Both the position numbers and the translations under genes were made by a program. From assembly GCA_015956445.1 (NCBI GenBank), contig WIUZ02000001.1:3410001-3474000 (forward strand): 64,000 nt of DNA, given 5' to 3'. The notes beneath the pieces are model-generated. The model saw nothing but the letters and a program-made list of their open reading frames with translations. It did no database searches and was not told the DNA's origin. Below, piece by piece: positions 1 to 64,000 of the stretch. Position 1 is the first letter of the stretch. Every line of letters starts with the position of its first letter. This stretch comes from Thelephora terrestris (Eukaryota; Basidiomycota; Agaricomycetes; Thelephorales; Thelephoraceae).

Positions 1-213
1 GGGGGAAGACGGATAATGTGAGCACCAGAGAGACCCTCCCACTTTATATATGTCAGCGAGAGGATGCTTACACATCTACCGGCTTACCGACTCGTTGTGG
101 CTGACTCCCATCGCCCAGTTAGGAATATTCGGCGACCTTCGAGATGTCTTAGATAGATCCCTTTCTTCTTTATAAGCCTGGGAGTTCTTGCCGATGGGTC
201 AAATCATCCCTCG
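1..213. other. 5' flank of the Plavaka gene, no gene seen
   Basis: No coding region is supported here. The stretch should hold the promoter and perhaps the left end of the Plavaka transposon. I found no terminal inverted repeat that matches the sequence after 5128, so the ends of the element are not placed. Confidence 0.4.
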
Positions 214-3200
214 ATGGGCAGTTACACCTGCATCCCGCCATGCAACCGATCCTTTGCAGCAGCTGGCCCACTCACAAGGCACCAGGCCCGTTGTAGAGTT
301 TGGGATAGGCATGAGGCTCAGGCTGCCACAGGCCGTCGCAATGCTGCCAGTCTGCGTTCGAAAACTGCAAGGGAGAAACTGTGCGATGCGCAAGCGAGAA
401 TGGTGAGTTGGTCGTGACATGTCTTATTTCCGGCTGATTGTAACCGGTACAGCCGGGAGCTCCACAAGTCCAACCCGACAGGGGTGAAGTTCCGATGATG
501 GTTGAAACTGGTGGTAGGCAACGCGGGCTATCCGATCGTCGGGCGCTTATGGCCTCCACGACGAAAAACCAGTTGCGAGTCTTTTGAGGTTATATGCCAA
601 AGATGTTTTGAGATAGGAAAATGAAGAATAATTCAATGAACAAATGAGGTGGATAAAATCGCAATGGATTTGCCCATCTGGCTTCACACGACAACGTCTA
701 TGTAGATTATTAACCAAAAAATGTAGTTGTCCATGCCGATTGCTGCCTTGCATCTGAGGATGACATCTATCATTTTTTTCTCAACAAAATTGGATCAGTG
801 GGACTTGAGTTCGTTCGCGATCCCTCAGTCAGTCAGAGGTAGGATTGCCATTTTTGTGCGCGCGCTAGTTACATAATAACAATGTGTAAAGCTGTCCTGA
901 AAGGAGGCTCGACAAAATCTTTCCATAACCCTCCATCCCATCCTCAAGACTGAACAAAATGCCCCTCAAAGGCTACCAAAGGTCCAAACCACTCCACAGA
1001 TTAGCTCTGTGAAAGATTGGGTGGGTGGTGGAAGCACAATGGCCGGATCACATCAGAAGTCTCATTACTTGAAAATGACCAATCCAAGGCTGAACTTCTC
1101 AAGAATGATGGACGGTTTGCCTGCATATTTTTGTTTACTGTCAGTACGACCATTAAAATGTGGCCAGGATCTGTTCACCTATATCATCACTGACCATATT
1201 TTGTGTTCACAGCCCCTGAATTGCAGATCCCTGCCCACGCTACCCACTGACCAATGTTTACTTATTCTTACCCCCGGTCTGTGTACTCTATATACATGAA
1301 TGTATCCCACGTGCTATGTCAATGATATCCAACACGCATAATTTATTGTTGTCAGTGCCGTCGAAAAGTGGTATTTGGCGGGGAAAAGCTGACGTAAGCA
1401 GTTACGATCACTTTGGTGGCGTTGCCTACCACCATTGAAACGCCGATGGACCCGGCGGAGCGAGCAGCTGACACAACCGATATGGCCGAGCCAAGCTTAT
1501 CTAACGTCGGAAACGATCGTCCCAAACGGTCACGAAGACTTCCCGCCCGCTTTCGGGATCTCCTTCCAACCCCTCCCACCCCTGCTGTCGATCCTGTGCT
1601 TGAGCCGGAACCTCATACTGGGCCTTCGATCAAACGTCTCGTTCTTATCGTTCGAGACAGGTTGGTCACAGCAGCGAATCTATTCGGAATTTGGCGTGAC
1701 TACCCACACCGACCATCATATGACCCCGACACTCTTGTCAATCCAGAAGACTTATCCAATCGTGATGCCCCGTCAGCCAACCACCCTCCTGCCCCTTCGG
1801 TCTCTAGCCCTCCTCCGCCCTGGCCATTTGCAAACCTGACAATCTGGCGGATTATGAAGTGGTTCAACTCAGGAAGCAACATGAAAACTGAAGCTGAGAT
1901 AAATCGTCTTGCAAAGGAGATCCGTGATGCAGGTGGGTTTCCAGATTCCGATCTCGAAGGTTTTGACGTGCGGCGAGAAATCAAACGTTTGGATGCCGCT
2001 CAAAAGTCACAGCCTATTGGGGACGGTTTCCAGGAAACTGATGTCAAAATCAGCGTCCCATCTGGGGATTCCAACAAGCTTCCGCAAGACTTTTCTGTCC
2101 CCGGCCTTCATTTCCGCAGCATCGTCTCAGTGATCAAAGCTGCCTTCGAAAGCCCACTTGCCGACCACTTTCATCTGTCACCCTACAAGCTTTTTCACAC
2201 GTCACCGACTACAAATAAGGATGAACGACTCTTCTCCGAGCTATACGACTCTGACGCTTTCATCAACGCCCACGACGACATCCAAAGACACGGACTCCTT
2301 CCACCTGATGACTTGGGATGCACACGAGAGAAGGTTGTTGCCGCCCTAATGTTCTGGTCAGACGCAACACACCTGACTGACTTTGGTACGGCGAAAATAA
2401 AGCCAATATACCTTTTCTTTGGTAATCTTTCGAAGTATATTCGAATGCGACCAACTTCTGGTGCATGTCACCACTTGGCCTATGTCCCCGCAGTATGTAC
2501 CTCCCGCCCCTCGATCGTTGCAATGTGGATTGACGGCGATGTCAGCTTCCCGACACATTTCATGATTGGGCGGCAAATTTTCACCGGCACTGGAAGACAC
2601 AGAGGGACGGTATCTTGGCTCACTACAACCGAGAGCTGATGCATGCCGTTTGGAAGCACCTTCTTGACGACACTTTTATCCACGCGATGAAGTATGGGAT
2701 TGTCATCAAGTGCCGAGATGGGGTTGAACGCCGTGTTTACCCTCGAATCTTCACCTACTCTGCTGATTATCCTGAGAAGTAGAGTTTTTTTTCTTTGTTA
2801 ACGGAACAACGTGCTCAATATCTTTGTACAGGGTATTATTGGCAACAATAAGGGACCGAGGACTTTGTCCATGTCCTCGCTGTACCCTCTCGAAAGAGGA
2901 TCTCGATAGATTAGGGACAAGGACGGAGATGGACGCCCGCAACAGCGGTAAACACATCCGGGAGTACATACGAGGTAAGGTGGTGATGGCGAGGACGTGG
3001 ATTTACAAAATGGGTGATGGGATCACCAGCGCAGCAGTCGAGAGATTGTTGAGACCACTCTCTTCGGTGCCAACGATGGTTTGTGATCGTCTTCCTGTTG
3101 ATACCTATCGCTGATATCAAAACAGAATGCCTTCGCCGAACGGTTAACACCACATCAACACGACTTCAACCTCTCGGAGATGTTGGTCGTCGATCTGATG

Positions 3201-5128
3201 CACGAATTCGAGATCGGGGTGTGGAAGACCCTATTCACACATGCGCTACGAGTCCTCTCTGCAGCAGGGTCTTCCCGCATGCTCCTCGACACCCTGAATG
3301 AACGGTAATGACATTTAAATTTCACTCCACAAGCTGTACCTCACCTAAGATAGGTTTAGACAGGTTCCCACGTTTGGGTTGGACACAATACGACGGTTTC
3401 GAGATAACATCTCGGAGATGAAAAAACTTGCCGCCCACGATTACGAGGACTTGTTACAGGTATGATCAATGCCTTACGGGCACCACGACAGTGCTAATGC
3501 CTTTAATTCCAGTGCGCGATTCCGGTATTTGAAGGGCTCCTTGACGAGCCCTACAATACTCTCCTCATGCAGCTGCTGTATCGAGCGGCCGAATGGCATG
3601 CGCTTGCCAAGTTGAGGATTCATAGCAACGCCACACTCAAGTTGCTTGATGACTGCACAACGCAATTCGGCTCTCTCATGCGAAAATTTCGGGACGTCAC
3701 TCTCGAGAACTTCAACACGGTGGCCCTCCCAAAGGAGTCCTATAGGTCTTCCTCCGGCCGAAAGAAACGGCACCTTAACTTGAACACTTACAAGTTCCAC
3801 TCTCTCGGAGACTATGTCCGTACAATAAAACTCTTTGGTTGCACCGACAACTATTCCACGCAACTTGTGAGTTGATGCGACCAAATCAACTGAAGCGCTC
3901 CCAGCTTACCGTTTATATGTCAGGGAGAGTTGGCCCATCGGGTTGTCAAGCGTCTTTACGCATTAACAAATCGAAGGGACGCAACCAAGCAAATCGCAAA
4001 ACGCTACCGCCGCGAAGAGGCAACCCGAAGCGATCCTTTCGATGCCTCCGACGCCAAACCGAGTCAAGAGGAAATCCCTTCCGAGCTCCACCACCATATC
4101 TCGGCTTCAAGGAACCACCCGATCTCCCTCGCTAACTTCGTTCTAGAGAACCCCGGAGATTCCGCAAAAAAGGTTTATCCTGTTATCCCAAGTGCATGAC
4201 AACCGACTGACTCACTCGTGCAGGGCTTCTTGCGAAAACTCAAGGGTCACTTCCTGAATCGGCTACTCGGGAGGGATTTTGACGACGACGATCCCCGCGC
4301 CTTCTCGGAAGTTGAACTCAACACAGTTCGGATCACCAACAATCAAATTTATTCAATCCAGACATTGTCCGTGAACTACACGACATATGACGTCCGCCGT
4401 GATCGCGACACAATCAACCCAGCAAACCACAACTTCGTCATGGTTCGTTCATCTGAGCTTGGGTCCGACGTGCACCCCTATTGGTATGCACAAGTCCTCG
4501 GGGTGTACCACGCCTTCGTTTTCACAACACACCACGCTGCCCGCTACCAATCCACGCAGCACATGGAGTTCCTCTGGGTCCGCTGGCTCGGCATCGAACC
4601 CAGGTATCGCTCTGGCCAAAAATATGCCCGGTTGCCAATGGTCGGGTTTGTTGAAGAAACCGATGACCTCGCGTTCGGATTTCTGGACCCATCGCTTGTA
4701 ATCCGCGGCTGTCACCTTATCCCCAGGTTCGTGTCAGGGCGAACAAATGACCTTATGTCATATCAAGGTCCCACCGCAGCACGAGCCACCGGGTGTACAA
4801 ACGACTGGACCAACTTCTATGTCAATATGTATGCAACCTCATTCTCTCGGCCGCCTAGGTTGAACTGACTAAACTACCTAGTTTCGTTGACCGTGATATG
4901 TTTATGCGTTATTATGGTGGCGGGGTTGGTCACGGAAATTCCGCGGCAGGTGCGGAGGTGACAACTGATCCAGTGGAGGTGTACGAGGGCCCAATTACTC
5001 GCCCGCAGACTGAGGACTTAGACGAGGATTCCGATAACGAGGGTTCCGATAACGAGAATTCCGATAACGGGGATTCCGATGACGAGCCAGGGGAGGGTAC
5101 AGATGAGGAAATGGCAAATATGTATTAA
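214..5128 (+). CDS. Plavaka-family DNA transposase
   Basis: Transposase of the basidiomycete Plavaka group (CMC/EnSpm-like cut-and-paste elements). The N-terminus has a C2HC-type finger (CIPPC...HQARC), followed by a basic RRLPARFRD block and the family core: GACHHLAYVPA, FTYSADYPEK, CPCPRC, VVDLMHEFEIGVWK, and the hallmark C-terminus FVDRDMFMRYYGGGVGHG. Exons: 214-402, 453-508 continuing at 1442-2492 around an inserted element, then 2546-2778, 2832-3078, 3126-3304, 3354-3459, 3513-3866, 3924-4172, 4224-4828, 4882-5128. Introns are 47-57 bases with GT/AG ends and every phase closes. Without the insertion the sum is 3,516 nt, or 1,171 aa. The gene therefore looks intact apart from the 926-bp insertion, whose sequence has in-frame stops if it is not spliced out. 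The start at 214 is chosen because it precedes the finger. Confidence 0.9.
509..1434. mobile_element. 926-bp inverted-repeat element (MITE-like) inserted in the Plavaka gene
   Basis: A 16-bp perfect terminal inverted repeat, TGGTGGTAGGCAACGC, lies at 509-524 and its reverse complement at 1419-1434. The direct repeat TTGAAAC flanks both sides (502-508 and 1435-1441), as expected of a target-site duplication of 7 bp (8 bp if one mismatch is allowed). Removing the element and one copy of the repeat rejoins the transposase reading frame exactly. No transposase is encoded inside, so it is non-autonomous. An 8-bp duplication would suggest hAT or a related family, but the family is not settled. Confidence 0.85.
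5029..5088 (+). repeat. 15-bp tandem repeat coding for acidic tail
   Basis: About four copies of a 15-bp unit near GATTCCGATAACGAG run in frame at the end of the Plavaka gene. They give an Asp/Ser/Asn/Glu-rich tail (D-S-D-N-E repeats). Copy number is likely to vary between copies of the element. Confidence 0.75.
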
Positions 5129-5476
5129 GTCTGTGTCTCGTATACCAATACAGTTGTGGCGCGGTTTGTTGAAATATGTTATAATGGATTTCGTGCCGGT
5201 AAGAAATCTCGTGTGATCATTGTCTTATTTCCCTCGTCCCCAAAATGGTTTGTAACATTCCAGGTGCCTTTGCATTCCGTTATAATCACTCAATAGTCTT
5301 ACATCGCGTGTCGTGAGATTTTAACCAAGTGATATGGTATTTTAATACCCTGTAAGATCTTTCGCGCGTCGTAATGACTAAAATGTTTTCACAAATTTCC
5401 TGATGTCCTGCTTCCAACCCACTCTGCCTCTCACTCTCATCGAACTCTTTGCTGCACAAAGCACTATCTCACCAGA
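5129..5476. other. gap between Plavaka and the protease-like gene
   Basis: AT-rich for this window and without a supported gene. It must contain the Plavaka 3' end, and the promoter of the gene starting at 5477 likely lies here. No terminal repeat could be matched. Confidence 0.4.
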
Positions 5477-7645
5477 ATGAACGCCGACACGTACGATAAG
5501 AGTGAGTGCTGGCAGTCTTCCCTCCTTGTCTGTCCGAGTCCCGAACGCTGACTGGTCGCTTGTTGTAGGAGTCATCGATGTCGACGACGAAACTCTCGCC
5601 AAAGCTGGCTTCCTCGGCGATGGCGAGTGCTCTTATCCCTGTGTATGCTTGTCTCTCACTGACCCCTTCCCCGCGTAGCCGCTGCCAAGTCCGTCGTCCG
5701 GGCGGTCAGGATTGCCAAAGCCCACCCCAAGCTTCTCTCGAGCAAGTTCCTTCCATTTCTCCTCCGCCTTCATCCCACTTACCCTCAACTCATCAGGGAT
5801 TACGTGCTACATGCTTGAATGCAAGAACCTGGCGCTCCAGGACCAAGGGCTCACATCCCCGACCTCGCCCATCTCGACCTTGAGCGATGCCCCGACGCTT
5901 TTATCTCAGCTCAGCATCGCTTCTGACACCACCGTCGTCGCACCGGCTCTGGTCTCGCCCTTCGAGGCCAAGCACTACTGGCACGGCATCTCGGGCGATC
6001 CTCCCGAGCTCCTCTACCGTTCAGATCTCGAGAGCAACCCCTTCCCGCGTTTTGAGCCCAAAGCCAGGTTCTCCCAGCTCCCTGTCAAGACGGTCTCTGG
6101 AACCTGGGGCACGGCCATGAACGACCAGGTCTGGCGCGAGGTGGCTCCCTTGATCGTCGCATTGTTCAAGGAGCGCCACATTGCCTACTCTGCGCTCATG
6201 ACCGTCCGCTTCTCGATCGAAGACGAGGACGGCAAGAAGGTCACGGGTCCTCTCGTCGTCTGGGTCGCTCTTCACCCCAGCTACAACACTGCGTCCGACG
6301 CTCGCGATATATCCCCCGACGTTCTCAACATCCTCGTCGAGCATGGCGTCGAGGGCGCTGTAGTGGAATGGTATCATGGTTCTGTCGAGAGGCTTACGGG
6401 CCCGCCTCTCCTTCGCGTCACCAACGACACCAACCCCTCGTACTATGTCAGCCGTCCCCTCACAGCTGCATTGGGAATGCCCATCGCCACGAAGGAGATG
6501 GAGGCCGACGACGCCCAGGGCTCTGTCACCTTCTTCTTCCACGAGAATTGCGACAAGGACGGCGCGCCCAGCAGCAAGGTCTTCGGTGTCTCCAACAAGC
6601 ACGTTCTCCGCAAGGATACGACGGTCCACTACGAACTCAAGGGTACGGGCGCACCTCGTCAGTACGTTCGCGTCTGTGGCGATCGACGCTACAAGCGTTT
6701 CGTGGCCGACACCAGGGCGCTCATCGACAAGAACGTCGACGACTCCCTTCGCCTGGCTGAGGAGGTCGCCCGTTTGGAGGAGAAGCCGAAGAGCACGGAC
6801 GAGGACGAGGCGGCTGACGACGCGTCTGCTTTGAAGAAGAAGAAGGCGCAGTTGGAGGAGGCGGAGGAGGCTTGCGTCGCCTTGGAGGATTTCTTGAAGA
6901 CCAGCGACGCCAGCTTCCACGACATTGCGCAACGTGGCGTCGGTTGGGTGCACTGGGCGCCCAAGATCGCTATCGACGTCGACGCAAACCGCTACACGCT
7001 CGATATCGGTACCTTTGAGCTCGACCCTAGCAAGTTCAGCAACAACAGCTTCAAGGGAAACGTCGTGGACCTCGGTGCGTTTTCTTCTTCTTTCTACTTC
7101 GACGGCATGGACATTGAATACCTTATTTATTTATTTTTGGTTTCTCGCTTTCTTCAGGCAGCAAGTTCGAGCCGCACGAGCTTCACAAGATGTTTTGGCC
7201 GAACGACACGAACGCGAGTGGCCTGAAGTTCCCGCCCAACCGCCAGCTCCAGATCCGCGGTGTCGTCACGCGCGAACTCCTCGCCAACCCCGACTGCTAC
7301 GACGACGGCGGAAACGCCATGTACGTCGTCGCCAAGGATGGTAACACGACGGACCTGACCGTCGGACGGTACACGGGGCTCGAGGCGTACCTCTGCGACG
7401 AGTTCGGCAAGGAGTCGATCGAGGTCGCTATCTACAACTATTCCAAGACGTCCGAAAACTTCTCCGCCAAGGGGGACTCTGGGTCCTTGATCTTCACCGG
7501 CGACGGCCGCATGCTCGCTGTCCTCCACTCAGGCATGCCACGCGGCCTCTCCAACCACGTCACATTCGGCACCCCTGCCTGGTGGGTCGTCGACAGGCTC
7601 AAGAGCAAGTACAAGTACGCCGACTTCAACCGCGATGCCTTTTGA
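5477..7645 (+). CDS. trypsin-like serine peptidase-fold protein
   Basis: Predicted 647-aa protein with the marks of a chymotrypsin/trypsin fold: a histidine in VSNKHVLRKD near residue 328 and a GDSGS serine motif (serine near residue 593). The catalytic Asp is not identified. A charged coiled-coil insertion rich in Lys/Glu lies around residues 376-428, between the His and Ser motifs. No signal peptide is visible, so it may act inside the cell. Exons: 5477-5501, 5569-5640, 5679-5803, 5841-7074, 7158-7645. They sum to 1,944 nt, in frame. Two introns are very short (38 and 37 nt). The second is inferred because the coding frame otherwise breaks by one base near 5805. I know such proteins only as uncharacterised Agaricomycete families. 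Activity is not established. Confidence 0.7.
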
Positions 7646-9643
7646 TCGCCAACAATATCCATCCCCCCTTTCCCCCTTTCCCCCTCGCCCACTGTCCTTC
7701 ACTCTCTGTCTCTTCTGTTTCTCTGTCTCTTCTGTTTCGTCTCGGTCGTTGGTTCAGACGCGTGTTTCGACTTGGCTGTTGTCGCTGCGAACGTTCGTCC
7801 CACTTTCCTCTGATTCTCTCGTACCTTGTTGCTGACATTCTGTCTCTCGTCATCCAGATCTTCTGCGACGAAGCCTGCACGCATCATTCTTTTCCTTTCG
7901 GCTGTCGTCCCGGCTCGCTATGCTCGTTTGTGTTATTTATCCGCTGGTTTCGTCGACGGTGATGGGAGGATGTCGTGACTGGTGAATCGCTGCCCTTGGT
8001 ACGTGTTCCATCGCTTCTTCTAGCCTTGCGCTCGGGACTGACGGCCTTGACGTCTCGTCTAGGCACTGCATCGTGGACTTTTGTCGTCGTGCAGGTAAAG
8101 TTGTGTGTCCCTCTTGCCCGTACCCGAGACACCACAGCTGACGACACTCGCTCTTTGCTTCTTTAGCCCTTTGGTGATTGCTCGTTATCCGTCGTCGGTC
8201 GCTCCTCGTTCCTTGCTCAATTTCCTGTCGTCGTATCCGCTCAGTATGCATGTCTTTACCCTCGCCCCTCGTCTGTGCTATCGTTTACTGCCTCCCCCAC
8301 TCCCCCAATCCAATCGCAGCCTCGCTGCTCGCTACTCACCACTCAGTCTCCTGGCTCGTTCTATTTGCCTTTGAAAAATCGTATAAAATCCTACACATGT
8401 GTTACCTTGCTCCTTACGAATGGACATTACCTTTGATGTTGTTTTGTTTTATGTGCCGCGACGAGCGATACCTAAGCTGGGCTCTTGACGACGACAAGGT
8501 AAACAGCTCAACAGCTTCGATCGCTTGACAAAGAGGGAACTACTGACTAACCCAGCGCCTGGAACATTGGCCTGACATGAGGTTCAGACTGCGACTGCGA
8601 GGACTGTGACGATATATCTCTATACTTGCGTTCAGACATGTGTCGAGCGAAACTCAAGTGCGCAGAGTAGTACACCATTGCGAACCGTGCACAAGCAATT
8701 ATAAGTTCGTGAGGCGGCTTGTACCTTTAACGCCAGCATCAAATCGCAACCCCTCGCATCTGTTGAGGTTGGGCACTCAAGGAGTCCCTCTGCGCCTCGA
8801 AAGCGGGCAACACAAGAACTTGGAACATTTCGTACGCTCATTACTGGTGGCATCGGGCAATTACGAGGTAACAGGCATGGCTTGGTCGATATGCACAGAG
8901 ATCGTATAACGGAGATCGATACAGTGAAATATACGTGGAGCAGACTAACTACCGAGCACCTACACTTATCCTCCTGCGTTGCGTGCTCGCCTTCTCATCG
9001 TACGCAGACAACGAAAGCTGCGTCGATGCTGTCACTCCGCCACGATCTAGGCAAGAGGCTCGTATCGATTGCCCATCGTCTCTGCCCTCGTGACGTTAAG
9101 GACTGGATTCCTTCCAGCCAGCGATATGCTGCCCAGGGAGGGGGATCGGAAGGGATCGAGGCGAAAGCCCTGGATCTTGGACCTTGGACTGAGCAAACGT
9201 GCGTCACGTGGGGAACACTGTAGAAATAAGATTGGTCAAATAATCGACCAACGGGTTTGACCAACTTTTCCTGCCTCGGCGCGTTGGGAATTTTTTTACC
9301 ACAAAAGGTACCACTTGACCAACGGTTTTAGTGCCGATCAGACATACGCGCGGCGTGGATGCGGTCCAATGATCTTTCGAGATCGTGCCCGATACCAAGA
9401 ATGCTAATCATCGCTGGAATTCAGGGTAGCAGTACAGATACATACACAGCACCAATGTTTTAGTGCGAGAGAAGTAAAGACAACGGATAAGAATGGATAA
9501 GAATAATAGGGAGTAACATAGAGGAGTGTTCGCGTTCGTGTTTGCGCGGTATTGAGAAACCTGGATGAACATAGATGAGCTAGGATACCATGGAATGTTC
9601 GGCACACAACAGGAACCTTGGGTGGCATCTGCAGGGATGACCT
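7646..9643. other. long intergenic stretch, no gene supported
   Basis: About 2 kb with only short overlapping frames. The first part (7650-8380) is pyrimidine-rich and probably contains the 3' UTR of the protease-like gene. Around 9230-9330 there are repeated TTGACCAA-type motifs and a T run. I see no RNA gene. Confidence 0.5.
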
Positions 9644-11754
9644 TCACCCTTCTGGGGGAGGCCTTCTGCCGTGCTTTTGTCGATGGCCGTTATCACCGTC
9701 GCCATAGCTGTAGCCGTCGCCGCCGTCGCCATAATCATCGCCGCCGTCACCGTAGCCATCGTCACTGTCGCTATAGTCGTAGCTGTCACTGCTGTAGCCG
9801 CCGTTGCCATCGCTTCCGCCATCATCATCTACATTGCCATTTCCCGGGGCGAACTGAACGAACCGAAATTGTTGGCGTGGGAGAGGGGCGGGGTTGTGGA
9901 GGATAACGTGTTCTGAATTGTTTGGGCCGCGGGCCTGTGAATACCCTAGGACGGCAGATGTCATCGAGATACAGGACGAGAGTGGTCTCTCACTGACCTT
10001 GGTTTGTGTTCAGCTGCTGGCCGTACGGCCAGGGTGCACGGGAATCATTCCACGTGCTTGGGTATCCAGGTAGGATACCTTGGCCTACGTCCTCAAGACC
10101 AAAGAGTTGTTGAGGTGCTGGGGCGGTAGATGAGATAAGAAAAATGAGCGGTTAGGACAGCGTGTGCTCTGACCCTGATTCATAACCCCATTCGCATTCG
10201 CCCGGGGCTCGTGATTGTCATTTTGCATGCACGGGTACCTGGAACTCAGTGGGGCTTTCCAACATCAGTAGTGGTTCCGTTCAACACGGATGGTGTTAGA
10301 TGAGATACATACATGGAGGAGGATTGGCCCAGTAATGCATGTTGCTCGGTGTGACAGATGGTGGGATGCAGGTCGGATCCCAGAGTGCTTGAGCCTGTGG
10401 AGGTTGTCTTGAGTTGACAAATGGGAGCTGGGATATGCCAGAGGTTGGATGATTAGGGTAGTTAGATGACGGCGCAGTGTCCCAGCCTACTCTCCCGGAG
10501 TTGGAGAAGCGAACTGAGTCCGTGGTGGTTGAGGGTCCTGGTGGCAGAATGGTGAACTCGCAGTCGTTCTCGCGGTCGTTGCCATCGCCGTGGTCGTGGA
10601 TGTTGGCGTTGTCATCGTTGCTGTCCAGAGCTTGTGTCTGACTATGCTTGGATGACCGTGCGGGGAACCGCGCGCCCCGAGGCGCATTCGGGTTTCGTTT
10701 TGCGGAGTTCGCAGCCAGGTATCGTCGATTTTCCGGAACCTCCTTGAGTCCTTTGCTATACAGGCCCTGCCGCCAGCTGCCAGCGGTTCTCCTTGCCGCG
10801 TCCAATACAGCCCATGGGCCATACTCGTTCATGAAAGGGACACGCGGATCGTTTGTGACCTGATCATCCAGAGACTCGGTATGAAGGGGTATGGTTGTAC
10901 TGACCTCTTCGACCAACCAGTCCGTAAGCCGCTTCGGGACACTATCAAAATCAATCCACACTCCTTCGCCTTTTCGTTTCATGTGGAACCGAACACGCTC
11001 CTGAAAGAACTCGAAATCAGTGATGGGGAGGGAATCGAGTATCGTGCTGACCCGGAAATGATTGTAAGCATTCCTCTGTTCCGTAGTAGTCTGAAGGTTC
11101 ATCATTTTCTTCAACCCTTCCTTTGCAAGTCCCTTTGGTTTTTTCCCGTGCTTCTTTGGGATCTGTCGGCGGGTTCGTGTCGGTCTCGGTTGGATCGAAC
11201 GACGGGGTGGGGAGAGGGGCTGTAGGGAACTGTGTAGGGGGGTTGAAAGTGGTCCGGTTTGTTGTAGTGGTGAAGGATCTGTTGGGTGGGATGAAGTCTG
11301 TGAGGGTGCTGGCATCTGGAGTGGGAGAAATGGTTCGCCGAAAGGAGTGTTCCGGATCAGGTTTGTGGGTGCGACTGATTGCCGCCGATCAGGCGGATGG
11401 TCACGACGAGGATTCGACGACGATGGGGTAGGGGATGCTGAGGCTGAGGATTCTTGAGTGAGCCGGTAGATAAAAAATCATTGAGAAGTGGGTGACCGCA
11501 CCCGTAGTAAATAGGGGCTGGACTACATCTTCATCGGCCACAGGCGGTGGATGATCCTCGCCAATTCTGAACAGTGAGTTGTAAGTCATTGACAACAGGA
11601 TGAGGGTATCCTGCACATACCGCGCAATGTTGGTACTGCGAACGCCTCGACTTCTCCCCCTTCCTCTCACACTCTCCCGTTGAGACCTTCGGGGTGGATT
11701 TTCGTTCCTCGAGTTGCCTTGTGCCGTGTTTTTCTGGCGGGTCTCTCGTGTCAT
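9644..11754 (-). CDS. hypothetical protein divergent from Tnp2 transposase
   Basis: Not recognised. The largest exon block is 10296-11315. The likely start is the ATG at 11754, followed by an Arg/Gly-rich segment. The frame then joins across two short GT/AG introns (about 11.6 and 11.5 kb) into a Pro/Ser-rich region and a conserved-looking core (residues reading NAYNHFRVSTILDSLPITDF and MNEYGPWAVLDAARRTAG). A further open segment near 10020-10140 and the 9644-9964 block, rich in Gly, Asp, Ser and Tyr, are probably downstream exons. The gene is head-to-head with the Tnp2 transposase (176 bp between starts), so the two may share a promoter and belong to one transposon. Exon borders at the 3' end are uncertain. 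Confidence 0.5.
9660..9840 (-). repeat. low-complexity Gly/Asp/Tyr/Ser coding repeat
   Basis: Imperfect trinucleotide-based repeat (GCCGTCGCC- and ATCGTCGCC-like units on the plus strand). Read on the minus strand it gives a tract of Gly, Asp, Tyr and Ser. It forms the possible tail of the divergent hypothetical protein. Confidence 0.55.
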
Positions 11755-11929
11755 ATCGGTCCTGGAGTCTTGTACTTTTTATGAGAGAAGATGATCGTGA
11801 GGATGAAGAATGGGCGCAGGAGATCTGGGGACTTAGCCATGATTTTATTCCCATCGCCGATTGGTTCCCACGTGCAACCTCCGTCCATCGACGACCAGTG
11901 CCACTTCTCTGTGCCTGCTGGCCACAAAA
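11755..11929. promoter_or_regulatory. shared intergenic region of divergent transposon genes
   Basis: Only 175 bp separate the start codons of the minus-strand hypothetical gene and the plus-strand Tnp2 gene, which suggests a bidirectional promoter. No clear TATA box was identified, so this is inference from layout. Confidence 0.4.
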
Positions 11930-14900
11930 ATGCCTCGAAAAGTCCTTTGCCAGTGTTGTGGCGAGATGGTCACTCCACTTGTGGCAAAGAAACATAGAGA
12001 GGACATGGAACGAGAGCAATATCTTGAGTCTCTCGGTCGCTCTCCTGCCTATGCCACGGACCTGATCCCCCCGATAACGGCCGAGAGTATCTTCGGACCT
12101 GCGTCGGCTCCCGTGCGTGCTGATTTCGACAGCGACATGGATCTTGACAACACCATCTTATCCCATGAATCACTTCCGCCCCCACAAACGACCCCCAACC
12201 CTCATCTCCACCCCCCTTCACATCGCCAGCAGATTTTCGACAACGACTTTGACTCTGATGTTGACCTAGAAGGCCCAGGTTCACCAGAGCCATATGATGA
12301 AGATGTTGAAAGTTTATTTTTGGAGGAGGAGGAGCTTCGCGAGCACGAGGACCATGAGCATGAGAACCTTGAGGATATTGAATATGGTCAGCTGCAGGTC
12401 TTGGAATTATGCACCGAAGTGTTCACCACAATATACAGAGGGGAACATCCATGACTACGACATTTCAATCTGCAAAGCGTTCGCCTGGTTTCTTCGGTCC
12501 GGGGTTTCCAAGCGGATGTTTTCTGCGATCCCACAAGGACTCTCTGGCTTTGTCAGTGATGATTTGCCCTCAGACTATGTCCTCCGCGCCCGTGCAAGAG
12601 CGCTTGCAGGAATTGAACCAGTGCGATACGACTGCTGCATCAATTCCCACATCTGCTTTGCTGGGCCTTATAGCTCCTTGGACAAATGCCCTCATTGTGA
12701 CGAACCACGATTCAGCGGACACGATTCACATGAAAAACCCCGCCCTCGACGGCAATTCCTCTACATCCCACTCATCCCGCGGTTACGCGCCTTTGTCGAA
12801 AGTGTCCATATGGCAGATCTCATGCGGTATCGGAGTTTGCGGGCACATTCTACTGGCACATTCTCTGACATATTTGATGGCGAGTACTACCAACAGCTGC
12901 GGTCAACACCAATTACTGTCCATGGCAGGCCAATTAACCCACCTGCCAACTACTTTGAGGACGACCGAGACATTGCACTTGGTTTATCAACAGATGGTTA
13001 TGGAATCTTCACCCACGGTCAGGCAACGGCTTGGCCCCTCATCGTCTTTGTTTATAATCTCCCTCCCGAACTCCGTGTCCACATTGGGCACATCCTTGCA
13101 CTTGGTGTTATCCCTGGCCCAAACAAACCAGCCAATATGGACTCATTCCTTATCCCCCTGCATGAAGAGCTCTTCCGTCTTGCTAAGGGTGTTGAAGCTT
13201 ATGACATCCAGCTCAGGAACACATTCCTCTTCCGTGCTTTCCTTATCATCCTTTTTGGCGATTTTCCAGCCGTCGCAATGCTGATGAATATGAAGGGTGT
13301 CAATGGCATCTCACCATGTAGGAACTGCAAGATTGTGGCCATCCCCATTCCTGATGACAACAACAAAACACACTATGTTCCCCTCACCACCAATCTTACC
13401 AACCTTGGCCGAACTCATGTGGAACTTATGGCTGACGCTAGGAGAGTTGATGAGGCAGAGAGTGTTGCAGCTGCAAACAGGATAGCCAAGGAGACTGGTA
13501 TCAAAGGAACCCCCCTCTTGTCAACACTTGATTCACTTTCTTTCCCTCAATCCTTCCCTCTTGACTTCATGCATATCATCTGGGAGAATGTTATCAAGAC
13601 CCTTGTTGGCCTCTGGACTGGAAATTACAAGGGGATTGGTGAAGGGAAGGAGAGTTACCAGATCAGTGCCAGTTCATGGAAGGCTATTGGTGCCAGTGGA
13701 GCAGCTTCTGTATCAACCATTCCCTCAGCATATTCCCCACATATTCCTGATGTCTCAAAGAAGGGTTCATACCTTTCAGCTGACATGTGGTCATTCTGGA
13801 CACTGTACCTTGCCCCAGTCCTCCTACGAAACCAGTTCAAGAAGCCTGAATACTTCACCCACTTCATCAAGCTGGTCCACCTCCTTCAAATCTGTTTGCA
13901 GTTTGAGATCTCTGCATCTGAGATCCAAGAACTCCGGGCAGGCTTCAGAGAATGGGTTGAGGACTATAGAAGGTAAAAAGTCCCTCTATTCAGCTCAAGA
14001 AAGATTCTGATAGAAGCAGAATTTATTATCAGGATGATCTCAAACGCCTCCCAGTCTGCACCCTTCCAATCCATAGCCTTCTCCACATTGCAGACTGCAT
14101 CAAGGGCTGGGGACCAGTTTGGTGTTATTGGGCATTTCCTATGGAGCGGTTCTGTGGTTATCTAAAGCAGATTGGAATAACTGGCAAGCGCTATCCCTAC
14201 AGCAACCTCGACCGGCATCTCCTGGATTGGGCGACTCTCTGGCACATTGGAAGCATCTACAACATCCACAATGAGCTCCAGTTCAAACTACCAAGCAGTA
14301 TGGCCCAGCATCAGAGGTTCAGTGGTTGTGAGTATCATCATATACCTGTAACTGCATCTGACTACTACCTGGACAGATGAGACCTGTGAACTTGTGGGAA
14401 AATGCCAACTGTCAAAGTCTCTCCATAAAAAGCAAAGCACAGGGTTCATCCCAGCTGTGGATAGAGCCATTAAAGAGTGGTTCTCAAGGCTCAAGCTCCC
14501 ATCAGCTGTAATGGCTGAATGCTTGAACTCTGCAAGTCTCCAGGAGTGGAAAAAGGTCAAGAGGATTGACTCAGAAGCTGGGGACCTCATGTGTACTGGT
14601 GCTCATTGTAGTGGAAGGGATTTGAGAGACAGTGCATATATCAGAGTGGGTCTTCAGTTTCCACTCTCCACTTGTATCTTTCTCTCATGTCTCTTCAGTA
14701 TGAGGTGCTTGACATCAATGGCCAAGCAGTGACCCGCTATGGGAGACTGCAACACATCCTCACCATTAGTTTGCCCAGAAACAGCACAGACCTCCAGCCT
14801 TCAGGACCAACTGACTCTATCTTTGCACTGATCCACAGATGTGATCTAAAAGAAGATGACCCCCAATTGGTTGGCCTTGATATCCACTTCTTTTCAAGGC

Positions 14901-15049
14901 AGAGGGAATCATTTGATGTCACTGACATCACAGCAGTCCAGTGCCTAGTTGGGCGAGTAAAGGCAGGGGGAAACTCTTGGGCAATCATAGATCGGAGTGG
15001 GAAGTTAGCTCGTGCAATATGTGAAGAGCTAGGTGATGAGGGGCACTAG
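11930..15049 (+). CDS. Tnp2-family (CACTA/EnSpm) transposase
   Basis: Transposase of a CACTA-type DNA transposon, expected to bind the element's ends and cut and join DNA. Exons 11930-12386, 12439-13972, 14014-14327, 14377-14645 and 14699-15049 sum to 2,925 nt, or 974 aa, with all phases closing. The start is an N-terminal Cys cluster (CQCCGEMV), then an acidic linker. The Tnp2 core follows: SSLDKCPHCDEPRF, DIALGLSTDGYGIF (first Asp), MNMKGVNGISPCRNC, FPLDFMHIIWENV (second Asp) and AFPMERFCGYLK (likely catalytic Glu). One intron is 41 nt, with acceptor at 14013; the more obvious later AG breaks the frame. No frameshift or internal stop is seen, so the copy could be active. Terminal CACTA repeats were not found. 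Confidence 0.92.
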
Positions 15050-15158
15050 CCAGTTAGCTAGATAAGTATCCTGAAGGGTATGTTTGACATGGAGCTTTCT
15101 CAAATCTATTGCAATGTTCCAATTACAATTACAATAGATGTCAGGGTTGTAGGCCTGC

Positions 15159-15782
15159 TTACTGTTTGTGGGGCGCTAGAGGATTAGCAGTGGGGAAAGG
15201 GGTGTCGGGTCTGGTTTTGAAGGGGGTTCCGGGTGTGGAGACGAGGGGAGGAGGGATATCGAGAGAGAGGGGCGACTCGGCTTGATAAGGATAAACGGGC
15301 GAGTGGTAGTCTTGGCAGAACTGACCGAGTTGCTGCACGAACGGTTCAAAGTCGTGATCACTAAGACGTTCGAAGTTGACGAGATATTCTATGACAGAAT
15401 AAGGTAATTCAGTTGGGATCTCCCACCAAAGAACGATGATAGCAGGGGAATGGGTGTGGATATTAGTCGTGAGATGAACACGTGGAGAGGGGAAGTAAAA
15501 GGCCGGACTGATACTGAAGTAAACAGTCGCGAGGACGCTCTCAGTAAGATCTGAATTCCAAAGGAATTGATGATCAGCCCCTAATAGAAATGGGGGAGTA
15601 GTGACTCCGGCGTCGAGAGCTGCAAAGGGTCGGTAGTAAGGAAAATGGGTAAGTAAACCGGCGGTTCGGTTTACTTGAAGACTTCTGATGAGCTTATACT
15701 CCCAGATAGATCTCCTGGCGTCAGGGATGGCTGGTCGCTGGACTGGGCTGGTAGAGGGAAAAGGGTTAGGAGCACTGAACAT
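15159..15782 (-). CDS. hypothetical protein, single exon
   Basis: 207-aa open frame with no family I recognise. It begins with a Pro/Ser-rich segment. The middle is hydrophobic and aromatic-rich, with tracts such as ATVYFSISPAFYFPS and IIVLWWEIPTELPYSVIEYL, and the C-terminus is Pro-rich. No signal peptide is evident. Its stop lies 109 bp beyond the Tnp2 stop (tail to tail), and its start faces the gene at 16436 across a repeat-bearing 650-bp space. The tight packing suggests it is a transposon cargo or accessory gene, but this is inference. Confidence 0.5.
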   Translation of the reverse strand: MFSAPNPFPSTSPVQRPAIPDARRSIWEYKLIRSLQVNRTAGLLTHFPYYRPFAALDAGVTTPPFLLGADHQFLWNSDLTESVLATVYFSISPAFYFPSPRVHLTTNIHTHSPAIIVLWWEIPTELPYSVIEYLVNFERLSDHDFEPFVQQLGQFCQDYHSPVYPYQAESPLSLDIPPPLVSTPGTPFKTRPDTPFPTANPLAPHKQ

Positions 15783-16435
15783 ACACTGGCAGGAGGATTC
15801 CTGCTGAAATGAGTCAGAAAGGTAAGGCGTGAGGAGAATTCCTCAGCTTACTTTTATTCAGGTTGTGGGTAGAGGAGTACAGAAGAGATTGAGAATGGGG
15901 AAAAGAAAGGAGCGAACGCTCTTCCTTATATACCCAATCCTCTACAGGAGTCATTATTTTACAACGAGTCAAACAGGAGTCAACATGGTCTGTGCGCAGT
16001 TTAGGGTAGGTTGGACGAGTCAGGGGAGTGGGACTTTTGAACGATGAATGACGAAATGAAATAGGGGAACAATAGTACAGGAGTCATTAGGAGCGTAATG
16101 GGGATTTCTCACGATCGACGGTGGTAATAGAAGACTGGTGGGGATTTCTCATGATCGATGGGGATTTCTCTCGTTTCACGGTGGCAGTAGAAGGTGGATG
16201 GGGATTTCCCATGATCGGTGGGGATTTCTCTGAATTGATGGGGTCCCGATTGGGGTTGAGGGTTCGTTTATCCTAATAGGGACGTTAATAGATAATAGGT
16301 TATTGTTTTCTCCTTTCGGTTTTCCTTTGAGTCAGGATGTATTTAAGTCAGGGGGATTGGTGATCGTTCCCCTCATCATCTCCTTTCCACTCCCACAATT
16401 ACCACCACCACCCTTCTCACCAAACATCTACTACT
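15783..16435. promoter_or_regulatory. divergent intergenic region with phased repeats
   Basis: This 650-bp space lies between two divergent hypothetical genes. It contains five GGGGATTTCYC motifs at 16100, 16140, 16160, 16200 and 16220 (see the separate repeat entry). A pyrimidine-rich tract with CACC repeats lies just before the start at 16436. It probably holds both promoters. Confidence 0.5.
16100..16259 (+). repeat. 60-bp tandem repeat with 20/40-bp phased GGGGATTTCTC motifs
   Basis: The motif GGGGATTTCTC (one copy with CCC) starts at 16100, 16140, 16160, 16200 and 16220, giving alternating gaps of 40 and 20 bp. The underlying unit is about 60 bp (16140-16199 and 16200-16259) preceded by a 40-bp partial unit, all sharing CGGTGG and AGTAGAAG-like spacers. 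Spacing in multiples of 20 bp keeps the sites near one face of the helix, which suggests a protein-binding array. Confidence 0.8.
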
Positions 16436-17339
16436 ATGTCTTCTTTCGCTGCTAACAACATCGTCCTCAACGCTGCCGCCACCCCTTTCACCCCGTCCTT
16501 CGAGACGGATGCTCCCTACGATGTGGAGCAACATTTGTATGACTCCCCTGCCAACATCGCCCATGACAACCAGGTTGCCATTAACTTCCTCACCGCCCAT
16601 AACGCCCCCGCCGAGTTCTGGGAGCAGGCTGGGTACGAAGACCCCAGGCTTTCTGGACCTGTGGTCCGGGCTCAACACCCTGGAGCCGTTCTTTTATTGG
16701 ACGCCATGGAGAGGGAGAGGGAGGATCGGATTGCGAAGTTGGAGAAGCGGGTGGACCTTATGTACGTCATCATGAACAGTTTGAATGATGACTTCTCTCA
16801 CTTTGCTTTGGAACATTGGGGACCTTTCCAGGCATCTCTCTTCCGATATTTCGGACACCAATGTCACGGGGCTTATTGCACCGACCCCCCTTGCAAGTCC
16901 CCAGTCATCCCTTCGCCACCGCCAGGATCAGGGTGTTCCTCTCCCTCCATCCCCTCCCTGGAGTCCTGCCCCAGTTCGCCAGATGGTGGAGAGGTCCCAG
17001 AAGAAGAAGAACCGCAAGAGTCCGATGACTCGTTCTGGTCAACGCTGTCGTCCCTCCGACAAGTCACGTCAGGTGAGGATGAAGTTGAAGGTGGAAGTGG
17101 CGGGTCTCCAAGACTGTTATGGGTTCGCCTTAGTGAGCGCAGCCTTGTCGGACGTGCAGCGAGAGATGTATGATAGTTTATCTCATGATGTGTTGGGGTG
17201 TAGGGAGTGTTGGCAGGATCCGGTGACGCGAGAGTGGTCTTACTGTCCTGAGAGTATTCATAACCCTCACCACTTTGCTCATCGTTGCCCTCTTCCTCAG
17301 AACTGTTCATGTGATATCGACCCGTTTGTTCTTGTCTGA
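16436..17339 (+). CDS. hypothetical protein with Cys/His-rich C-terminus
   Basis: Not recognised. Exons 16436-17072 and 17113-17339 (a 40-nt GT/AG intron) sum to 864 nt, or 287 aa. The N-terminal half looks folded and carries a possible short coiled coil (DAMEREREDRIAKLEKRVDL). A Pro/Ser/Glu-rich linker follows, with WSTLSSLRQ at its end. The second exon is rich in Cys and His (GCRECW, HNPHHFAHRC, NCSCD), suggesting metal binding. It is divergent from the gene at 15159-15782 and next to the phased repeats. A transposon-associated role is possible but unproven. Without the intron the first frame stops at 17173. Confidence 0.55.
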
Positions 17340-17757
17340 GTTCGTAGTTCCTTTTGACTACTCTTGTACTATTATTACTGCGAATGAGACCAATGTCTTG
17401 GATTACCTGTGAGATCTTGGCTACTATGTCACGCGTTCGTGACAATAGAAGAGATTAGAGTCAGCATGTCAATGGTGGGATGGAAATATAACTTAAAGGT
17501 TTTTTTTTTCAATGCTAGTTTATTGTGCAGTGTCGTTGTCGTGACCGTATTTTGGACAGTATCCGGAATCGCGATCCTCTCTCGACTATTGGCAACCGCT
17601 GCCTGAGGTCTACAAGACGTCCCTCAGCATTCCCGACTGTCCCGACGAGGACTCGCCTGTCCCTTTGCTTCGCTACACTTTTCTCTCTCCTTATCCCCCT
17701 TCGCGACATCCCGACATCCCGACGTTTTCCCTTGCAATGTCCCGATGTTTTCCCCTT

Positions 17758-17813
17758 TCGACCTGCGACCTGCGACTTAGACCTGCGACCTGCGACCTGC
17801 GACCTGCGACCTG
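17758..17813 (+). repeat. 7-bp tandem repeat ACCTGCG
   Basis: About seven copies of ACCTGCG, one of them altered, run head to tail in the pyrimidine-rich stretch. It is a short minisatellite-like array. Confidence 0.8.
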
Positions 17814-18202
17814 CGTTCCTTAGCATTTAGTATCCCTAGGACTTTGTTTCCTTCACATTCCCTCCCAATCACGTCCCGATCAGTCCCGATTGTGTCCCGA
17901 CTTTTCAGTACGTTTTATATCTTTAGTTTTCATCTCCCTATCTCCATTCCCTGTGTCCCGATCACGTCCCGATCGATCACCCTGCTTGCGACTCCGGACC
18001 TCCCTCTGGTTCGTTTCTCAACCACATTCCTTTCCTTCGTTGTTCCCTTCGATCCCCCACCTTCCCTATGTCATAGACTCGTCATAAGGTCTCTTGACAT
18101 CATTTTGGTTCGTTCCCTTTGGTTCCCTTCATTCTCAGAGCCCTTAGCATTGTATATAAAGGCCCCTGTATTCGATAGACCACACAATCAATCAGCAGTG
18201 TT

Positions 18203-18208
<6 letters not shown>

Positions 18209-18244
<36 letters not shown>
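18209..18244 (+). repeat. CT-dinucleotide microsatellite
   Basis: A run of CT repeats with one CTTT interruption, about 60 bp after a TATATAAA box. Confidence 0.85.
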
Positions 18245-18248
<4 letters not shown>

Positions 18249-18572
18249 CCTAGCAGCGTTGCTACGGTCTCCCTTTGGTTTCCTCGTCATCTCGACCTTG
18301 TGTTCGTCGCCCCTCTGGTCTCTTGTGTCCCGCTGGTGTCCCGCTTTTCGGCCTTGTTATCCCGACATTTCCCGACATTTCCCTTAGTTTGTTATCAGTA
18401 GTTTCGTTCCCTGGATTTCCTGTTGTCTTCCGCTTCGTTCTCCCGACTTTCATCGCGACTTTCCCTCTCATCGTTTATTCCCTTCCCGCAGATCCCCTAG
18501 AGGCTCGCGCCTCTAAACCGAGGACCCGACCTTCTGACTGCCATCTCTGCCCTCTCGGACTCCGAAGGCTTT

Positions 18573-21500
18573 GTGGCTAGTTCACCATACAGCCCATGGG
18601 TCATGGGAAGGGCATACCACCATACAGCATTGTACAACCCATGGGTCATGGACAGGCCATATGCGGACCCCATCCCGGCAATAGATAAAATCATGGCCCA
18701 TTTTGGTCGACTAGCTGAAGCCAATGTAGCGGTCCCAGATTTCATCAAAGCCATGATGATACTCTCCCGGATGCCCCCTGCCTACGATTACCTTGCCCAG
18801 ATCCTCTGCCAGGCCGACGATATCGGAAAAGTCCAGATCGATGAGCTGAGGAAAATGGTCAAACTGGCCTGGGAGCAGAAGTCCAGCTCCCGTCGCTCCG
18901 GACAACAAGCACAAAAGTTGTCCAACGTACAGCGCGCCCCGGGGAACCCAAATTTCCAGCAGCAGCAGCAGCACGACGGGAGCCAGCCCCAGGGCCAAGG
19001 ACGAGGACGAAACCGTTGAGGACAAAGAGGAGGTCGAGGAAGATTCCAGCAACAGGCTCAGCAAACTGATGAGTCTCAAATGCCACCTCCCCCTCCACAA
19101 CCTCCGGTTCCCTCCAGCTCTAACATCTCGGTCTCGGACTATGGTTTTGCCTCCATGGCGGCTTTTCCCATACGCCATCCCCCCGTCCATCGTCAAGGCA
19201 CAGGGGCCCCATCCTTCTACCCCTCCGTACAGGAGGCTAGGGACCTTGCAGCACGCATAAGCGTGAAGCCTTCGATTGAGACCCTAAAAAGGCTGGAACG
19301 CTCTTATGAGCAGACAATCAATCCTCGCCCCCGCAAAAAGGCGCGTACCCCGCCAAACGAGGAAGAAGTAAGCCTGGGATGGTCGAGTGATGAGATGGAT
19401 GTTGTCTCCCCTGCGTCGGTTGCCGGTCCGTCTGGCCTTGGTGGAAGGTATGAAACGAATTTAGTGTTGAGTAACGAAACTAACGACTCCACAGCACCTG
19501 AAGATAAGTCTAGGTCTTCAGTAGTAGCTTCCAAATATATTTGTTTTACCTTGTCTGCCCCGAGTGAAACTGAAGCTGTGTGGATGCTCGATTCTGGAGC
19601 ATCCCGGCACTTTACTTCTGACATAAACGACTTCGTGGAGTACGAGGCTATTGAGTCCATTCCTTTGAGAACAGCGACCAGCTTCACGACGATTATTGGT
19701 AAAGGAACAGTGATCCTCTGCATAAACGAAAAGGCCGTTCGACTAAGTCCTGTCTATCATGTCCCAAACATCTCCCATAGGCTGCTGTCCCTTGGTCAGT
19801 TCCTCAAAAGCGGACTCTTCTCGAGGGGGAGTGCTCGCGAAATCTCACTCTATGAAGGAGAAACAGAATTTCTTACCTTCTACCCTCGAACCGAGGATGA
19901 CAGTATTTATGTTATCAGAACTCTCCTCGGAGCGCAACTTACTGCTGCTACAACTGAGACCATTTATAATGCTGATTTTGAAATCATGCACCGCCGACTG
20001 GCTCACCCCTCAAAAGAGGTAATCCAAAAGGCTGGAAAACATGTCAAGGATTTTCCTCATGTCGAAATCCCAAAAGAGCACCTCTGCACTGGATGTGCGC
20101 AAGGAAAGATGACAAACAAATCCTTTCCCCCATCCAACACCAGAGCAAGCGCTCCCTTCAAGCTAATCCATTCGGATCTAAAGACTTTTCCCATCGAATC
20201 CTACCGCAAGTACAAGTACTCAATCGTCTTCTATGACGACTACACCTCACACGCCTGGACCATGAATTTGCGCACTAAGGACGCTGCACTTATGGCTACC
20301 AGACACTTCCTGGCTATGGTTGAGACCAAATACCAGAAGAGAGTACGACGATGGATGTCTGATGCCGGAGGGGAGTACACGTCCCTAGCTTTCACAACGA
20401 TGCTCAAGGAAAAAGGAATTGAGATCCTCCAGTCTATTCCGCATGCACACCAACAAAACGGTCGCGCGGAGAGGATCATTCGAACATTAATGGATAAAGC
20501 AGAATCCATGAGACTACAGGCTTGCCTCCCTCAGTCTTGGTGGGAATTCGCCCTTGACCACGCAGCTCACGTTTACAATCGAACGCCGAACCGTCGCCTA
20601 AATTGGCAGACCCCATTCCAACTATTAAATGGAAGTAAGCCTTCGATTGATCACCTTCGGGTCTTCGGCTGCGGAGCCTACGTCTTCATCCCAGAAGAAG
20701 TACGAATAAACAAACTCGCGCCCCGATCAGAATTGATGACCTACCTGGGTACTCACCCAGGAGGAAAAGGATGGATCTTTATGCGCGGACCTAACAATAT
20801 CATTTTCTCCGCTGCTCAGGCCACCTTCGATGAGTTGCACTTTCCAAAGTGCCCAACTGCCAGTGTACGACGAAACACACGGCTGCAGTCTACTGCGCCA
20901 CCCCTACCCAGTCATCACTGTCACAAAGACGGTGACTGCCAGTGTCCCCTTCCAGGAGGACAAGAGGAAGATGACGCAGCACCCTCAGCGCGTCCCAAAC
21001 CTACTCCCAAGCCTTCCTCAAAAGGCAAGGAACGTGCTATTGAGCCCGCACCACAGCCGCAAACGCCGGTGCAATCTAGAGCGCCCAGTTCGGAGCCACC
21101 GAGGTCACCTACACCTAGCTCTAGCTCTGATTCCGACCCTGAGGATGCACCACCCGCTCCGCCAACGATTATGCCTCCGTCACCTATTAAAACTCGGAGG
21201 CCTCAGCGTGAGCGGAAAGTCCCGGCCAAGCCCGGCAATGTTTACGGTAGTAAACATCCGGTAGAAATAATTAAGTCTACCCGGCGTATGAAGGATTGGA
21301 AGAAGGTTGTCGGAGATTTTTCCGTGGCCCCTAGGCGCGGGCGAAGTTCAGGAGCAGTTCCCGGGCCTAGCACGCAGCCGCTTCCTGAGAGAGAATCCCC
21401 CGCTGAGGAAGAGACTGAAGCGGCGTCAGAGTCCGAGGATGAGGTTGAGAAATCCGTTGAGCCATCCGGATTCACCACCCCTGAAGAAGACACTGACGCC

Positions 21501-23555
21501 CTTCTAGCTAGGCTATGCTGGGAAGGGGGAGTAGAACTCCAAAACCTCTTAATTTCGAAAGCTGTCTCACCAACCGCCAACGAAAAAACTCCAAAAGAAT
21601 GGAAATACCGAGACATCGCCACACTACCACAGGCAGAACTCGAGGAATGGAGGACAGCCTGCAACGAAGAGTTGGAAGCTCTTCGCAGGCGCAAAGTATA
21701 CAACCTGGTAGAGCGCCCTCGAGGCCGCAAGGTTATAAAAAACCGCTGGGTATTCGACCAGAAACCAGATGGTCGCAAGAAAGCCCGCTTAGTAGCAAAA
21801 GGCTTCTCACAGGTTGAGGGAATGGACTACGATGCCGTGTTCTCCCCCGTTGTCCAATTCGAGACAGTGCGCCTAATATTTGCAATGGCCGCCCTCGGAG
21901 GATGGGTCCTCAAAGGACTTGATGTTCGAAACACGTACCTATACGGCGAACTCGACGAGGAAATATACATGGAACAACCAGAGGGATTCGTAGCTCCAGG
22001 AAAAGAGACTCATGTTCTCCGCTTAAAGCGTGCCCTCTACGGACTGAAACAAGCCAGGCTTGCATGGTGGCGAGCCCTGAAACGGTCCATGGAAAAGCTC
22101 GGATTCAAATCCTTGAGCTCAGATGCTGGGATCTTCATCTACCAGGATACAGATGGAAGATTCGTAATTGCGTTAATCTACGTAGACGATGCCATCTTTA
22201 CCGGACCCCACACAGCGCTTACGGAGCAGCTCAAGGGGGAGTTTATGAAGATATGGGAAACCAGGGATTTAGGGGACCTAACCGACTTCCTCCGCATGAG
22301 AATCACCCGACATGGCAGCAAAATCTCCATAGATCAATGCGCCTACCTTCAAACGGTCCTTGAGCGATGTGGGATGCAAAATGCTAAAGTCGCAGCAACC
22401 CCTCTCCCGGCCGGGTATGTGCCGACTCCGTCGACAGAGGTAGCATGCCCGGAAAGACGAAGCAGGTTCCAAACCATAATTGGTTCCTTACTATACCTCA
22501 TGCTGGGTACCCGACCAGATATCGCCTTTGCGGTTACCAAACTTGCGCAATATGCTGCAAACCCATCAAAAGAGCACGTCGAGAAAGCGCTGTATATCTG
22601 CCGCTATTTAATCGGGACTTCCAAATATCGATTAACCTACGACGGAGATTCACGGGAGGGTATCTCAGCCTGTACCGACTCAGACTGGGCTTCAGACCCC
22701 ACTCAGAGACGATCCCAAAGTGGATACTTTGTTCGAATGGCAAAAGGACTCATTTCATGGACCTCAAGAGCGCAGAAAACCATTGCGCTGTCATCCACTG
22801 AGGCTGAATACATGGCGCTCTCCGATTGTAGCCGCCAAGTAGTCTGGATGCATACCCTTCTGGGGGAGCTCGGCTATGACCTTAAAGCCATCCCAATCTG
22901 CGGAGATAACCAGGGCTCGATCTTTATCGCCTCAAACCCGGTTACTGAAAAGAGGTCGAAACACATCAACATCCGCTATCATTATATTCGCGAGGTCATC
23001 AATGATGGACGTGTGGTAGTGTATTTCATTCCCGGAGATGACAATCCCGCGGATCTCCTGACAAAGAACCTTGGAGTCGTCAAACTCAGAAAATTTAGAG
23101 ATGCCTTAGGCCTTGAATTCTTCTGAGCACATACCTCCAACTTACTACAGTCCAGTTCCCACCAATGAAGTTATACAGGGAGCTGTACTTAGTAAGGGGG
23201 AGTGTTGAACCGAAGGTCTGTGCCCGGCAACGGGTCAACCGGCTCTACCGCTTCGAGCGAGAGCCGATGCCGGAGAGCGCTGAATAAGCGACCCGAAGGG
23301 ACGGTGTCACATCAGTGACCCGATCGATCGGTATGACGTGCGCGTGCCTTAAGCCGCCGCACGGACCACGCATCAGTCACACTGTATAGATGTGACGTTA
23401 ATAGAGTAGATAGTATATATACCCCTCATGTGTCCATAAATCAATCCATCGCTTCTCTCTCTCTCTCTCCCACTCGCACTACTGTATCTTCCCCTCTCAG
23501 GTAAGAACTAGAGTACGCCATGTAGTAGTATAGAATATACTCTACCTGCTCAACA
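18573..23555 (+). mobile_element. Ty1/copia LTR retrotransposon fossil
   Basis: A copia-type element. Parts in order: a gag-like (UBN2-type) region at about 18.6-19.0 kb; a pol region at 19080-23126 with aspartic protease (LDSGASRHF), GAG-pre-integrase His/Cys segment, integrase core (YDDYTSHAW), reverse transcriptase (LIYVDDAIF) and RNase H (TDSDWASD); a purine-rich tract; and a 3' LTR at 23203-23555. The order integrase before reverse transcriptase places it in copia rather than gypsy. No matching 5' LTR was found upstream, so the element looks broken, with roughly one or two breaks confined to its 5' part. The long open pol suggests a fairly recent origin, but age cannot be measured with one LTR. 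Confidence 0.9.
23203..23555 (+). repeat. 3' LTR of the copia fossil
   Basis: Starts TGTTGA and ends TCAACA, directly after a purine-rich tract (AAGGGGGAG). It contains a TATA-like box (TATATATA near 23411) followed by a CT-rich run. Length is about 353 bp, typical of copia. Confidence 0.85.
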
Positions 23556-24838
23556 ATCCCATCACGAACCGGATCGAGAACGTGGGGAAGGTGTCGCCTG
23601 TCGAGACTTCGAGCAGCCTCACGGAATCAGACCCTCAGAGCGGGGGTTCGAGGAAGACGCAAGACCAGGAGGGCAGTCAGGGCAGTATAGGTGACTCCGC
23701 CTTGGTTTTCTCGCAGCCCACGCTGGACCCGTTGATGGCGTTTTTGGATATATTTGAGGGAGCGAGTAGCGTGGCCCGGGATTCGCAGTCGGTTATCGAC
23801 ATATCCGACTAGAGAGGGTTTGTTGGTTTGACTTTGCGTTTTGCTTTCGATGCGTTCATCTTCGGACTGGCTGATCTTACGGTAGTCGCTTAATGTGTGT
23901 AAACCAGAGTCGCCGGTACGCCGCGTATCCAGGCGATTTGAAGTCATTACACGGCAGTGAGGAAATTGATACACGGAGGGTAGGACGAACATTTCGAAAG
24001 CATACTAATAGTACAAAACGACATACCAACAAATCACCTATTTTCTTCCATACTGGGTTCCTCCGGAAGAGGGACAACAGCATTCGAAGGACCTGCGACC
24101 ACAGCCTCGGGACCGGACTGGTGCCGCTATCGTTCGCAGGCTCATCAAACTCGTAACGCTCACCCATCTCGAGATCGACATCATCAACGTCCCCACCGTA
24201 GCACACGTCCACCGTCGCTTGCACCACCGAATAAACGATACCCTCAACCATCAACGTCGGGAGGCGCCAAGTGAAGACGAGCTCGTTGACCAGCTCTGGC
24301 GAACACATTGAGGCTGATCAAGTGAATGATACGTGCCCCCGAGCTGATGGACACGTCGCGCAACCCCCGAGAACTTCAGCGGCTTGGAACGATGTCGTTT
24401 TGGTGGCTAAGCGCCAACTGCGATCGTCCGTTCCTTGGTTCCGAGACGCCGAACCCAAATTTGGCAATCGACCATAACAAATTCTTCAGAATTGACCAAC
24501 AATTCGTCGTTTGACCAACCGTTGGTAAAAAATTGACTAAAGTTGTTCCCACAGTGGAAGACTCCTGTGGCGAGTCCAAGGCGTCGAGGAGGGTACCGTT
24601 ATCTGTCTGGGGGCTGGCGCGTTGAAAGAGAGAAGCCGTTAAACAACCGAGGGCCATTAGGGGTGGGGGAGCATCCGAGAGCTCGACCTAGAGATAGCCG
24701 GACTGGGCTCATCTCCAGAGCGGCATGTGGTGCTCGCAACGAATGCTGTCGGGTCTGGATAACGTCCAGCGAAGGAGCTACTGGCGAAGGATAAGGTCAA
24801 ATAGGGGAGCATGAGAGAAGACACCAAGACGACGCACC

Positions 24839-25540
24839 TTACAGCATACGAGTACTTGTACGACGGATAAACGGATGGTCTACCGATGGCGAGAGTGAAG
24901 AGCGCATGGTAGATTGTAGAGTCCTCGCCAACCGACCAAATGCGTCTCGATTGATCTGCGCTTCATCGCGTGCTTTTGGACCGCATTTGTTGACGGATGG
25001 AGACACAGCAACGAGGACGACTAGGGTGAGGCCTATGAGCTGGATGCTGATGTGAGGACAAATTGGAAAAGGTCCAGAAGCGACCATCGACCAGGACGAT
25101 GAAGACCAGAACTGTACCTCCTGAGGATTCAGCCAACGCAGCGCAACGGGACATGACTGAACACCATGAACCCAGCAGTAAACGGCTTCGCGGGTAGGCA
25201 AGAAGCGAGGAGGAAGCTGGGGACGACGCAAAGAATTTGTTCGAGTACCCACTGCGACGAAGAAGGCCACGACGACGAAGAAGACATTGCATTGTGAGCC
25301 GCAGCATCTGCTGTCGTTGGCAGCGCACTCATTCTGAGAGCAGGAGGAGAAGGGCCTCAAATGAATTGAGGCAATGGCTCGTGATCGTGGGTTCCAGAAC
25401 GCTTCCCAATGGGGCAGCGAACAACGCCTCGGGCATCCCGGCATTGGGATAAGGCCCGACTGACGTGGGGCGCGGAGCAAAGAGAAACGGGAAAGATTCT
25501 TGGAGCTCCGTATCAGAACAAATTCGAAAAAGCAACACAC
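24839..25540 (-). CDS. hypothetical open frame, doubtful
   Basis: A 234-aa minus-strand frame with two hydrophobic stretches (near FFVVVAFFVAVGT and LIGLTLVVLVAV) that could be membrane segments. It has many Cys, Arg and Ser, no recognisable motif, and overlapping frames of similar length. It may be an exon of a multi-exon gene with the 25541-25912 frame upstream, or not a gene at all. Confidence 0.2.
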   Translation of the reverse strand: MCCFFEFVLIRSSKNLSRFSLLRAPRQSGLIPMPGCPRRCSLPHWEAFWNPRSRAIASIHLRPFSSCSQNECAANDSRCCGSQCNVFFVVVAFFVAVGTRTNSLRRPQLPPRFLPTREAVYCWVHGVQSCPVALRWLNPQEVQFWSSSSWSMVASGPFPICPHISIQLIGLTLVVLVAVSPSVNKCGPKARDEAQINRDAFGRLARTLQSTMRSSLSPSVDHPFIRRTSTRML

Positions 25541-26784
25541 TCACGGCAAGGGATCGCGTGCCCTCCGATAACGATGGCCCTGCAGCGCAGTGATAGGCCA
25601 CAAGTTTCTCCTGCTCTCCTCCCTCCACCGAAGTAGCCAGGTAAACAACGAGGAGCCGGGATATGCAGAGGAGAGAGAGAGAGAGAGAGCGATGGCGAAA
25701 GGGATGGATGACGACGTGTCGAGTGGTATGACGAAACTAAGCCAAATGGGGAAGCGAACGATCCAGCCCCAAACTCTCCCGGCCTGGAAGTTTTCTGATT
25801 GGAAACACGCGTGGGCTTCTGTGGCCTTGTTCGGGGTTCTTCCCATCCCCTGACGTCTAGCCACCATGTCTGAGGGACGCGGAAAAGACAGCCTCTCAGA
25901 GCTGTCGCTCATCCTGGACGCAGAGGCGATAACTCACCACGGCACGCACACCTCTGGTCGAAGCCCGGGAGGGCATGCGTTCTCGTCGACAGGCATGCGT
26001 TAGGATGACGGATGCAACACTGCCTCCGCACCCTGAGAAGGCATTGTCAACGTTAGCCGAATAGTCTTGGCACGTCCTTCTGCCCGAGAAGACACCGGAG
26101 GGTCTCGAGAGCCTGAGCGATAGATTGTATTCCTGATCTTGGTTCGTAATGCTTGTCATGGATCCGTCGGAGTGCTGGAGAAGCAAGGATGAATGCGACT
26201 TTCGAGGAGGTATGCTTAACCAGAAAAGACAGTTGATCTTGCGTTGAACGGAGCGAACAGAAAGGCTTTCTCAATTCCGGAGAATCACTTGGCTGCCTCA
26301 CTGGTAGGGTTCGGACCGGACGCGAACAGAAGCCTGGGTCATCGTACCACTTTTTTTTTTTCAGATCTTGGAGTTGTCACACGTAGTGTTGCCGCGAACT
26401 GAGCTGGACCGAACCGAGTCATGATTGAACATGAGCCGGCTCAATGATCAGTGCCGAATGTACCATCAGCTGCACGTGTCAAAAATAATTTCTTTGAGTA
26501 ATTTACTTTGATGGATGAATAGATTAATTATATTTGACCACGTGGTCATCTCCCCGATAAAGAATGCTGGCGCGACGCGTTGAGGAGGCCAAACCAATAA
26601 ACCACCCCTCCTCCGTCTTATATAGAGGCCCCTCCCTTGTCACGTGTGTTTGTTGTATGTTGTTTACGTGTAGAAAGATAGAACAAAACTCACGTGAGGA
26701 GTACTCGCAGTGTCTGAAATAGATTAGTGCGTACGTCCCGATTTTCGGTCAAAACCTTCCCCATCCGTCTGACTGAATTGTGCC

Positions 26785-26847
26785 AAACACGATGTCAGAA
26801 TTACTGCCTCCTATCGACCCACCCACATTCAATGGATCCGAACTCAT
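26785..26847 (+). mobile_element. possible start of an LTR-retrotransposon gag, fossil fragment
   Basis: A short open stretch beginning MSELLPPIDPPTFNGSEL resembles the leader of fungal copia-type gag proteins. It is preceded by about 400 bp with a TATA-like box that could be an LTR. It stops at the left end of the KDZ element. Too short for a firm family call; it looks broken. Confidence 0.3.
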
Positions 26848-28067
26848 CCGGGAGTCCTTACATGATTTGTACTATTTCTACGGACTTTTCGTTCGCTTTA
26901 GTAAAATAAATGCAGTCTCAAATAGCTTAACCCTCCCCTAGTTGCAATAAAACTAATAGTACAACTAATAGTACTATTCCGCACTCCCTCGTATGTTACC
27001 GCGTGTGATGGTGGACCCGGGATGTCTCGAAACCGTGATCGGGACATGTCAGGACATGTCACGGATCCCCTCTGGCGCCTCAAACCCAATTTTGACACAT
27101 TCCGTGCCTCCTCCTTCCCTCGCGGTTGATGGCGTCCCGTCCTCGATTATTCCCTGGAGGAGCACTCGTGGGAACCTTCCATCAATCCCTCACCTTCCTC
27201 CCGTCGATTTCCCGCCCCCTCCATCAATCCTCCCGCCCTTCCGCCATCAATCCCTCCGCTGTCAATCCTCCCCTCCCGCCTTCCGCCATCAATCCTCCCG
27301 CCTTCCGCCCGCTTCCCTCCCTTGCCGGGTCCCTCCCTCCTGGGTTTGATTACTAGCATTACCTGTAGTATAGATACATATATGTCTATTAAATGTATAT
27401 ACAGAAAAAAATGAAACCAGCAGCCGCGCGCTGCAAAATATCCCCTTTCCGGGTTCGGGCGCTTGGCGCCAGCAGGAAAATAAAAATGAAAATTGTGGGT
27501 GCTACGACAGTGCGTTCGCTCTTCCCTTTGGGTAGTGAGCTGAGCTCAAGAACGGCTTTCCATCCCGTCGGTTTTCAGCCGAAACGGGGGTGGTTTAGGT
27601 CGCGCCATCCCGGGTGGGGCGGCCCAGAAAATTGTGCACTGGGATCCGGGATCGCGTCCGTTCCGTTGGCGCTCTTGGACGTCCAAATAACGTTCATTTT
27701 TCTCTGCATCCCGTCGTTCTTTTGGCCAAACGCGCGAGGTTGAATTTCTAGTCAACCCGGGTAGATTACCCCGGAAAATCATGCCCTGGGACTTGTAATT
27801 TAAAATACCTCACTTTACAATGTATTTCGTCTATTAATGTAGTGTCTAAATTGAGTGGAGCGCAGCTTTTCGGCTTGGCCACGGTTTTTATCTCTAAGTC
27901 CAAAGGTCATGTGACGCAACGAGAGAAAATTCTCTTAAGTCCACATCCTGCTGGGCCGGAAGTGACACGCAGCGCACTGCCGAGGACAAACTCCCACGGT
28001 CGCTCATTCTTCAAGTTCGGGGCAAGGGGGCAAGAAAATAAGACTGTATTATTCACCTCTCACAGGA
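26848..28067 (+). repeat. left arm of the KDZ inverted repeat
   Basis: A 1,220-bp arm starting CCGGGAGTCCTTACATG. It mirrors 37493-38712 with no length difference; translations of six frames in one arm equal those in the other. It contains a subterminal array of CCGCCATCAATCC-like words (about 27180-27320). The inner end is marked by the last shared bases CACAGGA, about 57 bp before the transposase stop. Confidence 0.93.
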
Positions 28068-28123
28068 AATTGCAAAACAAGAGCTACTACATCTGTGTGT
28101 GATAAAAAGACTCGGCACAGGCA

Positions 28124-31100
28124 TTAGTCATCGGCAAACATATCCTCATTCTCGACATAATCGTCTTCCTCAGCATCCGCACCGCCGCCGTCACCTTCAG
28201 AATCATTATCGCTTCCGCTATCAAGGGGAGCGTCCATGAGAGATTCGGGATTAGCGGAAAGCTTGGGCGGTGTAGGGACGTTGGCAGCCACGGCGGTTGA
28301 ACGATTCTCTGCCTTCCGATGACGGCGCGGTGATCGTATGGGGGTGGGATCGGCACGAGAAAGGTGGTTGCCCAACCAGGACACACCAAGAGAGTGAGCA
28401 GAGAGATATGGCCTCCAGTGGGCAACAAACAAGGTAATGAGTTCATCGTACAAGTTGGATTGTCGACAGGCGTAGGCGCAAAGCCCATCCTGGACATCAG
28501 GACGAGAGTTCGAGATGCTGCACTGGGATATGAGGGAGATCCACCAGTCCCGCTTCCATTCAAAGTACCGAAGGGTCCTTCCCATCTCCTCAACGGTGAG
28601 CTGCACTTCCTCCTCATATCGTTCGGCCCTCGCCTGACACTTCGCCCATTGAACGCGGTCGAAATCCTGACTGTCTGCATCCAATGTTTTATGGGGGGGG
28701 GGTTGACAACTCTGGTGCAGGTGCAGCGAGTTGGGGATCGCTGAGAGGGGCACCCGTGAGTGTAGATGGAAGTGGAGGGGGACGAGGGGCAATCCAAATC
28801 CAGGCATATTCGGTTCTCCCTTCAGAAGGCTGAGCTTCGTCGCGCATTGGTGCACGTAGGTGTTGCTCGTCCAAAGGTTGGAAGTATTGCCCCCAGTTGG
28901 GCGCAAGTGTCTGCACTGGATCGAGGGCTAACAGAGCTTGACGTGCATTCCGGTACTGGTTGGCCAACCGCCTGATCTTGCCACGAAAACCGTCGAGAAT
29001 ACCTTGGGAGCGGGTCGTTGCGGACGTCGACTTGGTGTGCTTGGCATTCTGATCTCGTGCAAGTTGGAGGAGTCGGATGTGGCGACGGAGATCAACGAGG
29101 GAGTCGTCGGCTTGGGCATATCGAAATCGGAGCTCAAGATCCGGGATACCCGGGAGGCACCAGGCGGACCGGCTTTCGTCAGGGAGTTGGGAAGGGACCC
29201 AAAGCTTGAGAACCTCAGGTTGGCTATCGAGTTTGTCGTTATCCTCGCTGCAGTCAGTGGGCGTAAGACCAGGGATGTACACCTTCCGACAATCGTAGTA
29301 TTGTCGAATAGTTTGGGTGAGGAGGTTTCGCGTCCTCGCAATTTCGAAAACTTGATCGGCTGCCTTAACTTTGGTTCGGTCCTTGTGCCGAAGACGACGC
29401 CTTGGATTCATGAGAATAGGATTCTAGCGTGATGTTAGGGTACTCACTGGCGTTCTTCAATATCGATGGCCATACGGAGGAAACCGCTTGGAGTGACGTC
29501 GTGCGGGGGCTTCTGGCCCTGGCTGAGCTGGGCAGCCTCTTCAGCGGCCAGTACCTGTTTTAACTTGCCAAGGGTGACGTCTGGTCATCGAGTCAGCCTT
29601 GAACAATCGATGCAACAAGAATTGACTCACGATCTCTTGGTTCCACATATGGATTCGGTTTACTGGAATCGGTGTCGAAATCTTTGCGCATCTTCGTCCA
29701 CTGTTGGAGAACGCTGGCTGGATGTTTTGCAGATATGGCTGATGCGAAGGCCCGCTGGGTCTTGCTCCATCGAATTGACCGGCGAAGGCTCTTCATAAGG
29801 AAAGCACCTGGGCGCAAGGTAAGTGGGCGGATAATAACGAACGAACAAAAAAATCACGAAGTCCAAGAAGCTTCTGCCAATTCACACTTCCCCAGTGGTC
29901 GTCGAGGATGGCTCGGCGTGCGTTGGGGCCATTTTCACGTGACCATATTGCCAGATTGCCCGACAGAGACCACCCGCCCTCAATTCGTTCGCCATCCATG
30001 CGGCCAGCCCCTTTCGTGTAGTTGAGATTGTATGTGACCTGGCAACTCTCCCCATGACCGGATAGGTGGAATTTGGGTACAACCACCCTCCAATAGCAAA
30101 GAGAGGAAAGATCGAGTGATGCCGAGACGGAATAGTTGGAGACACGTGACTGCAAGTTCTTGACCCACTGACACCCGATGTCATATGACACGAGCACACG
30201 TGATATTCCATCATCGAGGGAGGGGAGAAGCGTTGAAAGGAGAGCAAAGTCCATGTTTGTGTATCTTGAATGATATTGTGAGCCAGTGAGCGCACAGGAA
30301 GAAAGCTTTATTACCGTTCTCCCTTCTGGAGGTCAACGACTCCATTCGGGCGCTTGAAACCATGCCGCGCACAGTCTACAGCACCTACACCAGTCGCAGA
30401 GTAACCTTGGGAAAACTTGGTATGGGCCTGGTTTACGGCGTGGAACGTTGAGCCGCATGTGTTGATCTAGCAAATATAACATAAGAGACGACCAAAATAT
30501 CATTTTTAGATTTCATACCTCTGATGTCAGACCCTTCGAGGCACATTCGGCCAAATGTGTTTTTAGTACGGCGTCTGAGATCATATACGCGAGACCGTTG
30601 GAAAGGGGGGGATCCGAGAAACCACGCTCCTTCTGCTTGAGTTTGAAATTTGCGTCCATAGACAGATACAATGTATTAATCCAGCTGAAAGATAGTCAGT
30701 CCACTACCTGGCACGCATTGGCCACAAATGCACCCACTGATCGACAGAATTGGTGACCAGGTTCTTTCCTGGGTGGGGGCAAGCGGGACAGTCGATCGCG
30801 AGAGAACCGGGGGCAAGGGCATTGAACCGGCCGTCAATGTGGGCTCCACCCCCACGACGAACACGCCGTAAGTCAACCCACACGCGGGATGCAAAGGCAA
30901 GGTCGTTGTAGCGGTACTGTTGTAATATGAGCGCGCGAACGATTGTCATTAAAGTTGAACTTACAATCGGGGGACTGAGACCTGAGGCGTTGTGGATAGA
31001 TATGAGGGTTGCGTAGACGTCATAGAGGTTAATCTTGCTTCGGGTCTGGAGTTTGTGAAGGAAATCCAGGAGGCGAAACGTAAACGCAGTGCCTGGCTGT

Positions 31101-32022
31101 TTCAATGTTGCAGGGAACCATCTCATGCGAAGAAGTTGAACACGAGGCGGTCGTTGTCTTCCAGGCTCCCCGCAGTAGCAGTAGCAGATGCAGACGGTTT
31201 TAACGCCCGAAACGTCAAAGAGGGTGAGGTCCATAGCGGCGGAAGGCATTGCACAGGTTTCACCGGGACGGTGGCCGAGCTGATACGTTGCACCAAGATC
31301 ATGCAATGTGATCCTGGTGAAGAACTCGCCTGTCCATTTCTAAAAATAGCTGTCAGGTTGAAGGTGGGGTCCGGACGAAGGCGAGTGTATCACCTGAATA
31401 TTGTGCAATGGATCCGATTGGTGGGTGGTGGTGGTACAGCGTTGGCAGAGCATGCGCCTGAAGAAACAGTCAAGGCAACGGTAGATCGCGTTTGGTTCTA
31501 AGCACAGTTCACAAGGCGGGGGGTCAGGCAACCCCATGAGGCCCTCGTGTCTAGCCAGCTCATCTGTAAATTCATCCCTGTACTTTGACCATTCTTCTAT
31601 TTGTGTCTAGGGTATTGTTAGGAATAGAGGTAGAGAACGTCGTCACAGATGGAGGGAACATACCGATACCGAACGACTTGGGCCTTTCCGCTCATGGTTG
31701 CGTGTTGCTGGTAACAATACTGCTCCTTCGGTGTCAGAATAAACATCGTCATCACGCTCGAGGGGATCAGGGACAACGTCCACAAGCTGTGGAGTGGAAG
31801 GGAGAGGGATGCAGACGGGTTTGGAAGTTGTGTGGATGCGCTTGTTGCGGCGGGTGACTGTAACCTCATGGACAAGCTCGTCTTCATTGAGCGGGATACC
31901 GGTCAGGATGTCGGGACCACCCCGTTTGCGTTTGCTCTTCTGCTTGGAAGCGGAGGGCTTGTGGATGTGTCAGCGATGGAAAGAGGGATGATGGGCACAC
32001 AATTTGTGGGTGTACATACCAT
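28124..32022 (-). CDS. KDZ transposase (CxC2-type cysteine cluster)
   Basis: Multi-exon transposase read from about 32022 down to the stop at 28124. The N-terminal exon (about 31690-32022) is basic (KQKSKRKRG). Next comes the Cys cluster PPCELCLEPNAIYRCLDCFF (31340-31537), then YQLGHRPGETC and RMRWFPATLKQPGTAFTF (30704-31306), SMDANFKLK (first Asp, near 30650), and SYDIGCQWVKNLQS plus PKFHLSGHGESCQ and RMDGERIEGGW (second Asp and Glu, 29793-30254). The C-terminal YIPGL and YAQADDSLVDLRRH region (28689-29411) is followed by DFDRVQWAK to the acidic tail. Introns are short. Two frames meet with a one-base offset at a run of ten G (28693-28702), which may be a real break in the last 190 residues or a sequencing slip. 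Exact exon borders, including the first, are approximate. Confidence 0.88.
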
Positions 32023-33187
32023 CGCAGTGCCCAGAAATTATCTCCAAAGAACCTATGTGGGACAAAAATGAAGGGAGAATATTAAGTAACGTATCCCCGT
32101 AGATCTACGCAAGACGAGAGAACTGACCCCAGCGGCGACTGGAGTTGTGTTTCGTGGCACTGGTAAAGAGGGAAGAATGCACGTGATCGGCGCAAACGAA
32201 GGAAATGCTAAGTCATCATGATTGCTGGTGGCGCCAAGCACTCCTCGCTCTTGTAGGCTTTCCTCAGTGCCCTCAATTCGTTACTAGAGTAGCTGTAAAA
32301 AATCCTGTAATTACTGAAGCAAGCCACGAACGCCTCCAAGTAACATCCGGCCACTTACAGCGTCCGATCTCAGTCCAGACGACCGATGCTTCGTTCGCCT
32401 GGACATCCCTGGAAACTGCCATCCAGAGATCCTTGTGTGTTACGTTCAACGAGACCATCGCTGGGCCTTGGACGTCACAATCCTTTACTATTCATGTGAT
32501 GTATTTGGACGACAACGCCGCAAGCTTCAGGACTCCTGATCTCACGGCGATAACCTGTGAGTGTGGTCGGAATCACAGATGCACAAATGCACACCACCTG
32601 TGGCTTTGAAGACCATCGAGACCCAGCCTCGTCAAACGACAAAATCCCAGTCTACTCATACGATAAGGTGCGGCCACACTATAAGTCATAGGGTTTCCTG
32701 GGCTCACAACGACAATCCGTGAACCACAGGGTAAGTTTCTCGCTCCTCGCAATTAACACTCGTGAAAGCAAATGAGTTTCAATGTCGTTCAATGAAACCT
32801 GGGTCTGTTCGTACGGTACATGTGATACTACTGAGCTAAAAGTCATTGTAACTCTGTATCTTATGACAACAACCCACGAATGTAGCCGGAACCGCAGATA
32901 TCAAGTTGTCCTCAACACGATCAGTGCGATGCAGCCATCTTGGACCACCCAGGACACGACGGCACACTCTCGTTTACACTGATCTGTGATTGAACCCAGA
33001 TCATAGCTCGTCGGTCGTCTGCGATTCCTGATCTTCACCGCCTCTCTTTTTGTATAGTTGCGTTCCACCCCACTTGATGTACCCTTTATTTCACTCACGA
33101 GTAATTTTCCTTACTCACTCATGTGCGTGTGACTCGATGTGATCAAGATAGGGCCGAAAACCAAGAAAAGTAATCAACGCTAGATGT
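32023..33187. other. spacer inside the KDZ element
   Basis: About 1.1 kb with no supported gene. It should include the promoter of the KDZ transposase and the 3' end of the viroplasmin-domain gene. I see no repeat or RNA gene here. Confidence 0.4.
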
Positions 33188-34215
33188 CTACTCGTATCCA
33201 CACTCCCATTCGTCTTCCTCTATCAAATTATTTGGCAGCTTCTGGTTCACCAACTCGACCTTGCCCTTCAACAAACAAACCTGATATGCAACGATTGCTT
33301 CTTCCTTGGAATGATATGACTGATGGACGGCCTTGGAGACACCTTGCGTTGCTTCGGCAACATGACTCCTGTGCACGTATGTCAGGAGACGCAACGGATG
33401 AGGGCGGGCTGACTTACCAGGCGGCAAAAATCCCAATAGCCCTGCCCTTCGAGACGTAGTACCACTTGCGACCAGAACCGCGCTCGGGTGGGGCATGGAC
33501 AAGAGTTCTGACTACGTGCTGTGGGTTCGTGAGCCGGATGAACGGTAATTCGCCAAGATAGTTGGGGTCGGCTCGGATCTTAGACTTTACGAGCTCAAAC
33601 TCTGAAACAATAAGCACCAATGGCGTGACTTTCAGAAATAACTCACCGTGCTTCAACAGAGTTGACTCGTTGACCTCTATCGCCGAGAGATCGGGATGGA
33701 TGCCAAGTGCTCTAGGCATTCCCCCGCCGGCCGGGAGTGGACTTGACAATGGCGATGGGGAAGCAGTCACGCCACTGCGGTGGTTACGAGTGGAACGTCT
33801 GGGTTCCCTGTGTGGTGTCAGCGGGAGATTGTGAGTGGACAGCGGCTGATCCGACGTCTGGGACACCGCGGAAATGGTGGGGGTAGGGGACCGAACACTG
33901 CGTTTGCTGTGCACTGGTGAACTGCTGAGAGCATCTGCTGTCTGGTTGGACCGCAGCCGAGCGGAGGTCGTAGAAGGGGTGGGCCATGGAGAAAATTCAA
34001 TGCCTCCATCAATGGAGGAACCATCGGCTGGTTCGTAAACCGCTGCGGCACGGTGTCTGGTGTCGCTAGTCACGGGGCCAATAGTGAGGGTGGGTCAGTG
34101 GGAGAAAGATCGAAACGGAGTACCTGTGATTCGCGTGGGATGGTGCCTTGCGACGCGGAGAAGCGACGTCGGAAATTTGGAAGGATCCCACAGGAGAATC
34201 CTGCCACGGATTCAT
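33188..34215 (-). CDS. protein with RNase H1 N-terminal (viroplasmin-like) domain
   Basis: Exons (minus) 34215-34124, 34065-33418 and 33368-33188 sum to 921 nt, or 306 aa, with phases closing. The first 160 residues are Ser/Pro/Thr-rich and probably disordered. The C-terminal part, RKWYYVSKGRAIGIFAAW followed by GVSKAVHQSYHSKEEAIVAY, fits the caulimovirus viroplasmin / RNase H1 N-terminal fold (PF01693-like), which binds RNA-DNA hybrids or double-stranded RNA in RNase H1. No RNase H catalytic domain follows. The gene sits inside the KDZ element, head-to-head with the accessory gene at 34694. A role in transposition is inference from position only. The start at 34215 is the first ATG that keeps the frame. 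Confidence 0.65.
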
Positions 34216-34693
34216 CGACCCCAGCACGAGCGGCGAGAGAAGCTCGGGGGCGGGTGGTTGCCGTAGATCAACGCTACCTGAAGGTGGAGTCGAGATGTTG
34301 GTCAAACTTCTGGGTAGGAGGTCAGTCTGCAGGACATATAAAAATAAAAAATCTCTCACGAAGCCCCCCCCTGGTTGACATATTTTCAAAATATTCCTTC
34401 GCTTTAGATAGCGTTAACGAAATGAGAAGAAAGATAAAAAATGATTTGAATGACCTTTCTCGGGGCCACCGGAAACCAGGAGGAGCTGGGAAAGAGCATC
34501 TACGATATCTTTGTCCATGGATAAGCGCAAGGGAGACGTGGCATGGGAAACGTGCCAAACCCTGCCCTTGGCTGCCAGCCGGGGCGCTAATCACACATCA
34601 GGCATAAAACGGAGCATCGCCATCAATATCCCTCATCGATCGCCTCCTTCTTAACCGCTGGCATCGAGCTATTGCTAATCGACCGCCTTCGAA
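34216..34693. promoter_or_regulatory. divergent promoter region inside the KDZ element
   Basis: The 478 bp between two head-to-head cargo genes. Its middle (34340-34460) is AT-rich compared with the surroundings. An alternative longer first exon of the minus-strand gene could run to about 34330. No clear TATA box. Confidence 0.35.
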
Positions 34694-37372
34694 ATGGAAA
34701 GTTCCACGGCGGAACCAACGGACATCTCGCGGAATTTAAGCCGTTCCGAGGATACCCTCCTGTTCCCCGCTGCTTTCCCTTGCTTCTCGTCTTTCTCCTG
34801 CCTACTTCTCTTTCCTGCCGCTCTTATCTCAGAGATGGGACGACCTCGATGGACTACGCCCGAACAACTCGCCTTTCTCGAGTCCTTCCTTCACCTGCTC
34901 CCACAAGTTAAAGGGTCTACTGGGCTTACCACGCTGTACTCGCAAGTCTACGACGCCTTCCTGCAGAAGTGGGACCCGGCACCTCTCAAACCAGACCCCA
35001 AGCTATCTCCCGAGGCTCTTGAGGCTGCAGCGAAAACAAGGCTGCGTAGCGTAAGTCTTTTTTTCGATTCTTTATGCTCGTGTACTCACGGACCTTTAGC
35101 GCATCGCCTACTGGTATGGACGCGAGCGACAGGCCGCCATGAAGGGGCTGCCGTACTCGAAACCAGCACCTCGCGTCCTCGACTTATCCGGCAAGTCACG
35201 GCGTAAGAAGTCCCCCTATCAACCTCACCAGGCATTCTCCATCCTACACTGGCGACCAGCGGGCTCCTCACTCCGTGGTGAGGTCGAGGACCTCTGGGCC
35301 CGACGGCTCGAACCTTCTGTGCGCCAAATGCTCAAGCCGTTCCTCAGCGAAACTGCCAAGTCCTCATCCACGACTTCGGAGAAGCTACTATTCCACATGG
35401 CCGTCATGCGCTGGAAGTGCAGCCTCTTGTCTCCGGACGAGCGCGCCGAGCTTAACAGCTGGATCGACCACCAAAAAAATTCAAAGGAGGCGGCTCGAAC
35501 CCTTCCATGGTCAGTGGAAGCCGGCGAACATGGAGACGATCTATTTGCTGAGAACTCTTATGTGCAACGGTTAGTTTCCGCACCCTTTGTTGACAGCGGA
35601 CACTGAGCTCACTATCTTATAGCTCTATCGACAACCTGGCGACCACGGTACAGACGGCCATTGAGGAGATCGAGCGGCAAACTGGCTGGAAGGCGATGGT
35701 CATCCTCGGCGGTCTCGAACCGGGTGCAGGAGGAATTACCAGTCACCTGTAAGCCTCACCACCGTCTCTCGTGCCCCAACCCTTCTAACCCTTGCATAGA
35801 TACGAGACTGGGAAGTCTAGAGATACTGAACAGTCGTTCCGTGAAGCCCACCCTGAAGTTGCGACTGTGCGCACAATGTTTCACGAGTGGCTACGTACAG
35901 TATACAGTATGTAATTTTATTGTCTCTAGAGACTCTTCACTGACTGTTTTACCTCAGGTGATGAGGAGAAAAAGCGACGCTCCTTACAGGGTGCCGTCTC
36001 TCTTCTTTCCATGGCCTCGCCCCCTCTTTTGGACGTAACCGCTATGGGGACCAAAGATGCTGGCTTCTCACTCCCCCTTGCAGACACCAATATTCCAACC
36101 ACTCCCATGCATACCGGTGGCAACCCTCCACCCCACCCTGCAGACACCGACGGTCTAATCACCATGGATATGGAGACCGAAGATGACTCCCCGCCCTACC
36201 TTGCTGGCACGAACGATATGACCACCGCTATGGATACCGAGGATGACACCTCCCTACCCCACCTTGCAAACACAGACAATCCAACCTCTCCCACCGGTGC
36301 GGATGATCAACAAAGCCTCAACCTTCCTGCATCATCCCTACCACAGACTACGGATCCCTCGCCTTTTGACCCCGCCTCCAGAAATATGTCTGAAACCCCA
36401 CTGCGATTACCGTCACCATTCCTCGATGGCTCGAGCTCCAGCTCGCCGTCCACTCCCTCGCCTGCTGCCAATTTGCTGCACGCCACTTCACCCTGCTCCT
36501 CCACACCAGCTGAGACCCCACTTGCCCAGCCGTCCTTGGAAAGTGCAGGGAATGGCGCATTCAACCTGCCTGGTGTTTGCAAGGACTTTCTTTCCGAGAG
36601 TACCCGCGAATACTGGGAATCAGTTCCCGGCGGCGAGAAGTGGGTTGCGATGGTCAAAAGTTATCTGGTGCTCCAAACAATGCCTTCCTCGAATCGTGTA
36701 AGTACTATTCTAAATCATATTCTTCCATAATCAACTGACAGCTATATCTAGCAACTTGTGCGACTCTCTGCAATGTCTCGACCAGATGAGTTACAAACCT
36801 GGCTGAAATCTGGGAAGCGTTCCCTCGACCGGGTCCCCGTCATTACGGATGCCTACCACTACGGAACTCGATGGGCAAAATGGTGGATGGCAGCCCAACC
36901 ACAGGAACGCGATGTACGACAATGGCCACCCCCGAGGAACGCCATCAGCGACGCCGGCTGGCATAGGTTTCCTGCCCATGGAAAAGATGGGCTTTTCATT
37001 GCGGTCATGGCGTTAGCTTGGTGGGCTCCCGCAGTACAATCCCTCGATGAGATTGCATTCTTTGAACAAGGAGTGACTGATCTTCACTGGGTCATTCAGG
37101 AGTTGACATGTGTTAAGAAAACTCGCCAACTCTCACCCTCCTCCACACTGCCGCCTCAGGACGAGCTTGTCAATGTCCATCAACCCGCACCTGCTGCCAG
37201 TCGACCCAAGCCTACCCGCACTTCCAACTCTGTTCTCCGTCCACCAGCCTCGTCTTCCACTCCACGCCCGTCGTCTTCTTGTCCGGTGTCTACTTCGGGG
37301 GTTCATACCCATTCACGTACTGAGGGGAAACGAGTGGTAAAACCGACCTGGAAGGCACAGGCGGCTGGGTAG
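34694..37372 (+). CDS. KDZ-associated accessory protein (SANT/Myb-like N-terminus)
   Basis: Exons 34694-35050, 35100-35569, 35623-35748, 35800-35906, 35958-36697 and 36752-37372 sum to 2,421 nt, or 806 aa, all in phase. The start could instead be the ATG at 34835, directly before GRPRWTTPEQLAFLESFL, a SANT/Myb-like DNA-binding start often seen in basidiomycete transposon proteins. The centre is Pro/Thr/Asp-rich with repeats around DTEDD. The C-terminal module (YWESVPGGEKWVAMVKSYL, then GLFIAVMALAWWAPAVQSLD and VTDLHWVIQEL) is a conserved Agaricomycete pattern without a known function. It ends 121 bp before the right arm. It looks intact and may be a regulator or partner of the transposase. 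Confidence 0.7.
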
Positions 37373-37492
37373 CTTGCTTTTATATACGTATTACCTTTGC
37401 CCTCGCACTTCATCTGTAAGGCAAACGAGTTTCTTGGTCCCGAGTCAATCTATAGATAACACAAAGCCATGTTTTTGATAAATTTTGCGACC

Positions 37493-38712
37493 TCCTGTGA
37501 GAGGTGAATAATACAGTCTTATTTTCTTGCCCCCTTGCCCCGAACTTGAAGAATGAGCGACCGTGGGAGTTTGTCCTCGGCAGTGCGCTGCGTGTCACTT
37601 CCGGCCCAGCAGGATGTGGACTTAAGAGAATTTTCTCTCGTTGCGTCACATGACCTTTGGACTTAGAGATAAAAACCGTGGCCAAGCCGAAAAGCTGCGC
37701 TCCACTCAATTTAGACACTACATTAATAGACGAAATACATTGTAAAGTGAGGTATTTTAAATTACAAGTCCCAGGGCATGATTTTCCGGGGTAATCTACC
37801 CGGGTTGACTAGAAATTCAACCTCGCGCGTTTGGCCAAAAGAACGACGGGATGCAGAGAAAAATGAACGTTATTTGGACGTCCAAGAGCGCCAACGGAAC
37901 GGACGCGATCCCGGATCCCAGTGCACAATTTTCTGGGCCGCCCCACCCGGGATGGCGCGACCTAAACCACCCCCGTTTCGGCTGAAAACCGACGGGATGG
38001 AAAGCCGTTCTTGAGCTCAGCTCACTACCCAAAGGGAAGAGCGAACGCACTGTCGTAGCACCCACAATTTTCATTTTTATTTTCCTGCTGGCGCCAAGCG
38101 CCCGAACCCGGAAAGGGGATATTTTGCAGCGCGCGGCTGCTGGTTTCATTTTTTTCTGTATATACATTTAATAGACATATATGTATCTATACTACAGGTA
38201 ATGCTAGTAATCAAACCCAGGAGGGAGGGACCCGGCAAGGGAGGGAAGCGGGCGGAAGGCGGGAGGATTGATGGCGGAAGGCGGGAGGGGAGGATTGACA
38301 GCGGAGGGATTGATGGCGGAAGGGCGGGAGGATTGATGGAGGGGGCGGGAAATCGACGGGAGGAAGGTGAGGGATTGATGGAAGGTTCCCACGAGTGCTC
38401 CTCCAGGGAATAATCGAGGACGGGACGCCATCAACCGCGAGGGAAGGAGGAGGCACGGAATGTGTCAAAATTGGGTTTGAGGCGCCAGAGGGGATCCGTG
38501 ACATGTCCTGACATGTCCCGATCACGGTTTCGAGACATCCCGGGTCCACCATCACACGCGGTAACATACGAGGGAGTGCGGAATAGTACTATTAGTTGTA
38601 CTATTAGTTTTATTGCAACTAGGGGAGGGTTAAGCTATTTGAGACTGCATTTATTTTACTAAAGCGAACGAAAAGTCCGTAGAAATAGTACAAATCATGT
38701 AAGGACTCCCGG
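37493..38712 (-). repeat. right arm of the KDZ inverted repeat
   Basis: Reverse complement of 26848-28067 over 1,220 bp, without length change. It ends GACTCCCGG at 38712, where the fold-back element begins. Confidence 0.93.
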
Positions 38713-39545
38713 GCCGTGCATCGATTCTTGGTTTTAATTTTCTACGAAGGCAATACCCTGCGTGAAATCACCACACTGGTGGTCATCAAAAGGCTACCCA
38801 TACTCAGGTGTTGGGGGTGCTATAGGTGTCGAATTTCGCCGTAGTCTGGGTGGCCAAATGTCACACCCCGCACTGCACTCGACGTTGTTAGTGTATCTCA
38901 CATCAGTCTCAAGTTACACAGTCTTTATCCCCATAGACCATTATATCCGAGTTACGGCCGCTGCGTTCAAGGGAGAACTGTGGCGCACACCCCTGTTGGG
39001 CGGAGTCTGGGGACCGGCAACCCTCCGCCAAAATTTGATCCCGCGCATGAATTCCCACACACCGAGTTCGTTCCGTAACTTTCGAAGCTAAATTTATCTA
39101 GACTGCCATACACCAGACTCAAATTAAAAACATGTAGCATTCGGGGGTACTGTAGACTTTTATTTCATGGTGTGGTCTTCTGGGAGAGTATCTCGGACGA
39201 CAGAAATTGAGGGTTTTCTGCGAATCTTAGTGATCGAATCGAGCAAGGCGACTCCGCCCAACAGGGGTGTGCGCCACAGTTCTCCCTTGAACGCAGCGGC
39301 CGTAACTCGGATATAATGGTCTATGGGGATAAAGACTGTGTAACTTGAGACTGATGTGAGATACACTAACAACGTCGAGTGCAGTGCGGGGTGTGACATT
39401 TGGCCACCCAGACTACGGTGAAATTCGACACCTATAGCACCCCCAACACCTGAGTATGGGTAGCCTTTTGATGACCACCAGTGTGGTGATTTCACGCAGG
39501 GTATTGCCTTCGTAGAAAATTAAAACCAAGAATCGATGCACGGCC
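38712..39545. mobile_element. 834-bp fold-back (long-TIR MITE-like) element
   Basis: Arms 38712-39007 and 39250-39545 (296 bp each) are reverse complements; paired coordinates sum to 78257, and one mismatch was noted. A 242-bp loop lies between them. The outer ends read GGCCGTGCATCGATTCTTGG. There is no coding content beyond arm-derived frames, so it is non-autonomous. No target duplication is visible. A stretch in its loop (about 39008-39025, GGGGACCGGCAACCC) recurs reversed at about 39675-39693 outside the element. Confidence 0.85.
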
Positions 39546-40352
39546 ACGCCACATATTATTTCCGTGTATCTAATCCGACGCATGCACTTTGGACGGGCTG
39601 GAAAATTGACCAGAGGAAGCCAGAGGACTTCTCACTGGGGAGCCAATTTCAAATGAGCACGCGCAGCCAAGGCGGGTTGCCGGTCCCCACGCGATGCACG
39701 ATTGCCCTTTTCTGAGCGCGCCGCCCAATTTCGGGACAGGGTAAACGCATTTTGATGTATTTTCTTCCTTCAAGCATGGTGTACAGGTAGGCACGACGGA
39801 GTCACACCTCTGCGGGGAACATCAATAGCGGCAACGTGGATCAGACAATTTAAAAACTGACCCGCTTCTTCTGACTGTCAAGGACGATGTGGGTTAGCCG
39901 CGTACTTCGCCGGACGGGGGAAACGAGAACACCGACCGGCAGCGCTCACAGCTCATGGGGATTTGGAGGGCCCAAGGAGTGACCGCGACTGGGAACAAAC
40001 CACGACTGTATATATACGTTGATGAAGGTGGGCGATGGCCGTAATTTGTGAACCATTCTTGGGTCGGCAGGTCACTGGGCAAGCTCCGAGGCTAGGTCGA
40101 GTGGAAGGGACATTACTGTAAACCGTCGAATACGCTCGGACGATCCGCCGGCTGTCGCCCGCGTTGTCCTCGGCGGTTGCGCCTTACGTCCAAGGAGCAC
40201 CATCCCGCGGCACAAGATTTGGGATTTGCTGAGCGCTGCTCGGTCACTTAGCCTATATCGGTAACGGTTACTGATGGATGCATCAGGCGGCCCGGATACC
40301 CAACTACGAGGTTTACTAGTATCCACCACCACCTAACATCCTACCAATATCC
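39546..40352. promoter_or_regulatory. upstream region of the DUF6699 gene
   Basis: No gene is supported. A TATATATA-like box lies near 40009-40016, about 340 bp before the start codon of the DUF6699 gene. The region also holds the reversed GGGTTGCCGGTCCCC stretch shared with the fold-back loop. It marks the edge between the transposon island and the host genes. Confidence 0.45.
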
Positions 40353-41083
40353 ATGAACTGGAACACGCCTGCCGGTTGGGGTCATACCCCTCCCGGTTAT
40401 TCCCAGCCCCAGCCGGCCTACAGTGGATCTTGGCAACAGCCGGCCTGGACCGACCACAAAGAAGGTTTCTTCCACCGTAAGTCTTTTCCCTACAACGCAA
40501 TCCAAAAGTTGCGCCCGAGCTCACAAAATTTGATATCTGGCTTTCCATAGACGATCGTTTCATATCGAACACTCGGAAGCACCCCGAGCTACACCCGATC
40601 CTCGCTGCTGAGACAACGCTCGCACGCGTGGATATCCGGTTCGAGCCCGCTTCTGAGGCGGCCTTCCCAAGTAAAATCTATTACGCCTATCGGCACATAC
40701 ACGCAACGGCCGACCAGGCATCCCACGTTCGCCTAATTTCGAAAGACTTTCCTTGGTCGATCGACATAAAGACCCCTGGACGCCCAGTTACCTGCGATGA
40801 TGTGTGGAACGCGTTGTATACCGCTCTCCAGCAGCCCCTCGCCGATTCGGAATGGGGTGTATTGTCGCACGATTCTTCAAAAGCCAAAAAGGTCCAGAAA
40901 GCCGCCAAGCAGAGGCAATCAGAAATCGATAAAGACAAGGGCGGTCCCAAAAGAGTCGATTGGGTGGCGGACAGCCACATCTTCCGCGGACTCGAGGAGG
41001 ATGACGAGTTTTCTAAAAGAAGGCTAGCTTACGTCGATAGCCAATGCGATGCAACTTTCGTGGTAAAATTGGGAACTTCGTAG
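40353..41083 (+). CDS. DUF6699 domain protein
   Basis: Exons 40353-40476 and 40551-41083 (74-nt intron) sum to 657 nt, or 218 aa. The N-terminus is rich in Pro, Gln, Gly, Trp and Tyr (WNTPAGWGHTPPGY) and probably disordered. The DUF6699 body follows: HPELHPILA, DIRFEPASEAAFPS, HVRLISKDFPWSIDI and RPVTCDDVWNALYTALQQPL, ending with the Trp-Asp motif around RVDWVADSHIF and a closing FVVKLGTS. This domain is widespread and expanded in Agaricomycetes; its function is not known. The gene looks complete. Confidence 0.85.
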
Positions 41084-41240
41084 TTTGTTTCCCGACTGGT
41101 TTTCCGTCCGAGTTCGGGTTAGCATCTGGGGAGGTGGGTTCAAATAAATAGTATTATCGGATGACTTGGGGTACGTGTAATAAGTAAATAAATAGTAGAA
41201 AATACGGCATTAGGAATCGTCTATGTGTCATTATTAGGGT

Positions 41241-43459
41241 CTAAAAGTTTATCATCTGCGAAAGATCTTCCGCGCTGATAGTGGCAGGCGGAATCATGTA
41301 ATGGGCTTCACAGGCCATTCGAAGTCTCTCATCCACGGCTCGCAAGTTTGCGCACAAAGAACTAGGATCGGTAGAGACACCGGAAGGACGGTTGCCCCAC
41401 TGGTTCTTCGCGTGAGACATCACCGCTCCAAATGTTTCCGGTGACAAATCTCCGAGTTCAGTCGGCGGGAATGAATCGACCAGCGCGACCGACCTATCCC
41501 AACAGATCTATTCCGACACGTTGGTCTTCAACACCCGTTGATCATTTCTGCCAATCAGGAATGGTACTCACGCAGATGTACTGATCCATCAGATGGCGAA
41601 GATTCCAAGGAATCTCTTCCGTGAGTTGCGCAAGCATTTGCAAGGATTCTAGACACTTTGTTCTGGAGTCGGGGGCGGTGTTGCTCAACGCCTTGTGTAT
41701 CTCGGCGATCGTAGTCAGAGATATGATCGAGGTGTATCTCAAACAAAGGCTCCTATCGTGATCCTGAACCTGCTCGAACCGTTCCATCAAAGGGAACATT
41801 TGGTCGACAAGGTGAGTGAGTTCAACGAGGATCTTGACCGTCGTGGTGTGCCAAGCGACCGGAACAGTCCCTGTTGAGTCCCGGTCAGTCTTGTTTGTCA
41901 ACCAACTCATTTTCTCGCCGTACCAGAGCTGCCTACTGTGTCCGTCTGTTGGGCTGCGTCCCTGATCAGAAGCATACCCCTGGCCCGCATTACAACTGGA
42001 TCGAGCTGCATGTCTGGGTAGGCGAGCTTAGAAGTTATCTCCGTAAGTGCAAAGTTCCAAAGCCCCAGTCGAGATACTCTCACCGGAAGATGAAAACGGA
42101 ATTCAGTTTCGATTCTCGAGAACTGATTTCCGTTGACCCCATGCACTAAGGAAAGGTACACGTCGATGTACAGGGCCTGGGAGAATAGACAAATCCTTTC
42201 TCGGGCGTCCTGCGTAAGCTGGAATAATCCGGAGTTAATCGCCCCAGGTGTCTGAGTCGGGACAAGGCGCAAGTGGTGCCGATTCACGATATCTCTGACT
42301 GAGTGGAAGTATTGAAGTCCATGGTTCACCCGATTGGCGAAGAAAAATGTCTGGGCAGCTAGGAGGTTGGCTTGGGCACAGGCAAGTGGGTCAACATCCT
42401 CTGTCAGGGTTGTCATAGACTCCAGACAGGCAGTGACCAAGAGCGAGTTCAAGTACAGAAGTCGAAAGTCCAGCTGCATCTCCTGATACAGGTAGCACCC
42501 AAGCATGCTTGAAAGGTGGATGAAGTATTGATGGACGCTGGGATTAGAAAAATCACCCTCCACGATGGCTTCGCCCTTCACAGGTGTCAGCAGGTAGCCC
42601 ATACGGCTACTGTAAGCCATGAAAAATTCGCGCCTGTAAGCATCGGTAAGCACGCGTCAACCCACTTGTCAGCGTCAAACTCACATGGCCGAGGTGAGCT
42701 CATCGAGATTCCTATCGGGTGTCTGGGAGGGGTGACCTTGGAAGGGGTTCGAAGAGAAGAAAACGTCGACAAGCGGGATGCGAGTTATATCGGGTCCTTG
42801 CGCCTGAACTGCTGACAATGTCGGCGCCAGTGGATCCGTCAGGAACACGGCGTCCAGAGCCTCAAACCCTGCTGTAGCGGGGTTGGACTCCTCTGGAGTG
42901 GATGACGGAGAGTTGCTACCACTTTGCGCCGCATCTGCTTGGCCTTTCCTCGAAGGGCTCTTCCGAGGCTGATCGGTATACATGCATTGGTCGACCTTAC
43001 CGATTGCTTGACAGGTACTGCAGTGAGGACGACTGGCGTCACACCGCTTCGGAACCGTGAGTCAGAGGGCTGTGACCGAGATAATTTGATTACCTTCTTC
43101 CTTTGCCTTCGGGCGATGCATGAGATTGCAAATTATATATAATCTCGGCAAGACTTTCCACATACCTGCAAGGAACACAAGCGAGCCCTTTCCTCAAGGT
43201 ACTCTGGTATTGAACCAAATCGCTCGCCGGAGTGTAAGTGCACAAATTAGCGTTGATGCTACGGGCGCAACGTCCGCAAACCGGAGTAGCGCCGTCACAT
43301 TTCTGCCGGGGTGATGAATAGGTTTTCTATGGGAGTGCACTAAGAAGCAGCTCACTCTCTTCTTACGGCTGGGGCGAGATCAGACAGTGTCAACACGGAG
43401 ATGCATCGGGGCAAGGCGACTCACCGGCACGGCGCACAAGTGAAAGTCGTTCCTGCCAT
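41241..43459 (-). CDS. fungal transcription factor with two tandem Zn2Cys6 clusters
   Basis: Starts at 43459. Two Gal4-type binuclear zinc clusters follow one another within about 80 residues: the first begins CAPC-RRKKRK-C (X2, X6, then C-X6-C-X2-C-X8-C), and the second begins CVPC-RQRKKR-C with the same spacing. Each is split by introns that rejoin the pattern in phase. A Ser/Pro-rich linker is followed by a fungal-specific transcription factor middle homology region (41907-42653: HQYFIHLSSMLGCYLYQE, SLLVTACLESMTTL, RICLFSQALYIDVYLSL). The tail continues through 41542-41910 and ends at 41241. It should act in the nucleus as a sequence-specific regulator. Targets cannot be told from sequence. 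It looks intact. Confidence 0.82.
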
Positions 43460-44932
43460 TTTCTAGTAGACTATTCGTTGTGTGGCTGCCAGAAAAAGAG
43501 GCGTGTGGAGGGGGATGTTGTTAATGTCTGCTGAGGAGCCATCGTGGCTTTTATGTCGTTCGGTGGAACGGAAACTTCGAAATATCTCCCGTCCCGAGTT
43601 CCTCTGTTAACATTCCCACGACGTGAACTCCAACGGATCTATCTTTGAGATGACCGAAGGAATTTTGGGCCAAGTCAGATTGCCATAACTGGTGTACTCG
43701 GAAAATGAATACCAATGAATCCGTGGCCGCTGGCCAGCCGGAGGCCTGAGGAGGGAACATCATCGCAGTGGCTGTACAAGCGTCGGCATTCCGCAGATCT
43801 GTATCGGTAAAGTCGATCAAGTCAGCGCTAAGATTTTAAGGGTGGTTGCCCTCCCAATACCTCCCGCCTACTTTTAGTCCCGACCCGACTGGTGAGAATG
43901 AAAAGGTGGCCGGGCCGGGTCTGACTCCTGCTATGGGTTCGAATCATCATCCATGCCTATCATTCGTTGATATTCCTCAATGAAAATGGAGGTGTACTAG
44001 CACCCTGAATGCCGGCGTTCCTCGAGTAACACACCCGGTTAATTTTCCTGAGGTCGCCGGCCGTTTTGGCAACGTATTCTACCTCAGTGCGGTAGCGCAT
44101 CACTCCACATATTAGGATTGAAATCGAACTTGAAACGAACCCTACACATTTACCATACCCGAGCAGGGGTGGACCCCCGATTTTCGGTTAACTTTGCATG
44201 CCGCCGCACCCAGGAGCGCTATCACAGTGTGCGTTGACCCTGACAGAAAAAGTACTGAAATGGACGTGTCTCATGATTTGTGTTTTCTGGGCCGAACAAC
44301 GTCGATAGCGCTTGGTAGATCACAGAGGTATCATATCTGAAGAGATCAACCTGAACCTGTGGGAATGTATCATCTGAGACGCTTCCCACTCTAGCGAGGG
44401 GACCCCAAGGGAGGATTATCCGAGCTGAAGAACGAGCAAGTGGATCTCACGATCGAGCCTGCTTTTTCCCACCATCGCTACTTCAGCGCTGAGGCGTGGA
44501 GTGGGGAGGGCTAACTTGGCGATCTTTAGTCACTATCCACCTTGAAATGAACCAAAGGTTGATGATCACATCGGATTTATTTTGCGGGCGGTACCATCGA
44601 CGTGCCTCGAATAGTTTACTGACGGTTGGACCTCATCTGAGTCCGTTCTGGAACAGCTCACAAAGACGAGCCTTATCGGACAGATCTTGACGCTAGATCA
44701 TGCGGTCCGTTTCGAGGGCGTTTCGTAATCTCGTAATCAGGTGTCCCTTCATGTGTACAGCAGCACCGTGAGTGATTTAAAGTTTACTTCTTCGTCGCGC
44801 CGCCGGGTTAGTGAATGATCCACGGATGATCGATGTCACTGGCCGGCTAACAGTGGGAAAACATAGGGTCGAAAAAGTGGCGACGTGGGAGTGCTACTGG
44901 GCGGCGCGGAGATGTCACTCGTCGCACCTTCA
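43460..44932. other. intergenic stretch, possible tRNA relic inside
   Basis: About 1.5 kb between two minus-strand genes. Only short frames are seen (one of 89 aa at 43551-43820 minus, no motif). A degenerate tRNA-like piece lies near 44068-44140. Nothing else could be supported. Confidence 0.45.
44068..44140 (+). pseudogene. degenerate tRNA-Trp-like sequence or SINE head
   Basis: Contains a D-arm/box A-like stretch (ACCTCAGTGCGGTAGCGC), ACTCCA at the anticodon-loop place as in tRNA-Trp, and a box B-like AAATCGAACTT. The stems do not pair well, so it is not a working tRNA. It could be a decayed tRNA gene or the head of a tRNA-derived short element. Confidence 0.28.
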
Positions 44933-47900
44933 TCATTCTGCTTTTTCACTTCTCTCTCGCCTGACCGCAAAACTGACGAAACGACGGAAGTCTGAGAACA
45001 CTTCGCGTTTTTTCTCGCTTGATGGCTCAGGCTTCCCGTTCGGGTCTTTCTCAACAGGCGGGGGAGACGTCAGCGCTGAGAATATGTTATCTCCGCCTCC
45101 CGACGATGACACCTGGGCTACCAAACTGGGCAGTGATACTCGGCTTCCTCCTGGACTCGAGGTGGTCGCAGCGATATTACTGGCGGAAGGGTCCATATCG
45201 AGTAATGTCAAGAAGGAAGCCTTCTCAAGTTCAGGTTTGGTGCTCGTGATCGTCAAGAACGAATCGAGTAATTCATTCTCTTCAACTTTTGGGGTTCCTT
45301 TGAGATCGAGGATCTGCGAATGGTGGTCAAGAAGACCTGTCTGACGATCAAAATGTATTACGTACCTTTTGGAAGTTGGAGAATGAATCGTCTCCGATCA
45401 ACAATGTGTAATTGAGGATGAAACCTTCGGGAGGATCCTGAAACCAAGTTGCGGTGGACCGCGGCTCGTGAGAGAGACAAGGCGGGCCCCACTTACTGCT
45501 GGGGTAACTATGACCTTCAGGAGTGACTCCAGCCGTTGCGTATTCTTGTTTATTGTTTTCGTGTAGCTGTACGAAACCAACTGAGGCGAATAAACACGGT
45601 AAGATGTGAACCCGTCTAACCTTGCAGAAACCGCTGTGTCTCCACCGGACAGCTTGAGAAGGCAAGCCTTGAGTGCTTGTAGGTCAATAATTAACTGTAG
45701 GAACGTGAGTCGCGCCGTTCACCGCCCATTATCTGAGTCACCTGTTCTGCACCCGTCTCCTTGAGCGGCCGACTCTTCACAAGGGCGTGCGTGAATTTCG
45801 CTAGGATTAAGCTCGGGTACAGGATTGATTACGAGTCCAGAGTATAACTTGAATGAATGCAAACCTTGCAGCCTTGTCCAAGAAATTCCGCGTGTACTTC
45901 GGCCGTTCGATATGGTCCCTCACAGCCTGTACAACGTTTTCGACCGCCTGGATCAGGTCAATAACATTGTTGGAAGGACCGCTGACCAGGTTCAGTTGAG
46001 ACCAGGCGGTCCGGGCGATGGCCAGGCATGGCGGATCAAACGCCGTTTCCAGCTCCTTCAATAGAGCGACTATGGCAACCGAAATTACACTTGGGCGCGT
46101 ATGAGCGGTGCAGCGCGATCGTAAGACAGGTGTGATGGCCGGCTTACTTCGTAAACAAGTCAAACTCCTCTGATAGGGATATCTTCTCCTTGTATTCGTC
46201 AATGATCTTTTCTCGGATCTTTTCCTCGAGCTAGATCGTGAATTGATCAATTAGCGACAGGATGATTAGGACAGCTGAGGTCCCACCTCCATTGCTGTTG
46301 TTTGACAGTAGTCCGCAGTATTGATCGCCAAACACGCACTGTTTACATGAGTTGAGTCGAAGGGGTTCTCTGTCGATCTGCGAGGCTGGAACTGTACTAC
46401 AGGCCTGGGAACATGTCGATGAGGCGTTAACGTGTGAACAGCAATTTCCATACTTTTTCATGCTCGCTAGCAGCACGTCCTCAGCGTAGACCTTCAGCCA
46501 TTTCTTGTGCACACCAAGAAGATCGAACAGCGCCTTTCCTGTTCCAGTTCTTCCCAGGTTTGCGCACTGCTCGAGGTTATGACCAATGAAGTAAAAGAGT
46601 TCGGTTGATGATGGGTGAACGATCAAAGAAGGAGAATCTTCCTCCTTCCCCGAATTCGGAGCATCAAACGAGGGTCGTGCTTCCAGAGAGCCACGGGCCT
46701 TGAGTCCGTTTCGATGAGATGTTAGCATATCCGCCAATGCCCTGTGCATGTCCGGTAGTCAGTGAACAGCTTCGGAGTGGAGTGATCGGGGTGCCGCACC
46801 TGTCCTGCGCCTCAACGAAAATGTTCATGTGGTGTTCGAAGGCGGATGTGATTGGCTTGGACGGCCTCGGGTCACTTGGGCTGCCGCGTGTCAGAAGTTC
46901 TATTACCTGTGCATCGCAAAAATCAGACACGGGGCAGTGTTAAAATGTGACTCTGGATCGGTGCATACTGGTGTGGACCATTTACGAGACATAGAAGCTT
47001 CAAACTCCATTGTGGGCTGTAAGGTGTCAAGCAGTTGCTGCACCGTCAACGTTGGAGCCACTTTCGACAATACAACAGTTAAATCTTCCCGAGTAATTTC
47101 GGAGAATTTGGAAAACATCGCCCATCCGACCTTCCAATCATCGGGGAAGACCCGTTTTCCGTCCTTGTCGTTCTCCATCTCAGCCTCGTGCCTGGACAGG
47201 ACCCGCCGGAACCAGGCGAAGCGTCTGCCGACGTTATCTAGACCTCCCGCCTCATCAGATGGCCTAAAGATCCTTCGGTACTCCTTAAGCTCCGATCCGA
47301 CGTAGCGTTCTACCATTTGAAGGCGGACATCAGGACCTAAGGCGTCTGCAATCAAGCAAATGGAGTTAACAGTTTCAGGCGGGAGGGTGCGAGCGGGTGA
47401 AGAAGTTTGGAGGTAGCTATACGAAAGCGGAGTAAGCACAGGTTGAGGATCCGACACCATCGGAGGTCCACCACACGTACAACGCATCAAAGTCAGCGTC
47501 AACCTTCGTTCTGAGCTCGCCTTGAATATCTTGGACCTGTCGCCAAACCTGAGCGATGGTCGGAACTGCGATGTACGGCTTGAAGGTCAGCGACAGCTGT
47601 TTAACCGCCTACTGGACCGTTTCAGAGGGTAGAGCCCCAATCGAAGCAAGTTGTGAAACACACCCCATACGCGTGCACGATGTCGTGGTACTTGTTGTTC
47701 CGAATTAGGGACTCGAGCTGTGCAATCTCGTTGACTAATAGAGGGATAAATTCACTCGATAGGTGTTCCGCAGAGGATGCACATACCGAGAGATTGGAGT
47801 CTCTGCAAGGAAGTCATGCTCAACATGAGATTCTTCTTGGCCAAATCCAAGATTTGAATATCCTTTGTGATGTTCTTCACGATTGCCTCAGACTCGGATG

Positions 47901-48358
47901 CCTTCTCCTGGATTCGAGACATTTGACCCAGCAGCTCCTGCATCGGAAGACCGCCATCTTAGTCACCAGAAGCCAGAGGTAGCGAGGAACCGTACCGAGA
48001 TCATTTCTTGAATCAGTTGCATTCGATTCGGATCCTGGTTTGCCTTCAGTTCTTCAGTCAACTCGTCTATCTGTGCTTTCAGCTGCCGTTCGTCACCAGC
48101 CAAACGTTGCTGAACAGCTTCGAGTTCTCCGAGAGATGCCTCTATAATCACCAGGTTCGTTTCTCAGTCAGTGTCAACACGTATGTCAACACCGGAGATT
48201 AACTAACCCGTTGGGAACAGCTTGTTCAAGTGGCTGACGGTATCGAGCTGTCCGTCGAGAATTTCGGCATCGTGTCCGCGCGGCAGGTCGAGGATACGTT
48301 GAAGAGAAAGGATGACCTCGAGCGGAAGTTCTGGACCAGGTGCATTTTGCCTTGACAT
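44933..48358 (-). CDS. VPS53: VPS53, subunit of the GARP tethering complex
   Basis: Read from the ATG at 48358 to the stop at 44933 with about ten or more short introns. The first exon encodes PELPLEVILSLQRILDLP and ends HLNKLFPT. Coiled-coil exons follow (48151-47963, AQIDELTEEL; 47943-47752, EAIVKNITKDIQILDLAKKN). The block 47502-46903 carries the family segment LKEYRRIFRPSDEAGGLDNV, then RRFAWFRRVL and KFSEITREDL. Later exons lead to ILDLKGTPKVEENELLDSF and a Ser/Pro-rich tail. VPS53 works with VPS51, VPS52 and VPS54 at the trans-Golgi to tether endosome-derived vesicles. Only the main exons were traced, so borders in the middle (45.3-46.7 kb) are approximate. It shares a 136-bp intergenic space with the LYAR-type gene. 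Confidence 0.88.
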
Positions 48359-48494
48359 GGAGGACGGGGAAAGCTGTTTGCACTTATTTGCCTCCGAATG
48401 CGTCCAGATCGAACATCAATTTTCGTTCAATCGAGTGATCGGAAAGCAAAGCATCTACTGAGATTTTACTCTCCGGGGACAAGGAACGGCGGTA
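48359..48494. promoter_or_regulatory. 136-bp bidirectional promoter region, VPS53 / LYAR
   Basis: The start codons of the two divergent genes are 136 bp apart, so their promoters and 5' leaders must share this space. No TATA box is visible, as is common for housekeeping genes. Confidence 0.6.
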
Positions 48495-50007
48495 ATGGTC
48501 TCATTCCAGTTAGCATCCCAGCTCACACATCCTCACTTCAGCAAACTCACAATATCACAGGTGCAACGGTTGGTCATGATACCCTGCCTGCCCCTACACT
48601 GGTGCTCAACCTTTCCACAGCTTGTGCAGATGTTTTGACGAAGCCAAAGCTTGACAAGCATCAGACTAAGTGTCGCGCGTCCTTTGACTGCATCGACTGT
48701 AGTAAACGCTTCGAAACCCCAGCGGACTACAAAGGGCATACCTCGTGCATATCAGAGGCTGAAAAGTACGAAAAGGGGTTGTACAACGGCGGAGTAAGTG
48801 AATACGTTATCCGAAATCTCTCGATTAACCCAATTGCATTGCAGAAACAGGGTGGTCCCGAGATGTCAGGTAGAAACAATCGATCGTGGAAGCAGGGTGG
48901 AGGGAGGCAATGGGGGAATAACCGGGGGCAATGGCCACAGAGGAGCATGAACCAGGCTACTGGTGCAAACGAAACCCCTCTTGGAACTCCGGTTCGGATG
49001 TCGCCTGTGAGCGATGCCCCTGTGGTCAAAGAAGAACCAAAAGAGAGCGAAGCCACAGCCAAAACTCCGAAGAAGCGAAAGGCAGAAACTGAACCTACGG
49101 AATCGAAGGTATGCCTTTTTCAGATCCACAGCTTGCGCATTTTCACGACAAACAGGACATCTCTGAACCGGTGAAGAAGAAGAAAAAGAAGCAGAAGGCC
49201 GTTGAGGATGTCCACGAGGCGACTGAGACGACCGAGGCCAAAATCACGAAGGTGAGGACTTCTCGGATCATTCGCACCTTTCCTGAAACCCTATCGTACA
49301 TTCAAAGGTGGAAACGAAGACAAAACACAGATTGAATATTGAAGTTTGGGTCGCCAAAAGTCCGTCTCGACCTGAAGAGGTGATTCAATCAATCTCGTGT
49401 GTTGGCAATTGGTATTGACACAATCACAGTGCGGAGATGCCACGCAGGAGGTGGGCGAAAAGAAGACAAAAAAGAAGAAAAAGGGGGCTGGTGAAGAAGT
49501 CAAGAAGAAGGAAAAACGGAAAACGAAAGAGGATCCTTCGCCGTCAGGGCAAGAGCTTGAGTCTGCTGCAATAGTGGACACCAACGACACTCTCGTTACT
49601 CAAACGTTGGTGACCGAAGTTTCCTTGAGAATCAAACAGGGAGAGGTAAGTTTTCTGCACCCTCCATGATCAACTTGGATCGATGCGACGCTTATCGTGT
49701 TTTGTAGGCACGATCGACGAAGAAATCCAAGTCGAAGGAGTCAAAGTCAAAGCTCAAGGCAGCCACCGAGGAAGCTCCATGCGTGACCACTCCAGCCGCG
49801 TCACGACTCACTGCGACAGAGGCAGCGGGGGTAGCGCGAGATGATCAGGGGCACCAAAAGAAAAGGCGACATTCGGGTAACCACCACGAAGAAAATGGTG
49901 ATGCGACACGGGTTTCCCAGGGGAACAAGCACACCTCGAAGGAGGGACGGAAAGAGAAAAAAAAGAAACACAAGTCAGGAGGTCAGACTGCGAGTACTGT
50001 TGAATAG
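48495..50007 (+). CDS. LYAR-type zinc-finger nucleolar protein
   Basis: Exons 48495-48508, 48561-48568 (8 nt), 48621-48793, 48845-49108, 49156-49251, possibly a 36-nt exon near 49309, 49430-49645 and 49708-50007. The joined N-terminus reads MVSFQCNACADVLTKPKLDK, then RASFDCIDCSKRF and the zf-LYAR pattern HTSCISEAEKYEKGLY. This matches the paired C2HC fingers of LYAR, a nucleolar protein linked to ribosome biogenesis. The second half is Gly/Arg/Asn/Gln-rich, then long Lys-rich tracts that should act as nucleolar targeting signals. The Cys-x2-Cys of the first finger depends on the 8-nt exon, which supports the model. The exon between 49252 and 49429 is uncertain. Confidence 0.82.
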
Positions 50008-50377
50008 TAGGGGTTACATGAGCTCGTTTGTACGTGTACTACGCTTCTGCAGGTTGGCCAGACTCTTCACTGAGCTTTATTGCTATGGGGATCGAAGATC
50101 TAATGCGAAGAAAGTGCGCCCTCATAGTCTCAACGTTCAGCTCTTGAACAAGAGGACGTTGATGATGATAGGATCATCAAATCTTTGCAGGTTCGGTAAG
50201 GATGAGTGATCGATTACATCTCCCCAATATGCTTATTGAATGATGGCATTGAATCCGTGCATATAAGGTGGAGTAAGACGTGTTCAAATCTCCAAGCTTC
50301 ATCCCTCTTCCGCTACCCCTCTCCTAGGCAGTCATCTGTCGACACACTCTCATTGCCCCTCCCTCTCCCTCATAATT
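50008..50377. other. gap between LYAR and DUF1996 genes
   Basis: Holds the 3' UTR of the LYAR gene and the promoter of the next gene. The last 80 bp before the start are C/T-rich, a usual leader for basidiomycete genes. No gene seen. Confidence 0.5.
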
Positions 50378-51740
50378 ATGATTACCTTCTCTTCTTTCGT
50401 TTTACTCGCTTTGACCGCGTCCGCAAAGGCTTACTTCCTGGTTGGCCGTCAGTATTCCAAAAACTTACTACCGTCGCCTTTTCTTCGTTTGCTGATTCAA
50501 CTCTTTATCTCAGAGTCAATTCTCGTCATCGAACGTGCAGACCCCATTGTAAGCCCTGGCGCTGTCGCAGGGCACGTTCACAGAGTCATTGGTGGTTCAA
50601 ACTTCGGAGTCGAAATCCCTTCCTCGGATTACCTTCGCGAGTCTGAATGCACCTCCAGTGGTATTCAAGAGGACAAGTCCGCGTACTGGTTCCCTCAGTT
50701 GTACTTCGAGTATGCAGACGGCTCATTTGAGCTCGTTCCTGGTGGCCCAGTGACCTACTATCTCTTCCCTGACCAATCCGGGCAGACCACCATTTTTCCC
50801 GACAACTTCCGCATGATCTCCGGGAATTCCGCGCAGGCTCCACCTCTGGGAAGTTTCGCACAGGAGGCAGTTTCTTTCCTTTGTTTGGATTTCAACGGAG
50901 TTAGCACCAAGTCTAATTTCCTTCCGGAAACGCCTTGCCCCAGTGGCGTTCGTGCCCAACTCGTGAGTCTGGTTTGCATGACCGAAACAGACTCTCCGTC
51001 TCACATTTCATCACCAAGAACTTCCAAAGTTGCTGGAACGGAAAGGATGTCGACTCATCTGACCATAAATCTCACGTTTCGTACCGCAGCGGAGGGCCAG
51101 ACAGCGGCGACTGCCCTTCTGACTTCCCGGTTAACCTTCCCCGTATCTTCAACGAGATGTACTATGACACTGGCAGTTTCAATAACAAGACCAGCCAGGC
51201 CAAAAACCCCAACCAACCATTCGTGTACGTCGCGGAGTTCTTCTGTCGTTGGGGACTGCTCACGATCTCCCCTCGTACTAGCTTCTCGAACGGTGACGCC
51301 ACTGGCGCAATGTACCACGGCGATTTCTACATGGGCTGGGAGCGCGCGACTCTGCAGCGGGTCGTCGACGAATGTCATTGCAATCCTTTCGGTGATTTCA
51401 CCTGCTGCGTTCAGCAGGGGATCATGACCCGCCCGACTACCACCTGTTCCATCACTACTCAGATCAACGAAGAGGGTACGCCCATCTCATACAAATGACG
51501 TACATATTACCCACTAATACCTGTCTCGTCTACCATACAGTTACCGGCAGGCTCCCAAAGCTCCCCGGAAACAACCCCGTCCGGCTCAACGGCGAGCTTC
51601 CCCAGCCCGACCCAAATCCTCCCAGCTTGCGCTGCGACGTGCAAGTCATTTCCCAGCCAGTCACAAAGCGGGAGGAAAATCTATTCGGTGCTCGTGGTCA
51701 CAACCGCTTTTCCAAACGTGACGATTGTACGAAATCGTGA
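50378..51740 (+). CDS. secreted DUF1996 protein
   Basis: Exons 50378-50447, 50514-50962, 51019-51224, 51282-51475 and 51541-51740 sum to 1,119 nt, or 372 aa, all in phase. The N-terminus is a clear signal peptide (ITFSSFVLLALTASAKA), so the product should be exported. DUF1996 marks: DPIVSPGAVAGHVHRVIGGS, YWFPQLYFEYADGSFELVPG, CPSGVRAQL joined to NFQSCWNGKDVDS, DHKSHVSY and FVFSNGDATGAMYHGDFYMG, with conserved Cys near the end. The reaction or ligand of this domain is not known; it is common in secreted fungal proteins, often next to WSC domains (none here). The tail ends with a short basic stretch. It looks intact. Confidence 0.88.
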
Positions 51741-52330
51741 GCTCAGATCACACAAGACAACCATGAACCATGCGTGCCCGGGAGGCACGTTTACATCCAT
51801 CTCTCGTTGGTGTAACCCACCTTTCTCTCATATCCCCTGGGCCCGTTTACACGGCTGAACGATATCACGTTCATGACCTGCTTTCCTCTCAGGCTCCTGT
51901 TCCGTATACTTGCCCTCGTCTGTGATTCACCTTTGTTCTCCCATTTCCCCGCCCAAACGCCATACGTATTGATTATTACATGGGAAGCTCTGGGTGCGCT
52001 GTGCGCTAAGATGGCGGGAAATTTGTCGGACGTAGCTTTCTGTTGTTGGCTGTCGTCGATTATATTGCTTAGTGTATTCGTATCCTGCTGAAATTCATAC
52101 GTAGTTATATAGCGTATGAACATGTTTCTAACCCAGATCACAAAAACTAGCGAAGGTCAGCTGTCGTTCCCCGGAAACGCAAGTGTGGGATTGCCGCATG
52201 CCAGTATGGAAGATCATCGCTGCGACTGGTGGCGTTCGTGTGACGACACCCTTTTTTCAGATAGGCCACGTGTTTGCAAGGTGAAGGGTACAGGCAGGAG
52301 ATAAAGAGGGGGGCATATCATGTACATAAA
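51741..52330. other. gap between convergent DUF1996 and ATG3 genes
   Basis: Should hold the 3' UTRs of both genes. Short overlapping frames only; no motif or RNA gene seen. Confidence 0.5.
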
Positions 52331-53878
52331 CTAGAATGCAGTGGTGGAATCGACCTCAATGGTGGGAACGATGGAGGCGATGAACTTGAGGAAAACGACC
52401 AGATAGAAATCAACCCTCAGGCCCTCGATCTCTTCCTCTTCCCCCGTTGCCCCGGGTGTTTTCTCCCCGCCCTTCTTGCTGCCACCACCAAACACGCCCC
52501 ATTTCTTCTTGGACTCTTTAGCGGCAGGACTGGAACCTCTGCGGAGAGCTTGCTGCTCCTCAATACTGGCGTTCATACGTTCGATCACCTTCTTCATCAC
52601 ACTCGCGTGTTTGCAAGGGTGTACGGACGCCACCCGTAGGTTACCCGAGTGGGGGAACGGTTCAATGGTCACCGTCTTGAACGCATGGTCGGCAGAGACA
52701 TCTTGGAAGATTTGGGGAGGGGTGAGTGGGGTTCCGTTCTACCAATAGACAGCCTAATCAATACAACGGTCTTCTGATATGTGGAAGTAACGCGGGACGT
52801 GCCTCGTCGTATCCCAATAGCCAGATGCGCGGCGTTTGGTAGTACTTGTCGTAAGTGATCATGACATCGTAAGTTCGCACTTGAAGCAGGTTTCCTTTGG
52901 CCACTTCAATCTCACTTTCGCATGGGAAACACGTGAGCGGTGATACAAGGAGGGAATGAAACTCATCATCGTGACGTACGCGGTATCTTGAACTAAGTTC
53001 GTGGGTTTAGGCGGGGCGGCAGTTGCTTCGTCGTCACCCTCTTCGAGCTCCTCCTCCATGTCTGGTATATCATCCAAATCGGGCGTCTCTGCAGGTTCAG
53101 CAGGAGCCCCGCCCAAGGAGACCTTTCCAACGCCACCGGTGATGTGGTCAACATCTCCCGCACCGTCGAGGTCGGGTATATCATCGATTTCACCCGCATT
53201 TCCAGCAGAGTCGTGAGCTGATGGCCTCCCAGTGTGGGTTTCCACCCATTCGTCCGCTTCGCTGCCCGTCGAGGAGAGATCGCCGATGGCGAGAAGGCGT
53301 TCCCTGTCCTCGTCGGCATCGGTGTACGCGAGAGCAGTTGCGCGACGAAGGCACGGCACTCCGCGAGTTATTAAGTATTGTTTGTCAGATGGGAGGTAGT
53401 CTCGTGCTTTGGAGGTATCGCCTTTCTCCCTGACGTCCACGGCGATTCAGATCACGCACGTTTGAGAACACTGGTGCGTGAGATAAGCAAAGATTGGGAC
53501 CCACCACGTCCAGACAGGAAACTTGTACGCCAAAAAGTCACCAGCGGCAACAAACTCTTCTATTTGGGGTGCGGAATGGGACACCGTACGGGGTTGCCTC
53601 TCAGTCGATCGTTTCACCAGCTTAGAAGTTCCGGAGGAAGAGACGAACCAGGTGTTATCCTCCCATGCTCCTTGAACTTGCTCTCCTTGAGAACCTGTTA
53701 TCGCCACAAGGATTAGACCGATGCGGCCCAATCAAGCGGTTGATCAGCTGGCACGCACAGGGCTAAAGTAGTCTCTGACGCTCCAGTAATGTTGCTACAT
53801 GTCGGGGTTGTAGGGTCAGCCAAGTGGCGATTGAAAGATACACGACGAGAGAATTTGTCCAACCTGAATGGCATGCAT
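52331..53878 (-). CDS. ATG3: ATG3, E2-like enzyme of ATG8 lipidation
   Basis: Starts at 53878 (MHAIQ, then [27 protein letters not shown] and [17 protein letters not shown] over short introns). The part [20 protein letters not shown] and [18 protein letters not shown] leads to the acidic flexible region (53000-53250) that binds ATG7/ATG8 in other species. The C-terminal half has the E2 fold with the active cysteine in [18 protein letters not shown], and ends [23 protein letters not shown]3 takes ATG8 from ATG7 and passes it to phosphatidylethanolamine on the growing autophagosome. A Lys/Gly-rich insert (about 52420-52520) follows the HPC motif and is longer than in yeast. It looks intact. Confidence 0.93.
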
Positions 53879-54231
53879 CGATGTCGAACAAGAGCGGAGA
53901 AGTAGATGACGGCGACTATTTCGGACTGAAAAGCCAGGTTCCCCCACAGCCCGCTGAGGCCACGTGCCGGATTTCGCACCGGTCAACTCAGTTTCCAGAG
54001 TGCAAAGCCTCCCTCGCTACCGTCAGATACGCTAGGCTCAATGTAAACTAATTTCCTACTTCCTGGGCTTTTACGGCGCCGCTAGAAATGGGGATAAAGG
54101 CGAAGCGCAAACCGATCTTAGCCACATTCACGGAGGCAAAAGAGGCTAAGGTGGGAGTCTAGGCCCACAAGTACAAGATCCTAAAATTACAACCCAAGAA
54201 TATCGACAAGAAAAAGCTGTTAAACTTTTCT
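53879..54231. other. gap between ATG3 and MVD1
   Basis: Promoter of ATG3 and 3' UTR of the mevalonate gene. No gene or repeat is supported. Confidence 0.5.
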
Positions 54232-55542
54232 CTAAGGCAACCCCTCCACACCAAGCAAACTTTCCTCAGGACCTAGGGTCCTCGGACCATCTCCGACACG
54301 CGTGTGAATGAGATTCTTAACTGCTCCCACACCAAACGGTTTAGCAACCGCAGTGTTGAAGCCAGTCACGACGTTGCCCTGAACTCCGTCTGACCCGAAT
54401 AAACCGAATGGATCCTTGAATTGGTTGGCCTGGGGGAAATAGTTTACAACCAGTTCAACGATTTCCTTCACGTTCTCCTTGAGCGTGTAGATGACCGCGT
54501 TCGGGCCGGCATCGTAAGTGTATGCGGCCTTGAGTGGACCCCCCGCGTCGACGGAGACTCTGTTGTACTCCACGATGAGAGAAATAATCGCGCGGCTGAC
54601 ATCGTTCATATAGAAGATGGGAGGGTCAGTGTCCAAAGCGACTGCGTGGAACTGGTTCGAATCTTGCATCGTAATCTTTGCGAAGGTGTTGAAGTCGCGC
54701 TTTTTGATGGCCTCGCTGATCACCTTCATGCGCTCCGGTACGACATGTTTGATGCGGTGTTGGAGAAGGGTAGATGTTTCAACGGTTCGTTGCATTCCGG
54801 ATGTGGATGAAGTTCCCTTCTTGTCGTCCGAAACGACGCAGATGAGAGCGTGTATCTCGGGCCAATGTTCTCGGGGCGCGATCTCGACGGCAAGGGAATC
54901 AGATCCATCCGGAGATGAACCCATTTCCCAAGCCACAAAGCCGCCGAAGAGGGATCGGCAGGCTGATCCAGATCCCTGACGTGCAATTAATGAAAGCTCC
55001 GATGGGGTCGATGGGAGCTGGTATAGCGATGCAAGCGATTTGACCAGGGCCGCGAAACCGGAAGCCGAAGAGGCCAACCCAGCGGCGGTTGGGAAGTTGT
55101 TCTTCGAAGCGATATGGACATAAAATTGAGAAAGCTACGTGGCCTGATTAGAAAGTGGAACGATACACGGGATGAATTCTCCATTCCATCCATACCTTGG
55201 GCTCGTTAGGTTTCTCAGCCTCCAGGTCCGCTCTGAGGCGCTTCATCTCAGCAATGCAGGTTGCAGTGCGACCGTTGGGTTTGATTTCTTCTTCTGTACC
55301 ATTGAGCCACAGCCTATCTTTGGTGAAGGAGGGATCCGCTCGAGAGGTCGTCGTAGATCGGAGATGATCTTGATCCAAGGTGACCGATAGCGAATCGTTG
55401 GTGGGAAGGATGAGCTTCGTGTCTCGCTTCCCCCAATACCTGTAGTAATTAGGTTACCAAACAAATCAAGGATGGCGAGCAGGAAGGGTTACTTGATGCA
55501 AGCAATGTTCACCGGTGCAGATGCTGTCGCCTGGTAGACCAT
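54232..55542 (-). CDS. ERG19: mevalonate diphosphate decarboxylase
   Basis: Converts mevalonate 5-diphosphate to isopentenyl diphosphate using ATP, the last step of the mevalonate pathway that feeds ergosterol and other isoprenoids. Read from the ATG at 55542: YQATASAPVNIACIK, YWGKRDTKLILP and NDSLSVTLDQDHLRSTTTS; then, after an intron ending near 55140, SQFYVHIASKNNFPTAAGLASSASGFAALV with the GHMP-kinase ATP loop. GSGSACRSLFGGFVAW, the pair MQDSNQFHAVALDTDPPIFY, and AAYTYDAGPNAVIYTL near the end complete the family pattern. Three main exons with short introns. It looks intact and lies in the same direction as ATG3. Confidence 0.95.
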
Positions 55543-55954
55543 GGTAGAGAAACAAAAAGCGAATATCGTACCACAAAAGGTTTCTGACCGGTTTCTATAT
55601 GTTCTACCTACTAGTATTCTTCTTGTTCACATAACGATTCGGATAACAAAAATTGACTTACTCTTGTTATCGAAACCTAGTCCAAACACAACAGAGATTC
55701 CGAATCGAGGGCGCTTAATCGGATTCCAGCCTCAACTGTTTAACACCATCGACGACGTCGAAGACGGTAGGACCACCTCTTGTTTTCTTCCCATTATCTA
55801 TCACTGGAGACGACTCTTCAATCGTTGTTGACTATCTTTCAAATTTTCCTCACTGTTTCCTGCCTGGATCCAACACCAAACCTCGCTGAACGTTGCTCTT
55901 CTGCCTAGATTTTCTCCACATTGAGTGCGACAATAATCCTCGGTAACAAGGCCG
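55543..55954. promoter_or_regulatory. divergent region between ERG19 and CCR4
   Basis: About 410 bp between two divergent start codons, probably holding both promoters. No TATA box identified. Confidence 0.45.
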
Positions 55955-58353
55955 ATGTACTATTCCCAACAATCCCCCGGGGTAGCACACAAATTACCCG
56001 ACCAGTCGCCATGGTCTCGCGCACATCACCCCGTCCTTGGTCCTCCTGGCCCTAACGCGAACATAGGAATGCCCCCTCAGTCACCCGGCTATCCTCTCTT
56101 CACGAACGGCAACGTAAATCATATTCACAACCTTCCGACCCCTCATCCCCACATCCCTATCCAGGCACACCATCATCACCAGAATTCACTTTCACACATG
56201 CCATCCCCGCCCCACCAGCAGAACCAACACCCTATGGGACCCCAGAACGATTCGCCAGGGAGCATCACAGGAGCACAACCAATCATGACCCAGCACTGGC
56301 AGAACCAGTTGCTCAAGTGTGAGGTGCGTAGCCGAGATAGCAGAAATATTTGCCGAATCCTCATAGATCTTTCGCCCTTTGTAGATGATTCGTCAATCAC
56401 GCTCTCCTCACCACCGCGCTCGTGCGAGCGCCATGGCTTCGCGAACGATAGCAAAGTCTGCAATTCCGATCACAAACCCCAACCTTCCCAAACCCGACCC
56501 GAATGGCGCCTTAAAAGACACGGAAACCTCAACCCCAGGAACAAATGGTGCCACAGCAAGTTCAGAAACCACTACACCTGCCGCTGCCGCCAACCATCCC
56601 TCCGCCGTAACCGGGCCATCAGAGGCACCGCGTCTAACAGCTCCAAAGCCCCCAGAAAACAACTGGACATCATTGGATATGGGTGGCGTAAATATCAAGA
56701 ACCTTCCTCCGACCTCCGGGCTTTTCTCCTTCACATTCCTTGCCGCTCTCTATCTCAACCATAACCAATTAACATCTATTCCTCCACAAATATCCAAACT
56801 ACGACATCTCGAGCTTTTGGACCTTTCTGGGAACCAGCTTCGGACAATCCCACCCGAGTTGGGGATGTTGACGATGCTCAAGGAGTTTTATCTTTTCGAT
56901 AACCTCCTAACGACCATCCCTTTCGAGTTGGGTACCCTTCACCAACTTCTGACACTTGGGATCGAGGGAAACCCGATTGAACCTTCGTTAAAAGCGGTTG
57001 TTCAGAAGGATGGAACCCCTGCACTGATAGCTTATCTCCGAGACTCGTGTTCAGTCCCTCCTTTACCACCCGCACGGGAATGGCAGAACGTGGTCAGCCA
57101 ACAGGAGAGGGACGCGGCAGCGGCGGACCCCAATACCGAACTGGTCACCTTACTGTGTTACAACGTCCTTTGCGAACGAGCCGCGACGGCAAAGCTTTAT
57201 GGTTACACACCATCGTGGGCCTTGACTTGGGATTATCGGAAGGAGCTCATACTGGCCGAGATTCTCGGGAGTGATGCTGACTTCCTGTGCTTACAAGAAG
57301 TGGATGTTGCACAGTACGAGGAATTCTTCTTGGAGAACCTCTCACAGCGCGATTACGACGGAGCTTACTGGCCGAAGTCGAGGGCAAAGCACATGAACGA
57401 AGCGGACAAGCGTTTGGTCGATGGTTGTGCCATCTTCTACAAGAAGGAGAAGTAAGCAAACCGAACCACCGCTACGATATATTTCACTGGAGGCTAATGG
57501 ACTCCAATTCTGTAGGTATACGCTAGTTGAGAAACACCTCATCGAATTTGGTCAGATAGCGATGCAACGGCAGGACTTTAAGAAGACAGAGGACATGTTC
57601 AACCGTGTCCTCGGGAAGGGTGATATTGCTGTCGTGTGCATGTTCGAGACCAAGGAGACTGGGACGAGATTCGTTGTTGCCAACGTGCATATCCATTGGG
57701 ACCCTCAGTTCCGCGATGTGAAGCTTGTTCAAACGGCATTAATGGTGGACGAGATCGACAAAATCGTTAACCGGTTTGCCAAGTACCCGCCAAGACCGCC
57801 AGTGGCAGGCGAAAAACCTGCTCCTGTTTACAGCGACGGGTACAAGATCCCTCTCATCATCGGCGGCGACTTCAACTCGACACCTGACAGTGGCGTCTAC
57901 GAGTACATGTCCACCGGGAGCATTCCCCCAAACCATCCAGATTTTATGTCACACACGTACGGCAGATACACTTCAGAAGGGACGAAACACCGCCTCGGCC
58001 TCAAGAGTGCATACTCGTTGTTGCCGAGCACTCCTACGACAAATCACACGCCAGGTTTCCAAGGCGTGATCGATTACATATGGTACTCGACACAAAACCT
58101 CGCCGTCAACGCTGTCTTCGGAGAGGTCGACAAGCTGTACCTCGAGAAGGTGATTGGATTTCCCAACGCCCATTTCCCATCCGAGTAAGTTCCGCAACGG
58201 CGATCCAGAAATTTCTCTCGCTAACTGCCCCGCCTTCCCAGTCACCTGTGTATCATTGGGGAGTTCCGGGTGAAGCCCTCAAGGGATGGGAATAATACAA
58301 CTTCACGAACGCAAGGCACTGCTGTAAATTCGGACTCTAATCGCACACGTTGA
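55955..58353 (+). CDS. CCR4: CCR4, catalytic deadenylase of the CCR4-NOT complex
   Basis: Exons 55955-56323, 56385-57451, 57516-58184 and 58242-58353 sum to 2,217 nt, or 738 aa. The N-terminus is Pro/His/Gln/Asn-rich. A leucine-rich repeat block follows (LAALYLNHNQLTSIPPQISK, then LRHLELLDLSGNQLRTIPPE and LKEFYLFDNLLTTIP), which binds the NOT1/CAF1 module. The endonuclease-exonuclease-phosphatase domain has LLCYNVLCER, the metal-binding Glu in DFLCLQEVDVAQYEEFF, VANVHIHWDP, IIGGDFNSTPDS, and the catalytic Asp-His end FPSDHLCIIGEF formed across the last intron. It shortens mRNA poly(A) tails in cytoplasm and nucleus. It looks intact. Confidence 0.95.
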
Positions 58354-59057
58354 GGAGGCGATTTTCTTCCCATCGTTGACGGCGCTTTTGGTGTAAAGTT
58401 TGTATCTACAGTAGGTTTCTATAGCCCCTACCACTCCACCTTCTCTGTCCTTGTCTTTCCCTCTCTGTCCTGTGTCATCTGTCTGTGTGTTTGTGTGCTA
58501 CGTACTGTGTTTTATCAGGTCCAGCTTGTTGTCCCGTTCTCCCTCCCTTAATCTATTGTATCCGCAATGTCCCTGAAGCGCTTCAAGTCCCAGAAATTGA
58601 CTTGCCAAGGGATTGATGCTTGGGCGCGCTTTTGAATTTGACGTGCATCAGACGGCTGTTGTGGTCGACGACAATCAATGGCCAACGGCGGTCCGCGGCC
58701 AACAGCAACCCTCCCAATGTCGCCCACGGTGATACTGCCGCCCATCCTTCAACTTTGAGCACATCTGTGGGACGATGGGTGCGTAATTTCAAAGGGTCGA
58801 GCTGATGAGATGGAGTTTTGGAGAAATGAATCTCCACCGTCGCCTTTCACATACGGATCGAGCAGCGGACGATCAGATCTAGTCCAGACGGTCTCTATCG
58901 CTTGGCAATTTTCTTGTTAGCAAGGGCGCGTATAGATGTCACATTAATGATGCGCATATAAGGGGTGTCCTCTTGAGCGGTCGTACCCAGGTCCCTCTTT
59001 TCCAGCATCTTCCAGTCCTTCTTTTGTTTCGTTCCCTCACCCCGCAAACCGACCATA
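58354..59057. other. gap between CCR4 and small secreted protein gene
   Basis: Contains the CCR4 3' UTR (T- and C-rich near 58430-58550). Minus-strand frames of 65-84 aa at 58548-58837 show no known motif and were not called. The leader of the next gene is in the last 100 bp. Confidence 0.45.
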
Positions 59058-59675
59058 ATGCGCGCCTTCCTTTTAGCTCCTATCGCTTTCGTTGCAGCAG
59101 GCAAGTTCATTTCCAGATACGACGGGCACGTTTTTGATTAACTTTTGATTTCAGTTTCTGCCAGCAACCTCGAACAGCGTTCCCCTTTCCATGCGTTTAG
59201 CTCCTTGGCTGCCAGGGCCGATATCATCGACCCGAGTGTCATCCCTGACAAGGTAATCGAAGCAATCTGTGATTGGTTTTACCAGGCGCTGACCATGATC
59301 ATGATAGTGCAAGAGCAGCTGCTCGACCATCGTCTCCAGCGTGAACAGCTGCGCCAGTGTCGAGTGCCTCTGCACGAACAAGAATGGCCAGTCGTTGAAG
59401 ACCTGTGTTGACTGCCTCGTCAAGGAGGACGGTACCTCCACCTCCACCGCCACTGGCCAGTCGACCCTGGACTGTAAGTGTTTGCACTCCTTTCGGGTCC
59501 CAGTCGAGATTGTGCTGACCTCGCACGTGCAGCCTTCGTCTCCAGCTGCCAGGCTGCCGGAGTGACCATCAGCAACTTGAGTGTTGGCGGTAGCTCCAGT
59601 TCCGCCTCGAATGTCGTCATCAATGGCGGCGCTCTGGCAGTTGCTTTGGCTAGTGCTCTCGCTTACCTCCTTTGA
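59058..59675 (+). CDS. small secreted cysteine-rich protein, possibly GPI-anchored
   Basis: Exons 59058-59100, 59155-59252, 59308-59473 and 59533-59675 sum to 450 nt, or 149 aa. The N-terminus is a signal peptide (MRAFLLAPIAFVAA). The core has regularly placed Cys (CKSSCSTIVSSVNSC, then VECLCTN, KTCVDCLV, VSSCQAAG), followed by a Ser/Gly-rich stretch and a hydrophobic end (ALAVALASALAYLL) like a GPI-anchor signal. The first intron appears to use a GC donor (GCAAGT at 59101), because no GT gives an open frame. The pattern resembles small secreted proteins of Agaricomycetes with unknown role. It looks intact. Confidence 0.78.
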
Positions 59676-59943
59676 GTGCCACAATGTTTCATCCACTTTT
59701 CGAAGTGACATTCTGTATTCGTCACCGTATATCCGTACTACACACAATTAGGGGTAACTCACAGGAATTAGTAATTATTTGTTGTTTCGAGTCCACCCTC
59801 ATGTCCAAGGTCTTCGCATGGGGTTGAAGAACTGAGAGTCGGACAGCTTCGACAATCTCAGCAAGTCACGCGTGACCGCCTGACATTGAATATTCGTTCG
59901 TGACTTGAGTTGTCAACTGTTTCCGCCGCTTGGTTATGTTCCG

Positions 59944-62900
59944 ATGGCCTCTGCTCTTGACGATACTCTTCGCCGGTCGATAGCGCAGGTGCCACTCAAA
60001 TACTCCATTGCCGCAGCCTCTGAGCACAGTGGCCTCTATGTCGCTTCGAACATCCTGCGGGATGAACCTGCAGATTCAACAAGTCGATGGAGTGGTGCCT
60101 CGCAGATACCACATGTCAAGCAATGGGTGACTTTGAGGTTGGATAATCTGGCCGTACTTAGTTCAGTCCTACTTTGTTTTCTCTTCTCCATCCATCGCCG
60201 ATGACACGTTTCGTGCTGACCGATTTGCAGAGAGTATTACTTTTGGGAAGGTGAGAAGTCCCTCTCATTCGTGTTCGCTTGTCAACACTTGCGTCTTTCG
60301 AAAGTTGCTGGGAACATGCTCGAGCTGACCCTGGTTTTTCCAGTTTGTCAAACGTGAGCCCCATGGACATCTAGAAGTTGTCCACCCTGACTTTTGACCA
60401 GCCCATCCATGTAATATGAAGGACTTCCGGGTGCTTGTAGGAACCTCCGAAGACGCTTTAACAGAGGTTCTGCAATCTGCACTCAGGAACGATAGCATCC
60501 CAGAAACATTCCCCCTCCGCCACGTTAATCAGGCAGGGATCTTGTTCCCCGCACGATATGTGCAAATCGTTCCCCTGTCGTGAGCCATTCTCAGACACAT
60601 GAGCCCATTGATCAGTGACCGATGAGAATGTAGTGCCCACGGCCAGAGCTTTCACATTTCTATCTGGCATGTCGCACTCGATGGTATCGCGGATGAAGAA
60701 TACGTCGAGCACGTAAGGACACGTCACGAAGAGGTTCTGGTTTAAATATTTAGCTGTGATCACGGCGATGGCTGATGTTGAATGCCAGCATCAAGAAGAC
60801 ATTACTATGAGGCGCATCTTAAAGCACCTTCGACAGAGAAGGCTTCTCACTCCGCTCAAATTTATACAAGACAGGTGCAAAGTCCAGCTCGAGCATCCGC
60901 TTGTCTCGCAACTCTTTGAAACCCTCGTACTGAGGGGGCAGTTCCTTGAATCGGAGCAATGCTTGCGAGCGTGCTCCGATAATGGACTGTTCGACTCTTT
61001 CGTAAAGTCCAGTCAACCTCGCGCTCACTGGAAACGTATCACTGCTGCCGATGCGGATGGAGACTATCCCATGAAGCGAGGAGGCCACGCCATGTGCATA
61101 GACAGCGAGAAGGGGCTTATATACCTGCATGGCGGGTGGGATGGAACTAAAAACCTCGATGACTACTGGGCATACAACATTTCCAATAACCAGTGGAAGC
61201 TCCTCAGCCTGCACACGTCGCAAGATAAAAACGGACCTGGGCCTAGAGCTTGTCACAAGATGGTGTTCGATCAGAAGACTGGATGCATATATCTCCTTGG
61301 GAAGCTTGGAGACGAAGAGGGTTCTAGGTTATTGTCGGAAAACACACCCGAACCCAAACCTCCTGCCGCTGGGGAGCAACAGTTTTGCTCGGAGTTCTAT
61401 CGGTACCGGACAAGGGGGATTGACCAGGGTAATTGGGAGTTGTTGAACTTTGATACGGCGGTGGGCATTTCCGATCCAATTCCTTCATCATTGCTCTATG
61501 ATTGACCTTCGAACAGGCTTCAGGTGGACCACCCCTTTTATTCGACCATGAGCTCGTGATCGACAGCGAATCCCAGGTCATCTATGTATTCGGTGGAAGG
61601 GTCGTCGATGGGGAGAAGGCACCGATAAAGTACTCTGGATTTTACAGCTACAACGTCCCTACCAGCAAATGGAAAAACCTACAGTATGTTTGAATGTTCC
61701 AGCTGACTGATTTTCTAACGTTCCGACAGACCAGATCCGGCTACATCACAGACGATACCCCTCCGGTTTGGTAAACAACAAATTTTTTCGTCGTGTCAAC
61801 GTACTGACATACTACCAGGTCATTCCATGCTCTTCGAACCTATCAGTAAATCAATATTCGTCTTCGCTGGCCAGAGGGAGGACAAGTACCTGGCGGATAT
61901 GTGGATTTATGACACTCAGAGTGGTATGGCCAGCGAAGCTTGGTCCGATTTTACATCTTCTGGTGGGCCAGACGCGTGCTTCACACAACGCTCCGTTATC
62001 AATGTCGATGCAAAGGAGATTTACATGTAGGTTGAACTCCGTTTGCCCTCCATTCATACTGAATGACGGGATTAGGATATGTGGTTTGACACGAACGCGA
62101 GCGGGGTCTAGTGCGAAGACGGAGCTGAGATTGGACATTCCAAAATGGGTTTACCGGTATGAGTCCTATCCTGGAAAGTGGATGAGGATCTTGCCTGGAA
62201 CATCGGCGCTGGAATATCACGTCGAAGAGCCGCAGGCTCGGTATGCTCATCAATTAGTCTATGATCCGAAGACCGGTCAAACCTTTATGCATGGTGGAAA
62301 TGGGGGCGTCAGCTCAGAAGCACCCCAGAAACAGAGCAAGCAGGAAGGGGATGTTGAAGGGGATGGCGGGACTCGGTTAGACGACTTCTGGACCATGAGG
62401 CTTGAGCGGTGCGACTCGTCTACATGCCGTTCGGCATCTGCTGACTGTTCGACTTGCTAGGATCTCGCCCGAAGAAATAATTCGACGAACCTCGTTCAAG
62501 ATTAGAACACAACAGTGCGTGTCGCTCGTGATGTACCGGAAACGTATTGACAGGCCGTACTGGGGTCCAGGTTCCGCGAGATGTGCGAGGAGCAACCGGC
62601 CGTGAGGGCTCTGAGCTTCCTCCAGACCGAAGTCTCTGCAGCGGTCGATCATAGCTCCATGGACGAAGCTGCCTATTTCAGATCCCTCTTGACCTATCTT
62701 CTCAACCCCACTGCGGGATCTCCCCCGGTCACTCAGGGCGATGGTTGCAGAGGGCGGACGCAGGGACACGGGCAGAGTCGCCAAAACCAGGAAGGGTCGA
62801 GGAAGAGATCCCGCTCGGAGGACGATTGGACGAACAGGTTGAGTGGGGAGTCGGATGAGGACGTTGATATGAGCAATGGGGTGCCTGAGGCCTCAAACGG

Positions 62901-63192
62901 AACCATGACTCTTACGATCGGAGAAGATCCTCTCGAACAAAGCTTACGAACTCCGCTTGCTACCACTCCAAATCTTTCCAATACCAGCCCCAGCTCCGGC
63001 GACCATCACCCCGATTCCGGTCTCATTTTCGTCCCTACTACGACTCCGATGGACCAGCCATCACCGCCTTCTCCTGCCAGGTTCAAGCAAAGGGTAGAGG
63101 TGTTTGAGGCCCTCCTCGAGTTCATTAACGAGAATGCCAAGGAACCCTCTGGAAACCTCCTGGATTGCATCAACGTGATGGGAGGGTCCTGA
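59944..63192 (+). CDS. muskelin homologue (discoidin, LisH/CTLH and Kelch repeats)
   Basis: Starts at the ATG 59944. The N-terminal discoidin-like (F5/8 type C) domain reads VPLKYSIAAASEHSGLYVAS, then ILRDEPADSTSRWSG, KPHPCNMKDFRVLVG-type sequence near 60350-60430, and DSIPETFPLRHVNQ. A helical LisH/CTLH-like region follows (60770-61000, RRILKHLRQRRLLTPLKFIQ and LFETLVLRGQFLESE). Kelch repeats run from about 61075 to 62400 (HAMCIDSEKGLIYLHGGWDG, RACHKMVFDQKTGCIYLLG, ELVIDSESQVIYVFGGRVVD, HQLVYDPKTGQTFMHGGNGG). The C-terminus has an acidic Ser-rich linker and ends LLEFINENAKEPSGNLLDC. Muskelin is a subunit of the CTLH/GID-type ubiquitin ligase in animals; this homologue may do likewise. Exon borders are approximate; no break seen. 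Confidence 0.88.
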
Positions 63193-64000
63193 ACTCATAG
63201 AAGTCACGCGCGGAGTCTCACCGACAGATTATACATTGGCGTGTACCAGGCTAGGCGTGGTTATCCTGACTGCTTCTTGGATTTGTTTCTTGGTTAACAA
63301 TTCTACTTATGATAACACACACGTGGCTCCAGATTGTACATGTACCACTCACCAGCACTTCGGAACTTTGTAACTCAATATTCTGGTATCACGTCCGGTG
63401 GTCACGGAGGTTCGATCCATGGAAATGAACGATGATCAATTTGAGACTCGGACGCAACGACCTTGCCGGAGGTCATGCGTCCGCCCCTTCTCGGAACAAC
63501 ACCAGAGACTTCAGAAATGGATATGGGAGAGGTCCGAGTGACGTTGCGATCTATTAATAAGCTCTTATGAAATGCTGAAGATAATAACTAGAGTGAGATT
63601 CGTATCTGTCTAAATGCGGGGGAGTGGGGGAGAGGTAGGTACATGATTAGCCAGCAGAAACCTGGGACACGCCAATCAAAATGTCGGAAGCAATAAACGG
63701 TCGTCTATATTCGACCTGAAAGAAAGTTCGCAAATAATGCGTCGGGGAGAAGGAGGAGGATGCAACGTCTAAGGGTCATGAATGTGTGATCTAGTTCTTG
63801 TGGGATTCTATGCAAATCAATGAAGAGCTCCCAAAGGCTCCGTTGTTGCGGTGGCAGATCAGATGGTCGGAAACATAGTTTGACCAGGCGAGAGAAGAGA
63901 GAAACGATGAATGGAAACGGTGCAGGAAAGCATTTCGCCTCGAGTCGGAAAGAGAGTGGGGCATTAATGCTGAATATGAAACATCGATATCAGGAGATAG
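63193..64000. other. 3' flank of the muskelin gene, no gene seen
   Basis: About 800 bp without a supported gene; only short frames. A GGTTCGATCC word near 63410 is not part of a foldable tRNA. It probably holds the 3' UTR and intergenic DNA up to the next gene. Confidence 0.5.

Follow-up and report, generated by a model that had tools for sequence, protein, structure and literature searches.

A KDZ transposon of Thelephora terrestris with kilobase-long terminal inverted repeats and two genes beside the transposase

Architecture of the Element

The window, a stretch of 64,000 nucleotides of Thelephora terrestris DNA, contains a KDZ DNA transposon of 11,863 bp (26849–38711) that is bounded by two terminal inverted repeats (TIRs), here called arms, and encloses three genes, as the original prediction had described: the transposase gene T and gene A on the minus strand and a divergent gene B on the plus strand (Table 1). 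Each gene can be read as an open frame with GT-AG introns in hand-made models. The arms were predicted at 26848–28077 and 37483–38712 (coordinate sum 65560), and this placement is reproduced by the arm alignment. The accompanying claim of a base-for-base match fails over these 1230 bp, which include three mismatches at the innermost edge (28068, 28069, and 28071), and holds for the 1219 bp counted from the outer ends. Exact inverted identity over 1.2 kb is far beyond chance. The pairing of 26848 with 38712 is itself probably a chance match rather than part of the arms, because related elements start at the base equivalent to 26849. The window copy ends in CG..CG rather than CA..TG. Pyrimidine-rich direct repeats within the arms may represent binding sites, and direct repeats at some 230–580 bp from the ends are candidate sites for B and T. 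The stop of T lies ~57 bp and that of B ~121 bp inward from the edges of the identical arms, which may supply a common 3' end to both.

Table 1. Features of the element and its immediate surroundings (window coordinates)
Feature	Position	Strand	Remarks
Expected site of 7-bp target duplication, left flank, ACTCATC	26842–26848		not repeated at right end
Left arm (TIR), 1219 bp	26849–28067	+	identical to right arm
Imperfect direct repeats in left arm, pyrimidine-rich	27179–27324	+	mirrored at 38236–38381
T, KDZ transposase gene	28124–32022	-	12 exons, 1110 aa; CxC2 and full-length KDZ domain; hand-made model
A, hybrid-binding (Cauli_VI) RNase H1 N-terminal domain	33188–34215	-	291 aa; hand-made model
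A exons	34124–34215, 33647–34065, 33418–33601, 33188–33368	-	hand-made model
B, divergent from T and A	34835–37372	+	759 aa; hand-made model
B exons	34835–35050, 35100–35569, 35623–35748, 35800–35906, 35958–36697, 36752–37372	+	hand-made model
Right arm (TIR), 1219 bp	37493–38711	-	identical to left arm
Inverted MITE fragment, 296 bp	38712–39007	-	abuts right arm; copy of 39250–39545, one mismatch
MITE-like dispersed repeat, complete, 682 bp	39008–39689	+	ends TGGGGACCGGCAACCC; outside KDZ element

The Three Gene Products

The KDZ identity assigned to T beforehand is borne out by Pfam, which recognizes the KDZ domain (PF18758, E=8.7e-60, positions 2–217 of 217) and a CxC2 cysteine cluster (E=2.2e-29), and not a P-type transposase with a THAP domain. 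The uncertain parts of the T model are its first exon, comprising just the start codon, and a junction at about 28.74–28.78 kb, where a weak donor has a run of 10 C residues alongside. T, A, and those parts of B that were scanned show no match to a TET/JBP dioxygenase. The RNase H1 N-terminal domain of A is recognized by Pfam with E=1.9e-8. A search of the whole genome with PF01693 listed only two loci and failed to recover A of the window element, in which an intron interrupts the domain, so this search is not evidence against A.

For B, an in-frame ATG at 34694 offers an alternative start upstream. No Pfam domain is found in the scanned parts of the window B or in the copy of B from family F3, and the copy from family F2 has a weak Homeobox_KN match of 15 residues (E=0.0078) that falls below the cut-off. 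A PDB search with a three-sequence B profile returned nothing credible (best E=0.29). An N-terminal domain with a motif resembling a recognition helix is a weak lead, and assignment of B as homeodomain-like or HMG-like is likewise only a lead. An HMG-like gene has reportedly been described in KDZ elements, by Iyer et al. in 2014. Of 28 loci with a B-family gene, the window locus counted, 22 have a KDZ domain no more than 20 kb away, and about 5.3% of the genome lies within that distance of a KDZ place; at the other six loci no KDZ place occurs within 20 kb. In all 22 linked loci B and the KDZ gene are oriented head to head, and exon identities of B fall to 27–30% across loci, a deep divergence.

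Flanking Sequences

Direct comparison of the KDZ ends reveals no target duplication at the window copy. The expected place of the right-hand duplication is occupied by the 296-bp MITE fragment, and the right flank is rearranged, with an inverted duplication (38712–39545) directly beside the element. A target duplication spanning the MITE was likewise not found: no 7–11-base word of 26801–26848 is repeated in 39671–40100. An inversion adjoining the element was considered and set aside, as judged by eye, when the flanking words did not fit. Both flanks are single-copy in the genome, except for one partial match of 49 bp, and queries with 1.25 kb of left flank and 1.5 kb of right flank located no empty site in the same genome.

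Related Elements in the Same Genome

In the window family and three others (F2, F3, and F4), sampled by their match to B and not representative of all KDZ elements in the genome, the arms measure ~1.14–1.33 kb and the termini have a GTCCTTA core in common. Among the eight copies read, six have exact 7-bp target duplications, which are absent in the window copy and in C23, and all except the window copy have CA..TG ends. The order T-A-B is repeated in F2 and also in F4, A homologues being present in both, with a short and weak match in F4. No A is detected in F3, whose element carries an Hsp70 fragment. The sampled members of this clade share a plan composed of an arm, B facing outward, A (in three of the four families), T pointing the opposite way, and the second arm. 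The element had been predicted to exceed a minimal KDZ element, which it does; neither the long arms nor the extra genes set this copy apart, as both also occur in the three other sampled families. A size of ~11 kb is ordinary for KDZ, as given for KDZ1 of Cryptococcus in the available text (PMC12810828).

The window family is represented in the genome by one whole copy and relics only. A same-genome search located arm-like sequence at three further places, C8, C21, and C2. On C8, a decayed relative retains A, B, one arm, and a 5' portion of T, with the genes arranged as in the window; the refuting outcome named with the original prediction, arms that elsewhere never flank these genes, therefore does not hold. 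No matches to A, B, or T lie beside the arm relatives on C21 and C2. That the cargo travels, as originally proposed, is supported by the C8 relative, by the linkage of B to KDZ described above, and by the three-gene order of F2.

Mirrored Changes in the Arms

Where copies of a family differ in their arms, the difference appears as a mirror image on the two arms of each copy in 28 of 28 classifiable cases, with none side-specific, and the mirrored differences include the number of ~80-bp tandem units. In F2, 16 changes are mirrored and none are side-specific or crossed; the F2 copies on C1 and C25, each with an arm in one of its two stretches, were left out of the arm pairs. F3 contributes three mirrored substitutions and one indel, and F4 contributes six substitutions and two repeat-unit length differences. 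In F3, side-specific columns set in immediately past the inner edge of the arm, which shows that the method can detect them. Unmirrored changes are private and confined to copies whose arms have diverged, with 15 such substitutions in C16 and 26 in C23, which also has a ~0.95-kb insertion in one arm only. The window copy, C11, C5b, C10, and C5' have no difference between their arms, and the three F4 copies have mirrored changes only and no private ones. From these mirrored differences, the aligned sequences indicate that arms are homogenized within an element, and this homogenization perhaps takes place during transposition.

Comparison with Known Systems

In the available text on Cryptococcus neoformans, KDZ1, KDZ2, and KDZ3 are CxC1 elements of ~9–11 kb with TIRs of 139–241 bp and short target duplications (8 bp; 4–8 bp) (PMC12810828). 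The window element is similar to these in its KDZ transposase with a CxC zinc domain, its size, its true TIRs, and the short target duplications of its relatives, and differs in having arms of ~1.2 kb and a CxC2 rather than CxC1 cluster; the consulted portion of that account names no A- or B-like genes and no arm homogenization (PMC12810828). TIRs are reported for Zisupton and Cryptococcus KDZ1–3 and not for all Kyakuja. The TET+ Kyakuja elements of Laccaria and other Agaricomycotina are described in a partial account as having an extra gene, 7-bp duplications, and CA..TG termini, and two Laccaria families are reported to lack TIRs and to carry TET/JBP (PMC12730594). The element resembles these in its KDZ lineage, a gene beside the transposase, and the 7-bp duplications and CA..TG termini of its relatives; unlike the Laccaria elements described there, the four families read here have arms above 1 kb, and the window element has no TET/JBP match in the scanned parts of its three genes.

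Galileo, a P-superfamily element of Drosophila, has TIRs of up to 1.2 kb and 7-bp duplications, and according to the excerpts available two GalileoN copies have TIRs that exceed 99% identity within each copy and diverge by ~7% from one copy to the other, the tandem repeats of Galileo-G hold transposase binding sites, and the two TIRs of a Galileo F copy are unequal in repeat number (PMC2775673, PMC3573991, PMC3688188). Long TIRs that are alike within a copy and, in the window's relatives, 7-bp duplications are shared with these accounts of Galileo; the transposase is different, and repeat number is equal in both arms here as opposed to unequal in Galileo F. Mutator-like elements also have long TIRs and belong to another superfamily, and the portion of that account consulted makes no comparison of mirrored changes (PMC3310237).

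Discussion

The element is very probably an autonomous-type KDZ transposon from a clade with a shared plan, with A and B as resident accessory genes and with arms that are equalized by copying. T would presumably cut at CA..TG-like ends, and insertion would generate the 7-bp duplications that are seen in the relatives and absent at the window copy. A and B, carried with T, would probably be helpers that bind nucleic acids and assist end synapsis or expression. Copying of one arm onto the other keeps the arms alike, as the mirrored changes show, with heteroduplex or template-switch repair between arms of an active element as the likely route. Once a copy became quiet, its arms would drift apart; private changes are observed, and they may date from that phase.

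The absence of a target duplication at the window copy and the second inverted duplication adjoining it are what would be expected if the arms had arisen around an ordinary KDZ gene by local inverted duplication, or as an artefact of assembly. This explanation is nevertheless most improbable and is largely refuted by three other families of KDZ elements bounded by arms of similar size, six of whose copies have exact 7-bp duplications, by the arm relatives on C8, C21, and C2, and by the GTCCTTA core shared among four families; in addition, mirrored numbers of ~80-bp units would be hard to produce by read polishing. Also highly unlikely is that the arms are identical through youth, having been equal at the start and not yet diverged, with no homogenization. 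The five copies without differences between arms agree with such an origin, but members of a single family are told apart by changes that each copy carries on both of its arms, in all 28 classifiable cases, repeat-unit number included. Independent arms would yield single-arm changes, and an origin in youth is thus refuted unless many parallel mutations are assumed.

Ordinary gene conversion in place between inverted repeats, independent of transposition, has an even chance of being the source of homogenization. It fits all the mirrored changes, including the three F4 copies that have no others, and for Galileo the excerpts available propose conversion between its long TIRs. However, the fixed copies C16 and C23 retain their unmirrored substitutions, and C23 its insertion, which argues that in-place conversion is not keeping up there. 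A different question is whether A and B are passenger cargo without a role in transposition, which is improbable. Cargo does vary by family, as in F3 with its Hsp70 fragment and no detectable A; yet the position and head-to-head orientation of B are kept at 22 of 28 loci through deep sequence divergence, whereas passengers would tend toward loss or reshuffling.

Returning to equalization by copying, a more tentative extension, on balance doubtful, is that every new insertion in this clade starts out with two identical arms, just as LTR elements start out with identical LTRs, one arm serving as a template for the other in transposition, possibly aided by A, with its hybrid-binding domain, and by the DNA-binding-like protein B. 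The templating step would be a panhandle or an arm-to-arm repair intermediate.

Mushroom genomes commonly contain KDZ transposons, which have received little study. That this clade keeps B next to the transposase as a fixed additional gene points to a component of the machinery, accessory in nature, that has yet to be studied, and the mirrored evolution seen in kilobase arms, even in repeat-unit number, makes the upkeep of long TIRs a directly testable question. Should the two arms be equal when an element is newly inserted, the extent to which they have since diverged would serve as an insertion clock, as with LTRs, and birth with identical arms, if true, would mean that a transposon class assumed to move by plain cut-and-paste includes a copying stage.

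Architecture of the Window Element

The window element, a KDZ transposon with long inverted arms (TIRs), was compared across the 40.6-Mb genome (60 contigs); the window itself is C1:3410001-3474000. Plentiful KDZ sequences and spliced genes suggest a basidiomycete. The arms originally predicted at 26848-28077 and 37483-38712 are real, but the proposed base-for-base match fails at 28068, 28069 and 28071 only, leaving 1219 bp without mismatch counted from the outer ends. The element start was set at 26849 because relatives begin at the corresponding base, and the extent is 11,863 bp. The termini of the window element are CG..CG, in contrast to CA..TG in all seven relatives read, and comparison of both ends of the window copy revealed no exact 7-bp target duplication. 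The insertion point lies 59 bp into an open frame (26790-26848) starting MSELLPPIDPPTFNGSELI; the element may interrupt a gene.

The transposase gene, T, encodes a KDZ domain (positions 2-217 of 217, E=8.7e-60) and a CxC2 domain (E=2.2e-29) as matched in Pfam. It is readable as 12 exons, with uncertainty at the first exon, which consists of the start codon alone, and at the junction near 28.74-28.78 kb, where a weak donor has a 10-C run alongside. The scanned parts of the divergent gene B matched nothing in Pfam. T and B are both transcribed outward, with stops ~47 and ~111 bp, respectively, from the predicted arm edges and ~57 and ~121 bp from the identical arm parts, so close that both transcripts probably end within identical arm sequence.

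The right end adjoins a 296-bp inverted copy of 39250-39545, a fragment of the neighboring dispersed repeat (MITE). A target duplication is found at neither junction of this composite (38712-39689), and both junctions coincide with transposon ends. Elsewhere, 7-bp duplications, equal in length to those of the sampled KDZ elements, flank nine of the 12 other MITE copies listed, two of the nine with common flanks (by eye). Speculatively, a double-ended cut with templated-filler repair would fit this arrangement.

Coordinates of the window element, its relatives, and associated features
Feature	Coordinates	Strand	Description	Target duplications
Window element	26849-38711
T (KDZ/CxC2 transposase)	28124-32022	minus	1110 aa
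A	33188-34215	minus	291 aa; RNase H1 N-terminal domain, E=1.9e-8
B	34835-37372	plus	759 aa
Inverted MITE fragment and complete 682-bp MITE	38712-39689		MITE itself 39008-39689
Relic	C8:362348-413411		~51 kb
F2	C16:186581-198216; C23:553589-568373		B, A, T in window order	C16 CGTAACC
F3	C5a, C5:577725-590407; C5', near C5:1104519		arms ~1.26 kb; T and B	C5a TGAGTCG; C5' GCAACGG
F4	C11:753958-764910; C5b; C10		arms 1230, 1309, 1150 bp	C11 CGAAAGT; C5b CATACTG; C10 AACTGTC
F3 Hsp70 fragments	C5:581817-582560; C5:1108640-1109383		between B and T

Relatives and Gene Linkage

Window arm sequence is observed on contigs C8 (89-98%), C21 (80%), and C2 (69-86%). The C8 copy is a relic stretched by insertions that retains, in window order, the 5' part of T (C8:372685-374939, 97% identical to 30481-32736), A (84-91% by exon, one short piece at 67%), B (81-92%), and the right arm; arm and KDZ searches of the genome found neither its left arm nor a KDZ domain. 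The expectation that other arm copies flank the same genes therefore holds for C8, with 5' T, A, and B, but not for C21 and C2, which have arm pieces only.

Genome-wide, 125 KDZ matches reduce to 59 places, approximately one per locus. B relatives occupy 28 loci, the window's own included, of which 22 lie within 20 kb of a KDZ place, a distance covering ~5.3% of the genome; all 22 are head to head and divergent. At C25 and C45, the nearest KDZ is 29 kb away, and the orientation plan is kept in C25 but not in C45. The other loci lacking a KDZ place within 20 kb are the C8 relic, C5:729k, C58:1.11-1.13M, and C6, a contig with no KDZ place. Two equal-scoring KDZ domains in opposite orientation, C23:1779813-1780607 and C23:1826317-1827111, lie 46 kb apart, possibly a larger inverted duplication.

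Three further KDZ families (F2, F3, and F4) were chosen by B match, and arms were read at those loci only. F2 exons are 34-56% (T), 28-56% (B), and 33-40% (A) identical to those of the window element; three F2 arms measure 1293, 1138, and 1327 bp, and the right arm of C23 is broken by ~0.95 kb. In the C11 copy of F4, T and B are accompanied by a short match to A (E=2e-5); A is not detectable in F3 by search with window A. As originally predicted, cargo genes travel with the transposase: B in the sampled families and A in three of four. Exact 7-bp target duplications flank six of the eight copies read; none was found at C23 or at the window copy.

The window element and its relatives share a GTCCTTA terminal core, and window arms align with F2 and F3 arms at the terminus and in short segments only. 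The repeats found in each of the four families include direct repeats located ~230-580 bp from the element ends, which differ in sequence between families and are pyrimidine-rich in the window element, F2, and F3. Both F3 copies carry an Hsp70 fragment (PF00012, E=1e-93; 99.6% identical between copies), likely captured from C1:1980985-1981551 (95% over 567 bp).

Mirrored Evolution of the Arms

The arms are homogenized within copies: all 28 classifiable differences between copies of F2, F3, and F4 are mirrored. Across the four F2 arms, with the 1158 gapped columns among the 2293 of the alignment set aside, 16 sites pair left with right of one copy, none group by side, and none are crossed; private changes number 8, 7, 8, and 18 per arm. 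Inside the F3 arm, three substitutions and one indel are mirrored and none are side-specific, with private changes absent from C5' and comprising 4-5 substitutions and two indels in C5a; side-specific columns start directly past the inner arm edge. In each F4 copy, the left arm equals the right exactly, and the copies differ by six substitutions and the number of ~80-bp tandem units (length steps of 79 and 159 bp; 2.3 and 3.3 TRF units, none called in the shortest arm), so that each difference is mirrored.

Two readings remain: conversion in place during the element's live phase or a copying step at transposition. The C23 insertion is in one arm only; therefore, equalization has stopped in this copy.

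Comparison with Known Systems

In the portions of the sources available, Cryptococcus KDZ1 spans ~11 kb, carries 241-bp TIRs, and is flanked by 8-bp duplications, and KDZ2 and KDZ3 have TIRs of 139 and 169 bp (PMC12810828). Two Laccaria Kyakuja families described by Kojima lack TIRs, terminate in CA..TG, and show 7-bp duplications (PMC12730594, section 3.2), and Marasmius KDZ TIR motifs are reportedly in a supplement (PMC8290104). The nearest parallel in these excerpts is Galileo, with TIRs that are long and identical within a copy (PMC2775673), although repeat number is said to differ between TIRs of Galileo F copies (PMC3573991). Identical TIRs are frequent in young MULEs, according to the authors (PMC3310237). 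In the literature searched, available in part, neither a kilobase-armed three-gene KDZ element nor mirrored arm evolution in KDZ was found.

In a working scheme, T would cut and join, A and B would assist, and the long arms would supply several binding sites, by analogy with Galileo. Arm-to-arm repair would keep both ends equally recognizable.
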